Assembly (NCBI GenBank): GCA_937944405.1
Contig: CALDYR010000003.1
Coordinates: 26,633-90,632 of the forward strand
Direction: 5' to 3'
DNA from: an uncultured Pirellulaceae bacterium
Lineage (GTDB): Bacteria; Planctomycetota; Planctomycetia; Pirellulales; Pirellulaceae
Length of the DNA: 64,000 nucleotides
Part shown: one piece after another, positions 1-64,000 of the stretch
How the letters are laid out: each line of letters opens with the position of its first letter
How positions within the stretch are numbered: position 1 is the stretch's first letter
The notes under the pieces: generated by a model
Told to the model about the DNA's origin: nothing
What the model saw: the letters and a program-made list of their open reading frames with translations, nothing else
Databases searched by the model: none
Program-made: the position numbers and the translations under genes

Positions 1-1
1 T

Positions 2-1150
2 CGATCTTCCATCGCCCAGCGGCAGCCGATCTTTCACGACGGGGCTCAAATAGCGGTCGGTCAATCGTACCGTGATAGCCACACTGCGGTCGTTTGCCCT
101 GTGGTGGACAATTCGGATAAAATTATCGCGGTGGTTTATGGATTTCGCACGCATCACGGCACCAACAATCGCATCGGAGCGTGTCCTTTAGAAGTTCAAT
201 TTGTGCGACTGATTGCCAGTTCGATTTCTGCGGCCATGGTGCGATTAGAAAAAGAAGCCGAAGCATCGCGATCGCGCGTTTTGTTGGAACAGGCGCTTTC
301 ACCTAAGGTAGTCCGGCAATTAGAGGTTGATCCACAGATCCTGCAGGGTGTCACGCGCGAAGTTACCGTTTTGTTCGCCGACCTACGAGATTTCTCTGCG
401 ATCAGCGAACAAGCCGGCCCCAAGGTAACGTATCAAATGTTGACCGATGTGATGGATCTGTTTTCGGAAATCATCGCCGGTCATGACGGCGTTGTCATCG
501 ATTTTTACGGAGACGGCATATCAGCGTTTTGGAACGCACCGATCGAGCAAACCCGGCATACGCTGCTGGCGGTACAGGCCGGGCATGATATTTTGGCGGC
601 GCTGCCAGAACTAAATTCAATTTGGGAAAGTCGATTGGTCAAGCGGTTACGGGCCGGTATTGGAATTCATTGCGGTGACGCTTTGGTTGGAAATTCTGGC
701 AGCAGCAGCCGGCTTAAATATGGCCCGCAAGGCGCGACGGTCAACATCGCAAGCCGTTTAGAATCGGTGACCAAAGGATTGGGGGTGCCGATGATTGTCT
801 CAAAGCAAGTCGCTGATAAAGTATCGCAACATTATCACGGACGCCGATTATGTCAAACGCAACTCAGCGGTATGAGCGAACCATTGCACCTATTCAAATT
901 AATTGCTAAACCGGTTTCGGCATCCTCCCTTCGACACTTTGAAGAGTACGACCAAGCCTTGGAACTATATGAGCGTCAAGAATACACCGAAGCGATTGCT
1001 ATTCTTTGCGGGCTGAACATCGATATGCCCGATCCGGCAAGCGCGTATCTTCTGGAACAAGCGATGCTAAAAAACGCACACCAAGTCGATCTTCGAAAAC
1101 TTTACGATCAAAAGTCAGGCGTTTCAGCACTGACGTTGAAGGAAGCCTAA
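2..1150 (+). CDS. Class III adenylate/guanylate cyclase, 5'-truncated by the window edge
   Basis: Cyclase catalytic core 'EVTVLFADLRDFSAISE...GDGISAFWNAP...GIGIHCGDALVGNSGSSSRLKYGPQGATVNIASRLE'. The frame is open to the window start, so the gene begins upstream. Confidence 0.9.
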   Translation, partial: RSSIAQRQPIFHDGAQIAVGQSYRDSHTAVVCPVVDNSDKIIAVVYGFRTHHGTNNRIGACPLEVQFVRLIASSISAAMVRLEKEAEASRSRVLLEQALSPKVVRQLEVDPQILQGVTREVTVLFADLRDFSAISEQAGPKVTYQMLTDVMDLFSEIIAGHDGVVIDFYGDGISAFWNAPIEQTRHTLLAVQAGHDILAALPELNSIWESRLVKRLRAGIGIHCGDALVGNSGSSSRLKYGPQGATVNIASRLESVTKGLGVPMIVSKQVADKVSQHYHGRRLCQTQLSGMSEPLHLFKLIAKPVSASSLRHFEEYDQALELYERQEYTEAIAILCGLNIDMPDPASAYLLEQAMLKNAHQVDLRKLYDQKSGVSALTLKEA

Positions 1151-1261
1151 AAGGCGGTTGCCACCAGCTTTTTCGGGGAAAGTTCAACGTGCTGTTTGTC
1201 ACCTCCCAATTCCACATGCGACTACATTGATCAATCTCGGCAGTCGAATTGAAGATTTCCG

Positions 1262-1861
1262 TTAATGCGGTTTGGCGAATGCCTTGGTGGCGGCATCTTT
1301 GTCGGTTTGAATCTCAACGGGTTTGCCCTTTCGGAATTCACAAGCGTAGGTCGCCCGATCTTTCGAAGGTCGACGCGCGTACACTCGGGCGTAATTCAAT
1401 TCGTTGTAGCGGACCTTGAAACGTGCACCGGTTCGATTGAGAAAACGTTCTAGCTTGAAAGCCCGTTTCGATTTAGCCGGAATTGGTTTGGAGTCGTGAA
1501 TTTGATAGTGATGATTTAGTTGGATATTGAGATGGGTCCAATCTTGGTCGGACAGATTTTCAATGATCAATTCACCGCCGCCAAATTCTGGACGCAGGTC
1601 GTATCTTGTTTCGTAAAACATTTGCGAAGGTAACCCCGTCGCCGTGATTCGGCACTCCAATTGCCCTTCGTGAACCGCTGGCATGTAGTTGAAAAGCGCC
1701 AAAATAATCACCACAGGAACTAGGCACATGATGACCAAAGTAATTTGCAGTCCAACGGGAGACAGGGTTGGCATGTCTCGGGCTATCTTTGATCGTTGGC
1801 CGGCAAAATTGCTGGTTTGTGTTTCCGTCATTTTTCGGTTTCTAAATTTGTGAACAGGCAC
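1262..1861 (-). CDS. Hypothetical protein with one N-terminal TM helix
   Basis: Intact 199-aa ORF with hydrophobic 'ITLVIMCLVPVVIILALFNYM', divergent from the RegB-like gene. Confidence 0.7.
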   Translation of the reverse strand: MPVHKFRNRKMTETQTSNFAGQRSKIARDMPTLSPVGLQITLVIMCLVPVVIILALFNYMPAVHEGQLECRITATGLPSQMFYETRYDLRPEFGGGELIIENLSDQDWTHLNIQLNHHYQIHDSKPIPAKSKRAFKLERFLNRTGARFKVRYNELNYARVYARRPSKDRATYACEFRKGKPVEIQTDKDAATKAFAKPH

Positions 1862-1924
1862 GGTCGTTAGGTTTGAACCGCTCTAGCGCTGGAACAAATT
1901 ATACATGGCGAGTACGATTCAAAT

Positions 1925-3259
1925 ATGCCAAACCTCAAAGAGCGCAATTTTCTTAACGCATCGTGGTTGATCAATCTTCGTTGGGTTGCCGTAATCGGTC
2001 AGGTCGCCACGATCACCGGCGCGATCGCTTTTTTCCAAGCCCAAATTCCGGCGCTGTGGGCGTTGGTTGTCGTTATTTCGCTGACGGCATTTTCAAATGT
2101 GTTGTTGGCGTTTTGGTTTGCCCATGATCGTCGCATAAAATTGGAGGTGCCGACCTGGAATGTTTTGCTGGGGTTGGTAATGGTGATGGATATGCTCTCG
2201 CTTACCGCGTTGTTATTTGCCACCGGTGGACCGAACAATCCGTTTTGCTTGTTCATCTTTGTTAATATCAGCCTCAGCGCTTTGGTGCTTAACCGAAACT
2301 GGGCTTGGGGGATTAACCTTTTAGCCAACGCTTGTTTTCTGCTGATCACATTTGACCATCTTAAAGTCCCTCAGTTGGATATGGGGCTCCATCCGTTGCG
2401 GTCCATGGAGGCGACGGCTTTGAAACATATCGCGTTACTGGTCGCTTTTGCGACCTGCTCCAGCGTGATCGTTTACTTCATGACGCGTTTGACGGCGGAA
2501 CTGAGGGCTCAGCAGTTAGAGGTTCGCAACGCTCAATTAAAACAGGCGAAAAGCGAGAAAATCGAGGCCCTAGGAACCTTGGCCGCCGGTACGGCCCATG
2601 AATTAGCGACGCCTTTGTCGACCATTGCGATTGTCGCCAAAGATGTGGAACAGGCCTTTGAACTGCATCCCCCCGATTTCCCGGGGGCCCAAGAAGTTAT
2701 CGATGATGTGCATCTGATCCGCAGTCAACTGGATCGGTGCCGCACGATTATCGACCGTATGTCCAGCCACGCCGGTGAAGCGGTGGGGGAGACGATCCGC
2801 CAGTGCACGCTGGGCCGGTTGGCCAATGCGGCCCTAGAGGGTTTGATCGGGAGAGGTCGTGTGCATTTGGATGTGTTGCCCGCAGATGAAAACGAAACCC
2901 TCGCGGTGCCGATCGACGGGCTCAGTCAAGCGATTCGAGGGCTGGTCCAAAACGCTCTCGACGCCGATCCAAGCGATCGTCCAGTGATCGTTTCGATTCG
3001 TCGAGCACGCGATCATTGGCGTTGGGAAATCACCGACCGCGGCCCCGGGATGTCCCCTGAAGTGCTGCAAAGGGTCAGCGAGCCGTTTTTCACGACGAAG
3101 TCTCCCGGAAAAGGAATGGGATTGGGAGTTTTTCTCGCAAAAAATGTTGTGCGGAGACTCGGTGGGACGGTTAACTACAGGTCATCTAATGACGCAGGAA
3201 CTGTTAATACAGGCACCACAGTCACCATAACTCTGCCTTATCATGATTTCAGAAAATAA
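1925..3259 (+). CDS. regB: RegB/PrrB-type redox sensor histidine kinase
   Basis: Multiple TM helices, GGPNNPF motif, H-box 'ALGTLAAGTAHELATPLSTIAI', conserved 'RSQLDRCRTII' cysteine, HATPase motifs 'NALDADP', 'DRGPGM', 'GKGMGLGVFLA'. Confidence 0.88.
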   Translation: MPNLKERNFLNASWLINLRWVAVIGQVATITGAIAFFQAQIPALWALVVVISLTAFSNVLLAFWFAHDRRIKLEVPTWNVLLGLVMVMDMLSLTALLFATGGPNNPFCLFIFVNISLSALVLNRNWAWGINLLANACFLLITFDHLKVPQLDMGLHPLRSMEATALKHIALLVAFATCSSVIVYFMTRLTAELRAQQLEVRNAQLKQAKSEKIEALGTLAAGTAHELATPLSTIAIVAKDVEQAFELHPPDFPGAQEVIDDVHLIRSQLDRCRTIIDRMSSHAGEAVGETIRQCTLGRLANAALEGLIGRGRVHLDVLPADENETLAVPIDGLSQAIRGLVQNALDADPSDRPVIVSIRRARDHWRWEITDRGPGMSPEVLQRVSEPFFTTKSPGKGMGLGVFLAKNVVRRLGGTVNYRSSNDAGTVNTGTTVTITLPYHDFRK

Positions 3260-3797
3260 CTTTGCGGCGATGGCGAATCAAACACTTTCGATCATGGTCG
3301 TTGATGACGACGATGTTTTGAGAAGCCGATTAGAAAAAGCGTTTTTAAAACGAGGGTTCGCCGTTTATATCGCTTCCAATCGCGACGAAGCCCTACAATT
3401 GTCGGCGCTGCATCAACCGGACCGAGCGGTTCTGGATTTGAAGATGCCTGGCAAGTCAGGGCTCGAACTGCTCAGCGAGATGCGCGAAACGTCGCCTTTG
3501 ACAGCCTGCGTTATTCTCACCGGCTACGGATCGATCAACAATGCGGTCGAAGCGGTGAAGTTAGGTGCTGTCGGGTACGTGACCAAACCGGCTGATGCCG
3601 ATCAAGTTTTAGCCGCGTTTGAGGAAAGTCCTGTCATCGAAAATCCTGAGTTTCCCCCACCATCTTTAGCGGCCGCCCAGTGGGAGCACATTCAGCGCGT
3701 GTTGGCAGATTCCGGTGGTAACATTTCCGAAGCGGCGCGGAGACTGGACATTCCCCGACGAACATTACAGCGTAAGCTCAAAAAGAACGCGCCCTAA
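3243..3797 (+). CDS. regA: RegA/PrrA/ActR-type response regulator
   Basis: Receiver domain (VVDDDD, LDLKMPGKSG, TGYGS, K) plus Fis-type HTH 'GGNISEAARRLDIPRRTLQRKLKK'. Overlaps the 3' end of the kinase gene. Confidence 0.88.
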   Translation: MISENNFAAMANQTLSIMVVDDDDVLRSRLEKAFLKRGFAVYIASNRDEALQLSALHQPDRAVLDLKMPGKSGLELLSEMRETSPLTACVILTGYGSINNAVEAVKLGAVGYVTKPADADQVLAAFEESPVIENPEFPPPSLAAAQWEHIQRVLADSGGNISEAARRLDIPRRTLQRKLKKNAP

Positions 3798-3811
3798 GCG
3801 AATCGGAAACA

Positions 3812-4336
3812 TCATCGCGATTGGACGGCCTTTAAAACAGCGCTCTCGACGTTGAGTAAGTGCTGTTCGACGTCGACCTCAACCACATCGCCCTCGTCAG
3901 CGGTCGATTCTAACGCCTCAAATTGGCTGGCCAGCAGTCCCGGGGGCATGTAGTGGCCTTCGCGGCCGGCCAAGCGTTTGGCGATCGCTGCGCTGCCGGC
4001 AGTGAGGTGGACGAACACGATCTGGTTGTCTGCAGTCCGCAGTTGGTCTCTGTAAATCTTTTTCAACGCCGAACAAGCCACTGCGACCGGAACGCCCTCT
4101 TGGGATTTTGACTTGATGTGAACGCAGATTTCCTCTAGCCATGGTTCTCGATCACTATCGTCCAGCGGGACACCTTGGGACATCTTGGCGACATTGGTTG
4201 GAGGATGTAAATCGTCGCCATCGGTGAACTGATAGCCTAATTCTTTTTGCAGAAAACGACCAAATGTCGACTTCCCACACCCCGACACGCCCATCAAAAT
4301 AACAACCGGTGATATGGATTGGCTCGACGTTTTCAT
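3812..4336 (-). CDS. gntK: Gluconokinase
   Basis: 'VILMGVSGCGKSTFGRFLQKELGYQFTDGDDLHPPTNVAKMSQGVPLDDSDREPWL' is characteristic of GntK. Confidence 0.92.
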   Translation of the reverse strand: MKTSSQSISPVVILMGVSGCGKSTFGRFLQKELGYQFTDGDDLHPPTNVAKMSQGVPLDDSDREPWLEEICVHIKSKSQEGVPVAVACSALKKIYRDQLRTADNQIVFVHLTAGSAAIAKRLAGREGHYMPPGLLASQFEALESTADEGDVVEVDVEQHLLNVESAVLKAVQSR

Positions 4337-4540
4337 AAATTGGGATTCCGTTGGTGAAATTTAAGTGTGTAAGATTTGCGTGTGTAGAATTCGTCTGTTA
4401 TCGCGTGATGGAGCGGCGCGAATCGACCACAATTATAGCCTCTCAGCGCAGTTAGGAACGCGCGAAAACAACTTGAGGATTGGGACGACGACCGGTTTGT
4501 GCCCGAGTTTTTATGTTTAAGGGTCAGCCGGAGGGACGCG

Positions 4541-4700
4541 TTTTAGAGACCACCAACACGTACGCCCATCGGCTTACGGTTCAACGTAAGTGAATGAATG
4601 GCTTGAAAACTCCGGAGTTATAAATTGCGCGATCCCTAATTGCGTTGATAAATCGACCCACCTGCGAGCACCAGATTATAGTTTTATAGGGTGACGCGCC
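4541..4700 (+). promoter_or_regulatory. Candidate leader element upstream of the NusG-like gene
   Basis: Sequence from 4554 aligns by eye over about 90 nt with 33628-33715 (roughly 70% identity, one gap). Internal hairpin cttacg-gttcaa-cgtaag (4573-4590) and possible long stem gcgcg/cccta (4627-4638) with taggg/cgcgc (4687-4699). Confidence 0.4.
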
Positions 4701-4763
4701 GAAACAACCCATACGCTGCGGCGCCTTAGCCTGACCTTCGAACGCAAACTTTGTGGTTTTTGC

Positions 4764-5354
4764 ATGCCTATTCTGAAACGTGAAAACGACATTTACCCGC
4801 CCGATCTGTTTGAATCGGGATTGGCCCTGACCCGGCCGGCCCAAGAGGGGGTTCATTGGTGGTGCCTTTACACCGAAGTCAGACGCGAAAAGGATCTGAC
4901 ACGAAAATTGGGTTCGATGAAGATCCCTCACTACGCACCGGTTGTGCCCAAACGTTATCGATCTCCTAACGGGCGATTGCGAACATCTTATATTCCATTG
5001 TTTGCCAATTATGTTTTCATGCTGGCCGACCAAGAGCAGCGCTATCGCGCGATGACGACTAATTGCATCCGGAAATGCAGCGCGGTAAAAGATTTTGAAA
5101 TGCTGGTTTCGGACCTGTCACAAGTCCACGCCATCGTACAAGCCGGCGTGCCACTGACTGCGGAGTCTAAACTTGCCGCTGGTGACAAAGTCAAAGTTCG
5201 AACCGGGCCATTTGCAGGTTATGAAGGCGTCGTACTGCGGCGCGAGGGAAAGACGCGATTGCTGCTGTCGATCCGATTCCTTGAAGAAGGCGTATCGATG
5301 GCGATCGATGAGGGACAACTGGAAATCACAGACAAACATAAATCAAACCAATGA
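4764..5354 (+). CDS. NusG-like transcription antitermination factor (RfaH/UpxY/LoaP type)
   Basis: NGN domain 'WWCLYTEVRREKDLTRKLGSMKIPHYAPVVPKR...PLFANYVFM' and KOW motif 'GDKVKVRTGPFAGYEGVVLRREGKTRLLLSIRFL'. Confidence 0.87.
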   Translation: MPILKRENDIYPPDLFESGLALTRPAQEGVHWWCLYTEVRREKDLTRKLGSMKIPHYAPVVPKRYRSPNGRLRTSYIPLFANYVFMLADQEQRYRAMTTNCIRKCSAVKDFEMLVSDLSQVHAIVQAGVPLTAESKLAAGDKVKVRTGPFAGYEGVVLRREGKTRLLLSIRFLEEGVSMAIDEGQLEITDKHKSNQ

Positions 5355-5356
5355 TT

Positions 5357-5761
5357 TTAACTTGCGTTGTCCACTGCGCTTTGGGTGATTTGGACTTGGA
5401 TGACTTCATCAATGCCTGCGGCTGGAACATTAGTTTTTATTTCCAAACGCACTCCAAACCGCTGGACTTCGGTGACGCGAATTCGGACAGCCTCATTTTC
5501 GCAGTATGCTTCGGCTACCGGCGCGCTTTCCATCGGGGGGTGCAACGGAACATGTAAAACGGTCGTCGCCTGTTGCGACCGAAGCGACACACGAAATTGG
5601 CCGTTGAATTGGTCAATGCCATCTGCGTTGGATCGGATGATGTGTTGCGTGACCGCGGGGTCCGACATCGGCGAAAACTCTTCTTCTTCAACCGCATCGG
5701 CAACGCCGTCCAAACGACCGAGTTGGTTTAGTCGGTCTTCGATACTTTGGTTGTTATTCAT
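5357..5761 (-). CDS. Hypothetical protein
   Basis: Intact ORF; start placed at MNNNQSIEDRL. Family not recognised. Confidence 0.55.
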   Translation of the reverse strand: MNNNQSIEDRLNQLGRLDGVADAVEEEEFSPMSDPAVTQHIIRSNADGIDQFNGQFRVSLRSQQATTVLHVPLHPPMESAPVAEAYCENEAVRIRVTEVQRFGVRLEIKTNVPAAGIDEVIQVQITQSAVDNAS

Positions 5762-5942
5762 GGTGCCTTCATTGGTAAGAGTCGTAGTACAGATTGCTGT
5801 CCTGTCTATCTTGAGTCGATGGTGTGTCGATCCCACCGTCATCGCAAACGATACCTCAAATCAGCGCTCAAAAGCAACCTGCTTCCGGCCATGCGTATCT
5901 ACCGCAAAAGCCATCGGCAATTTGGCGCTGGGATTAAACAGA

Positions 5943-5970
5943 CAAAGGCAGCACTAATGTGCTGCCTTTG
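5943..5970 (-). terminator. Stem-loop terminator downstream of metK
   Basis: Perfect 12-bp stem caaaggcagcac-taat-gtgctgcctttg just after the metK 3' end; minus strand continues 'tctgttt'. Confidence 0.72.
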
Positions 5971-6003
5971 CTGAGGGTCTGTATCACGGTCGTAACGGTT
6001 TGA

Positions 6004-7164
6004 TTATACCGCTGCTCCGGCAGCTGCTTTTTCGGCCAATTCTTTGGCAGATGCTGTGCATTCCCAAGTGAAATCGGGATCGTTGCGGCCGAAGTGGCCA
6101 CCGGCCGCAGTTTTGCGGAAGACTGGCCGTTGCAATTTCAGATAATTGATGATTCCCTGAGTCGACAAAGGGTATTGTTCACGCACGACGTTACAAATCG
6201 TTTCGTCGGAAACGGTTCCAGTGCCTTGGGTGTCAACGTGAACGCTGACTGGATCAGCCACACCGATCGCGTAGGCCAATTGGACTTCGCAGCGTTTTGC
6301 CAATCCGGCGGCGACGATGTTTTTGGCAACGTGGCGAGCCATATAGGCGGCACTGCGATCGACCTTCGTGGAATCCTTACCACTGAACGCGCCACCACCG
6401 TGGCGTCCCCAGCCACCGTAGGTGTCAACGATGATTTTGCGGCCGGTCAAGCCACAATCGCCGTGAGGTCCACCAATTTCGAATTTGCCGGTTGGGTTGA
6501 TGTGATACTTAACATCGCCCTTGACCAGTTCTTTGGGGAGAAGTGGTTCAACGATTTCCTCTTGAATGAATTTTTGAATCGTCTCGTTGTCGACGTTAGG
6601 ACTGTGCTGGGTCGAAACGACAACGGTGTCGATGCGGACTGGTGTGAAGCCATCGTACTCAACGGTGACTTGACTTTTGCTGTCAGGGCGCAACCAGTCG
6701 ACCTTTTTTGAAAATCGAGCTTCGTTCAATTTTTCCAAAATTTGATGTGACAAGGCAATTGGAAGTGGCATCAGTTCTTCGGTATCATCACAGGCGTAGC
6801 CAAACATCAGGCCTTGATCGCCAGCACCATCGGCGTCCACGCCTTGAGCAATGTCAGGGCTTTGTTGGTCCAATTTGACAATGACTTCGCATGAGTCACA
6901 ACCGATTCCTGTTGCGGCATCGGTGTAGCCGACATCTCGCATGACGCTCCGGACTAACTTTTCAACGTCGACCTCCGCTTTGGAAGTGATTTCGCCGGCA
7001 ATCACAGCCATTTCGGTGCTGACCATGGTTTCGCAAGCCACGCGGCTTTTAGGATCCTGCTCAAGCATTGCGTCGAGAATGGCATCCGAGATCTGGTCAG
7101 CCAGTTTGTCGGGGTGCCCCATGCTGACGGATTCACTTGTAAATAGGTACTTTCCAGATGCCAC
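6004..7164 (-). CDS. metK: S-adenosylmethionine synthase
   Basis: '[27 protein letters not shown]', '[14 protein letters not shown]', '[22 protein letters not shown]'. Confidence 0.97.
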
Positions 7165-7283
7165 AGTCTTCTCCTCAAAATCTCAACGGACGACAGTTAA
7201 ATATACGGCTCAAAATGAAGCCAGCTTCGCAGTTTAGCACAAGGTTTTTGAATTCCAATACGCTAAAGTTACATTTCGGCTTA

Positions 7284-7308
7284 TCAAAAAACAGACGCCG
7301 CTGGCGTC
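7284..7308 (-). terminator. Rho-independent terminator downstream of waaA
   Basis: Minus-strand gacgcc-agc-ggcgtc stem followed by a T tract (tgttttttgat). Confidence 0.75.
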
Positions 7309-7367
7309 GGGAAGTCTGAGAATTTAGCGGGTTTCGTGGTGCAGCGCCGAGGGCTTTCGCGCCAGAT

Positions 7368-8702
7368 CTACGCCGCAGAAGAGGTGAAATCGTGGTTTCT
7401 TAGCCCATGGGCGGTAGGGTGTGGCTTCAGCAACGCGATGATGCCGGCGACGGTACGATCAGCAGCTCCCGAATTTTGGGCGACTACTTTCTGAGCTCTG
7501 GTTCCCATCGATTGGGCCAGGTGCGGCATTTCGATTGCCCACTTGATAAACGTTTCGATCTGATGCCCGTTGTGGACGACTTCTGCGGCATCGTTTTCGA
7601 TCAACGAGGACACGGTACTTTTGAAGTTCGATGTGCTGGGGCCAAAACAAACCGGCACGCCAAATCCAGCCGGTTCGATCATGCTCTGTCCGCCGCGGGA
7701 TCCCATGCTGCCACCGACGAAGCCGGCGTCGGCTAATCCCCACCACGCGCTCAGTTCGCCGATGACATCGATAATGACAATCGACTGTCGTTCCGACGCC
7801 TTTTCCAAGGACGATCTTCGCAAGAACGGCAGACCACGATCTTGCAATTCGCGGCACAACTGTGGCACGCGCGCTGGATGCCGTGGGACAAGAATCAGAC
7901 GAAGGTCGGGATGTGCATCGCTGAGCCTTTCGAAGGCGGAAATCAACAGAAGGTCTTCTTCCAATTGCGTGCTGCCACCGACAAACACGAAATCGTTTTG
8001 TGTGATCTGGGTTGCTGTGGTGGACTGTTGTAGTTTCACGGTGGCTGGATTCTTCCGATCGGTTTGCACGCCGTCAAATTTTACGCTGCCGGTGACGGTC
8101 ACGTTTTTTAACTTACATCCATTGTCAACAAACCGTTGAGCATAGTCGCTTGACTGCGCTCCGACCCAAGTGATCTTTTGAAAGATCGGCCGGAATAAGA
8201 AGCCAAACTTTTGGTAACCGCGTGAACTTTTTTCGCTCAAACGCCCATTGATCACACTGACGGGAATCGAATGAGAAGTGGTTAAGCGAATCAAATTTGG
8301 CCACAGTTCTAATTCGGCCAAGATCAATTGATTGGGACGCAGTCGCCGAATGGTTCGTTTAACGGCCCAAGAGAAATCTGCCGGGCAATAGAAGGTAATG
8401 TGATTTGGGAAGACATCGGCGGATAGCTTGCGTCCGGTTTCGGTCGTCGAAGAGATCGCGATCTCGAATTCAGGATGTTGTTGGCAAATCCGCTCGATGA
8501 CGGGTTTGAGCAGATTCACTTCGCCGACACTGACGGCGTGGAACCACAAGCATTGTTGTGTTGAATTCCGTTTTGGCGCATTGCCGAGCAGTTTCTGAGA
8601 CCACCCGCGACGGTTCTTTTTCTGGACAACGATTCTCCATAACAGCCATGGCGAAAACACCACCATCACTGAAAGATAAACCAAATTCAACAGAATACTC
8701 AT
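7368..8702 (-). CDS. waaA: 3-deoxy-D-manno-octulosonic acid transferase
   Basis: 'LWFHAVSVGEVNLLKPVIERI', 'ISSTTETGRKLSADVFPNHITFYCPADFSWAVKRTIRRLRPNQLILAELELWPNLI'. Start set at MSILLNL, which has a purine-rich upstream sequence. Confidence 0.92.
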   Translation of the reverse strand: MSILLNLVYLSVMVVFSPWLLWRIVVQKKNRRGWSQKLLGNAPKRNSTQQCLWFHAVSVGEVNLLKPVIERICQQHPEFEIAISSTTETGRKLSADVFPNHITFYCPADFSWAVKRTIRRLRPNQLILAELELWPNLIRLTTSHSIPVSVINGRLSEKSSRGYQKFGFLFRPIFQKITWVGAQSSDYAQRFVDNGCKLKNVTVTGSVKFDGVQTDRKNPATVKLQQSTTATQITQNDFVFVGGSTQLEEDLLLISAFERLSDAHPDLRLILVPRHPARVPQLCRELQDRGLPFLRRSSLEKASERQSIVIIDVIGELSAWWGLADAGFVGGSMGSRGGQSMIEPAGFGVPVCFGPSTSNFKSTVSSLIENDAAEVVHNGHQIETFIKWAIEMPHLAQSMGTRAQKVVAQNSGAADRTVAGIIALLKPHPTAHGLRNHDFTSSAA

Positions 8703-8782
8703 GGGATCCTTCCCAAAATGTCGTCCGTAGGGAATGAGTAACGCGTCTCTGCGGTGGCTTTTACTCAAGCTTCGTGCGATGG

Positions 8783-11700
8783 CTATTTTCTCATACAGCA
8801 GGATTTAAATTTCTTACCGCTACCGCAACTGCAAGGGTCGTTACGGCCAAGCTTGGGGCCGACGTTGCGTAACGACTTCATTGGTTGTTTTTCGCCGCCA
8901 CCGGAATTGCTGATCGCTTCTTGCTGTTGTTGCCGCATCTCGGACACGGGTTCCTGCTTTGTTTCGTAGGCTTCGTGTCTGGCCGAAGTCTCGTTCAACG
9001 TGTGGCTGATGAAGTCCTCGTTCAATTGCTCAACACGGAACACTAAATCGGTGACTCTTTCGCCTATCGACGACCACAGAACATCGAACATTTGCATCCC
9101 CTGACGCTTGTATTCGACTTTGGGGTCCAGTTGAGCCATTCCGACTTGTCCGACCGCGGAACGCAGGTAATCCATCGCCAGCAAATGATCTTTCCACGCA
9201 CTGTCGACGATTTCCAGCAACACCATGCGCTCCATACGTCGGAATTCTGGGTGGTAGTGATCTTCGATGATCGCTTCTAAACGTTGTTCCAATTGTTCTT
9301 GGTCCATCTTTTCATAGCGTTCTACGTCAAGATCGTAGTCGATGGATTCTTTAAACCATTGGGTTAACGATGTCGCGACACCGTTGGCGTTTTTCAGCGG
9401 CACTTCGCCGTTGGCAGACATTGTCTCTAATTGTTTCTGCAAAGATGCGATGGAACGCTGGGCTTCCTTTTGACGTTGTTGGCTTTTACCCAGCAGCATC
9501 TGGTGGATGTCTTGTCCGGATTTATCGACCAAATCGTCTACTGTGATTTCGCTGTTGAAGCGGCGACTGGCCCAATTGACCAATCCGTCGGCATCGAGTT
9601 TCGCGTTGCTGTTGGCAGTCGCAGTCTGCGAAAATTTGTAGAACCCTGCCATCACGGGGTAAGCGGCTTCTTTTTCGATATAGTTTGCGATCGCCTTTTC
9701 AGAGAAGTGTTGTTTCACTTCGTCTGCCGATCGGTCCCTGATGGAATCTAGTTCGACTTCGATACCGAATTTTGCTTCCGCCCAACTACAGGCCGATTTC
9801 AAGTTGTAATCAGGGTCGAGCATCGCATCGGCGCCCTCGATCTTGACCGCGTTGACAGCCGCCCGCGCTTTTTCGATCAGCACTTCGTCCAGCCGCGACC
9901 GGCCTTCTTTGCGAAGATCGTGTTCGTTGATTTTCACGCCCCAGCGGGACTTCATGAAGCCGGAAAGACTGCTCCAGTTCCATTCCGATTCGTCTTCGGA
10001 CAACGGCAGGTCTTGTTCAATTTGGCCAAGAATATCAGTTTCGGTCTGACGGATGGCTTCGTCTTTGGCAATCTTAATCGCTTCGGCGGGCTGGACGTTG
10101 CGGAATGATCTGGGCTCCAGATAGTCGACCGATAGCTGCTGAGCGGCATATTTTGAAAACGATTCGCGGCCAAAACCATCGTCTAAAAACGTATCAAGGG
10201 TCCGGTCAATTTGGTCCTCGATCATGTCCTGAACGATTTCGCGGCAACTGACACCATCAAGAATACGCTGGCGGAAGCGATAGACGCGTTTGCGTTGTTC
10301 GTCCATCACTTCGTCGTATTCCAGCAGGCTTTTGCGTTGTTCGAAGTTGAATTCTTCGCGTTTCTTTTGTGCCCCATCGATTCGGCGTGAAACCATCGAA
10401 CTTTCCAATGGCTCGGGGCCTTTAAATCCTCCCATCTCCAGCATCCGTTTGACAAACGGGCCGGCAAAGATTCGCATAAGGTCGTCGTCCAGAGAAAGGT
10501 AGAATTTGCTGCTGCCGGGATCGCCTTGACGGCCACAGCGCCCACGCAGTTGCAAATCAATACGTCGAGCATCATGGCGTTCGGTGCCGATCACGTGCAG
10601 ACCGCCACGGGTTTTTACCTTTTCGCCCATTTCGGACATTTTGTGTTCGGCGTCAATGGAGGCAACCAGTTCTTCCCACTCGTCTTGGGGGACATCCAGA
10701 CGGGTGGCGTATTTATCCTGCAACCGGGCCCAGGCCATCGTTTCGGGGTTGCCCCCCATGATGATATCGGTACCGCGACCAGCCATGTTGGTCGCGATGG
10801 TGACCGCATCAAAGCGACCGGCTTGGGCGACGATTTCGGCTTCACGTTTGTGGTGTTTGGCGTTGAGGACTTCGTGTTTGACGCCGCGTTTGGTCAGCAG
10901 ATTGGAAAGTTTTTCGCTTTTTTCAATCGAAACGGTACCAATTAGAATGGGCCGACCTGGCAATTGCACGCGGGCCACCTTAGCCCGCGCGACGACGTGT
11001 TCTTCGTTATCGTATCGATCTTGAATGCAGATTTCGTCATCGTTTTCTTTGAGGATCTTGCCGGCGTAAAATTCGCCAGTGGTCAAAAACACCATGTCGT
11101 GTTTGTGATAATTTTCGACTTCATCGGCGACCGCGTCCCACTTGTATTCTTCTTTGCAGTAAATCAGATCGGACGCTTCGTCGCGCTGTAGCGGACGATT
11201 GGTCGGAATTGCGATCACATCCAACCCGTAGATCTTGTTGAATTCTTCGGCTTCGGTCATCGCGGTACCGGTCATGCCGCAAATCTTGTCGTACAGTTTG
11301 AAGTAATTCTGCAACGTGATCGTGGCTAAGGTTTGCGTTTCCTTTTTGATCTTCACGCCTTCTTTGGCTTCGACGGCCTGATGCAAGCCATCGCTCCATT
11401 GACGTCCGTCCATCAAACGGCCGGTGAATTCATCGACGATGACGATTTGGCCATCCTTAACGACGTAGTTGACGTCTGCAATGTATAGTCCGTGGGCCTT
11501 GAGTGCGTTGTCAATTAAGTGCGGCCAATCCATGTTGCCCGCAGTGTAGAAGCTTTCGACCCCGGCCATCTTTTCTGCGGTGCGGATACCTTCATCGGTC
11601 AGTGTCGCGGTGTGGTCTTTTTCGTTGACTTGGTAGTGGACGCCACGTTCAAGCGACCGAGCGATACGATCGGCTTCGGCGTACTTCGAAGGATTTTGGT

Positions 11701-12475
11701 GGGCCGGTCCAGAGATGATCAGCGGCGTCCGCGCTTCGTCGATCAGAATGTTGTCGACTTCGTCGACGATGGCGAACGCGAGCGGTCCTTGGGCCTGTTG
11801 TGCATGCTTGGGAAAACGGTCGTCGTCCCGTGCCGCCGGACGCATGTTGTCGCGCAGGTAGTCGAACCCAAATTCATTGTTGGTGCCATAGGTAATGTCA
11901 CAAGCGTAAGCTTTTTGACGGTCCGCCGGCGGCATGTCGGATTGAATGTTGCCTACCGTCAGCCCCAGCCCCATGTATAGCGGGGCCATCCACTCCATGT
12001 CACGACGCGCAAGATAGTCGTTAACGGTGATCACGTGAACGCCTCGGCCTTCAAGTGCGTTTAAGTAAGTCGGCAGCGTCGCGACCAGTGTTTTACCTTC
12101 ACCGGTGACCATTTCGGCAACGTTGCCCCCATGCAGCACCATGCCGCCGATCATTTGAACGTCGTAATGACGCATTTGTAAAAAACGTTTGCCGCCTTCG
12201 CGACAGACGGCAAAGGCTTCAGTCAAAAGGTCGTCGGTGGTTTCGCCATTTGTCAACCGTTGCTGAAACAGTTGGGTCTGGTTGGCTAATTCCTCGTTCG
12301 ACATCCCTTGGTACCGCGATTCAAGCTGATTGATCGCGTCGACCCGTGCCTGGTACTTTTTGATGTGCCGCGCATTGGAGGAACCGAACAGTGAGGTCAC
12401 CGTCCGCTCAAAACCGCTGAGAAAACCGTTGCTGACGTTGGCGATGTTATCCCAAGCTTTTTCCAAAATTTCCAT
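8783..12475 (-). CDS. secA: Preprotein translocase ATPase SecA (long form with SEC-C zinc motif)
   Basis: 'MIGGMVLHGGNVAEMVTGEGKTLVATLPTYLNAL', 'VDEVDNILIDEARTPLIISG', 'ATNMAGRGTDI', C-terminal 'GRNDPCSCGSGKKFKSCC'. 1230 aa. Confidence 0.97.
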   Translation of the reverse strand: MEILEKAWDNIANVSNGFLSGFERTVTSLFGSSNARHIKKYQARVDAINQLESRYQGMSNEELANQTQLFQQRLTNGETTDDLLTEAFAVCREGGKRFLQMRHYDVQMIGGMVLHGGNVAEMVTGEGKTLVATLPTYLNALEGRGVHVITVNDYLARRDMEWMAPLYMGLGLTVGNIQSDMPPADRQKAYACDITYGTNNEFGFDYLRDNMRPAARDDDRFPKHAQQAQGPLAFAIVDEVDNILIDEARTPLIISGPAHQNPSKYAEADRIARSLERGVHYQVNEKDHTATLTDEGIRTAEKMAGVESFYTAGNMDWPHLIDNALKAHGLYIADVNYVVKDGQIVIVDEFTGRLMDGRQWSDGLHQAVEAKEGVKIKKETQTLATITLQNYFKLYDKICGMTGTAMTEAEEFNKIYGLDVIAIPTNRPLQRDEASDLIYCKEEYKWDAVADEVENYHKHDMVFLTTGEFYAGKILKENDDEICIQDRYDNEEHVVARAKVARVQLPGRPILIGTVSIEKSEKLSNLLTKRGVKHEVLNAKHHKREAEIVAQAGRFDAVTIATNMAGRGTDIIMGGNPETMAWARLQDKYATRLDVPQDEWEELVASIDAEHKMSEMGEKVKTRGGLHVIGTERHDARRIDLQLRGRCGRQGDPGSSKFYLSLDDDLMRIFAGPFVKRMLEMGGFKGPEPLESSMVSRRIDGAQKKREEFNFEQRKSLLEYDEVMDEQRKRVYRFRQRILDGVSCREIVQDMIEDQIDRTLDTFLDDGFGRESFSKYAAQQLSVDYLEPRSFRNVQPAEAIKIAKDEAIRQTETDILGQIEQDLPLSEDESEWNWSSLSGFMKSRWGVKINEHDLRKEGRSRLDEVLIEKARAAVNAVKIEGADAMLDPDYNLKSACSWAEAKFGIEVELDSIRDRSADEVKQHFSEKAIANYIEKEAAYPVMAGFYKFSQTATANSNAKLDADGLVNWASRRFNSEITVDDLVDKSGQDIHQMLLGKSQQRQKEAQRSIASLQKQLETMSANGEVPLKNANGVATSLTQWFKESIDYDLDVERYEKMDQEQLEQRLEAIIEDHYHPEFRRMERMVLLEIVDSAWKDHLLAMDYLRSAVGQVGMAQLDPKVEYKRQGMQMFDVLWSSIGERVTDLVFRVEQLNEDFISHTLNETSARHEAYETKQEPVSEMRQQQQEAISNSGGGEKQPMKSLRNVGPKLGRNDPCSCGSGKKFKSCCMRK

Positions 12476-12879
12476 GTTGTGTTCCGGTTTGGTGGTTCCG
12501 GTTGCTTTATGTACGAGGCGAATTGTCAGAGGGCGAAAATGCCGACGAAAAGTAACGCTTGCGGGGCCGCCGCAAACGCGGAGTTTATCAATTTAGGTAA
12601 ATCGGGTTCCGACAACAGATTATAGTGATTTTCACCCCCGGTCAACGGAGATCACCGCTTCCCGTTGGGCGTCTGGAAAAGGATTTTTTCCGTGTTTTCA
12701 AAGGATTTGACCGATTTTGGCAGTCAGAAACGCTCAGCCCCCTACCATACGCAATTTACGTGCCTTAAATAACGCGACTCAAACGCAACGTCCGGTAGGA
12801 AGGCAACTGGTGAACAATTAAGATTCACCTTTGTGTGCGCTTAAATCTCCACCAACTCCCTTCTTTTTAATAACTTGCT

Positions 12880-13689
12880 GTGAAAAAAGATCCGCTGACC
12901 AAAGACATCACTGGCAAAATGATCCTGCTGGGAACGGGGACCTCGGTGGGGGTGCCGGCGATGGGGTGCCGCTGCACGGTTTGTACAAGCGCCGATCCTA
13001 AAAACTATCGTACGCGCTGTAGCGTTATCATGGGGTTGCCTCAAGGGAATTTGTTGATCGATACCGCTCCGGATCTGCGACAACAATTACTGCGGGAGGA
13101 AATTGGCATCGTGCACAGCGTCGCCTACACCCACGAACACAGCGACCACGTGATGGGGTTTGACGATCTGCGGCTGTTCCAGTTTTATCTTGGGCATCCG
13201 GTGCCCATCTTCTGCACTTCGGTCGTCCAACATCGTCTGGAGAAGGCCTTTGATTATGCGTTCTCCGGTAAGATCACCACCCATCCTGGAGCCACGCCGT
13301 CGGTCGACATTCATTTGATTGAGCCTTCCACCCCCTTTAATGTTCTGGGGGGGACGCTGACCCCGGTGCCGTTGCAGCACGGGCCCAATTTCGAAGTGCT
13401 TGGCTTTCGGGTGGGAAACGTGGCGTACTGTACCGACGTTAGCCATATCCCTCCAACCAGTATGGATTTGCTAACAGGGTTGGACGTGCTGGTGTTGGAC
13501 GCGCTGCGCCCCGACCCTCACGTGACGCACTTCAACATCGAACAGGCGTTGGAGATCGTCGAAAAGTTACACCCCAAGCAAACGTATTTTACGCATTGTT
13601 CGTGCAGTATGAATTACAAAACGGTAGACCCAATGCTGCCCGAGGGCGTGATTGTCGGTTGGGATGGACTTCAAATCGATTTGACATAG
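12880..13689 (+). CDS. MBL-fold metallohydrolase (PhnP-like phosphodiesterase family)
   Basis: 'LLGTGTSVGVPAMGCRCTVC', 'THEHSDHVMGFDDLR', 'VLDALRPDPHVTHFNIEQAL'. GTG start. Confidence 0.88.
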   Translation: MKKDPLTKDITGKMILLGTGTSVGVPAMGCRCTVCTSADPKNYRTRCSVIMGLPQGNLLIDTAPDLRQQLLREEIGIVHSVAYTHEHSDHVMGFDDLRLFQFYLGHPVPIFCTSVVQHRLEKAFDYAFSGKITTHPGATPSVDIHLIEPSTPFNVLGGTLTPVPLQHGPNFEVLGFRVGNVAYCTDVSHIPPTSMDLLTGLDVLVLDALRPDPHVTHFNIEQALEIVEKLHPKQTYFTHCSCSMNYKTVDPMLPEGVIVGWDGLQIDLT

Positions 13690-13875
13690 TCGACTCGCAT
13701 TCAGCACCAATTACGACCATGTTCAACGAATCAACGCCGTGAAAATCTACGTCGTGTGCGGAAGCGGTCGATGGCGCCGCGCGCGGCAACGGTGCGAAGG
13801 GGGGCGGTGTTCACTTAATTTCGCCGCTGGATTGTATTGGCACGTGCTACTTCTACGTAAAAATGTAAGCAAACC

Positions 13876-13899
13876 AATGGGGCGATAAATGGGGCGATA
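13876..13899. repeat. 12-bp perfect tandem duplication
   Basis: aatggggcgata|aatggggcgata. Confidence 0.9.
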
Positions 13900-13904
13900 A
13901 GAGG

Positions 13905-15431
13905 TCACTTTTGCTTGCGTTTCTTCTTCTTCTTCTTTTTACCTTCGAACCAAGCCTTTACCATGTCGACGCTTTGGATGTGCGTCGTCGGTTCCCCTTG
14001 GAAACAATGATTCACTAAATCCTCATCAGCCAAAGCGTCGATAGAATACGCGACGCCGTGGCAGTGATTACAAACGGAACGGATCATTTTTTCATTTGGT
14101 CGTAAGTTCTCGTTTTGATCGTGTTGCACAAAAATGTTTCCATCTTCGTCTTCCAGCGTCGGCATATGGCACGTTGCACAGGACACCCCGGTTCCCGGTT
14201 GGCCTTCCCCGGCGAGTTCCCGTTTCCATAGTTCGTAGTGCGTGGAAGCCTGATACGCCAACGAATGACGATCGTTGTGGCAGCTCAGACAGGCTTCGAC
14301 CGCTGCCAAACGGGTGTCGAAACGGTGTCCGGAATGACAGGACGCGCAATCAAGTGACTCATGAGCGCGACCTGATTTCATGGGCTGTCGAGCCAGACGG
14401 GGCGTCATCGGAGAGATTTGCAACGCCAACCGCATCCCGTGCTTACCTGCTGTGAATCCCGCCAGTTCGCGCTGGTGGCACTTGCCACAAGTCTGGTGGT
14501 CAACCCTATCGCTCCATTTTCCGGTGACTGCTGACGCTTCTGAAACGCCGGAAACGTCATCGGCCGAAGCCAAGGAATTGGCAACGTGACAATCGGAGCA
14601 GTTTACTTGCGACGCTGCGTGGGCAGTCGAGGCCCAGTCTTCCAGTACCGCGTCAGACCAATCGATGGACTTGTCGGCATTCATATCAGCAACGGTCAGT
14701 GGGGAAACCAACGCGGTGTCTTGTCCGGCACGGTGCTCCTTGACCGGAACACGTGGGTGATGGTTTTGTGCCCGGTGCGCGATCTGTTGACGCTCCAGCA
14801 TTGCAGGTTGGTCACTGTGCTTCCAAAGAAAATTTTCATAAAGGGCGCGATTGTCGTGATAGTTGTGACACCCAGCGGTGGCACAACTATCAAAGGAGAA
14901 ATCTTTGTGACTGGGGCGCTGAGACATTACGTCTTGGTGGCAGTGGTAACAATAGTCGGTCGGTAAGGACAAACCCATAAGGTCGGTGCGCTGCGGAACA
15001 TGTTCGCGGTGACACGTGATACATTTTTGAGCGTCCAGTAGCTTTAACCGATCAGCATTGGTTGGGTCGTTGAATTTTTTGGCCGGATGAGTGTCTTTAG
15101 CAATGTTTAATTGTTCTTGGTGACAGCTTAAACACGCGTCTTGTTTAACACCCATCAGAGGTGTGTGACAGGCATTGCACGCCAGTTCGATTTGATAGTG
15201 GCCATGCGTGGTCTGCCCAGGCAAAAGCAGCGTTTTCACCGACGCAAAAAGCGGTACATTGCGTCCAGAGATATGATCAGTGAACAGGACAAATACAAAC
15301 ACGACGATCAATGCCAATGTCATTGCCAGCCAGCAAAAGATCTGAATCGCAAACCATGAACGGCAAAAGCCCCAAAATTTCACTGTGAAGGGCTGTTTTT
15401 CACTTGAATTGTCTTCCGCTATGTTTTTCAA
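13905..15431 (-). CDS. Membrane-anchored multihaem cytochrome c (about 11 haem sites)
   Basis: N-terminal TM segment. Ten CXXCH motifs (CNACH, CLSCH, CITCH, CYHCH, CSDCH, CGKCH, CASCH, CLSCH, CATCH, CNHCH) plus one CATAGCH (CX4CH). Confidence 0.92.
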   Translation of the reverse strand: MKNIAEDNSSEKQPFTVKFWGFCRSWFAIQIFCWLAMTLALIVVFVFVLFTDHISGRNVPLFASVKTLLLPGQTTHGHYQIELACNACHTPLMGVKQDACLSCHQEQLNIAKDTHPAKKFNDPTNADRLKLLDAQKCITCHREHVPQRTDLMGLSLPTDYCYHCHQDVMSQRPSHKDFSFDSCATAGCHNYHDNRALYENFLWKHSDQPAMLERQQIAHRAQNHHPRVPVKEHRAGQDTALVSPLTVADMNADKSIDWSDAVLEDWASTAHAASQVNCSDCHVANSLASADDVSGVSEASAVTGKWSDRVDHQTCGKCHQRELAGFTAGKHGMRLALQISPMTPRLARQPMKSGRAHESLDCASCHSGHRFDTRLAAVEACLSCHNDRHSLAYQASTHYELWKRELAGEGQPGTGVSCATCHMPTLEDEDGNIFVQHDQNENLRPNEKMIRSVCNHCHGVAYSIDALADEDLVNHCFQGEPTTHIQSVDMVKAWFEGKKKKKKKRKQK

Positions 15432-15509
15432 ACGAAAATCTCATTAGTGTTCTGATCGCCAGTAACAGGCTAAAGTACCTGCGTGCTGTTGCCATATTGG
15501 TCTGGCGAC

Positions 15510-17579
15510 TTAGTAAAAGTAAACGCATGCGATGTGGATGATTAACAAAACCGGCATTGGCCATAGGCAGTAAATGTGCACCCTAGAAAGCCTTGGTTTC
15601 CATTGCCGAAGCGTCATTCCAAGTTCTCCTCCGGTTCTGGATTCCCACGAGGTAATCGCACCGGTGATTGCACCGCTGAAATTCAGGCTCAAAAACGTGA
15701 CCGCCAACAGTAAATTGAAGTTGCTTCCCATCCGCATCCCGGTGTGGACCAGTAACCCAACCAATGTCAGAATTCCAATGACACCGTGCGCTGTTCTCCA
15801 TAATCCGTAATTACCATAGGCAAATCGTTTCCAACGTTTTCGAAACGGCAGTAGCAGGGCCAGCCCAGAGATTCCCAATAATGCGTATCCGGTTACTTGC
15901 TTCCAGAAGGAATCGCGCCAAATAAAATCGATTCGATGCCAGAGTTCCAAAACGGTTTGAGCGTACGGTAACGGTCCAATTAGCCAAGCGGTCAGCAGTA
16001 TGATCGCAATGAACGATACCACTAACAGGCCTTTGCTGGGCCGCGCTGCGGGTTCGGTTGGTTCGTCAACCAGATCAGCCAATAGTGGTTTGCAAGAACC
16101 ACAAACCGTTGACGCTCCGGTGGATTCTGCTAACGCCGCCACGGTGCAGCACCCGGCCTGCTGCGCCGAAGTCAACGTCCCGCGACTGATTCTTAAGCAA
16201 CTACACACGATCGCCGATTCGGGCCACTGGGCCGGGTGCGCTTTGGCGCTTGGTTTCCAAAGATCACCTGTCAGGGCAAACCGGTTCAGTCTCCATTTCC
16301 AGATCCGATTCTTCGCCGCGATCGCTTGCCGAACTCGTTCGATCTCCGGCCATTCTCCGACGGCCATAATGCCCACGACACGTCCTTTGGAAAGAATCAA
16401 CTTGCGATATGTGTCTTCGGTTTTGGAAGATATCGTGGTTGCATTGGGAACTTCTCCCAGTGGTTGTCCCAGCGTTGCGACATCGACGCCCAATAATTTC
16501 AGTCTCGCCGACCGGTCGCCAGAAACAAAGCGCGCCTTGCCTGCGCTAATTTTCTTTCTCCGTCGTTGTGCTTGGATCTCTGCCATTAGGTTTTCGGCCA
16601 ACACGTCGGCCATTTGGTACCCGGGGGCAACCAACCCGTAAATGGTATCGTTGTGAGATGCACATTCACCGATTGCATAAATTTTGGGTACAGATGTTTG
16701 AAGTTGGTCGTCGACGCGAAAACCGCCACGGGATCCGGTTTCGATGTCACAGCTTTCAGCCAGAGAATCGTTAGGTCGGATACCTGCAGAAATAACAACC
16801 ATTCCAACCGTTAAAGGATCGCTGTTATCAAAGTGGAGCATCTGCTGCTGACCGCCACCGGTGATGCGTTCGGTGCGTTTAATCAGATGGACCTCGATGC
16901 CGAGTTTTTCGATCTCCGTCTGCAGAACTTTCGCGCCTTCGGAATCTAACTGTCGAGGCATCAAGGTGGGGGCCATTTCAACGACATGGGTTTTGACGCC
17001 GAGGTCGTGGAGTGCTTTGGCGGCCTCTAAGCCTAGCAGACCGCCACCGAGAACCGCTGCCGAGGTGACGTTTCGGCTGAAATTGTCGATCTCAACGACA
17101 TCGTCAATGCTGCGGTAAACGAATACACCGGTGTTGTCGACGCCCTCAATTGGAGGCACAAAGGGACGTGATCCAGTTGCCAACACAAGCCGGTCATAAC
17201 TAATCGTTTTGCCTAAAGAAGTCGTTACGGTTTGAGCATCGGAATCAACCGAAGTCACGCGCTGCCCAAGCTTCAACTCGATACCGCGCGTTTCGTACCA
17301 TTGCCGGTCTGACAACAACAAATCATCAACAGATCGATTTTCGAAATACCGAGTCAAATGGACTCGATCGTAAGCGGGACGCCGTTCCTCGCCAACGACA
17401 ATGATTTTGAATCGCGGGGCCGAAACGCTATCCGTTGCGTTTCCCGTTGTGCCGTCAGAAGCGTTCTCAAGTGCGTCCATGGACGCACTTCCGACCAATT
17501 TTGAGCAAAGGCAGTGACTGACCATGCCGTTTCCGACGACAAGTATCGTCAGCGGTTCGCGGTCACTTTGAGAATCCAT
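15510..17579 (-). CDS. FAD/NAD(P)-dependent oxidoreductase (NirB N-terminal-like) fused to a BFD-like [2Fe-2S] domain and a membrane cytochrome-b-like domain
   Basis: 'RLVLATGSRPFVPPIEGVDN', 'AAVLGGGLLGLEAAKALHDLG', 'IYAIGECA'; BFD cysteines 'VCSC...VCGSC'; C-terminal TM helices with two H-X13-H pairs. Start at MDSQSDREPL overlaps the upstream globin stop (TGATG). Confidence 0.88.
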   Translation of the reverse strand: MDSQSDREPLTILVVGNGMVSHCLCSKLVGSASMDALENASDGTTGNATDSVSAPRFKIIVVGEERRPAYDRVHLTRYFENRSVDDLLLSDRQWYETRGIELKLGQRVTSVDSDAQTVTTSLGKTISYDRLVLATGSRPFVPPIEGVDNTGVFVYRSIDDVVEIDNFSRNVTSAAVLGGGLLGLEAAKALHDLGVKTHVVEMAPTLMPRQLDSEGAKVLQTEIEKLGIEVHLIKRTERITGGGQQQMLHFDNSDPLTVGMVVISAGIRPNDSLAESCDIETGSRGGFRVDDQLQTSVPKIYAIGECASHNDTIYGLVAPGYQMADVLAENLMAEIQAQRRRKKISAGKARFVSGDRSARLKLLGVDVATLGQPLGEVPNATTISSKTEDTYRKLILSKGRVVGIMAVGEWPEIERVRQAIAAKNRIWKWRLNRFALTGDLWKPSAKAHPAQWPESAIVCSCLRISRGTLTSAQQAGCCTVAALAESTGASTVCGSCKPLLADLVDEPTEPAARPSKGLLVVSFIAIILLTAWLIGPLPYAQTVLELWHRIDFIWRDSFWKQVTGYALLGISGLALLLPFRKRWKRFAYGNYGLWRTAHGVIGILTLVGLLVHTGMRMGSNFNLLLAVTFLSLNFSGAITGAITSWESRTGGELGMTLRQWKPRLSRVHIYCLWPMPVLLIIHIACVYFY

Positions 17580-17995
17580 CAAACCGCACCCTGGTTGGCA
17601 GCACCTTTCATGAGGTCCGCCAAGGTCGTATAGACGATGGTCCAAGCCTCCTTAACGTCCTCGGTGAACGACTCTCCTAAGCCTTGCTGCAAGGTCCAGA
17701 GCAGGGCCGCCCCCACTGTGGCGTAGTGTTCGTCTTTGACGTTGTAGGTTGCGTGACGTTTTCCAAGACCTTCGACCACGGGCGTCAGTTCCCCTAAGTC
17801 ATCCAGCCCACGAACCGCCGCACCGATCATGGTCATTAGTTTTCTCCCTTGCTCCTCCATGTCGCCTTTGAAAAGAGACCGAAGGCTGGGGTCGAGTTCG
17901 AAGAGCTTACCGTAAAACAACGACGCAGCAGTTTCGGAGATTTCTTTCACCGGCTCCCAAGTCGATTGTACTAACTCTTTTTGTTCAGGCGTCAT
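17579..17995 (-). CDS. Single-domain globin
   Basis: 'MTPEQKELVQSTWEPVKEISETAASLFYGKLFELDPSLRSLFKGDMEEQGRKLMTMIGAAV...LGKRHATYNVKDEHYATVGAALLWTLQQGLGESFTEDVKEAWTIVYTTLADLM': distal/proximal-type residues and typical globin helices. Confidence 0.92.
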   Translation of the reverse strand: MTPEQKELVQSTWEPVKEISETAASLFYGKLFELDPSLRSLFKGDMEEQGRKLMTMIGAAVRGLDDLGELTPVVEGLGKRHATYNVKDEHYATVGAALLWTLQQGLGESFTEDVKEAWTIVYTTLADLMKGAANQGAV

Positions 17996-18141
17996 ATGAA
18001 ATTCCTTTGATGGTTGGCACTGTGGCCAGTGTAATCCGCAACCTGATTCAAGCGCCGCAGTTTGGGAGCCGTGTTTGGAAAACACATCTTCCCAGCGGTC
18101 TGGAAGCAGGCGTTCATGTTCGATCAAAACACTATTGGAAA

Positions 18142-18774
18142 TTAGTTCAGTGGGATTCTCACGACCACGCCGCCCATCACGTCATCTTTCTTGAATTCAG
18201 GGTAGTCATCACCACGATTAGGGTGTTCGTTATGGCATTCCCAACATGCTTGAGCCACGGCTTTGTCACCGTAAATCGCCGTAAAGAATTTCTTATCGCC
18301 CAACGTTTCGGTGCCGTAGAAAGTTTCGCCCGGGTTTTTCTCGATGAAATCCAATCCTTCGGCTTCGGTGTCCGACTTAGCGTGGTGCTGGTCATTCAAT
18401 GGCCATTTCGATCGAAGTCCATAGGTGAATCCCGCGGTTGGATTTTCGTCTACTAATTCGGCACCCATACGAAACATCTGGGCCGGTAGGGGAATCGTTC
18501 CTTCTTCATCTTCCCAGTATTCGCTGGGCTTGGTTTCGCTTTCGGCCTTTTTAAGCCGAGTCACCACGTGTTTGGCATAAACGGTTCGGTCGGCCTTCAT
18601 CACCGCGTAAACCGCGTTCGCGAACTGCTTAGGGGAGATGCCTGACGACTCAGCAGCCATTGGCGGTTTGGAAGCCTCTGCTTGCGAGGTTGCCTCGCCA
18701 CCACACCCCAGCGCCGGCAGCGTACCTGCACACACCATCAGCAACATCAGAAAACGCAAAAAGGAGTTATTCAT
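18142..18774 (-). CDS. DUF3365/Tll0287-like c-haem protein, exported
   Basis: Signal peptide/lipobox-like N-terminus; haem site 'AQACWECHNEHPNRGDDYPEFKKDDVMGGVVVRIPL', typical of DUF3365 proteins. Confidence 0.82.
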   Translation of the reverse strand: MNNSFLRFLMLLMVCAGTLPALGCGGEATSQAEASKPPMAAESSGISPKQFANAVYAVMKADRTVYAKHVVTRLKKAESETKPSEYWEDEEGTIPLPAQMFRMGAELVDENPTAGFTYGLRSKWPLNDQHHAKSDTEAEGLDFIEKNPGETFYGTETLGDKKFFTAIYGDKAVAQACWECHNEHPNRGDDYPEFKKDDVMGGVVVRIPLN

Positions 18775-18986
18775 TAGCCAACACCCAACAAACGAGGAAG
18801 AAAACTGTTTCAAACTGTCGCGGTTGAAGTGCAAAACAAAGGCCAATCATGTTTTGTCATTTGCGGCAATGGTTCGTCTATTGAGCGATCCTTACCTAAA
18901 AGAGAGTTTTAATGGCGGAGCGGTGTTGATATCCACTGCTACATTAAGTTCATGTGAAAATAGAGTTCGGTATAGATGCCAAAATG

Positions 18987-19012
18987 ATTTGCACTGCGGT
19001 GCAAATTTTTTT
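18987..19012. terminator. Stem-loop terminator between the sulfotransferase and DUF3365 genes
   Basis: atttgcac-tgcg-gtgcaaat followed by a T run. Confidence 0.55.
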
Positions 19013-19158
19013 AGCTTGCGCCGTTGGTTTGTTACGCGGGATTAGGGGCCGGCGCGATTTTGGAAAATGGTAACAACCATGGTGGTGAGTGGTCGTTCTC
19101 GTTTTTTGGGGGGCTCGGCGGCGTCTGCTGCCACGGAGTGCAGAGAAGAACTCTGGTT

Positions 19159-20292
19159 TTAGGCTTCGTAGCCGAAGGCTTGGGCGTATGGTTTCCAGTG
19201 CGCATCAATTTCCTCGACCAACCCCGCCTCTAACTGGACCGGATTGGTTTTGTGCCCTTTGCGTTGTTCGAAATAATTTTTAACCGGAGTGCCGATGTTT
19301 TGGACGCCTTTGAGATGCAACTGTTGATAGACGTTTTGAATCGTTTGAAGAGGTTCCTTCACTAATTGTTCGAACTTGATTTCGATCAATTGCTCAGGTG
19401 GCAAATCGTTACGATGTTCGAAGTAAGAATCGTACATCAGTCGTTGGCACTGGAAAACATACGTTTTGAGCCAATCGTCGTCGTACCGGGGTAATTGAAA
19501 AGCCTGCGTCTGGTCCAACGACCTCCACAGCCTCATCGTCGAGGAAACCAGTTTGTGCGGGTGTCGGGAGATGTGGATGAATTTCGCGCCGGGATACCAC
19601 TTGGCCAACTGAGCGATACGGCCTGTGTGAGGCGGAGACTTTAGTACCAACCGTTTGTTGGGATAGCCAATGGTGAGGGATTTCAAGAAATGGTCTAAGG
19701 TCAATCGGACCGATTCCTGTTGGGCTGTATCGGCAAGATCGAAGTGCAATTGTTGGTGGTGCTTTTGTTCGTTGTTGGGAAATGCGATGCGACGATACGG
19801 CGTCGCGGCGCCGCTGGAAATCAACGCAAAATCATCTTCCTGGGGCGAATCAGCCGAAATCGCCATGCTGTCCATCGGCCGCTTTTTGGGCAGCAGAAGA
19901 TTCACCAGCGGATAGAAAAACCACTTCGAAAACAGGAAATGCTGGGGCACGAAGGCTTCAAAGTTGGAGGGGAATGCGGTCCCGGGGTCCAGCGACATCA
20001 GTTCGTGTATTAGGGTAGTGCCCGATCGCCAATGACCGATGATAAAAACGGGTGGTGCCGATAGCTGGGTTTGAGCAATACGGCGCTCGTACGCCAGTTG
20101 CTGGCATCGATTGAGGACCGAGTTGACCACGCTACAACCGCCGACGAGCCCTAACATTGGATAACGAAGCGGATGGACGCGAAATCGATTCTCTTTCAAC
20201 AACTGATAGTAATTGCTGACTGACATTCCGTTCCAAAAACGAGGAGCCCAAAACGGATAGTGATTGGCGTTGGAGATCTTTTGATGGGGCAT
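19159..20292 (-). CDS. Sulfotransferase family protein
   Basis: PAPS-binding 'PPVFIIGHWRSGTTLIHELMSLDP' and 'KFIHISRHPHKLVSSTMRLWRSLD'. Confidence 0.9.
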   Translation of the reverse strand: MPHQKISNANHYPFWAPRFWNGMSVSNYYQLLKENRFRVHPLRYPMLGLVGGCSVVNSVLNRCQQLAYERRIAQTQLSAPPVFIIGHWRSGTTLIHELMSLDPGTAFPSNFEAFVPQHFLFSKWFFYPLVNLLLPKKRPMDSMAISADSPQEDDFALISSGAATPYRRIAFPNNEQKHHQQLHFDLADTAQQESVRLTLDHFLKSLTIGYPNKRLVLKSPPHTGRIAQLAKWYPGAKFIHISRHPHKLVSSTMRLWRSLDQTQAFQLPRYDDDWLKTYVFQCQRLMYDSYFEHRNDLPPEQLIEIKFEQLVKEPLQTIQNVYQQLHLKGVQNIGTPVKNYFEQRKGHKTNPVQLEAGLVEEIDAHWKPYAQAFGYEA

Positions 20293-20388
20293 AGGGTGGG
20301 TCAGTCTACCCGACTAACTTCGCAGGTTGAATGCCCGCGCCGCTGAAGGTCATCAGATTTTCTTTGAGCAAACAGAATTTCTTGATGA

Positions 20389-21408
20389 TTAGAACTCTTG
20401 ATTGACTTCGCCGTCGGCACGGGTGCTGAGGGCTCTGTAAGCGCTGGCGTCGATTTGAATCGTTATGAAATGAGTCGATCCATCGACGTTGACAAAGATA
20501 CTGCCTCCGGCGTGGTCGCTGTAGAAACCGCGGACTCGGTCTAATAAATCTATGTCTTCGTTGCCGGGAGTCCAGTCGATCGTGACTTCAGCGGGGGCGT
20601 TATTGAGTGGTTCTGGGATATCGTCACCGGTCTCCCAGATTCCATCAGCCCCTGCGTTTTGAGCGGTTACCGCAAACGCGCTGCCCCGGCCGCCTTGGCT
20701 CAGGGTTTCATTGATTCCATCACAATCTGCTTTGAACCAAACTTGGCCCATAAATAAATCCGGTCAGCTTCAGGTACCTTCGGCTGGCAAATTTGGGTTG
20801 CTGACTGCTTCGCCCATTAAAAATGTATTTGATGTTCCGTCGCCGATTTGCCCGAAGGTTACTTTACTGTTGATCCCAAACATCCCGCTGGGCGGTTGGT
20901 TGGTTAGGAAAGCATCGTTCCCTTTGTTGAAAGCATAGTCGTTGGCTTGGCCGGGTACGCCACCGTCTTGTTGGACCGAGCTTTGGGTTTCGGGACACTG
21001 AAACAGCGCAACGCTGACGTCCCGCAGGAACCGATTGGCCGGTGCCGTCCAGGGTTGAGTCAAATCGATTTGGTTGTAAATGTTGTTTTGGTCGATGTAG
21101 GGCAACAAGAAGACAAACCCCGAATGCAAAGCGTCTTGGTGGTTGGTGTCGTCGTCGGTGATGCCAGGTGGAAAGTTCATGAAGGACGATTCGTAGTTCA
21201 AATTCGCCAGCCCCATCTGGCGTAGCTGGTTCATGCAAGCCGTTTTTCGCGCCGCAGCCCGGACCGCTTGGACCGCTGGAATCAGCATTCCGATCAGGAT
21301 ACCGATGATCCCGATGACGACCAATAGTTCGACTAATGTGAATGCAGTGTGCCGCTGGTGCAAGCAATGTTGCCAACGCCGCGCGGCGAAGTTGTTGTGA
21401 ATCAGCAT
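20389..21408 (-). pseudogene. DUF1559 (prepilin-type, H-X9-DG) protein interrupted by in-frame stops
   Basis: N-part 20770-21408 has 'HTAFTLVELLVVIGIIGILIGMLIPAVQAVR' and DUF1559 body. C-part 20389-20751 is in the same frame and has 'HAGGSIFVNVDGSTHFI'. They are separated by TGA AGC TGA. Confidence 0.8.
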
Positions 21409-21460
21409 GAATCAATGTGGGGCCAAGACTGCAGAGAAAGTAAAACCAATCAGCGGATGG

Positions 21461-21502
21461 AATCGCCGTGACGCTCCAGCCAATCGCCGTGACGCTCCAA
21501 CC
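21461..21502. repeat. 21-bp tandem duplication
   Basis: aatcgccgtgacgctccagcc|aatcgccgtgacgctccaacc, one mismatch. Confidence 0.9.
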
Positions 21503-21587
21503 TGACGGTGGCGGGAATTTTACGCAAAACACGGTTGCGAGTCGAGTTTATTCTCAGGACCGGTCGGTCCTTTGGCCCTGTTTGCTG

Positions 21588-23468
21588 CTATGCCGCAGGG
21601 TTCATGATCTTTCCCTTGGGCGTGGTCAGGTCGAACAAGCCAAAAATTTCATCACGCGACAGCCCGCGGTTGATGGGCTGAGTGTCGGGCGACAGAATTT
21701 CATTGAACAATTCACGTTTCTCTTCGAGGATGTCGTGAATGCGTTGTTCGATGGTGCCGGCCATAATCATGCGTGTGATCGTTACACTCCCGGTGGCTCC
21801 GATCCGGTGCGCCCGATTGATGGCTTGGTCTTCGATTGCGGGATTCCACCAGCGATCGAACAAAAACACATAGCGGCAGAACTGCAAGTTCAAACCGACA
21901 CTGCCAGCACCGTAACTCATCAGCAGCACCGTGCGATCGGGGTTCTCTTTGAACTCTTGCAGGATTGGGTCGCGGCGTTTGCTGGCGATGCGTCCGTGGT
22001 ATTGAAGCGGATTAAATTGCTGGACCTGATCCGAGATTCTCTCGATTGCGCCAACCCATTGGCTGAACACGATCGCTTTCTGACCGCTGGCGGCGACTTC
22101 TTCTAGGTCGGCCTTCAATCGGTCGACTTTTGTGCTTTTTTCGGTGACCGGGTCAAAGTTGCAGATTTGCTTCAATCGCAGCACCAGTTCGAAAACGTGA
22201 TTGATCGTGATCTCATCGCCCATTTCGCCGAGTTGAATCACGCCGTCATTTTCAGCCGCGCGGTAACGGTCGGATTGCTCTTGGGACAAATCAAGTTCCG
22301 CGTCGCGCATCAACCGTGGCGGCATGTCGGTCATCACGATGTCTTTGGTGCGGCGGAGAATCAGGTCTTTCACGTTGCGTTTGATTTCGCGCACGGTCAT
22401 GTTCTGGTTGACCGAACCGGGCGACGCAAATTCACAGATGCCGACCAAGTCATTGATGCTGTTTTCGATCGGCGTGCCGGTGAGCGCCCATGATCGGTTT
22501 CGGTTGATTCTCTGGACGACTTTGCTGGTTGAATTTTGTTTGTTTTTGACGCGCTGGGCTTCATCCAGCACGCACAGATCATAGGTGCGATCGGCGTCGG
22601 TTACGATCGCTTCGTCGCGAATGAGCAGTTCGTAATTGGCGACCTTCACCATCGCTTTGTTGTGTTTCCAGTGCCAGGCCCGTTCGCTTTTGTTGCCTTG
22701 GATTGCGGCAACGGTGACTTCGGGGGCCCACGTTTTGAATTCACGCAACCAGTTGGTCACCAGCGGTTTGGGGCAGATCAACAGAATACTGGTCGCTTGC
22801 CGAGTCCGCAGCAGCATCCGCATCGACGTGATCGCCTGCATGGTTTTCCCCAACCCCATTTCGTCGGCAAGGATCGCGTTGTAACGCGTGAACAGAAAAC
22901 CGACACCTTCGTATTGGAAATCGAAGGGGGGGAAAGGGAACTCCATCGTTTCGCCCGACAGCAGCGATTCCAAAGGTGGCTGAAGCATATAGAACAGCCG
23001 GTCGCCCATCTTGATGACGTCCTTGGGGGCCTTCAAATGAGTGCGTTTGTCATCCTTGGTGACTTGGTGTTGCTTCACGTCGTGTCGGGGCGAAGCGCTG
23101 GCGGTTGGGTCAATGACGATATCGCCGGGGTTACCATCGACCGGTTGGAAAAAGTTCGCCGGGCCGTTAGGCAGGGCGCGGGGGTCCTTCTCTTGAACGC
23201 CGGTTTCGGAGAAAAAGTAACTGCTGACCTTGGGACGCCGTTTACGGAAGGTCGCCGAAAGGACGGCGGGCGAAACCACCGCTAAGTCTGTCGTGACCGA
23301 GTCAACCGAAACAGAAGTCTCTTGTCCGATGCTGTTTTGCCAATCAATCAGTGGGATAGCGTTGTCCATGTTTTTTCGTGCGACCGCCGGAGGAGCGAAA
23401 TTCTGTTCTACGAAGTTCTGTTCTGACAAACCCGCAAACCCACCAGCAGGGGCGCCCAAATAAGCCAC
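21588..23468 (-). CDS. SNF2-family DEAD/DEAH helicase
   Basis: 'NAILADEMGLGKTMQAITSMRMLL', 'VLDEAQRVKN', 'ALTGTPIENSINDL', 'LMSYGAGSVGLNLQFCRYVFLFDRWWNPAIEDQAINRAHRIG'. Confidence 0.95.
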   Translation of the reverse strand: MAYLGAPAGGFAGLSEQNFVEQNFAPPAVARKNMDNAIPLIDWQNSIGQETSVSVDSVTTDLAVVSPAVLSATFRKRRPKVSSYFFSETGVQEKDPRALPNGPANFFQPVDGNPGDIVIDPTASASPRHDVKQHQVTKDDKRTHLKAPKDVIKMGDRLFYMLQPPLESLLSGETMEFPFPPFDFQYEGVGFLFTRYNAILADEMGLGKTMQAITSMRMLLRTRQATSILLICPKPLVTNWLREFKTWAPEVTVAAIQGNKSERAWHWKHNKAMVKVANYELLIRDEAIVTDADRTYDLCVLDEAQRVKNKQNSTSKVVQRINRNRSWALTGTPIENSINDLVGICEFASPGSVNQNMTVREIKRNVKDLILRRTKDIVMTDMPPRLMRDAELDLSQEQSDRYRAAENDGVIQLGEMGDEITINHVFELVLRLKQICNFDPVTEKSTKVDRLKADLEEVAASGQKAIVFSQWVGAIERISDQVQQFNPLQYHGRIASKRRDPILQEFKENPDRTVLLMSYGAGSVGLNLQFCRYVFLFDRWWNPAIEDQAINRAHRIGATGSVTITRMIMAGTIEQRIHDILEEKRELFNEILSPDTQPINRGLSRDEIFGLFDLTTPKGKIMNPAA

Positions 23469-23523
23469 TGAGTTAGGGGCTGGGCTGAGGGGCTGGGTTG
23501 AGGGACACCCAGTTCGTGTCGCG

Positions 23524-24054
23524 TCAACGAGCGACCGATTGGGCTTCTTCGATTGCTAATTGGATGCGTTCAAACGGTTCCACTAACGGCAACGATTTTG
23601 TGAACTCAAGACATGCCGACTTTACGCGCTGTAACAGTTGTGGATTTTCGGTGTGGCTGATGACCTGTTCGCCACCGACCTCGAAACCTGAAACTCGGTT
23701 CTCTGTCTGGTCCAGGGAACACAGCATGGCCACCGGAAGATCGGTGATTTTGTCTAACGCCAATAGTGCGCTGCGATCGGTGATCAGAAGCTGTGGCCGC
23801 GATTTTGATTTTTCGACGATTGAGGCCGCGATTTGGTCGCAGAATAAAAAACCACGATAGGTCTGCCCATACAGAATTTTTTGGGTTCGATTTTCCCTTA
23901 CCGGGGGCGTGCAATGAAACTCAATGGGTCGGCCCACCGGAGACACCACTAGCATTCCGCCGGCATACCCCAGCTCCGGGACGTCGACGATGGTGATGAA
24001 TCCGATGCGTTCAACGGGTTCATTGGTTTCTGTTTGCTCAGCAACTGCGATCAC
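23524..24054 (-). CDS. Hypothetical protein next to the SNF2 helicase
   Basis: Intact 176-aa ORF, same strand and immediately upstream of the helicase. Confidence 0.65.
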   Translation of the reverse strand: MIAVAEQTETNEPVERIGFITIVDVPELGYAGGMLVVSPVGRPIEFHCTPPVRENRTQKILYGQTYRGFLFCDQIAASIVEKSKSRPQLLITDRSALLALDKITDLPVAMLCSLDQTENRVSGFEVGGEQVISHTENPQLLQRVKSACLEFTKSLPLVEPFERIQLAIEEAQSVAR

Positions 24055-24446
24055 TTGTTAATGTCCAAAAGGGAGCGAAATATCAGAAACGGTTTGCGCG
24101 ATGCGAAAATGACATAATCAGCGAAATCGGAATTCCACTCATCCCGTTAACATTGGAACCTTTTTCGAATACCTGAAACTGTCTAAGACCAGTCATCGGA
24201 GGATCGACGATTGTCCTTGATGGGCCCTGCTGGTGACGTGGCGGTCGCGTCAATTGTTACCGTCGGTATAACTGTTATTTCTACTGACCTTTTGAGAAAG
24301 CTTGCCGATCACAGCCATTGCGCACTTCAGTAATTCTTTGATTTAATCAATATAGAGGCCGCGCGGTCGACTTTCGGCAAGCCCGCGTTTATACTGAAGC
24401 TGTAATCAAGAAAAAAACTAATTATTCATCTCGGAGTGGCAAAAAT

Positions 24447-24914
24447 ATGGCAAACGAATCGCAGGGAGTATCTCCCGTTTTTCGAATCGACGTAGGCCAA
24501 AATGCTAGCGAAACACCGATTTCAACTCGGCAGAGCGAGCAACATACAGAATTAACAGCTTTGCTTCAACAATTGGTCATTGGTCAGGATCGCCAAAACG
24601 AATTGCTTGAGGAAGTGGTCGAGAATATAGGGGCCGCCCAACGCCAACGGGCACACGAGCTCAACTCATGGAAGGACGCCAACCCGGTATTGGCCAAGCG
24701 CTGCCGAGCCGCGGCGGAGTCGCTTTCGAAAGTCCAAACTGAATTTCTTCACAACATTACCTTTGAAGTCAACGACTCGCATGAAGACATGATCGACAGC
24801 GATTTTGTAATGAACGAATTTGTCGATCGCTACGGCCCACGATTGGCCCATCTGAATGGTGTGTTGCAATTGCTTTCGCAACTCAGCGCAAATACTCCGG
24901 CCAACGCCCGTTAA
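24447..24914 (+). CDS. Hypothetical protein
   Basis: 155-aa ORF, predicted helical/coiled, good start context. Family not recognised. Confidence 0.65.
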   Translation: MANESQGVSPVFRIDVGQNASETPISTRQSEQHTELTALLQQLVIGQDRQNELLEEVVENIGAAQRQRAHELNSWKDANPVLAKRCRAAAESLSKVQTEFLHNITFEVNDSHEDMIDSDFVMNEFVDRYGPRLAHLNGVLQLLSQLSANTPANAR

Positions 24915-25220
24915 GTTAAAGTCTTTGTCGCAACATCGGACAACGGCAATTGAAATTATGCCTCTTTGAATATTCATTTGAAGGGGTTTTTTTCGTGGGG
25001 CTCCGGCGTTGGGTGGAAAGAAAAAACGTCGCTCGTTGGACCGGTATTCTACACCGATCACCCTCTCATTGCCGCAGACACGAAAATCAATGTCTCGGTT
25101 TGCCGAACCTAGGTTATAATTTTCAACGCTCGCGAAACCAGTAAACATATGACTGCTTGTCCAAGGCAATGTGTCCAAGCAAATGTGTTGAAACTAATGA
25201 ACTGTTTCAGAAAGAAACCT

Positions 25221-26060
25221 ATGAAAGTTTTTTCCCTCAGCCGCATTGTGCTTAATCGCCCGGCTATTGCTGTCTTGTTGGTTATCGTGTTGCCTGTTGT
25301 GGCAGGAGCCTGGGTTTACAAGGAGTGGAAAAGTGGCGTGGTATGGCCTCGCCCCCCCAAAGTGACTGCTGGTGAAAATGGGTCGGCCCCTTCTGACGCG
25401 ATCGTTTTGTTTGACGGTTCCAACGCCGACCAATGGGAGGGCGGCGAAAATTGGCTGTCCGAGGATGGCGTAATGACGGCGGCTAAATCGGGGATTTCCA
25501 CGAAGAAGAAATTTGGTAGCTGCCAGTTGCATCTTGAGTTTGCGTCGCCGGTGAAAACGGCAGGGCTCACCGGGCAACAGCGCGGCAATAGCGGCATTTT
25601 CTTCGGCGATTTCAAATACGAAGTTCAAGTTTTAGATTCATGGGACAACGAGACTTACCATGATGGGCAGTGCGGCGCCATTTACAAACAATCACCGCCG
25701 ATCGTAAACCCGTGCCGCAAACCGGGGCAGTGGCAAACTTACGATATTATTTACGATGCGCCAGAATTCGGGGCTTACGGTGAGACTCTCAAACCGGCTT
25801 ACCTGACGGTACTGTTAAACGGCGTCTTGGTTCAGAATCATGTCGAACTCAAAGGCAACACGTTTTACAATCGGCCGCCGTCTTACACCGCGCACGAATC
25901 GAAGCAGTCGATCGGACTTCAGTTTCACAACGACCCAGTGAAATTCCGTAACATCTGGGTCCGCGAAAACGTGGCACCTCATCAACCGCAACTTCCTGCG
26001 GAAGCAGACGTGCGGTGGCGTAACGGAGATTTTGGCGAATCAAAGAAAAAGAAGAAGTAG
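25221..26060 (+). CDS. DUF1080 (3-keto-disaccharide hydrolase-type) secreted protein
   Basis: 'IVLFDGSNADQWEGGENWLSEDGVMTAAKSGISTKKKFGSCQLHLEFASP...GNSGIFFGDFKYEVQVLDSWDNETYHDGQCGAIYKQ'. Confidence 0.88.
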   Translation: MKVFSLSRIVLNRPAIAVLLVIVLPVVAGAWVYKEWKSGVVWPRPPKVTAGENGSAPSDAIVLFDGSNADQWEGGENWLSEDGVMTAAKSGISTKKKFGSCQLHLEFASPVKTAGLTGQQRGNSGIFFGDFKYEVQVLDSWDNETYHDGQCGAIYKQSPPIVNPCRKPGQWQTYDIIYDAPEFGAYGETLKPAYLTVLLNGVLVQNHVELKGNTFYNRPPSYTAHESKQSIGLQFHNDPVKFRNIWVRENVAPHQPQLPAEADVRWRNGDFGESKKKKK

Positions 26061-26227
26061 GTGCGCTTTGCAACCGACCGTCGTTTGGCTCTGTTTCGCT
26101 CGGCCCCTTAACAAGGGTCAGGTGAAGTGGGCTCGAACCTATTGCCGTTGGCTGGCAGATGTTAAGATACTGGCGATCGTTTAATCAGACATTGTTCACG
26201 TATTTTAGCACTCCATCGAGCCTTCCC

Positions 26228-26770
26228 ATGGGACTGATCACGGCCACCAAGGCCTTTTGCAAATTATTATTCAATCCTCAACTGTGCGATTCGTTCGACG
26301 AGATGATTGCCTCCGGTGGTACGCTTAAGATTGAATCCAAACCGGCCGCCGAATCGCCTAAACCCATCCCACCGGAGATCCCGGTGCGCAGTGATGCGAT
26401 CAGTTTAATCGCCGCCTTGCAGCGCGAGGCGCGGTTGCTAGACATCGTCACCGAATCGTTGGACGGTTATTCAGACGCTCAGATCGGCGCGGCGGCCAAA
26501 GAGGTACTGCGAGACACCGGAGCGGTGATTGACCGCATGTTCGGGCTGCAACCGTTGACCACGGTTGAGGACGGAGCGCATTTCGAAACGCCGGATAAAT
26601 TCGACGCCGCGATGTACCGTTTGACCGGCAACGTTAGCGGCGAAGCCCCGTTCCGTGGTACCGTCAACCATCATGGTTGGCAGGCGACTAAGTGTGATGT
26701 CCCGCAGTGGAATGGGGAAAAAGAATCAGCGCTGGTGATCGCGCCTATCGAACTTGAGATCAAATCATGA
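26228..26770 (+). CDS. DUF2760 domain protein
   Basis: 'SDAISLIAALQREARLLDIVTESLDGYSDAQIGAAAKEVLRDTGAVIDRMFGLQPL...YRLTGNVSGEAPFRGTVNHHGWQATKCDVPQW', next to Hsp70 genes. Confidence 0.82.
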   Translation: MGLITATKAFCKLLFNPQLCDSFDEMIASGGTLKIESKPAAESPKPIPPEIPVRSDAISLIAALQREARLLDIVTESLDGYSDAQIGAAAKEVLRDTGAVIDRMFGLQPLTTVEDGAHFETPDKFDAAMYRLTGNVSGEAPFRGTVNHHGWQATKCDVPQWNGEKESALVIAPIELEIKS

Positions 26771-28560
26771 ACCAGTTCATCATCGGTATCGATTTAGGGA
26801 CAACCAATAATGTGCTCGCGTTTTGCGAATCTCATCAAACAAACGACACCACTGACGTGCAGTTGCTGAAGATTCCGCAATTAGTTGCCGCCCACACGGT
26901 GGAAGCTAAATCTGCGTTGCCGTCGTTTTCTTATCTGGCCGCCGAAGCCGAAACCACCGGCGGTGCGCTGGATCTGCCGTGGGCTGAGGGACGTAATTTC
27001 GCCACCGGAGAATTCGCTAGATCCAAAGGGGCCGATACGCCCGACCGGACGATCGGCGCTTCCAAGAGTTGGCTGTGTCATAACAAAGTCGATCGGCGCG
27101 CGCCGATTTTGCCTTGGAATGCCGATGGCGACGTCGGGAAGATATCACCCGTTGCTGCGGCGCAGCAGTATCTCGAACACTTGGTCGCGGCGTGGCATGC
27201 GCGATTTCCCGAGTCTCCAATTTCCGATCAACACGTAGTGCTAACGGTGCCGGCATCGTTCGATCCTGTCGCGCGGGAACTAACGCGCGAAGCCGCAATC
27301 GCTGCTGGTTTACCGCCGCACTTTGTATTGCTTGAAGAACCTCAAGCCGCACTTTACGCGTGGCTTAATCAGCAGGGCGATCAGTGGCGAAAAACCCTCC
27401 AAGTGGGGCAGTCAGTTTTGGTTTGTGACGTCGGCGGCGGCACCACAGATTTGACCTTGATCGCGGTCGATCAAAACGACGGGGAACTTGAACTGCGGCG
27501 AGTCGCGGTCGGGGAGCATTTATTGGTTGGTGGCGATAACATGGATCTATCGGCGGCCTATTTTGTGTCCGGTAAGCTTTCAGAACAAGGCTCAACGCTT
27601 GACCCGTGGCAGTCGGTTTCTCTGTGGCACAGTTGCCGGGCAGCGAAAGAGGCACTTTTGACCGATGACGGACCTGCAACCCACACCATCACCGTGCTCG
27701 GACGTGGCAGTAAGCTGATCGGATCGACGGTGTCGGTCGAAATCAACAAAGAAGAAATTGCCGGCCTGGTGCTCGATGGTTTCTTTCCAAAATGCCATTT
27801 GACCGATCGTCCAGTCCGGCAGCCGGCATCTGGTTTTCAAGAGATCGGTTTGCCGTACGAATCCGATCCCGGCATCACTCGGCACATCGCGGCATTCGTT
27901 GGCTCCCATTGCACGGGAGAAAATGATTCGGTTTCGATGCCAAATTATGTCTTGTTCAACGGGGGCGTGTTTAAAGCCAACGGGCTCAAGCAGCGGATGC
28001 TGGAGGTGATGTCCACTTGGTCTGGAGATCAAGACGTCCAAGAACTTAGCGGGGGAAGCGCGCTTGATTATGCGGTGGCCAAGGGCGCATGCTTTTACGG
28101 ATTCAATCAACAGTCCGGAGGTCTGCGCATTCGTGGCGGCGTCGGTCGGTCTTACTATGTGGGCATCGAAACTGCGGGGCTGGCGATTCCCGGTGCCCCC
28201 CGTCCGATGAAGGCGTTGTGTGTCGTCCCATTTGGGATGGAAGAAGGTACCGAAGTATCTGTGCCCTCGGGAGAATTCGCTTTGGTCGTTGGGCAACCGG
28301 CTCAGTTTCGTTTCTTCAGTTCTAACACCCGCAAAGAAGACCAACCGGGAAAACTGCTTGACCGTTGGACCGAAGAAGAACTGGCGGAAACCGACCCATT
28401 AGTTGCGACATTGAATTTGGAAGATTCCGATGAAACCTTCGTGCCGGTAAAATTCCGTTCAAAGATTACCGAACTTGGAATGTTCGAACTGTGGTGTGAG
28501 ACTGGCGAATCTGAGCAAGCCAAACGCTGGAAGCTTGAGTTCAACGTGCGTGAAAATTAG
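26767..28560 (+). CDS. Hsp70-family protein
   Basis: 'IGIDLGTTNNVLAF', 'LEEPQAALYAWL', 'VLVCDVGGGTTDLTLIAV'. Overlaps the DUF2760 stop (ATGA). Confidence 0.93.
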   Translation: MNQFIIGIDLGTTNNVLAFCESHQTNDTTDVQLLKIPQLVAAHTVEAKSALPSFSYLAAEAETTGGALDLPWAEGRNFATGEFARSKGADTPDRTIGASKSWLCHNKVDRRAPILPWNADGDVGKISPVAAAQQYLEHLVAAWHARFPESPISDQHVVLTVPASFDPVARELTREAAIAAGLPPHFVLLEEPQAALYAWLNQQGDQWRKTLQVGQSVLVCDVGGGTTDLTLIAVDQNDGELELRRVAVGEHLLVGGDNMDLSAAYFVSGKLSEQGSTLDPWQSVSLWHSCRAAKEALLTDDGPATHTITVLGRGSKLIGSTVSVEINKEEIAGLVLDGFFPKCHLTDRPVRQPASGFQEIGLPYESDPGITRHIAAFVGSHCTGENDSVSMPNYVLFNGGVFKANGLKQRMLEVMSTWSGDQDVQELSGGSALDYAVAKGACFYGFNQQSGGLRIRGGVGRSYYVGIETAGLAIPGAPRPMKALCVVPFGMEEGTEVSVPSGEFALVVGQPAQFRFFSSNTRKEDQPGKLLDRWTEEELAETDPLVATLNLEDSDETFVPVKFRSKITELGMFELWCETGESEQAKRWKLEFNVREN

Positions 28561-28689
28561 CCACCTTGAGTCGGTGAGGCGCGGTTTGACGATCCTCGGT
28601 TTTAGTTCCCAACCATTCCAGCAGCAAAGTTGGCGCCTAGTGTTATCGCCACTCTTTATTATTTATTAAACAATTTTTAAAAATCTACC

Positions 28690-31527
28690 GTGACTTCTTC
28701 CAACGAAAATTTCGACCCGTTAGTCGATTCTTTACCCAGTCGTTTCGTCGTTGGAATTGACTTAGGTACTACCAATTCTGCTGTTACCTACATTGATACC
28801 CAGCGATCTGATTGGGAGATCGGCGTGCTGTCGATGCCGCAATTGGTTGCCGTGGGTGAATTAGAATCGTTGGACACCCTGCCATCGTTTTATTACCAAC
28901 CGGCGGTGGCGAGCGAAACTGATTCTTTCGCGTTGCCGTGGGATAAGAAATCGCCTCGGTTCTGCGTGGGAGCCTATGCGCGCGATGAAACAGCGATAAC
29001 GTCGGGGCGCGGGATCGCGTCGGCCAAATCATGGCTGTGTCACGCGGCGGTGGACCGGACCGCTCCGTTGTTGCCATGGCAGGGGGCGGCAGATGTGAAA
29101 CGGCTTTCCCCGGTCGAAGTCTCCAGCAGCTACTTAAAACACATCCGTAAATCATGGAATCATCAATTTCCAGGCCACCCTTTGTCGGAACAGGATATCG
29201 TGCTGACGCTGCCAGCGTCTTTTGATGAAGTTGCTCGCGCGTTCACGATCCAAGCCGCTGCTGATGCTGGGCTGAAGCGTGTCGTGTTGATTGAGGAGCC
29301 ACAAGCCGCGTTCTACGCTTGGGTTTATAAGCACGCGAAAGATTGGGACGCCAAAATCTCTGTTGGGCAAAAGATTTTGGTCTGCGACATTGGTGGCGGC
29401 ACTACGGACTTCACCTTGATTCGTGTCCGCAAGTCCACCGGTGATCAGGAAGTTCAATTTCATCGCGTTGCGGTCGGCAATCACTTGATTCTGGGCGGCG
29501 ATAACTTAGATTTGGCCATCGCAAAATTCATCGAAAAAAAATTAGTGGGCGATGCCCATTTGTCACCAGCGCAATGGGACGTGTTGGTTGGAATCAGCCG
29601 CAACGTCAAAGAGAAGATGTTAGCGGCCGGCGACCGCCCTGCTGAATTTTCGGTCAGCCTACCTGGGATCGGTGCGCAGTTGATTGGCGGGAGTTTAACC
29701 ACTCAGGTTTCGCGCGCCGAAATTCAATCGTTGATTATTGATGGGTTTTTACCGGTCGTTGAACCGACGGAGAAACCGAAGACGCCTCAAAGCGGTTTTC
29801 AAGAGTTCGGGTTACCCTACGCCAGTGATTCAGCGATCACTCGGTATCTTGCTGATTTTTTAATGACGCATCGCAGCGCTGGAACCGATCAAGACGATGA
29901 TTCAGCCCATCCCGATGTTGTGCTGTTCAACGGCGGGTTTTTCGCGTCGCCGTTATTGCGTTCAACGGTGGTGGAACGCATCGAAGCTTGGTTTCGGGCA
30001 GGGCAGGGCGACGATTGGAGCCCTCAAGTTTTGGAAAACGATCGGCTCGATTTGGCCGTTGCGCGGGGGGCGGCGTATTACGGCATGGTGCGCCGTGATC
30101 AAGGCGTGCGCATCGCTGCCGCCCTGGCACGCAGTTACTACATCGGCGTTGGCGGTGGAAATGCGCTGTGCATCATGCCCGGAAGTGCGGAACCGGGGGA
30201 ATCGTTTACGCTCGATGAGAGGCAATTTTTGTTGACGATTTCTCAACCCGTCGAATTTCCTATTTACGTCTCCAGCGTTCGGTTGGCGGATAAGGTTGGG
30301 CAGGTCATTCCCTTGGACGAACAACAGCTACGACCGCTGCCGCCAATTCGAACGGTGCTGAAGGTTAAAAGCAAAAATGAAAAGCGCGACGTAGCGGTGA
30401 ATCTGCGGGTAGGGTTAACCGAAATCGGGACCATCGCGCTTTCCTGTCACGAGGTCGACAGTGAGCGCAGTTGGCGGTTGCAATTTGATGTCCGCAGCAC
30501 CACCCAAACCGACGTTATGGCTCATCAAGGAACTGGCGAAGTGGAGGGATTTGTGGACGACGCAACATGGAAGTCTTGCGCCGATGCGATCGCGCATGTT
30601 TTCCATACAGACGCCGATAGCCTCGATTTAGCCCCCAAAAAGTTGATGGAAACACTCAATACCATTTTGGACGCGCCGCGTGAGCAGTGGCCCATGTCCG
30701 TTTTGCGGCGGATTTGGGAGTCGCTGATGGAACACATGGAAGGAAGACGCAAGAGTGCATCGCATGAAGCGCGTTGGTTGAATTTGTTGGGGTTCTCTTT
30801 GCGTCCCGGATACGGCATGGCACTTGACGATTGGCGAGTCACCGAAACTTGGCGAAACGTGCGGAATAAATTAATACACCGTTCGCCTCAAGTCCAAACT
30901 CAAGCCCTGATCCTTTGGCGGCGTTTGAGCGGAGGTTTAACCGCCGGGCAGCAGGTCGCGATCGCGGCACCGTTGTTGGCCGCGTTACGGGCGTTCGCTA
31001 AACAAATGGCAGGCAAAACCGTCAAAGGCAACGCCGTTCCGATCAAACCCGAGGACTCCGTCGAGGTCTGGCGATTGTTGGGATCGCTTGAATTGCTACC
31101 AGTAAAAGACAAAATCGAACTGGGCGATTTGATACTAGCGCTGTGGAGTAGACCGAAACTCGCACCGGCACATGACGCGATGGCGTGGACGTTGGGTCGT
31201 TTAGGCCAGAGAGCGCCTCTAACCGAGGCCATTCAGTGTATCGTGGCAACTGACCAAGTTCAACGCTGGTTGGCGGTTTTAATCCAAGAAACCGATGCTT
31301 CACCATTGACTAAGTTGGCCGTGACGTTGATGGCGCGTAAGGTCAGTGATCGTTACCGAGACATTCAACCGTCAATTCGTGAAGACGTGATGGCGTGGTT
31401 GAGAAACCAAGACGCGGCTACTGCTTATCTTAACCTTGTTGAAGTCGGCGGTAGTTTTGACTACGAACAACGCGCCGAAGTATTTGGAGAATCGCTTCCC
31501 CCGGGATTACGTTTGTCGGTGCGATAG
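28690..31527 (+). CDS. Hsp70-family protein with long C-terminal extension
   Basis: 'VGIDLGTTNSAVTYIDT', 'LIEEPQAAFYAWVYK', 'ILVCDIGGGTTDFTLIRV'. About 330-aa helical C-terminal extension. GTG start. Confidence 0.93.
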   Translation: MTSSNENFDPLVDSLPSRFVVGIDLGTTNSAVTYIDTQRSDWEIGVLSMPQLVAVGELESLDTLPSFYYQPAVASETDSFALPWDKKSPRFCVGAYARDETAITSGRGIASAKSWLCHAAVDRTAPLLPWQGAADVKRLSPVEVSSSYLKHIRKSWNHQFPGHPLSEQDIVLTLPASFDEVARAFTIQAAADAGLKRVVLIEEPQAAFYAWVYKHAKDWDAKISVGQKILVCDIGGGTTDFTLIRVRKSTGDQEVQFHRVAVGNHLILGGDNLDLAIAKFIEKKLVGDAHLSPAQWDVLVGISRNVKEKMLAAGDRPAEFSVSLPGIGAQLIGGSLTTQVSRAEIQSLIIDGFLPVVEPTEKPKTPQSGFQEFGLPYASDSAITRYLADFLMTHRSAGTDQDDDSAHPDVVLFNGGFFASPLLRSTVVERIEAWFRAGQGDDWSPQVLENDRLDLAVARGAAYYGMVRRDQGVRIAAALARSYYIGVGGGNALCIMPGSAEPGESFTLDERQFLLTISQPVEFPIYVSSVRLADKVGQVIPLDEQQLRPLPPIRTVLKVKSKNEKRDVAVNLRVGLTEIGTIALSCHEVDSERSWRLQFDVRSTTQTDVMAHQGTGEVEGFVDDATWKSCADAIAHVFHTDADSLDLAPKKLMETLNTILDAPREQWPMSVLRRIWESLMEHMEGRRKSASHEARWLNLLGFSLRPGYGMALDDWRVTETWRNVRNKLIHRSPQVQTQALILWRRLSGGLTAGQQVAIAAPLLAALRAFAKQMAGKTVKGNAVPIKPEDSVEVWRLLGSLELLPVKDKIELGDLILALWSRPKLAPAHDAMAWTLGRLGQRAPLTEAIQCIVATDQVQRWLAVLIQETDASPLTKLAVTLMARKVSDRYRDIQPSIREDVMAWLRNQDAATAYLNLVEVGGSFDYEQRAEVFGESLPPGLRLSVR

Positions 31528-32102
31528 CGTCGATCACATCGACACGAAAAAAAATTTTGGGTCCCTTCTTAACTACCGCTTCAATGCGGGCCGATAATGG
31601 CTTGGCAGCCTTCGTTGGGAGCGATGTTGTTGGCTCCGGATTGGGCGCCATCGGGCGATTATTAAAAAAATTTCAAATTTTGCTGACTGGGCGCTGACCC
31701 AAAAATCGCTGTCTAGGCTGTTGACGTAGGCATAGTCGCTCTGGTAAATTAGCGCGGTCCGGAGAGTGCAGTGTTTTGCGTAAGCCGTCAACAACCGTCG
31801 TGTTAGTTGTTGAAATCGGACGTCTGCCACATACTGCAATCAAATGGATAACAGTCCGATGAGGGCTGTTTGGGTTTGTTTGCTGCCGGTTAGGCGGCAC
31901 CTTTTCTTGTGGTTTGTTAGGTTTTGATTTGAGGAGTTGGACGTCTGGATTTAGGCCCGTCGCAAGCTGACCTAGGTCATGTGAATCGCCGGATCCATCG
32001 CTTCCCCACCTCGAGTTTTAGCTCTTGGCAAAACACCATTTATCGTATTTCGCATGCGTATTTTATTGCGAAGTCCACCTTTTTTCTTATGGAAGTTTCA
32101 AG

Positions 32103-32873
32103 ATGAATTTGTTTTCTAAGTTTCGTTTTGGTTTTGCGGCCTTGGCCGTTGCCGCGATGTTGACGACCACCATGTCTTCAGCAGTGGAAGCCCAATCTAA
32201 GGGTAAGAGTAATGGTAAAGGGGCACGGGAACGTGCTATTGGCTTCTTTGCCGACGGCACGCTGTCGTTGAGTGAATTAACGCGGGCCCAGCAGGCAGAG
32301 TTTGCTCCTGTCGTTTTAGCTCGCGTGGTTGCCGAAAGGGAGCGTGTCGGCCAAGAACTCGATGCGATTACGGAGGCCGGCCAGGAGCTAATTGATGCTG
32401 GCGCCTCGAAAGAGGATTTGGAACCACTTAGAGAAGCTGGCAAACTAGTGGCAAGAGAGCTCGTCACTACTGTTAACCTCGCTCACTTTTTGGCCGGCGA
32501 GGTTCTCTACGGTGGTGCTCGATCCCCTAAGAAAGCATTGTCAAACCGTCAGTTAGTTGCCTTGGGCCAATCCGTGAAAGTGACAGCAATCGAGCAGCAG
32601 TTTGACCTCGAAGATTTCGAGACCGATGTGTCGGCAGTGCTGGTAGCGGTTCCCCCGCAACAGGCTGCCAATATTTATCTTCTGACCAGCAGTAAATTTG
32701 ACATCGGTCGATTGGTCGGCGCTGCCGGTAAAGAAACCGTCTCTAATGTACTTTTCACTTTGAAGCTTGATCATAGGAGGGTTCTTCGGGGCAGTAACAA
32801 GAGAAACTTGGTAAACCACGCCCAGAGGTTCGTGACCCGCTTCCTCCGTCGAGAATTTGGACAGACCCCTTAG
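32103..32873 (+). CDS. Secreted hypothetical protein
   Basis: Signal peptide 'MNLFSKFRFGFAALAVAAMLTTTMSSAVEAQ' and an intact ORF. Confidence 0.65.
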   Translation: MNLFSKFRFGFAALAVAAMLTTTMSSAVEAQSKGKSNGKGARERAIGFFADGTLSLSELTRAQQAEFAPVVLARVVAERERVGQELDAITEAGQELIDAGASKEDLEPLREAGKLVARELVTTVNLAHFLAGEVLYGGARSPKKALSNRQLVALGQSVKVTAIEQQFDLEDFETDVSAVLVAVPPQQAANIYLLTSSKFDIGRLVGAAGKETVSNVLFTLKLDHRRVLRGSNKRNLVNHAQRFVTRFLRREFGQTP

Positions 32874-32949
32874 GCTTAATTTCTCGCCTTTGTTGGTTCG
32901 ACCGTAGTGCTGCTCAACTGTAAAACTGCTGGTCGTGCAAATGAAATTA

Positions 32950-32991
32950 GGGGGCACAGCGGCACGGAACTTTGGGCCGTGCCGTTCCCCC
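32950..32991 (+). terminator. Stem-loop, probable terminator
   Basis: ggggg...cggcacgg-aactttggg-ccgtgccg...cccc downstream of 32103..32873. Confidence 0.5.
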
Positions 32992-33611
32992 ATCTCTATT
33001 AGCAGCGGTTCACCTGCCTATTTGATTTGGGCTCTTTCGGTGTCACCCGTTATTCTTCGTCAGTGTGTCGCGCGAGATTTCTGTGTGGTTTGTTGGTTTG
33101 TTTCCGCCAAGCAAATTTTCCAACGCCAATTTTGGCGGACTCGCCGTCAGGGTAAATCTATGTTTTGCTCTGGTCATTAGCAAGTGTGACCATTGGCAGG
33201 CGCGTGAACGTTACTATTTCTTTCGTTCTTCCCCCGACTTTGTTGTTCCCAGTGCGCCAAGGCTTGCCTTTTGTGGTGGCTGTGGTGAGATTGGTCCGAA
33301 TTCCGTGAATTCACCCAACGGGAATTCGGACAAATCCTGTTACCGTTTCGGAGCTTGCCATGAAAATCCGAATCCGGGAAGATCGGTTTCTTTTAATGGG
33401 AGCATCGGAGCCTCGCTTGGGAAGCTCAAGTTAACCCTGCAGCGTTAGCGTCTCCCCCCGCAGTGTTTTTAATCTCGACGAACAAAGTTGTTCATTCACT
33501 TTGAGCTGCGCCCCATCTTTAGTAACGCTGGGGAAATCATTTGGAGATTGAGTTGACGACTCGTTTTTGTGGGCCTTTTTATATTTAACCGTTAACCGGC
33601 AGAAGTGAGTG

Positions 33612-33755
33612 TTTTTTTTAACGCCTCCAACACGTATGCGTGTCAGCTAACGATTACACGAAAGAAAATCGCTGCGTGAAAACGCCGAACTCATTAAGGC
33701 CGCGATCTCTAGTTGACCTCAACAATTCGTTTCAGAGAGGGGAGGGGAGAGCGGA
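33612..33755 (+). promoter_or_regulatory. Second copy of the candidate leader element, upstream of the PEP-CTERM gene
   Basis: caacacgta...tgaaaac.ccg...cgcgatc.cta.ttg shared with 4554-4642. Confidence 0.4.
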
Positions 33756-34240
33756 GACTGGCTAATTATCTGGCCCCTGCGTCTACCATTGCTTGGAAAA
33801 GACGAGCTTTGGGCGCCACTTGGTTTGGCAAAGTTCCTTCCTTTATCCCCTCACGATCCCAACAGCCGCCTTCTAAGGTTTCTTTGAGGCTGGAGGATGG
33901 TTCAGGTTTCAGGTTAACGGAGAGAAGGTTTTCAACTTTACGTGGCCAAATGGTAGCTGAAAACACGTATTTACATTTATCGGGACAGTGACTTTTACTC
34001 TGGTCACGTAGACCTGACGGAAGGGATGGCCTTCTATTTGGGAATGTAATCAACAGACGTTGAACGGTTGGACGTCATCGGTCGACGTTAGGCGATCGAG
34101 TGCAGGCGACGTGCCGGGGATGGTTTTGTCGGCTTGTTGTTTTGAGTTCGCCTTTTTGGGACTGTTGTTTTTTTCATGGGTTGTTTTTTTGGTTACGAAA
34201 TAACTCTTCAACTTTTGTTAGACCTCAAAGGAAATGTTTT

Positions 34241-35032
34241 ATGAAACTTCACCGTATCATCGCCTTTGCAGTGGCGCTGTATTTTGCCCCTGCTATCGCC
34301 TTTTGTCAGGACACCACGTTATCTTTTAGCGGTACCATTGGGGCGTCGGCTGGGACTTTACGTGATTCCGGCGGCTTTAACGATGCTCCTTCAGCGCTCT
34401 CGGATCTTGAAGGGCAAGCTTTTTCATTCAACTTTAGTTACGATCCGGCATTGGCCGATTTGAACGTCCGGTCTGGTGTAGGGAATTTCGTGGGTCTATC
34501 CACCGCTGACGTTATGTTTGGTGCAAACACGCTGGGTTTGGTTAGTACTGGCGGAGCCAACGGCCAAATTGAAGTCAACAACGATGGGGAAGGCCGTCCT
34601 CTCGGTAGCATCGCTGATCGTTATTTCGTAACGCTTACTCCCAGTAATACGGTGCTGACTGACCCGGCGGGTGTCTTTGACGACTTCGATACTGTCCAAT
34701 TTCAATTGATTCTGGAAGACTCCAGTGGGAATCTTTTCGATAGCGATTCATTGGTCAATGACGCTTTTCTGTTGCAGGATTTGAGTAATTTCAATATCGC
34801 GTTGGCCAATTTTGAATTCCAAAACGCCGCGGGCACCGAAGGTGGAACATTGCTGGTTGATTTGCAAGACACCTCCGGAGGCCTTTTAAGCACCAGTCGG
34901 AGGGCTTTCGCGCTCAATACCTTCTTTCCTGGAAGCATCGTCGCGGTTCCTGAACCGTCTACCGGCGTTGCCTTTTTTGCCGTCGTGGGTTTGATGGCGG
35001 TGCGGCGGCGTCGACGAGCGTTTGCAGTGTAA
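34241..35032 (+). CDS. PEP-CTERM sorting-domain protein
   Basis: Signal peptide 'MKLHRIIAFAVALYFAPAIAFCQ' and C-terminal 'VPEPSTGVAFFAVVGLMAVRRRRRAFAV'. Confidence 0.9.
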   Translation: MKLHRIIAFAVALYFAPAIAFCQDTTLSFSGTIGASAGTLRDSGGFNDAPSALSDLEGQAFSFNFSYDPALADLNVRSGVGNFVGLSTADVMFGANTLGLVSTGGANGQIEVNNDGEGRPLGSIADRYFVTLTPSNTVLTDPAGVFDDFDTVQFQLILEDSSGNLFDSDSLVNDAFLLQDLSNFNIALANFEFQNAAGTEGGTLLVDLQDTSGGLLSTSRRAFALNTFFPGSIVAVPEPSTGVAFFAVVGLMAVRRRRRAFAV

Positions 35033-35103
35033 TGATGCAACATGCATCGGCTTATGTTTTCGTAGGGAATACGCAAAAAATCACGCATTAAGTCTGGCCC
35101 GTT

Positions 35104-35129
35104 CCCCGCCGCTGGCATCAGCGGCGGGG
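35104..35129 (+). terminator. Terminator-like stem-loop after the PEP-CTERM gene
   Basis: Perfect 11-bp stem ccccgccgctg-gcat-cagcggcgggg. Confidence 0.68.
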
Positions 35130-35591
35130 TTGATTGTGATTCGATAGCATTCAAGTTATTCGAGGCCCCCTTATTTTCGGCGCTGAAAAAAATGCAGGAG
35201 GCAATCGCATCGGGGCGAGAGCCAAGACGCAATGTGCGTTGCGTTTCCTTGGTTTTGGCTGCGTCCTGTCACCTTCCGGTTTACAATGCCCTCCCGGTTT
35301 TATTAAATGCGGGTGTGAGTCTGCCAATTTGTGTCGGCACGAAGAGATTGGCTTGGCTTGGGTTGGTTTAGAACGGTTGTTTGAGATAGATGACGAATAT
35401 CTTGGGTGGCCCGCTTCAAGCTTGTTTTGCTCCGTCCGTTAAGGCTGTTGGGCGTGCCTACATTTCGGTTTTTTTAGGGGGACTCCGGCCTGTTTGCGGG
35501 GTATGTTTTTCAGAATAAAAAGTGTGAAAAATTGAATTGCCGGGGCGCGATGTGAACTAAACTTTCAGTTTACCCACCTTTTTTTGAAAGC

Positions 35592-37463
35592 ATGATGATG
35601 GTAGCGAGGAACTTTATAAAATCGACTGCGTTGACTTTGCTGTCGTGCATGGCCGTCGGCGTCTCTGCCAACGCTCAGGTGCCGTTTAAACCTAACGTGG
35701 TAGTGTTTTACGCCGATGATGTCGGCATTGGAGACATCTCGGCCTACCGAGGGTTGGGCGGTGCGAACACGCTCAGCAGTACTCCAAACATTGATGCGTT
35801 AGCCAACGATGGCATGATTTTTACCGACGCCCACAGCGCCGCCAGCCTCTGTGCGCCATCGCGGTACAGTTTGTTGACGGGGAATCTGCCGCCGCGTGGC
35901 CGATTGTTTCGTGGGCAGTTCAGTGCGGGCGGCGAGTTCCAAATTTTGCCCGGTCAAAAGACGACCGGCAACCTTTTCCAAGACGCCGGTTACAACACCG
36001 GGTTTATTGGAAAAGTTCATTTAGGCGGTGGTTATTCTGATTCGACCGGGGCCCCTTACGTGGCAACGAACTTCGCCACTAATTCTCAGCGAAGACCGGG
36101 GTTGTTGTTTGTGGATTGGATGCGCGGATTTCGCACCAGCGTCAACGACATCGGTTTCAATTACTCATTCATCTCGCATGACGGCATCCAAAGCTCACCC
36201 TACATCTACTTTCAAAACAACCGACCCATCGATCGTTTGAGGTTCGAGGGCGGTCGTTGGCGTTGGGGACTGGCGACCCGCAACAGAGCTGTTGTGTTTG
36301 ATCAAGATTTTATTGACAACCGTTTGCTTGGTGGAGAAATCGAGTCGCCCGACCGTGGTAATAACTCAACTGTTGGGTGGCCCTACTGGGACTCAAGCAA
36401 GACAGGGCAGGTCTACACGCAAGCCGCTCTCGGGTTTATCAGGCGGCATGCACGAGCAGATTCGGGCGCCCCGTTTTACATGCATTTCGCCTCGCAGGCG
36501 GTGCACTCTCCGCATACGCCAGACGAACGATTCTTTGGGCGACGGGTTGCCGGAGTCGAACGCACACCGCACTTGGATATGGTGCGCGAAATGGATTTGC
36601 AGGTCAAAGTGATTATTGACGAGCTCAAAGCTCAAAACCTATTTGACGATACGGTCTTCATTTTTACCAGCGATAATGGCGGGCTCCGTTTCAGCGCTGG
36701 GGCCGGGCACGAAACCTCTGGAATTTACAACGGTACTAAAGGTAGCGCGCTTGAAGGCGGACATCGAATTCCGTTTATCGTGCGTTGGACCAGAAGAAAT
36801 GGAAATTTTGTGACCCCACGGGGCTCCGTTTGTGAAGAAGCCGTTTCACAAATGGATTTGTTCGCTACTTTTGCCGATCTTTTGAGCACGCCTCAAAACC
36901 GAGAGCAAGGGCTAGATTCGACCAGTATTCTTCCGTACTTTCTAGGTGATTTCAATACATTGTTGAGGCGAACATTGATCACCTTAGCATCGGAGCTTTT
37001 CAGTGGACCTAACGCGGGGCAGCCGTCGTACACGTTTCGATTTGCACGTTCCGGCGTGAAGATCATTGCCAGCGTAGACGAACCCAGCAGCGAAGAAAGT
37101 ATCGCGCAAGGCGCTGCGGTTAACTTGGTCGCACCCGATGGCATTCGCGCGTTCTACAATTTGTCCAGCGATGTTGAAGAATCCAACGACCGTTTGAGTG
37201 AGTTGGACGCTGAACGACGGGCCAGATTTTTAACTGCACTTACGCGTCGAATTGTTCCCCGTGGGCTTAACACGAGCGGACGGTCAACACTCCAACAGGA
37301 TGCCGACGGCGATGGCCTGTTCGATTATTGGGAGAGGATAGCGTCGGGAGATTTGTCGACCTTTGGCCCCAGTGTCTTCACGTCTAATAACGACACCGAT
37401 GGAGATGGGTTAAGTGATTTCGAGGAGTATGTCCGTCGGTCAAACCCAAGCGTGGCTGATTAG
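35592..37463 (+). CDS. Secreted sulfatase (FGly type) with C-terminal Ca-binding/TSP3-like repeats
   Basis: 'PNVVVFYADDVGIGDISAYRG', CXPXR motif 'LCAPSRYSLLTGN', 'FTSDNGG'; C-terminal 'DADGDGLFDYWE', 'DTDGDGLSDFEEYVR'. Confidence 0.92.
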   Translation: MMMVARNFIKSTALTLLSCMAVGVSANAQVPFKPNVVVFYADDVGIGDISAYRGLGGANTLSSTPNIDALANDGMIFTDAHSAASLCAPSRYSLLTGNLPPRGRLFRGQFSAGGEFQILPGQKTTGNLFQDAGYNTGFIGKVHLGGGYSDSTGAPYVATNFATNSQRRPGLLFVDWMRGFRTSVNDIGFNYSFISHDGIQSSPYIYFQNNRPIDRLRFEGGRWRWGLATRNRAVVFDQDFIDNRLLGGEIESPDRGNNSTVGWPYWDSSKTGQVYTQAALGFIRRHARADSGAPFYMHFASQAVHSPHTPDERFFGRRVAGVERTPHLDMVREMDLQVKVIIDELKAQNLFDDTVFIFTSDNGGLRFSAGAGHETSGIYNGTKGSALEGGHRIPFIVRWTRRNGNFVTPRGSVCEEAVSQMDLFATFADLLSTPQNREQGLDSTSILPYFLGDFNTLLRRTLITLASELFSGPNAGQPSYTFRFARSGVKIIASVDEPSSEESIAQGAAVNLVAPDGIRAFYNLSSDVEESNDRLSELDAERRARFLTALTRRIVPRGLNTSGRSTLQQDADGDGLFDYWERIASGDLSTFGPSVFTSNNDTDGDGLSDFEEYVRRSNPSVAD

Positions 37464-38431
37464 TAATCACTGATCGTGTAACGCGTTTGGAAATCAGAAG
37501 AAAACGTGCGGGATAGCGACTGGGGAACGTCCGGTCCCTGTCCCGGCTACTTCACACATTACGATTAGACGTGGTCATGCCTCCGGTTGCAGATCAAAAA
37601 TCGTGCAGACTTAAAAGCGTTAAGGGGGGTGCAAATGCCTGCCCGAATTCTGATGCAATTTCATCGACGTCCTAAATCGTACACAACGTCGACTCTCTAG
37701 CCCACAACAGTTGAGGACAGCGGTTGGACAGTGTCCAGTCGCCGCCCCCGACTTCTTACTGCGTCGCGCTGACGTGGTCATGCCCCTGACCGCCGATCAA
37801 AAAGCGTTGAGAGCAATTCAGACTTCTGCCTGAAATTTTATCGCCGTTCTAAATCAGAAAAATGCGGCCGTTGAACTTCCTGTTGCGTTAAAAAGTGTGG
37901 TGGCTTTATCGTCGAAAGGCGAAAATTACGAAGTTCGTGAGGCCCCTTTTTAGAATTGAATCCGCGACAAGGGGGGCGACTGGCTCCGTTGCTTATGAAA
38001 CTCGGAAACCACGTTGCGGCTGTCTCTTTGAGTTGAGACGCGTCGCGGGGGGAGGGGGAACCAATGAAAAGCTGGAGACTCGGCCATAGCTGATTGTCTA
38101 ATGGGCCGTATGTGCCCGCAGAGGGCCCTCCAATTTGTTTTTTTTTCACTCTTCTTTGGAAAATGGGGCAAATTTTGTTGCTATGACCGTCACATTGCTT
38201 ATTCTCGTTATTAGGTCGCTCACATTTTACGCGCGATAACGGCCAATAAGGGTCGTTAACGTAATCGTGGCTTCATTCGATGGAGCACAGTTGTTTTTTA
38301 GACCGATACACACAGCGGGACCAATTGAGACGTCGACTCGCTAACCAGAGTCAATCCTGCTCTTTTTTATACAATAGCGTTGTCCAAGCTAATATTTCAA
38401 CGCTCATACTTTTTTACCTGAGGAGTCCGGT

Positions 38432-41400
38432 ATGAGAATCGACGAGAAGAGGTTGCGGTTATGCAAACACCGTTTGAACTTGTTGGAAAATGTAACCAAT
38501 GCCCGAACTGATCTTTGGGCGATGCTGCGTTCATCAACATTGATGGCTGCCGCGGTTGTTGCGGTTTCGGTGGGCACGCCGTTTGAACGTGCCGAATCGC
38601 AACTGGTGGTAACGAAGTCAATTCAGGATGGCGACTGGAATGATCCTGCCATCTGGAGCAGGGGTGTGCCCACCAACAGTTCACGAGCAATCGTCGGTGA
38701 GGACACGACCGTTAACTTGGGCGGTCGGGATCATGTTGCGGGCGAATTGATCATTCATGGGATATTAAATGTGCCCGAAGGGGTGGCCGAAACAGATCAG
38801 GTTCGGACCGATACGATCGAATTTAGCCGCGATGGAATTGCCGTCAGTGATTCGGCGACCGGGCAAGGCCACCTGATGTACTCGGTGGAAGATGTTCAGT
38901 CGCGTTTTGGCGTTGGGAATGACACAAACTCGAACGTAATTGCCGTTCGTTTTGCAAATGGCGGCTGGCAATTCAACAATGATATCCGCTGGCGTGACTT
39001 TCTACCCGAAAGTGGTGACCGCTTAATTGCTGAGGTCGATTTTGACTCAAACACAGTCACCGCGCTTCGAGGGGTGTCTGGCCGATTTCGCGGGATTGCT
39101 GCCGGTTATGTAATTGGGAATTTAACTTTTGAATCAAATCCGATTGGTCTGGCGGTCAATGCGTTAGATATTTTTGTTGGCGGCGATTGGTTTACGTCAG
39201 CCACAAGACGGGCGTTTCGTGGGCGGAGCATCGGTAGCCCGGGCCAAGGGGTTGCGGTGGCTATCGACGTAAGTGGCGAGGGCTATCTAATGCACAGCGT
39301 TAAAAGTACGCAATCTCGGTTCGGTATGAGTGCGGAGAGAAACGGTAATGTAATCGCGGTCCGCAATGTTGGCTTGGGATGGGAATACAATAACGGTCGC
39401 CGTTGGATCGGATTTGACAACAGGGCGTCTGATCGCATTTTGGCGGCCGTAGATTTTTCTGATGACCGGGTGACGTCGCTTCGTGGCAGCACGGGCGAAA
39501 TTGAAGGAATTCAGGCGGGTTTCTTGTCCGGTGATATTTCGTTTGAATCCAACGGTCGCGGTCGTGCGGCCACTGGACGCGGGTTCGTGGTTCACGGCAC
39601 TCAATTTGTCACCAATCGTTTTATCCGGCCCACCAGCAACGAATTGGACGTCGACAAAACGCTGACAACGCGGTTTGTTCACGTCAACAGCCGAGGGGTT
39701 TTTCGGATTGGTTCTGATCACAATCGATTCGACGATGGAACGTTCACGATGACATTGACCGGAATACAGCCTCTGTCGGACCACACCATTCCGATGGCCA
39801 ATGGAACATCATTTGTACGAGAAGATTACGATGGTTTTTTGATTGCAGAAAAAGGGGGACGCCTGCAGTTTTTCGGTGAAGATCGTTTAGGTCACACCCA
39901 ATTATCCGCAACGGCAAAAGCTGGTGATGCGTCGATCCGTGTCGTGAATGTAATTGAAAGAAATTTCGACGGAGTGACATCGGAAGATTCGGATGGGCGC
40001 GTCGATTTTAAAGTTGGTGATGAAATCGTTATCGCAAGCAGTAGCAATGATTACCGAGAAGAGGATGTGAGAACGGTCGTTTCGGTTGATCAAAACCGTT
40101 TTGAGTCCATATTAGGGTTGGACCGACCCTTGTCATATCGTCATTACGGTGAGATTGAAACGTACGGCCAATCTAGGGCGCGAGGTGCGAATCCCACAGC
40201 AGCGGCAACTTCCATAAATCTTCGGGCCGAAGTCGCTCTATTGAGCCGTAACGTTGTCATCACGGGACTGGAGTCGCAAGATACGGATGTCGAATTCGGT
40301 GACCGTATATTACTTCAGTCGTCTGGTCGCGGGCGTCGCACGACCGCCACCAACGGTATTGGGGGCCACATTATCATTTTTGGTGGTGCCGGGCAAACGG
40401 GAATTGATGGTGTGCAGTTAGACCTGATGGGGCAAGCTGGCCTTTCGGGGCGGTATCCTATTCACTGGTATCTTGGTGGTGATCGCGAAGGTGACTTTTT
40501 CCGCAACTCCAGCGTTACCAATTCGAATAATCGCGGGGTCGTGGTGCATGGCACGGATAATCTTACCGTTGAAGAAGTGGTAATTCATGACATTCACGGC
40601 CACGGTTTCTTCACACAAAGCGGTGTGGAGATGGGGAATCGATTTTATAACAATATCGCGTTTGGAATTCACCGTGTTGGTACGAGCGTTGACCTAGCAG
40701 ATCCGTTTATCGTCGATGTGCATGATTTGACCCGCAACCAACCACGACAGTTCGTTTCATCGTCCGCGTTCTGGATCACCAGTGCTGCGAACGCATACAT
40801 GGGGAATATCTCCGCTGGTGCGGAGGGATCGGGTTTTTGGTTTGCTCCGGTTGGTGAGGCGGAACGTCCTCCGACAGCGGCCGATTTCATAAAGGGACCG
40901 CCGGAACTGGTTGACATTTACAACCGAGATCCTCTGGCGTTGACGATTGGTCAATTTGAGCACAACACGTCTCACTCGGCCGCGACCGGTTTGGTGATCC
41001 GAGAAATCGTACAAACTGGTTTCCAGGGATCAGGTGACCTTGCTGACAAACTTTTCGGTGGTGACGAATCCGTTTTGGGCGATGTTGGGCTGATCAAAGA
41101 TTTCACAGTTTACAAAACGTTTACAGGGTTTTACTCCCGCACCGACGAGGCGTTCGTTCATTTTGAAAACTTCCGAGCGGCCGATAATCAGTTTTCCTAT
41201 TGGGACACGATGCCGGCGACTATCGATAAAGGTCTTTTTGTTGGGCATTCGCGTGGAAACAGTCAGTCCTACATTAACGCTAACCCGATCGCATTTTTTA
41301 GATACTTCGATCAGTTGAGGCTCTCTGATATTCACTTTGCAGGTTACGGTGTGAACCAGCACGGAGTAACGCCGACGCTGTTCCGCAACGGTGGCTTTCA

Positions 41401-42163
41401 AAACCAAGTTGGTAGCACCGCCACGGGGATTTCGTTCGAAGATACTGCCACGGCCGAAAGCGTAAGGCACATCGAGGGAGCCCTTGCGGTCGCTGGGCTA
41501 CGGCCGTTGCTGGATCTCGATGGCAGCCTGACCGGCCATGTCGGTGGAGGGGCTGGGTACAACCTACTTCGCGCCCATGACTATTGGTTTACCGGACAGG
41601 ACGACGACGAGGTAATTTCTTCGTCGGCCGTTCCAAACGAAGCCGCAATCACACGCAAGGAGTTTGCGAGTTTCCACCTAATAGAGCGTGGTGAAGGTGG
41701 GGCGGGACAGAACGTGCGTTTGCGGATCACACCACCTCATGGGGAATCGTTCGAATTCGGCGGAGTACCGAGTGACGAAGTCGCTAATTCGGTTGGTAGA
41801 CGCCCATTCGTTGACGACCCGCGTGCTCCAGTCGTAGTGGGGGAGGAATATACCATCGAACCAGTGCGTCCTTACAACTTGCCCATCAACGCGTTTAAGT
41901 TCGCTTATTTCGACTGGAAATCACCAGAGAACACGGTTTCTAACACGTTCCGTTTGGTTGGTGCAGCGGAAGTGATGACACCGACGTACAGTCAAACCGG
42001 TAAAACACTACGTCGTGTTGGCAGGCTTGCGCGGTTGCGAGCTGCTACTGAAAATACATTTTTCCGCGACAGCAACGGGGATCTGTACTTGAAGTTGTTC
42101 AATGCGACCGCTGACACTCCAGGTGCGATTGACCGTAACATCTTTACGATGGTGCCTTTTTAA
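38432..42163 (+). CDS. Secreted CEMIP/PKHD1-like protein with G8 domain and parallel beta-helix
   Basis: 'QDGDWNDPAIWSRGVPT' and 'VNSRGVFRIGSDHNRFDDGTFTMTLTG' (G8-like), 'INLRAEVALLSRNVVITG', and beta-helix sequence 'NSSVTNSNNRGVVVHGTDNLTVEEVVIHDIHGHGFFTQSGVEMGNRFYNNIAFG'. Confidence 0.82.
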   Translation: MRIDEKRLRLCKHRLNLLENVTNARTDLWAMLRSSTLMAAAVVAVSVGTPFERAESQLVVTKSIQDGDWNDPAIWSRGVPTNSSRAIVGEDTTVNLGGRDHVAGELIIHGILNVPEGVAETDQVRTDTIEFSRDGIAVSDSATGQGHLMYSVEDVQSRFGVGNDTNSNVIAVRFANGGWQFNNDIRWRDFLPESGDRLIAEVDFDSNTVTALRGVSGRFRGIAAGYVIGNLTFESNPIGLAVNALDIFVGGDWFTSATRRAFRGRSIGSPGQGVAVAIDVSGEGYLMHSVKSTQSRFGMSAERNGNVIAVRNVGLGWEYNNGRRWIGFDNRASDRILAAVDFSDDRVTSLRGSTGEIEGIQAGFLSGDISFESNGRGRAATGRGFVVHGTQFVTNRFIRPTSNELDVDKTLTTRFVHVNSRGVFRIGSDHNRFDDGTFTMTLTGIQPLSDHTIPMANGTSFVREDYDGFLIAEKGGRLQFFGEDRLGHTQLSATAKAGDASIRVVNVIERNFDGVTSEDSDGRVDFKVGDEIVIASSSNDYREEDVRTVVSVDQNRFESILGLDRPLSYRHYGEIETYGQSRARGANPTAAATSINLRAEVALLSRNVVITGLESQDTDVEFGDRILLQSSGRGRRTTATNGIGGHIIIFGGAGQTGIDGVQLDLMGQAGLSGRYPIHWYLGGDREGDFFRNSSVTNSNNRGVVVHGTDNLTVEEVVIHDIHGHGFFTQSGVEMGNRFYNNIAFGIHRVGTSVDLADPFIVDVHDLTRNQPRQFVSSSAFWITSAANAYMGNISAGAEGSGFWFAPVGEAERPPTAADFIKGPPELVDIYNRDPLALTIGQFEHNTSHSAATGLVIREIVQTGFQGSGDLADKLFGGDESVLGDVGLIKDFTVYKTFTGFYSRTDEAFVHFENFRAADNQFSYWDTMPATIDKGLFVGHSRGNSQSYINANPIAFFRYFDQLRLSDIHFAGYGVNQHGVTPTLFRNGGFQNQVGSTATGISFEDTATAESVRHIEGALAVAGLRPLLDLDGSLTGHVGGGAGYNLLRAHDYWFTGQDDDEVISSSAVPNEAAITRKEFASFHLIERGEGGAGQNVRLRITPPHGESFEFGGVPSDEVANSVGRRPFVDDPRAPVVVGEEYTIEPVRPYNLPINAFKFAYFDWKSPENTVSNTFRLVGAAEVMTPTYSQTGKTLRRVGRLARLRAATENTFFRDSNGDLYLKLFNATADTPGAIDRNIFTMVPF

Positions 42164-42338
42164 GGGGAAATAAACAGCAAGTTCAAGCTGCAATAGCTAC
42201 TTCGGACTTCGTAAATTCAATCGCCGAAACACACGTTTTTTCTTGGCGTTTTGAGAATTAAATTGCACCAGTTTTCGATCGCGCGAAGGGGGCCTGAAGG
42301 AGCCCCCGATCGTTTGATAAAACTGAAATCTAAGTTCG

Positions 42339-42375
42339 GGCGATGCCAGCGTGCATCGCCTGTTTTGTTTTTTAT
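42339..42375 (+). terminator. Rho-independent terminator downstream of the G8 gene
   Basis: ggcgatgc-type stem (gcgatgc-cagcgt-gcatcgc) followed by a T-rich run (tgttttgttttttat). Confidence 0.75.
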
Positions 42376-42539
42376 CAGTTGGCCTTTTATCAGTTGGTCA
42401 AGTGCCAAAATAATCAGCGTCTCTGTGTCCCAGCGATCCGAAACAAAGCTTAGAGCCTATCACAGAACTGAACCATTCGTTGTTTCGTTCGTATCACTTC
42501 TGCAGCAACGCATTTGATATACGGAGACACCACAATGGA

Positions 42540-42680
42540 AGAGCCAGAAACAGAGATAGGATCGTGGATTCTACCGCGTGGATTCTACCGGACAGGCTGT
42601 GGGGACGCATGGAAAAACTCTTGCTCCGTTATAAAGCGAACCGGCCTTGTCGAACAAAAGTGAAGCTCTTTGCGTATTAG
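42540..42680 (+). pseudogene. N-terminal fragment of an IS5/IS4-type transposase
   Basis: 'ILPDRLWGRMEKLLLRYKANRPCRTKVKLFAY' resembles the '(D)LWERIEPLLP...RP' N-terminus of such transposases; truncated. Confidence 0.4.
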
Positions 42681-42720
42681 CTGGGTCTGAAGGATTTGAC
42701 CCGCAAGAAGGAGCGTATCA

Positions 42721-43674
42721 TGGCGAAAAAGAGCCGTCAGAAAACCGGTTGCCAAGTCACCAACTGGTCAGATTACAACAAGGCGCTTGTTAATCGAGGC
42801 GCCATCACATTCTGGTTTTCAGAAGAAGTGCTTGCCAATTGGAAGCACGCGAACATGGGCTTCAAAGTCGGACGGTCCTTTGTTTATCGCGACGCAGCCA
42901 TTTAAGTGTTGCCGACTCTCGGGGAGCTCTTTCAGTTGCCGTATCGGCAAACCGAAGGCCTTGGTCGTGTTCGGGTGAAACTGATGGGTGCCGAAGTGGC
43001 GGTCCCCCAACTACACGTCTTTAGCGAACCGTGCGGTCAGGATGCAGGTCAGTATTGTGATTGAGAAAGTCACAGGTTCGATCGACATCGTCGTCGACAG
43101 CGCCGGACTCAAAGTGCAAGGTGAAGGTGAAGGTGAATGGAAAGTCCGTCAGCACGGTGTCGGTGGAAGTCGCGCGTGGAGAAAGGTTCACCGCGCTGTT
43201 GAATCTGACACCCATCAGATTGTTGCTCAAGTCCTCACCGGTAATGATGTTCATGACAGCGCGCCAGCCTTGGATCTGGTGAAGCAATCGGGCTGCGCGA
43301 TCGACACATTCTACGGCGATGGTGCTTACGACAGTTGGGACATTCACGACCGATTACAAAAGCAACAAATCGACGCGCTCATTCCACACCGCCGTGGCTC
43401 GGCGATCAAACAGCACGCCAATTGCAACGCAGATCCATTGCCGCGCGAACAAAGCGCTCGACACATTCGCCGCGACGGTCACAAAGCGTGGAAGGAGCAA
43501 GTTGGTTATCATCGCCGCTCCAACGCTGAAACCGCCATGTCGCGACTCAAAGGCGCCTTCGGTGATCGCTTGAAAAACAGGAAAATGGAAAATCAGAAAA
43601 CTGAAACTGATATCCGATGCAAAATCCTCAACACGTTTGTCATGCTCGGAATGCCTGTATCTTTGTGGAGTTAG
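42721..43674 (+). pseudogene. Degenerate IS5-family (IS903-like) transposase
   Basis: 'VTNWSDYNKALVNRGAITFWFSEEVLANW', in-frame TAA at 42903, 'LFQLPYRQTEGLGRVRVKLMG', frameshift near 43005, then 'IVVDSAGLKVQGEGEGEWKVRQHGVGGSRAWRKVHRAV...YGDGAYDS...VGYHRRSNAETAMSRLKGAFGDRLKNR'. Confidence 0.85.
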
Positions 43675-43875
43675 GAAACAAGGCCAGTCAGCAGACTTTT
43701 TTTCGTTGGTCCAGATCTTTTGCTGGAAAACTAACTCAACAAAACCATTTGCCCACAAACACGCTGATGAGAACGAGGCAACACCAGTCGCAAACCGATT
43801 CAGTACAACCAACTTACAACGACTGCGTAACCGCAACTTGCAAGCCCAGCGGATCGCCTATCAGGTTTGCCGATT

Positions 43876-43914
43876 GATAACATTTGGTGATAACATTTGG
43901 TGATAACGTTTGGT
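43876..43914. repeat. 13-bp tandem repeat, three copies
   Basis: gataacatttggt|gataacatttggt|gataacgtttggt. Confidence 0.9.
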
Positions 43915-43929
43915 GGTGACGGTAACCGC

Positions 43930-44547
43930 CTACCGGCAAAGAAACCTCTCAACGAATCCTATCGAATCTCGATGCCACGGCAACGGACCGTGATTTGCTT
44001 TTACCACAGCGTATTCGGATTGGCCGTCTAACGGGACGTTCTCCGGTGCGATGACTCGATCGTAAGCCGCTTCGACGACCGCGAAATTGACGTCATTGGT
44101 ATTACGAAAGTCTGGCAATTGGTTCACAAAACTATCAGGCGAATCGCATAACTGAGTCAGCGGCTTACAGAAACGTCCCAAGTAGGGCGACAGCAGTGTC
44201 GCCGCATGAGACCCACGATTGGGCGGAGCCAGCATCACCCAACGCCCAAGTTTCTCAAACCGTTTCTGAGCCAACAAGTGTCGCCCTATGATGCACCCCA
44301 TACTGTGCGTCACCAAATGAAAACGTTCAATCGACGGCGTGTCTTCAAATCGGTCCAACGCTTGACTTAGCCGATCGGCGTGAAGCGGGATCGTCTTTGA
44401 GATGCTTAAATAACCGTAATTCCTAACCTGAAAACCAAGCCCACGCAATCGTTTGGCCATGGGCCACATCACCAAACGAACCGCAGCCAATCCATGGACC
44501 AAAATCACCGCTTCTCGGTTTCTGGCTATTCTATCAACAGTGGTCAC
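43930..44547 (-). CDS. Alpha/beta hydrolase (lipase/acyltransferase-like)
   Basis: 'AVILVHGLAAVRLVMWPMAKRLRGLGFQVRNYGY' and nucleophile elbow 'FHLVTHSMGCIIGRHLL'. Confidence 0.85.
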   Translation of the reverse strand: MTTVDRIARNREAVILVHGLAAVRLVMWPMAKRLRGLGFQVRNYGYLSISKTIPLHADRLSQALDRFEDTPSIERFHLVTHSMGCIIGRHLLAQKRFEKLGRWVMLAPPNRGSHAATLLSPYLGRFCKPLTQLCDSPDSFVNQLPDFRNTNDVNFAVVEAAYDRVIAPENVPLDGQSEYAVVKANHGPLPWHRDSIGFVERFLCR

Positions 44548-44889
44548 GGGCTAATCCCAACACAGAGTTCGAAGAAATGAGTTGACTTATCTACCTGTCA
44601 GGCGGAACGACAGTGCGTGAGGACAACCGATCGGTTTCGCCAGAGGTAACACACACTACCTTTTCCCCAACAATAACGTCGATGGGTTGCCCCCGATCGA
44701 CGCTAAAATCTTAACGCAGAACATTCGGCGGTGGGCTGTTTTCAAAAAAGAACGATTCCTCACATTGGCAGATTCGTTAGAAACACTCAACCGGTTCTGC
44801 GACTTTGGGAACGCACTCCCTACCGTCTGGGCCGGCGCCGCATCACCCCGGTGATAGCATCGTGAAACAACGCCAAAAATCCTAACGCC

Positions 44890-45010
44890 GACTTTGTGGC
44901 AGCAAAGGCGGAAGTGCTTTCATTAATCTCGGCCTGATGGACGCTGGGGCGTTTCAGCTGGAGATAAACGGCCGGCGGTGGGCGATTGAACTGGGCAACC
45001 TGAAGCGGCA
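44890..45010 (+). pseudogene. Remnant of a heparinase II/III-family protein
   Basis: 'GSKGGSAFINLGLMDAGAFQLEINGRRWAIELGN' resembles the heparinase II/III signature '(F)KGG...HGHxDxGSFxLxxxGxRWAxDLG'. No surrounding full-length ORF. Confidence 0.45.
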
Positions 45011-45292
45011 GGGCAGGGGCTGTGCCTTGAAAATCGGTTCAGTCAAAAAAAACGAAGGTCAAAGTTATTTTTTTACCCCATCTCTACAAGCGCTGGACCT
45101 GAACATACCCCACCTGAAGCGACTGGAGATCACTGTACCGGGCTCCGCCCCCACGGCCACGTTACCCGAGTTCAAATCTGATTATCCAAAAGTTTCACAG
45201 CAACGGGCCTGCGCAAGAAGCAGATGCGGCCGCATAAAATTGAAACAGCGTTTTGAAGCCTGCCGCGCCGCCCCGATAGCGCACCGTCGTCA

Positions 45293-47185
45293 TCAATCCC
45301 CCAACCCGACCAATTCCAGCAATTTTAATGCGTTGGTCGTTTCAGCGATGCCCTGTTTCATCTGATAGTCAAAGGTCATTATTTTCGTGCCATCGACTTC
45401 TTTGAACTGTTCTGAAAAATACACCGGATCACACGCCGAAGCCAATTCGTCGGTTTTCGCTAAATCTAAATCGTGGGTCGAGATTGCACCAATCGCCTTG
45501 CGGTCAATCAACCGCCGCACCACGCGACTGACCGCAATCTGACGTTCGCGCGAGTTGGTACCTTGAAGAATTTCGTCCAGCAAAAACAGCATCCGCCGAC
45601 CACTTCCGCTGGCTTCTATCGTTTCTGCAGCATCAACGACCTGTTTGAGTCGTTTAAGTTCGGCCATAAAGAACGAAACACCATCGGCCAGTGAATCCGC
45701 GATTCGCATACTCGTTTCGATCTGCATGGTCGGCTGCCGAAAATCTTTGGCGCACACGACACTACCCATTTGGCCCAGCACAACGTTCGCCCCCACACTG
45801 CGCAGGAGTGTACTTTTGCCTGACATATTTGACCCTGTCACCAGCAACACGGTGCCCGGCGGACCGATCGTCACATCGTTACGTACCCGTTCGATCCCCA
45901 ACAACGGATGCCCTACGTCACTGCCGGCAATCACCGGATCGCTTGCCCCATCGCCGGAGCTAACGCGCGGAAAGACCCAGTCCGGTTGATCGTACGTCAG
46001 TTTCGCCAGCGCACACAGCGCCTCCCACTGCCCCAATCCGTCGAACCAGCGCCCAACGTTGTGCCCCTGTTTCGCCTTCCAACGTTCCAGCCAATGCAAC
46101 GCGTGGGCATCCCAAAAGAAAAGAAACTCCAACACAACGTACAACAAAAACAAAATTCCGTTGCGCCGAATGTTAGCCAACGACGCCAACGTGCTCAGCC
46201 GTCCGATCTCCACAGAACCCGCCGAATCGGTGGACTTAATTTGTGTCTGGAGTTGCCGCAGACGTTCAGAGCGCGCGTCGAAATTCGTGATGCGATCAAA
46301 CAAGCTCACATAGTGACTGGCTTCGTTAGATCGCGAGGACACAGAATTGAAAACATCGTGAATGCTACCGGCAAAAATAATGGCCAAACCGAAATTGATC
46401 AACATTGCCGTCGCCAGCACCACCAACCAAACCATCGGCGGCAGCACCGGCACCAGCACAATCCCCAAGACCGCGACCAAGGAAACGATCGACGTCAGCC
46501 TCGCCAACCAGAGAACCCATGAACGGTTTTTGAACCAACTGTCGCTACTGGCCCACTGCACGAACCGATTCGGCCCTGACTGCCCAACCGACAGTTGTTC
46601 GCACGTCAATTGAAAGGCCTCGCGCCAATCCACGCAGACGGCGAGTTCCTTCACTGCTTGTTGCCTCTGGTTCACTTCATCGGACAACGCACCTTCAAGA
46701 ATCCAAGACTTCAAGGTCGAAGTCCCCAGCGGGGTGCGTGTGATCCCCAGAAGTTTAAAAATAGAACTGCCGGTGAACAGATCCAAATCCGTTGAAAGCG
46801 CAACCTGTCCCGGTTCTAATTCGACTTCGGGCGTTTGGATTTCCTTCCAGTTCCGATGGCAGCGCGCTAATGATTCCCGATAAATTTTCACCAACAACGA
46901 AGCCCGGCGAAGCTCTGTCTGCATCCCTTCATGAAGATAAGCCACCGCTAAAAATCCGAAAAACAACAATCCTGAAAGATACAACCACGGCTGGCCTATC
47001 CCCCAAAACGTCGTCAAACAGAGAAATATCGGCACCAAAGACGCCAAAAACAGCCCCCCTCGTAAATACCCAACCGCGCTCCAGCGTTGATCGCAACGTT
47101 TCACCGTCGCGCGATGGACTTCCAATTTCGCCTCGTATCTGGCAAGGACTTCTTCGCGCGTTTGGGGCAGGGTACGGTCGGACAT
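45293..47185 (-). CDS. MutS-related ATPase with predicted TM helices
   Basis: 'GTVLLVTGSNMSGKSTLLRSVGANVVLGQMGSVVCAKDF', 'FLLDEILQGTNSRERQIAVSRVVRRL', 'AISTHDLDLA'; hydrophobic segments near the N-terminus and in the centre. Confidence 0.88.
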   Translation of the reverse strand: MSDRTLPQTREEVLARYEAKLEVHRATVKRCDQRWSAVGYLRGGLFLASLVPIFLCLTTFWGIGQPWLYLSGLLFFGFLAVAYLHEGMQTELRRASLLVKIYRESLARCHRNWKEIQTPEVELEPGQVALSTDLDLFTGSSIFKLLGITRTPLGTSTLKSWILEGALSDEVNQRQQAVKELAVCVDWREAFQLTCEQLSVGQSGPNRFVQWASSDSWFKNRSWVLWLARLTSIVSLVAVLGIVLVPVLPPMVWLVVLATAMLINFGLAIIFAGSIHDVFNSVSSRSNEASHYVSLFDRITNFDARSERLRQLQTQIKSTDSAGSVEIGRLSTLASLANIRRNGILFLLYVVLEFLFFWDAHALHWLERWKAKQGHNVGRWFDGLGQWEALCALAKLTYDQPDWVFPRVSSGDGASDPVIAGSDVGHPLLGIERVRNDVTIGPPGTVLLVTGSNMSGKSTLLRSVGANVVLGQMGSVVCAKDFRQPTMQIETSMRIADSLADGVSFFMAELKRLKQVVDAAETIEASGSGRRMLFLLDEILQGTNSRERQIAVSRVVRRLIDRKAIGAISTHDLDLAKTDELASACDPVYFSEQFKEVDGTKIMTFDYQMKQGIAETTNALKLLELVGLGD

Positions 47186-47600
47186 AAAGAATTCAAAATA
47201 CGTGGGTTCAAATGGAGTCAATTTTTTACGGAAGCGATTTTTTTTGAAATCAAGTTAGCTCCACTGACGTGAATGCCTTCCGCGTCAGTGACACCGCGCG
47301 ATCGAATGCAGCGGAGTTTTCTGGGTAGTGACGGGGTCGACTATTTTCAATCGTTTCGACAATAACTCAATGGCACTTACTTTAAGGTTCTTCGGAGAAT
47401 TTAGTAGCTCCACTGGATTTTGGTTCGCCAGTTTTATCAAGAGAGTGAGATTCACCGATCTCCCCTTTAGTGAACCGATTTGGAACTCTGGCCTATTCCG
47501 ATTCGTTATTCAGTCCCATTAAACAACCGGCACAACCCACTATTAGCAGATTTCCCTGCATTGCATGGGTTCGAAACCCCACTTCGAAAAACACAGATCT

Positions 47601-48851
47601 TTAAATCCCCGCCAACTTTGCCGAATCCCACACACGTTGAATTGCCAACATAAATGCTGCTGTCCGGAGGCTGACACGATGCGTCTGCGACGTTTGCCAC
47701 ACCTCTTCAAAGGCTTTGGAAAGGACCGCGTTCAATTCTTGACGCACGCGATTTAAATCCCAGCTGTAATACTGCCGGTTCTGCACCCACTCAAAATAGC
47801 TCACCGTTACGCCGCCAGCGTTGGCTAAAATATCGGGCAGCACGATCGCGCCGGCGGCCTCCAGATGCTGATCGGCATCAGCGTCGATCGGGCCGTTGGC
47901 CCCTTCGATAATGTACCTGGCTTTGATGTCAGCAACGTTATCCATCGTGATCACGCCGCCAAGGGCCGCCGGGATTAAAAGTTGACAGTCTAATTCCAGC
48001 AACTGCTCGTTGGTGATCTTATGAACATTATTCAAACCTTCGAGGGTCTTGTGGGTCAGCGTGTGCTGTAGTGCTTCGGGAATGTTGATTCCTTCGGGGT
48101 TAACATACCCACCGCTGACGTCACTGATAGCGATGATTTTGAAATCCGATTCATACATGAATTTCGCCGCATGCGAACCGACGTTGCCGAACCCTTGAAT
48201 CACAACGTCGGTGTCCTTGGGAAGCTGCCCCAAACGATTGAGCATTTTGAATGCCAAAATCCCAACACCGCGCCCGGTAGCCTCCTCTCGTCCTTTGGCC
48301 CCGTAATTCTCGACCGGTTTTCCCGTGATACACGCGGGACTGAAACCGTGGTACTTTTCCCACTGATTGCGAATCCAAGCCATCGTTTCACTATTGGTGC
48401 CCATGTCGGGCGCAGGGATGTCGATATCAGGGCCGATCACATCATGGATTTGATCGACGAACTTGCGAGTCAATCGCTGCTTCTCTTTGGCGGACAAATC
48501 ACGTGACTTCACACAGATGCCGCCTTTGGCGCCTCCGTAGGGAATATCAACCACCGCCGTCTTCCAAGTCATCAACGACGCAAGCGCGCGGACTTCATCA
48601 AGATTAACTTCATGGTGGTACCGCAAACCACCCTTCATCGGTCCGCGTGCGTTGTTGTGTTGCACGCGAAACCCTGTAAAAACCTCTAATTGACCGTTGT
48701 CCATTTCAATCGGCACTTCCACGGTGATTTCACGTTTGGGCTTTAAAAGCAAACGTCGCACATTTCCATCAAGGTCCAACAAATCGGCGGCGCGGTCGAA
48801 ATAGTGCTGAACCGTTGCGGAAGCACCTTGATGATTTAATGGACGATTCAT
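47601..48851 (-). CDS. Glu/Leu/Phe/Val dehydrogenase (glutamate dehydrogenase)
   Basis: 'GFRVQHNNARGPMKGGLRYHHEVNLDEVRALASLMTWKTAVVDIPYGGAKGGI', 'VVIQGFGNVGSHAAKFM'. Confidence 0.95.
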   Translation of the reverse strand: MNRPLNHQGASATVQHYFDRAADLLDLDGNVRRLLLKPKREITVEVPIEMDNGQLEVFTGFRVQHNNARGPMKGGLRYHHEVNLDEVRALASLMTWKTAVVDIPYGGAKGGICVKSRDLSAKEKQRLTRKFVDQIHDVIGPDIDIPAPDMGTNSETMAWIRNQWEKYHGFSPACITGKPVENYGAKGREEATGRGVGILAFKMLNRLGQLPKDTDVVIQGFGNVGSHAAKFMYESDFKIIAISDVSGGYVNPEGINIPEALQHTLTHKTLEGLNNVHKITNEQLLELDCQLLIPAALGGVITMDNVADIKARYIIEGANGPIDADADQHLEAAGAIVLPDILANAGGVTVSYFEWVQNRQYYSWDLNRVRQELNAVLSKAFEEVWQTSQTHRVSLRTAAFMLAIQRVWDSAKLAGI

Positions 48852-49062
48852 GATTCAGTCACCGCAAAAGGTTTTTATAACAAAAGCCGGCCACGTTGGA
48901 ATGGCGACGTTGGGAGGGCAACGTTGAGCCAGCATGGTAGGGGCGACAACACAAAACAGCCACGGGCCTATCGATGCGCCGCCAGAAATTCCTACAATAG
49001 GAGGTATTGCAATCTGTGACAATGTTAGCCTGTGAGACTTCCCCAGTTTACAAGAGACTTCT

Positions 49063-51855
49063 GTGACGCTGGACATTGAACTATTTTGGAAGCTAATTTC
49101 CGACAGCCAACTGCTGGAATCATATCATCCCGGTGCAGTCAAATCGAAGTGGCCCGGAGACGATCCTGCCCGTGTCGCTGAAGCACTTGTCACCGACCGG
49201 GTGATTTCACCGCTGCAGCGCGACGTGCTGCTTGCAGGTCACAGCGGCCCCTTCCAATTCGGACGCTACCTAATCATCGATCGAATCGACAACTGCTCCG
49301 GCGATACCACCTTTTCGCCGTTTGCCGGCCGCGACCTGCGGACACAGCACCCGGTCATGCTGAACTTTTTCCCTGGCACGTCCGAACACTCCCCTCAACA
49401 CTGGCGAATGATCGAAAGGCGCGTTCGAAAGCTGGCGAAGTGCCGACACGACCACCTGATAGAAACTTTCCAAACGATCAGCCTGCCAGATTATCGTTTC
49501 GTTGTCTCGCAACAGCCCCAAGGCATGAGGCTGTCGCAGAAACTGCCGACCAAAGGGAGATTAAAACTCGCTCAAGCCGCCCCCTTGATGCTGCAAATCG
49601 CGCGCGCGGTCGAAGCGCTGATCGACGCCGGAATCGAACCCGAACTGCCCTCAACGAAGCAACTGTTGGCTCGCATTTGGCTTGGCCCCAATGCCACCGC
49701 CCTACTTCAACCGACATGGTTTGCCGATCAATACGGCACGTCCCATCCGCCCGCCGAAGCATTGTTACGATTATTGTTGAGAATATCCGGGGGCAAATTT
49801 CCGAATTCAGATAATTATGCGGAACTGATAGAAAAATCAGCCCTCACCGGCGAACTAAAAGGCATCGCGCTACGATGCTTCGACCACTCAGTAGATGCCC
49901 CCCTTCGTTTAGACCAATTTCGCGCTGCGCTTGACAAGGTCGTGGATTCAATCCCCCAACCCAAACACACTGAAACACTGAGGGCGTTTCGTCGAGTCCT
50001 TCGTTCGGCGCAGATTTCAGCAACCTCCATCGCTGCGCCGATTCAATCTGTTCCCGCAGTCACAGCACTCCAAACTGATTCGGCCTCCTCGGAATTAGCA
50101 TCATTGCCCTCCAGCCTTGACCCGCGCGTCCTTGCCGCCCGCAAGGCGGCTGACCTGCGACGCAAGGCACGTTGGAAGCAGCCCGCCGCGGTCGCAGCAA
50201 TGTTATTCGCGATGCTGACCGCAGTTGCCATTTGGGCGCGATCGGCAAATGAAAAAATCATCACACCAATCGCCCAAAACGCGGGCCTAAAAACGCCTCC
50301 CTCCGACGAAACCTTAGCCCCTCCCATCGATCTGGCGCCCCCCCCTGCCAAAAAAATTACGCGCTCCGCCGCCGATTTCATTGACGTTGCCTACGTACAA
50401 GAAATACTCAAAAACGACGCGACACGGTTGTGGGAATCTCCGACCACCGGGAAACCAATCGACTTTCGTTACGTCCCATCTTCAACCGCGATCCTCCTCC
50501 ACATGCGCCCCGTCGATTTGAGAAAATCTGATCAAGGCCAGCGACTGCTCAACGGGGCTTCAATCACCTTCACACAACCCCTGAAAACGCTGAACGATTC
50601 GCTGGGTATAGCGCTTGAACAAATACGAATCCTGACCGTCGCATTGTATCCAGGTAACTCCGGAACATATCAAGCCATCTATCGCGTTAGTGTCACGAAC
50701 GAAACGACTTTATCCAACTTGAAAGCCTCGTGGGGCAACCCGGATGAAGCTCGTACCCCAACGGGAAAAACCATGTTCGCGACCGACGATACAGCATATC
50801 TGATTACCTCGGCAGACACCGACGACAACATTTCCTTCGTCGCCGGTGCTCCGACAATGGTTCAGGAGCTTGACGCACGCAACGGCACCAGCGTTCTTTC
50901 AAGACCTTTGCGGCAATTGGCTGGCCGGACCGATCACGACCGCCATTTAAGCCTCATTGCATCGCCCAAATCGTTGACCGATCGCTTCGGAAGAAAACTC
51001 TGGGGGAATTTCAACGCCACCATTGTCCCGCCTTTACGCGTCTTTTTTCCTGATGAGGTTGAAGGGTTCGCGGTTTTACTGCACCTTGATGCCGGCGACT
51101 ACTTGGAACTCCACATCGACCATTCGCCAGATCTGACTGCTGCGGAGTTGAAACGCACCTTAGATGAAAAAGTACATCAAACGATCAACGAGATCGGCGA
51201 TTTCGCCTCAGCGCTTCCAGAACTGGGATACTGGAACAAAGTTCGCCAAAGAACGGCACCGATGGCGGCACGTTTGTCACGCTCTTTGCGCTGGGACGTC
51301 GAATTTGGAAATGTCATCGCCAACGCTTGGCTGCCGCCCGATGCGATTCAAAATTTGATCGCAGCATCCGAACTGACGCTGGCTTTTGCCAATAGCGCTG
51401 CTTCCACGATTGAAACCTACTCACAACATTCCCCCCAATCGATTAAGGAACTTTTGGCCTCCCGACGTAGTCTCAATATCGCCAATCCACCTGACCTGAA
51501 TATCCTTTTGTTTGATTTAGCGCGCGATATCAATGACGATTTTCCCGACATGCCCTTTCGTTTCAAGATAACATTGATGGGCAACGATTTACAAAAGGAA
51601 GGCATCACGCAGAACCAAAGACCAGGACCGATGGCGTTTGATGATATGACCGTGTCCGAAATACTGACCCAAATCATGATCAGCGCTAATCCGGATAAAA
51701 ATATCTCAGGCCCAGCAGACGCTGACTGCAAATTGGTCTGGGTAGTGGTCGAAGATAAAAGTACAAACAATAGGGGCGTTGCGGTCACCACACGCGCTGC
51801 AGCAACCATAAGAAACGATACCCTGCCGGCAGCTTTCCTAACGCCCTCGCCCTGA
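49063..51855 (+). CDS. Membrane protein with kinase-like (pseudokinase) N-terminal region and STN-like C-terminus
   Basis: 'GPFQFGRYLIIDRIDN...' aligns with planctomycete Ser/Thr kinase N-lobes but catalytic motifs are lost; TM 'VAAMLFAMLTAVAIWA'; C-terminal 'FRFKITLMGNDLQKEG...MAFDDMTVSEILTQIMISAN'. GTG start. Confidence 0.7.
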   Translation: MTLDIELFWKLISDSQLLESYHPGAVKSKWPGDDPARVAEALVTDRVISPLQRDVLLAGHSGPFQFGRYLIIDRIDNCSGDTTFSPFAGRDLRTQHPVMLNFFPGTSEHSPQHWRMIERRVRKLAKCRHDHLIETFQTISLPDYRFVVSQQPQGMRLSQKLPTKGRLKLAQAAPLMLQIARAVEALIDAGIEPELPSTKQLLARIWLGPNATALLQPTWFADQYGTSHPPAEALLRLLLRISGGKFPNSDNYAELIEKSALTGELKGIALRCFDHSVDAPLRLDQFRAALDKVVDSIPQPKHTETLRAFRRVLRSAQISATSIAAPIQSVPAVTALQTDSASSELASLPSSLDPRVLAARKAADLRRKARWKQPAAVAAMLFAMLTAVAIWARSANEKIITPIAQNAGLKTPPSDETLAPPIDLAPPPAKKITRSAADFIDVAYVQEILKNDATRLWESPTTGKPIDFRYVPSSTAILLHMRPVDLRKSDQGQRLLNGASITFTQPLKTLNDSLGIALEQIRILTVALYPGNSGTYQAIYRVSVTNETTLSNLKASWGNPDEARTPTGKTMFATDDTAYLITSADTDDNISFVAGAPTMVQELDARNGTSVLSRPLRQLAGRTDHDRHLSLIASPKSLTDRFGRKLWGNFNATIVPPLRVFFPDEVEGFAVLLHLDAGDYLELHIDHSPDLTAAELKRTLDEKVHQTINEIGDFASALPELGYWNKVRQRTAPMAARLSRSLRWDVEFGNVIANAWLPPDAIQNLIAASELTLAFANSAASTIETYSQHSPQSIKELLASRRSLNIANPPDLNILLFDLARDINDDFPDMPFRFKITLMGNDLQKEGITQNQRPGPMAFDDMTVSEILTQIMISANPDKNISGPADADCKLVWVVVEDKSTNNRGVAVTTRAAATIRNDTLPAAFLTPSP

Positions 51856-51920
51856 TTTCCCCAATCCGCTGCCCCCGGTGCGGAGAGAACGCGATTCACC
51901 TATCCCCAAAAGGCTGTTCA

Positions 51921-54113
51921 TTGGAACCTTACGTCATCATCTGCAAAAGTTGCACCGCGCGGCTCAAGGTCGCCAATGAAGCGCTGATCGGGCAGCGATT
52001 GGCCTGTCCGAAGTGCCAATCTATGATCAACGTGATCGCGCCGAAAGGATATCAACCGCCGCAAATCGAAGACCGCAATTCAGAGAGTTTGCTTTCCGGC
52101 AACTTCGAGGATATCGAATCCTTATTGGCCAACGCCCAACCTAAAAATTTCGACCAACGAAAAAATCAAACCCAACGGCATCAACAAACTCAGTCCTCCC
52201 CATCGCAGCCCAACACGGCGACCAACAGGAAACCAAACGCAAAATCAAAACTTGCCCCGATCGCTCCTGTGCAGACTCGGCGTTCTTCAGCGACGCGCGA
52301 TTCAGAACAAGCGATGGAGATGCAACGCCCACCAAACGCGTCTGCACCACTGCCACTGCCCAATTCCGAATGGGACAGCGCATCGGCACGACGCAGAAAA
52401 CGCATTTTGCAGATCGCGGTGCTGGCGTTGCTGGGAATCACTTTCGCCGGGACAGGAATTTGGGCCCTATTTTTCAACCCCACCTACGATCCATCGATTT
52501 CGAAAAATGACGCTCCGGCCGCGGACGCGACACTGTCCCAACCTGCCGCCACCGAACCTTCCGCCAACGAACGTGCACAACCGCAGTCTCGAATAGAATC
52601 ACCGACGACCGCTAATGCAACTAATGCACCCGCCGATCCTCGATCCGCCAGTGGTTCCAATCGCTCATCGTCAATAGGACTTGCTCCACCGGATACGGTC
52701 GACAATTCGGCAATCCTGTCCCCCCCGCCGCCGCTAACAGCGGATTCCACTACGCCGACTACCGCAACGACGCCGCCCACAATTCCGAATGCTAGTTCGA
52801 AAGCTTCCACCACTTCCCCCCCCCTTGTGACACCGCCACTGTTCCCCGATGCCCCAACCGAATCATCGCAGGCCGAAGAACCGTCGACCTCTCCCTTGAT
52901 CGCGTCAACCGAAAATTCGCTCGGCGCTTTATCGAAAATTTTGAAAGGGGCGGGGACTTCGCTAAAACGGATTGAAGACATCGCGGAGATCCAAAAGGAA
53001 CGCGCTTTGATCGGCACTCCCGCCTATCTAATTCAACGGCCAAGCCACAGAGAAATTCAAATCCGACGCCAACTTTCTAACGAAATTGCAGGCTGGAAGT
53101 TGAACCAAATCCCCTTAGTCGACGCATTGAGCGATCTTGAGATGCTCTCTGATATTCCAGTGACCTTCGATCCCGAGATTTTTCGCGACGGCAGTTTCGA
53201 CATCAAAAGACCGGTTACGCTGCAGGTCGAGGCGGTCACTTTTAACGAAGCTTTCGAACTGCTATTGGCCAAAGACGGGCTGAGTATCCGCCCAACGCAA
53301 ACCGGAATTGTTATTGCGAAACCTGCGAGTAACCGCACCTTCACGAAATCTTATCCGCAATCCTTCTGCGCTGATGAAAACGCATGTCGACGATTGAGAG
53401 AATTGATCATCGCTGCTACCGGCATTAACGACTGGGATGCAGAAGAACGTTTCCAACTAGAAGTCCTCCCTGGTTCTGTCACCGTCAGCCACTTCCCCAG
53501 TCACCAACAACAGATCGCCGCACTACTGCAAAAGCTCAACGCGGCAGCCAAATACAATGTTGCCCCGGCTGTTATGCGACAGCAGCTTCAGCCATTGGCG
53601 ATGATGGCCGAAGACGCACTCACAGCGGCTCCCGGTCTGGATACAAGTAATCCCTTTCGTCGGTCGATGCGAATCGGCAGTTTATTTCGATCGGTCCGCC
53701 AATCGACCGATTTGGTAACCGTCATTGATTGGGAAAACTTATCGAAACAGGGGTGGTACCCCAACACAAAAATACCGGGCCGTGTCAATGAGTCTACCAA
53801 TCGCAAATTGCTGAATCAATTAGGACATGCGATGGAAGCGACCTCGGTGGTGGTGGGGCCCAAAACTGTGATGCTGACGACGTTTGAAAACGCGGGTAAG
53901 CAAATTGATGTCGAAGTTTATTCGGTAGGAGACGTGATCGACAATAAAATGACGCCGGCGCAATTGGATCAACTGATGACCGAAACTCTAGGCGTGGACC
54001 AATTAACGCCGCCCAACGCAATCGTGATCTATTTTGCCGAATGCAAATGTTTGGTCGCCAGCGCCCCGCAGATCATTCAGCGCCAAATCAGCGCGATTGT
54101 GAACGTACTTTAA
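51921..54113 (+). CDS. Zinc-ribbon / TM / low-complexity linker / STN-like protein
   Basis: N-terminal 'CKSCTARLKVANEALIGQRLACPKCQ', TM 'ILQIAVLALLGITFAGTGIWALFF', Pro/Thr/Ser-rich linker, then 'LNQIPLVDALSDLEMLSDIPVTFDPE...VTLQVEAVTFNEAFELLLAKDGLSI'. Confidence 0.72.
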   Translation: MEPYVIICKSCTARLKVANEALIGQRLACPKCQSMINVIAPKGYQPPQIEDRNSESLLSGNFEDIESLLANAQPKNFDQRKNQTQRHQQTQSSPSQPNTATNRKPNAKSKLAPIAPVQTRRSSATRDSEQAMEMQRPPNASAPLPLPNSEWDSASARRRKRILQIAVLALLGITFAGTGIWALFFNPTYDPSISKNDAPAADATLSQPAATEPSANERAQPQSRIESPTTANATNAPADPRSASGSNRSSSIGLAPPDTVDNSAILSPPPPLTADSTTPTTATTPPTIPNASSKASTTSPPLVTPPLFPDAPTESSQAEEPSTSPLIASTENSLGALSKILKGAGTSLKRIEDIAEIQKERALIGTPAYLIQRPSHREIQIRRQLSNEIAGWKLNQIPLVDALSDLEMLSDIPVTFDPEIFRDGSFDIKRPVTLQVEAVTFNEAFELLLAKDGLSIRPTQTGIVIAKPASNRTFTKSYPQSFCADENACRRLRELIIAATGINDWDAEERFQLEVLPGSVTVSHFPSHQQQIAALLQKLNAAAKYNVAPAVMRQQLQPLAMMAEDALTAAPGLDTSNPFRRSMRIGSLFRSVRQSTDLVTVIDWENLSKQGWYPNTKIPGRVNESTNRKLLNQLGHAMEATSVVVGPKTVMLTTFENAGKQIDVEVYSVGDVIDNKMTPAQLDQLMTETLGVDQLTPPNAIVIYFAECKCLVASAPQIIQRQISAIVNVL

Positions 54114-54273
54114 CCCGGATTATTCATCAGAAGTATATCGAAGAAAGACCTGCGTCTATTCCCGTGTTTAGAAGGTTGAAAGATCTATTTCTTCGCACGG
54201 AGCACGACACGCAGTGGGTGAAGCTCAGAATAACCTTTTCGAGCTAGAATTCAGTCGCAGCATCAAAGTCCAC

Positions 54274-54830
54274 AGCACCGATCATCGCTTGACTTCCGTC
54301 GCCGGGTCCTGCTTTTACGCGCATCAGAATCACAGCTCGGGCTCATCGACAGCATCGCCTCGAATATCTTGGCCCCCAAGAACCCCCGTTCGCATGCGCT
54401 ACTCCGTTGCTGAACTGCTACGCAAACGCATCTTCGCGACGGCCATCGGCGCCTCGGCTCAGGATGACCTCGATCGACTTGCTCACGCCGGAAGATCGTC
54501 GAACTGGGGATGCATCAACCTGGCCGGTGAGCGTTTGATTCTCGTTGTTGTCGATGAGCCGCCCCCTCAGACCGGGCAGTTGAACCTGTTGCAGCGTTAC
54601 TTTTTCCTGGTGACGAACTGGAGGACGAGTTTGGTAGCAGTTGGGACCTGCAGCGTTTTCAGTTGTTCGCTTTGATGGTGGCTGGACGCGGGGTCGAGCA
54701 CGCACGCCAGTTAGTGCTGCGGATCGCCGAGTCGGCAGAGCGTTTGTGGTCTCGGTTGTCCAAACGCATTACGAGCTGGTCTTTGCCGGCGGACATCAAA
54801 ACGGATTCGATTCCATCGCGCGTTGGCTCT
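54274..54830 (+). pseudogene. Decayed, frameshifted IS1380-family transposase
   Basis: Fragments in different frames: 'TDHRLTSVAG', 'LLRASESQLGLIDSIASNILAPKNPR', 'MRYSVAELLRKRIFATAIGASAQDDLDRLAHA', 'VAGRGVEHARQLVLRIAESAERLWSRLSKRI'. Confidence 0.65.
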
Positions 54831-55244
54831 ATGCCGCCGCCAACCCATTCGTACCATCAGGAAGTGCTTCGTTGGTGACGTTCGGATGTCGGCGTTGTTC
54901 TGGGAATCGAAAGTGAGCAAATTTGGTCCATCTGGGTATTTCATGGGTCTGTTAGAATTCTTCGAGAATCATTCCTTGGAGAACTCAGATGGAAGACAAA
55001 GAGCTTGATCATTAACACAGATTCACTGTCAATTTTTCTTGGAGAACTGTAGTTATCCCGTTAGCACGGCAAGCACCAACATAGAGCGGTATTTTTCGAC
55101 GTGTTGTAAGCGTTCGTTTCAATCTCCATTTCTGCTTACTGTTTTAACTAGGCCGGAATGCTTCCCGAACTTTAGCGGCCTCGGATGTTACATGGGCTTG
55201 CAATGCCATTAGAGGTGGCTGGATCAGTCCACTCACCTCCGATT

Positions 55245-56864
55245 TTAAGGCTCGATGATTTCGCCGCCTTTGGGAAAGAAGAAGTCGTCTAATTCGTAAA
55301 AACCGTCGACGCTTATTTCGGATTGGCGCACGCTGAGGTAGCGCAAGTTCTCCAGTTTCAGCAGCGCGGGGATGGAATCGTCAGTAACACTTGTTTTCCC
55401 GAGATGCAGCCAAGTTAATTGCTTCATACTGGATAGCGCGCTGACGCCATCGTCTGTGACTTGCGTGTTGTCTAGATTCAAAGATTTCAACTTAGGCATG
55501 GTCGCGATGTGAACGATCGCGTCATCGCCGGTTTGCGTGCTCCATAAATTTAGCGTCTCTAGGCTTTTTATTTTCGCCAGTTCGGCAATTCCCGCGGCCG
55601 ACAGACCCGGGGAATTGGTTTCACTGAGGTCAATTTTCTTTAGCTTTTTCAAAGAGGCAAGGTGTCTGGCTCCTGCGTCAGAAAGCTTTGTGTCTCGCAA
55701 ATTCAAGGTTAACAGATTCGACATTTCGCCCAGCGTTTTCATCGCTTGGTCGCCGATGGCGGTGCGAAACAAATGTACCTCGCGTAACGACCGCAACGCC
55801 GATAGTTTCGCAATGCCTCCGTCGGTTACCGCAGTGTCGTTCAAACCAAGCACCTGCAGGTTTTTCATTTTCGCGACCGATTCCATCCCGGCATCGGTAA
55901 TTTGCCGCCCCCAGAGCTTAAGAAAGCTTAGTTGAGGGAGACCTTCAAGCGCTTTTAACGCGCCGTCGGAAATTTGATCATCGCTTAGATCGAGCGCCCT
56001 GAGTGTTTTCAAGTTGCCTAAAGCCATTACCGCTTCATTGCTGATACGGGTTTGGCTACAACGCATTTGTTCCAACACTGGGAATTCAGAGATCACTTTC
56101 ATCGCCGCGTCGCTGACACTGGCGCGGCCAAGACTGAGAAACGTCAACGCCGGCATTTTTTTCAATTGCTCCATGTCTGCTGCGGTGGGAGCCGATCGTT
56201 CAATGTCCAATCGCCGGAGGTATTGGAATTCAGACAACACCTGAAAGGTTTCGGCATCCGTTGCCGGCCCATTGAGTGCAAGGTGACCAATCGTTGGCAC
56301 TGTCGCCAGATCCTTGAGCAGTGCTTTGAAGTCTGTGGTTTCGGACAGGTCGACACTGGTGGGCGATCCGTCGTCCCCGACCTCCACATAGCCGCCGGCG
56401 GCCTTGATAGATGTCAAAAGGGCTTCAGTGCTGATCGCAGTTGAAGCCCTTTTCTTGTTTTCGGAAATTTTTTGATCGTCGGGGATCTTCGGTTTGAAGG
56501 GGGCCGGCCCTGTGATCAACTTCGACGCGTCATCGGCGTCATGCATCAAAGAAGATTCGCCCATGGATGGTTTACGGGATTGTGCGGGCGGCGCATCAAG
56601 ATTGACTTCGGGAGATCGCGTCGTTGGAGTGGTAATCGCAGGAGGGGAAATTTCTCTCAGCGCTGCTTTGAGTTCGGAAAGCTCTTGTTGAATCGCGCGA
56701 TTGGCAGATTCCGATTGATTGACCTTCGCCTCCATCTCACGAAGCTTTTTCTTCATGATCAAGGGTTCATAGTCCGTCGTTTCACAGCCAATGTTCAAAG
56801 GGATCGCCAACAAAGCGAAACTGGTGAAAAGGAAAATTGAAGGCTTGAGTGACAAATTTATCAT
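55245..56864 (-). CDS. Lipoprotein-like leucine-rich repeat protein
   Basis: N-terminal hydrophobic segment ending in 'LNIGC', coiled coil, then repeats of the type 'L..L.L..TQVTDDGVSALSSMKQLTWLHLGKTSVTDDSIPAL'. Confidence 0.88.
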   Translation of the reverse strand: MINLSLKPSIFLFTSFALLAIPLNIGCETTDYEPLIMKKKLREMEAKVNQSESANRAIQQELSELKAALREISPPAITTPTTRSPEVNLDAPPAQSRKPSMGESSLMHDADDASKLITGPAPFKPKIPDDQKISENKKRASTAISTEALLTSIKAAGGYVEVGDDGSPTSVDLSETTDFKALLKDLATVPTIGHLALNGPATDAETFQVLSEFQYLRRLDIERSAPTAADMEQLKKMPALTFLSLGRASVSDAAMKVISEFPVLEQMRCSQTRISNEAVMALGNLKTLRALDLSDDQISDGALKALEGLPQLSFLKLWGRQITDAGMESVAKMKNLQVLGLNDTAVTDGGIAKLSALRSLREVHLFRTAIGDQAMKTLGEMSNLLTLNLRDTKLSDAGARHLASLKKLKKIDLSETNSPGLSAAGIAELAKIKSLETLNLWSTQTGDDAIVHIATMPKLKSLNLDNTQVTDDGVSALSSMKQLTWLHLGKTSVTDDSIPALLKLENLRYLSVRQSEISVDGFYELDDFFFPKGGEIIEP

Positions 56865-57470
56865 GGCTCAGTGGGGATCTCAAAGAGAAATTTTCCGTGT
56901 GAGTTTGAGGCAAAGCGACGATTATTTATAACCTGCCCCGATTCGCTTGAAAAGCATTCGAGGCTTTAAGATTCTGATTACTTGGCCGCTGCTGACGAGG
57001 GTGGAACCTAAGGCGGAAGCTGCGTTTAAAGAGAGCCTTGGGTTCGAACGAAACTGATGGTCGACGTGTGATTGGCCAGAATTTCCGGCGGAAAAGAATT
57101 GCGTCCAATCGCCTTCGACCTCCAATATCGTGGATCCATCAAATCCCCAGTGGTTTGTCAGCATTGGATTTCAGCGTGGACGGGTTTTAGCTTGGATCGC
57201 GCGTCGTCGATTTTCATTTGGCAGCCGACTCCTCTTTGCGTTTTAATGACGTCAACAGTCCAGTCTCCGATGGTTTGCGGAAATACGAGCGCCATCAAGA
57301 AGCTTTTCCGCCCCCGCAGTTGCTGATTGTTTGGCTCTTCCCGGAACTTTGTGGCATCGCGTGCGGCCCAAGCCTGCCTTTTCCAGTGAATGTAGTGGGA
57401 TTCGCCCGGATCCCCACAAAGACAGCGTCGGAAGTTCTGGCAAATCCTACTACGATTCCGAAGCTTGCCA

Positions 57471-57731
57471 CTAAATCATGGGAAGCGCTGATTGTTTAGG
57501 GTTTATAGTTTGACCAAAACCGCGTTCAACAAACCGTTGCCTGACATTCCCTACCGTCTTGGTGCGGCAGCCAAAAGTATCTACGATGCTGGCGTCTGTC
57601 CAACCGGGCCCATCGGCATCAGCTTTGAGCAACATTTGTGCGCGACGGAAATTCTGACCTGTCCCTTTGAGTTTGCGGATAACATCGTTACAAATCGCGC
57701 CCTCCGAACCCTTCAATCGGACGACAGACAC
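57471..57731 (-). pseudogene. N-terminal HTH fragment of an IS630-family transposase
   Basis: 'FRRAQMLLKADADGPGWTDASIVDTFGCRTKTVGNVRQRFVERGFGQTINPKQ' matches the IS630 N-terminal HTH pattern; no catalytic domain follows in frame. Confidence 0.7.
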
Positions 57732-57883
57732 ACTTTTTCTTGCTCATTGGGCACCTTCCATAGCTCAGGGATGAATTCACCAATTAGCTAACACTTTGAA
57801 GTTCCGATCAAACAATATCTTTGACTGGCAAACCAATAGCAGCGTTTAAACGTACCGGCCGTCACGTGCCGCACCCAGTCCCC

Positions 57884-58234
57884 CTAGGGCAGCGCATCGG
57901 GCGGAAATGTATGAGATCCGTTTTCCAGCATTGAAAGTAATTTTTCCGAGACCACGTCGCTGTTTTTTAAGGGGCGGTAAAGGTGCGGGAAAAGTTGATC
58001 GTTGCGAGATTTCTCCCATTTTAAATCGTCTTGCATGTCTTCGGTGGAAACAGAAAGCAAAAGCAAATTGTCTTGGCCGACAAAATGCTTTGCTACCGTT
58101 TCTACCACTTGTTCAGCAGTCGAAAGATGAATGTATCCATCCACCAGATCGATCGCTGCGCCGACAAATTCACCACGTACTTTAGCCGCGTCCCAGATTT
58201 CTTTGTCGACGACTTTGTAGATTGTGGTGTGCAT
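57884..58234 (-). CDS. DUF952 domain protein
   Basis: 'TIYKVVDKEIWDAAKVRGEFVGAAIDLVDGYIHLSTAEQVVETVAKHFVGQDNLLLLSV...KWEKSRNDQLFPHLYRPL'. Confidence 0.9.
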   Translation of the reverse strand: MHTTIYKVVDKEIWDAAKVRGEFVGAAIDLVDGYIHLSTAEQVVETVAKHFVGQDNLLLLSVSTEDMQDDLKWEKSRNDQLFPHLYRPLKNSDVVSEKLLSMLENGSHTFPPDALP

Positions 58235-58282
58235 GTCGGTTCGGAGGTCAGTTCAACGTGAAATTCTTAAACAGGCAATAGC

Positions 58283-59614
<1,332 letters not shown>

Positions 59615-60119
59615 TCAAAATCCTCTTAAGTTCGTAGATTCCCGATGCGGGAAGAAATAGGCCGCCGGGAGTTACTGTCCGTTGACCGCTTTGTAGATGT
59701 ACGGCGTCGTTGCGACGCTGTTCTCTGAGTCCGGATTTTACCCAAAAAGCTAACTTTCGACATTCCCCCATTTAGTTTTCTGACACTAAATTACGGCCCT
59801 TTAGGTAAGTTTAGCTTGCCTCGTGGCTTCCCAGACTTGGGCTCGACGTGAGTCGAGGGGGAGGTTGTGCTGGCAGTATTTTACCGTCGATACGCGCGTT
59901 TGTTGATTTGGCACGGGAGTTGTCGGTCCTCGCGTTTACAATGGTAGGGTTGTGCAAGTCATCGTGGTATTTATTCAGAAAACCGACTTCCTTGCCGACC
60001 TAAAGTGATCTGCCACCGGTTATTAACAAACCGCAAATTGATCGATTAAATTGGGGTGTACGGCCACCGCGTCGCATAAAAACACCGACGTTTCCTTTCC
60101 ATAGATTTCCGAGAAGTCG

Positions 60120-61229
60120 ATGAGCAAATTGAGAAGACCGTTATTTTTCGCGATCGTCGCATGTGCGACACTTTTGCAAACCGGTTTTAATTCGGTATCC
60201 AATTCGGTATCCGCACAAACGTTAGCTGTCGGTTCCAAAGCTCCGGCACTGGATATCGCACACTGGATCAGTGACGGCCACGGCGAATTTCCTCATGTCT
60301 CCGAATTCGTGCCCGGCAAGATATACGTTGTTGAGTTTTGGGCGACATGGTGTAGCCCGTGCATACGGGCGATGCCACACTTGGCTGAACTTCAAGAAAG
60401 GTACGCTGATAAGATTCAGTTCATCAGTGTCACCAACGAAAGTTTGACAGAAGTTTCGGCGTTGTTGGCCGAAGACTATCCTGGCATCGGCAAAACTTTC
60501 GGCGAATTGACCAGTGCCTATTGTTTGACCGCCGACCCCGACGGATCAACACAGCGGCAGTATATGGAAGCGGCTCAAGTTTCCGGTATACCAACCGCGT
60601 TTGTGGTTGGCCCAACAGGAGAAATTGAAGCCATTGGCCATCCCGTTAGCCTGGGCAGCACCCTAGAAAAAATGGCCAATGGATCTTGGGACAGAGACGC
60701 TTACTACGCCGCTAAAAAGAAGAAAGAGGAACTCGTCAAAGCAATCGAAGCGGCCATCGACGACCAAGACATTCAAAAAGCGTTTGAACGGTCGCTGGAA
60801 TTAGACGCCATTACCGAGCCCAACGATTTGTTGAAAATCAAATTTATGCAAACTCAGTTAGCGATCCGCATAGGGGATAAACAGGCTCAGCAATTTTTTA
60901 TCGACACGGCAAATCACTACAAAGACCAAGACTCAACGATCGCCGCGATGGCATGGATGATTGTCCAGATGAAATATGAGGGCGAGGATCCCGCTCCGGC
61001 GATGATCGCAACAGCCGAGAAATGCTTAAAACAGCAAATCGAAAAATTGCAGCCAGAAAATGAAGATCGGCGGATGATGAAAGGAGCCGTTATGGATATT
61101 CTTTCCCATATTTACTATGTGCAGGGCCGCCTTGATGACGCGATCGCCAACCAGCAGGCCGCCGTGAAACTCAACAACGACGCCGATTTGAGCGACTTCT
61201 TGAAGAAGCTGTTGGAAGAGAAGAAATAG
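60120..61229 (+). CDS. Secreted TlpA-like thioredoxin-fold protein
   Basis: Signal peptide; 'IYVVEFWATWCSPCIRAMPHLAELQERYADKIQFISV' with CXXC; TPR-like C-terminus. Confidence 0.88.
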   Translation: MSKLRRPLFFAIVACATLLQTGFNSVSNSVSAQTLAVGSKAPALDIAHWISDGHGEFPHVSEFVPGKIYVVEFWATWCSPCIRAMPHLAELQERYADKIQFISVTNESLTEVSALLAEDYPGIGKTFGELTSAYCLTADPDGSTQRQYMEAAQVSGIPTAFVVGPTGEIEAIGHPVSLGSTLEKMANGSWDRDAYYAAKKKKEELVKAIEAAIDDQDIQKAFERSLELDAITEPNDLLKIKFMQTQLAIRIGDKQAQQFFIDTANHYKDQDSTIAAMAWMIVQMKYEGEDPAPAMIATAEKCLKQQIEKLQPENEDRRMMKGAVMDILSHIYYVQGRLDDAIANQQAAVKLNNDADLSDFLKKLLEEKK

Positions 61230-61372
61230 TATCGCCACGCAATTTAACGCCAGTCAGTTTGTTTCAAGTTACAACTTTAAAAGCAACAATTCATTGGCCT
61301 CCCGCTTATTGAACTGCCGTTTGGGGGAAACTGAACTATCGGGCCCGGCTTTGTAGAAGTTCTGACTTGGGA

Positions 61373-62839
61373 CTACCGATGTTCGGGGACGCCCAACAGG
61401 CCCGGGTCATCGGTTTGCGGACCGGTGATTTCCGGTATCTCCCGCCAATCGAACCAACGATCCAACAGGATTTTCTGGCTGTTATAGGGAACAAAGACGC
61501 GGCCGTTAAGATTGTACAGTGATCCCATCCACAACTGTGATGTGTCTGCGATTCTATTTTCAGCGTCGAACTTTATGTCGAATTGGATTGCATAATGAGC
61601 TTTTGGTTTGGAAGTGTTTTGAACGACGAACACCTTGCCTGTTGCTTTTGGGGGATCATTGGAACGGTCGATTGGATACCGGCACCGCCACCATTGATCT
61701 TGATGAATCGTTCTCATTGGCAAGACACCTTCGACCATCGGGCGGCCTTGTAAACCGTCGCCAAGCCGAAAATTATCCGACAGCCCAATCACGGACATGA
61801 TGTGGTCGGTAAAAAGTGCGCTTGTCGTGTTGGCTGATCGTTTGATTTCAAAATCAATAAATAGATCGCCGGTTACTAAATCGCCCCATTTTAAGCGATT
61901 CCCCCCCACATCGGTCAGCCAAACTTCCAACTGAGCCGTTCGATAAAAACCACCGTTAAACAAACGCGGGTCACGTTCATCATTGCCGCGATAATAGACA
62001 CCGCCTAAACGAGGTGGATGCAGAGGGTGAGGCGGTGAAAGTGAACTTGAGCGTTGCGGCGGACCGGTATAGGTCAGCAATTCGGCGTTGAGCGCTGTGA
62101 TTTTCTCCACGGCGTCTTTATGTTTTGCATCGTAATGAATGTAAGTGGCGATGCAAAAGAAAAATAAAACCACAATCGCAACGGTTTTCATCCGGTTTAA
62201 CCGGCGCGACCAAGCCGGCAGCAGTATGGCGGATTGAGATTGGGCACGCGATTTTTCATAGGCTTCCGATCTGCGAAAGCCCCAAAACATCATCAGCGCT
62301 GTCACGAAAGAAACGATCGAAAGATAGAACAGGCCGCGGAAACCACGGTGTTTCATACGCCCCTCAAACCAAACAAGACCATCGGCGAGCGTCTGCCACG
62401 TGTTGGTTTGCTGCCGTTGTGGGGAAAGGCATTTCGACGCACCAACGCCGTCCGGCCAAGGAGCTCCTGCTTCGACCCACGCGGTTAGTGCTGCGATTTG
62501 AGTACCCTTTAGCGGCGGGCCCTGTTTGGGCATTCGAAAACCTGCCTCGGTCGAATTGATGCGGGCGACCAGTGCGCTGTCGCTGGATGGTGATCCTAAG
62601 ATCGCGCGCCCCGTGTGCCCACCTTTTTCGACGCCCGCACGACCGGCATCGAATCTCAGGTTGCCTTCGGCCCGGTCCGCATTGTGGCAACTGATACAGC
62701 GGTCCTGTAAAATCGGCCAGATATCAGTGGCAAAATTAACTCCGCCCGTTTCCTGAGCCCCAAGGTAAGGGCATTCCAGAAAAGATATCGCGACCGCAGA
62801 CGATACGACAACGCAAAAACTAATTGTGGAAAAGTTCAT
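61373..62839 (-). CDS. Planctomycete-type cytochrome c domain protein with TM segments
   Basis: 'FATDIWPILQDRCISCHNADRAEGNLRFDAGRAGVEKGGHTGRAILGSPSSDSALVARI...RMPKQGPPLKGTQIAALTAWVEAGAPWPDG'. Confidence 0.88.
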   Translation of the reverse strand: MNFSTISFCVVVSSAVAISFLECPYLGAQETGGVNFATDIWPILQDRCISCHNADRAEGNLRFDAGRAGVEKGGHTGRAILGSPSSDSALVARINSTEAGFRMPKQGPPLKGTQIAALTAWVEAGAPWPDGVGASKCLSPQRQQTNTWQTLADGLVWFEGRMKHRGFRGLFYLSIVSFVTALMMFWGFRRSEAYEKSRAQSQSAILLPAWSRRLNRMKTVAIVVLFFFCIATYIHYDAKHKDAVEKITALNAELLTYTGPPQRSSSLSPPHPLHPPRLGGVYYRGNDERDPRLFNGGFYRTAQLEVWLTDVGGNRLKWGDLVTGDLFIDFEIKRSANTTSALFTDHIMSVIGLSDNFRLGDGLQGRPMVEGVLPMRTIHQDQWWRCRYPIDRSNDPPKATGKVFVVQNTSKPKAHYAIQFDIKFDAENRIADTSQLWMGSLYNLNGRVFVPYNSQKILLDRWFDWREIPEITGPQTDDPGLLGVPEHR

Positions 62840-63041
62840 CCCCCAAGTTTAGCGTTTCTGCGCTGAGGTTGCGATTGCTGCTGCAGGAGGAGGCGAAACA
62901 ATCGCTGGTTTGAGCCGCCCCGTGGATGAAATGATAAAATGGATTGAGTGGCTCCGCCAATCTCAAGTTTTCTCCGCCTGTCGCAGGTCTACGTTCGCGG
63001 GGGGAACTTACAACGTGGGAAATCAAAAATAAAGTGGATGA

Positions 63042-64000
63042 TTAAACGTTGGCGGGCTGGTGTTTGGATTCGCAGAAGGCCAACGTATCATCGAGAGACA
63101 TGAGGTTTTTGCGGAAAGCGGGATCTTTGCGATACCAAGCCGCGATCATCAATTGCAAATTCATTTCCATCACATTGGCCGGGGGTGTGACTATTTCATT
63201 GGCAAGTTTCATTAGATTTTGCTTTGCCATTGCGGCCTGTTTGACCGTACGTGGTTGAGGAAGCGACCCCACCATTTGCCCGCTTTTGAGGACCAGCCAA
63301 ATGGCTTGCCGGCCAAACCCGTCCACCGGCACGACCCCGTTAAGTTTCTCGCGTGATTCTTCCAGCGCCGACATTCGCAACGCCAGCCAAGAAAGGTGTT
63401 TCCAGCGATCACGCAACAGAGTTGCTTTTTCGAAATGTTGTCGTGCCCCGGCGTCCAGCATCTGTTGTTCAAGTTGGATGAGGGCCGAAACGTCTTTTAA
63501 CCTAAGGAAATCAATGGCGTTGGCCACTTGGTTTAGGTATTTTTCTTTGCTACACCGTCCGGCGCAGGGGCCGGGACAACTGCCAAGTTCAAAACGAATG
63601 CATCCGGCCGCAGGCACATTGTCGAAAAGCTGACGTTGGTTGCTAAATTGAAATTTCGTTCGGTCGGGACAGTCGCGAAGCCCGAACGTAAGATTGATCG
63701 CTTCGACGGCGGCCTTTAGGCGGCTCGTTCCAGCGATCGGGCCAATCGCCCATTGACTGCGCTGGGTTAAATGCAGGGCCACGTAGGCGCGCGGTGCGGT
63801 GCTACCCCCGATGCAAATGTAGGCAGGTTGTCGGCGATGGGGTTGGCCCTGTTTATTGAAGTCCGGACGCCAGCGATTGATCAACTCTTGTTCACGAATC
63901 AGCGCTAAAAGTTCATGCGAAACGGGTTCCCAGACCAAGCGTTGGCTGTGGCGGACGATACGTCCCATTTTGGGATCCGATGGCGTTTTGGCGAAATAGG
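63042..64000 (-). CDS. UvrC-like (GIY-YIG) nuclease, 5'-truncated by the window edge
   Basis: 'MGRIVRHSQRLVWEPVSHELLALIREQELINRWRPDFNKQ' is the end of a GIY-YIG domain; '...FELGSCPGPCAGRCSKEKYLNQVANAIDFLRLKD' is UvrC-like. The frame is open to position 64000. Confidence 0.82.
   Translation of the reverse strand, partial: YFAKTPSDPKMGRIVRHSQRLVWEPVSHELLALIREQELINRWRPDFNKQGQPHRRQPAYICIGGSTAPRAYVALHLTQRSQWAIGPIAGTSRLKAAVEAINLTFGLRDCPDRTKFQFSNQRQLFDNVPAAGCIRFELGSCPGPCAGRCSKEKYLNQVANAIDFLRLKDVSALIQLEQQMLDAGARQHFEKATLLRDRWKHLSWLALRMSALEESREKLNGVVPVDGFGRQAIWLVLKSGQMVGSLPQPRTVKQAAMAKQNLMKLANEIVTPPANVMEMNLQLMIAAWYRKDPAFRKNLMSLDDTLAFCESKHQPANV

Follow-up and report, generated by a model that had tools for sequence, protein, structure and literature searches.

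Four redox genes at one locus

The 64,000-nucleotide stretch of DNA analyzed here (the window) comes from a planctomycete assembly of 3.95 Mb in 161 contigs that is 93% complete. Four genes lie on its minus strand. The first, HCL (18142..18774), encodes a stand-alone lipoprotein of 210 amino acids with a DUF3365/Tll0287 c-heme Cache domain (PF11845) and a single CWECH motif. GLB (17579..17995) specifies a single-domain globin of 138 amino acids (PF00042). FUS (15510..17579) specifies a 689-amino-acid fusion in which an FAD/NAD(P)H oxidoreductase resembling the N terminus of NirB (partial TIGR02374, Pyr_redox_2, Rubredoxin_C, Fer2_BFD) is joined to a BFD [2Fe-2S] domain and a diheme cytochrome b with five transmembrane helices. 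The last gene, CYC (13905..15431), encodes a membrane-anchored undecaheme c-type cytochrome of 508 amino acids, recognized by its 11 heme motifs.

A sequence-only reading of this DNA had described the four genes as one minus-strand run with an overlap between the globin stop and the oxidoreductase start. Our reading of the open reading frames and domains bears out the run, and the overlap is read directly in the sequence TGATG (17577..17581, minus strand): the GLB stop codon TGA (17581-17579) and the FUS start codon ATG (17579-17577) have one base in common. Three of the genes likely start within their longest reading frames. Specifically, HCL likely starts at ATG 18774, not TTG 18846, with a signal peptide and lipobox following; GLB at ATG 17995, not TTG 18127; and FUS at ATG 17579, not TTG 17645. 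We prefer these shorter forms because they agree with relatives and, for HCL, also because of the lipoprotein signal. CYC starts at TTG 15431.

The intergenic DNA about 210 bases upstream of HCL carries a palindrome, ATTTGCAC-CGCA-GTGCAAAT (18986..19007, no strand assigned), a possible operator or terminator-like stem, and no conserved counterpart of it was found in relatives. The gap between FUS and CYC contains an inverted repeat, TCGCCAG...CTGGCGA, at 15456-15508 with a 39-base loop. Elsewhere, the window encodes two neighboring Hsp70-like proteins (26767-31527), the second with a DUF3731 domain, and a 1243-amino-acid protein with a CEMIP-type beta-helix domain (38432-42163).

A conserved cassette in many phyla

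When 247 genomes of the order were searched with the FUS membrane domain alone, 15 other FUS genes were found. CYC and HCL adjoin all 15, and a globin is present at 11 of these loci, one of them as a weak fragment. A wider GTDB genome scan with a CYC alignment, using one genome per species, returned 271 relatives, and 80 loci were retained from these; scanning genome contigs with a single FUS protein gave no matches. The set obtained after duplicate removal comprises 91 loci. FUS adjoins CYC in every one of these, and 89 have HCL nearby. Chance grouping is thus excluded by both surveys. Co-occurrence in related genomes had been set beforehand as the refuting test, and the outcome favors the cluster. 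FUS, CYC, and HCL are its conserved core, and the original observation holds up and applies more widely than first noted. The literature searched held no published description of this gene set.

The cassette occurs in about nine phyla: Planctomycetota, Verrucomicrobiota, Lentisphaerota, Pseudomonadota, Myxococcota, Acidobacteriota, Rhodothermota, Thermodesulfobacteriota, and Binatota. A single record, mostly from a metagenome bin, represents each of the final four. The usual gene order is FUS-CYC-HCL-GLB; the window has HCL-GLB-FUS-CYC, as do L039 and L040, its nearest relatives. The core is co-inherited: the FUS and CYC trees are correlated (Mantel r 0.77, reached in 0/1000 permutations) and have 49 of 86 splits in common. 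Planctomycete CYC sequences cluster together in the tree, and no plasmid relatives of CYC were found.

The NirB-like half of FUS

The flavoprotein portion of FUS matches Pyr_redox_2 at 181 bits, with Rubredoxin_C and Fer2_BFD also over their cut-offs. The NirB profile TIGR02374 reaches 438 bits, below its cut-off of 578, and covers only profile positions 23-467 of 794. No NIR_SIR sirohaem/4Fe-4S domain was found in the domain search. The sirohaem half of NirB is missing, and a membrane cytochrome b domain stands in its place. The BFD-like [2Fe-2S] domain of FUS (16062..16211, minus strand; PF04324, 33 bits, cut-off 26) supplies Cys459, Cys461, Cys493, and Cys496.

An undecaheme cytochrome

CYC matches cytochrome c3/c7 domain families. 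In the window, one of its 11 heme motifs is C-x4-CH, and 11 motifs are present in the CYC of all 91 non-redundant loci. Alignment of 72 sequences reveals exactly 11 invariant His residues outside the motifs. Every heme could, then, be bis-His coordinated; an open catalytic heme is possible, but it is not evident, because the invariant non-motif His are as many as the hemes. An attempt to locate an active-site heme by alignment failed, the heme repeats fitting several registers.

These data bear on the possibility that CYC is a reductase in its own right. CYC would then act in the periplasm as a reductase of the NrfA/ONR/HAO type, with nitrite, hydroxylamine, or NO as its substrate, FUS would be its dedicated NADH-linked donor, and the system would be ammonifying or respiratory more than protective. 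The C-terminal half of CYC indeed has local profile similarity to octaheme nitrite reductase and NrfA (E about 1e-10), and the top Foldseek matches of a heme-free model are two HAOs and the hypothetical multiheme protein 4qo5, the HAO matches being weak (E 0.03-0.11, TM about 0.2-0.3). However, the profile matches are short, repetitive, and register-shifting, and the fold E value is 0.03 at best. All 11 sites in the aligned sequences are Cx2CH or Cx4CH, with no CxxCK in any relative, and the count of invariant His equals that of the hemes. Moreover, the 15 other FUS-carrying genomes of the order all possess a sirohaem nitrite reductase, NirA or NirB. We therefore regard a reductase in its own right as unlikely.

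Association with nitrate assimilation

Genes of nitrate assimilation accompany FUS at two scales, the genome and the locus. Among genomes of the order, NasA is found in 14/16 with FUS versus 54/231 without it (Fisher p 4e-7, phylogeny ignored), and a sirohaem nitrite reductase in 15/16 of those with FUS (p 7e-9, phylogeny again ignored). Within the window's genus, NasA is present in 5/7 genomes that carry FUS versus 4/21 that do not. Nitrate genes lie within 32 of the 91 loci, and nitrate reductase and nitrate transport genes are encoded together with the cassette in many relatives (e.g., L169 and L021-L026). At L169, from the window's genus, FeS-NasA-NirA-SiR flavoprotein genes, a porin gene, and FUS-CYC-HCL-GLB fit inside about 16 kb. 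In four genomes, Nrt-FeS-NasA-FUS-CYC-HCL is a single run, and FUS comes straight after NasA at L023-L026. Other genes that recur near the cluster are NrtA, NrtB, NasT, NsrR-like genes (4 loci), and genes for NorR-like activators (6 loci); those NsrR-like and NorR-like genes that were scanned score under family cut-offs. Among FUS-carrying genomes outside the planctomycetes, many NasA matches were obtained at 33-38% identity, a level at which they are indistinguishable from formate dehydrogenase.

The gene for a conserved protein of about 287 amino acids (L023:1923-2786 and homologs, cluster c11) lies between those for the nitrate transporter and FeS/NasA, and the protein matches no NCBIfam family. 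At L134 (G000:C21:28879-30150), a formate-dehydrogenase-like molybdopterin gene contains one in-frame TGA, possibly encoding selenocysteine.

The window's own assembly yielded no NasA, NirA, or NirB. Its sirohaem and molybdopterin matches comprise a sulfite reductase, a PhsA-like enzyme, and, judged by eye, a gene resembling formate dehydrogenase. The next of kin of the window genome, G300 and G302, do possess NasA; L039 apparently comes from G300. The missing genes may reflect incompleteness or loss, and they are a real caveat to the nitrate link. We rejected a role for the cluster as a substitute for the assimilatory nitrite reductase; NirA or NirB accompanies FUS in all 15 other sampled genomes of the order that carry it.

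A precedent for such an association comes from Bradyrhizobium japonicum, in which the narK-bjgb-flp-nasC genes encode a globin, Bjgb, and a flavoprotein, Flp, that protect against NO formed in nitrate assimilation. Growth of the bacterium on nitrate requires Flp, which has also been proposed to re-reduce Bjgb (PMC4724949). By extension, FUS could supply electrons to NasA, the assimilatory nitrate reductase, in the manner of Flp for NasC, with the heme-containing parts tuning or bypassing that supply. The NirB/NasB-like character of the FUS flavoprotein half, the position of FUS right behind NasA in some relatives, and the dependence of Bradyrhizobium on Flp all argue for such a role. Against it, the same Nrt-FeS-NasA run occurs in G032, G064, and G157, all close relatives, where FUS, CYC, and HCL are missing; because of these three genomes, we regard the cassette as added on to NasA and not as essential to it. 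Likewise, the 54 genomes with NasA that lack FUS, and the window genome, with FUS and no detected NasA, render a donor role distinctly unlikely.

The membrane domain and the proposed electron path

The cytochrome b domain of FUS (15513..16037, minus strand) is predicted by AlphaFold2 to form five long helices (pLDDT 92.5). His598 and His612 lie on transmembrane helix 3, and His668 and His682 lie on helix 5, with a spacing of 14 residues in each case. Two His pairs 14 residues apart on helices 3 and 5 are the pattern of transmembrane flavocytochromes b. Because helices 3 and 5 are expected to be parallel, the likely heme-b pairs are 598-668 on the cytosolic side and 612-682 on the periplasmic side. 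Of 90 sequences, 89-90 retain each of the four heme-b His and the four BFD Cys, and the FAD/NAD glycines are likewise invariant or nearly so in this set. These conserved ligands and the five-helix model support the architecture and the electron path put forward earlier, from NAD(P)H to FAD, [2Fe-2S], the b hemes, and CYC.

The histidine pattern also lends itself to a NOX- or ferric-reductase-like interpretation, in which the set would export excess reducing equivalents, with oxygen, metals, or an acceptor in the outer membrane as their destination, and the NO-binding proteins would be brakes or bystanders. Alginate_exp-type porin genes, which are present in 21/95 loci, would suit such an export route, but nitrate uptake explains them equally well, and the association with nitrate assimilation is strong. 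With respect to the membrane domain itself, a fold search of solved structures returned no significant PDB match, and Pfam detects no PF01794 (ferric reductase) in FUS. Profile comparison of the cytochrome b domain with ferric reductases and DUF4405 gave no significant match, the ferric reductase comparison reaching 20% probability over 31 columns. Export of this kind thus strikes us as quite improbable.

Two variants of FUS deserve mention. In Polyangium (L079, L086, and L087), FUS is about 1250-1300 amino acids long, roughly 600 residues longer than usual, and a scan of the L086 protein revealed no extra Pfam domain. Distant kin of the membrane domain, about 300-350 amino acids long and devoid of the flavin half, are encoded at L036:9205-10095, L037:9230-10120, and L038:10473-11525. 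All three, each from a different genome, adjoin cytochromes with 10 heme motifs, and the L036 relative also adjoins a cNMP-binding/4Fe-4S protein. Perhaps this arrangement reflects a wider cytochrome b-multiheme module.

The cytosolic heme protein and the lipoprotein

GLB matches PF00042 at 60 bits, and its best PDB relatives are the "hemoglobin-like flavoprotein" globins 3s1i/3ubc (E 4e-29). Of the 91 loci, 55 include a globin, and Tyr28, Gln49, and His81 are invariant among these 55 cluster globins. Eight globin-less loci possess a truncated hemoglobin gene instead, accompanied in six of the eight by a gene for a flavin/[2Fe-2S] reductase. In one of the truncated hemoglobin loci, Crenothrix L082, the N terminus of FUS is an H-NOX domain (PF07700, E 6e-34). 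The interchange of three different NO-binding heme folds at the same place points to NO, and it is the strongest functional clue that we have. Counting against the NO reading, 28 of the 91 loci, some on short contigs, have no globin, truncated hemoglobin, or H-NOX nearby.

HCL matches PF11845 at 57 bits (cut-off 24.1) and has no meaningful sequence match in the PDB. Among 24 relatives, the lipobox Cys is nearly invariant and CxxCH is invariant, and no other Cys is conserved. According to a 2026 preprint (PMC12889525), DUF3365 domains fused to signaling modules bind NO tightly and have been assigned NO sensing, and stand-alone members have been assigned a redox role with Cys/His ligation; the sole stand-alone protein studied has redox properties and is not NO-sensing. 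HCL may differ from that protein because it has no conserved Cys besides those of the lipobox and CxxCH. The suggestion that HCL and the globin or H-NOX are mainly sensors gating FUS electron flow by NO or redox state, although compatible with the Crenothrix fusion, with tight NO binding by signaling DUF3365 proteins, and with the absence from HCL of a conserved Cys of the kind tied to the redox type, is highly improbable given that HCL and the globin have no signaling domain and that stand-alone DUF3365 proteins are assigned redox roles.

A proposed transmembrane relay

The interpretation that we favor is that the cluster encodes an NADH-driven transmembrane relay that, together with a cytosolic NO-binding hemoprotein, limits the stress caused by NO, and possibly by nitrite or hydroxylamine, chiefly in nitrate assimilators. 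We consider this about evenly poised between right and wrong. Specifically, NAD(P)H would reduce the FAD of FUS, and electrons would pass through the BFD [2Fe-2S] cluster and two stacked b hemes to the periplasmic face. From the b hemes they would proceed to anchored CYC, which, with or via HCL, would hand them to a periplasmic acceptor, possibly NO, nitrite, or hydroxylamine. In the cytosol, the globin would bind NO and O2, and the flavoprotein half of FUS would re-reduce it, as proposed for Flp and Bjgb.

A bolder version, which we advance tentatively and think doubtful, is that FUS-CYC-HCL is an undescribed, ancient class of NADH-driven complex that clears periplasmic NO (or nitrite or hydroxylamine) via CYC and acts with an interchangeable cytosolic hemoprotein, giving a two-sided NO defense in nitrate assimilation across many phyla.

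Counted against the relay and its connection to NO are the lack of NasA, NirA, and NirB in the window's assembly, the lack of an evident open heme in CYC, and the redox, not NO-sensing, character of the stand-alone DUF3365 protein. Three rivals to the relay are the most serious: that CYC is itself a multiheme reductase, that FUS is a donor to NasA, and that the set exports electrons in a NOX-like manner. The sequence-only reading had suggested an NO- or nitrite-directed system. Its NO component is strengthened by the heme-fold swaps, the neighboring nitrate genes, and the Bradyrhizobium precedent; a main nitrite reductase is unsupported, all other sampled FUS-carrying genomes of the order having NirA or NirB.

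If the relay exists as proposed, it would explain how nitrate users outside the well-studied models handle NO formed as a by-product of nitrate assimilation. It would add a new transmembrane flavin/iron-sulfur/heme-b design feeding an 11-heme cytochrome, and the cassette gives context to the stand-alone DUF3365 family. The gene core is strict, it is represented by the 271 matching stretches of the GTDB scan, and its cultured hosts include Rhodopirellula, Marinobacter, and Filomicrobium.

Comparison with known systems

The cluster had been described at the outset as not Nrf, Nir, Nor, or flavohemoglobin, and that description holds: no sirohaem domain, CxxCK motif, or globin-FNR fusion is present. 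FUS has the same order of FAD, Rubredoxin_C, and BFD domains as NirB/NasB, as its TIGR02374 score reflects, but a membrane cytochrome b in place of the sirohaem/4Fe-4S catalytic half. CYC resembles NrfA, octaheme nitrite reductase, and HAO locally, in its C-terminal hemes and in a weak fold match; it differs in carrying 11 hemes in one chain, a transmembrane anchor, and no CxxCK. Unlike the globin of a flavohemoglobin, GLB is a separate protein. NOX and ferric reductases share with FUS a working principle, electron passage from NAD(P)H by way of FAD and two stacked b hemes through the membrane, whereas FUS has an unrelated flavin domain, an extra [2Fe-2S] cluster, five helices, and no detectable homology to them. 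Similar to the heme-Cache proteins of the DUF3365/Tll0287 family (PMC12889525), HCL is a stand-alone Cache domain with CxxCH; in contrast to them, it is a lipoprotein with no conserved Cys for Cys/His ligation and with FUS and CYC as fixed partners.

The nearest functional precedent is Bjgb-Flp-NasC of Bradyrhizobium. Both systems pair the gene for a single-domain globin with one for an FAD/NAD(P)H flavoprotein, and GLB and FUS overlap by one base. NO protection, reported for Bradyrhizobium, is the role proposed here. Nitrate reductase and nitrate transport genes adjoin the cassette in many relatives but were not found in the window or its assembly. Flp is reported to be an oxidoreductase of the cytoplasm; FUS instead possesses a [2Fe-2S] domain and a diheme-b membrane domain with five predicted helices, and, unlike Bjgb-Flp, it is always paired with an 11-heme CYC and nearly always with a heme-Cache lipoprotein. 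FUS may combine an Flp-like role for the globin with a transmembrane electron drive to CYC and HCL.
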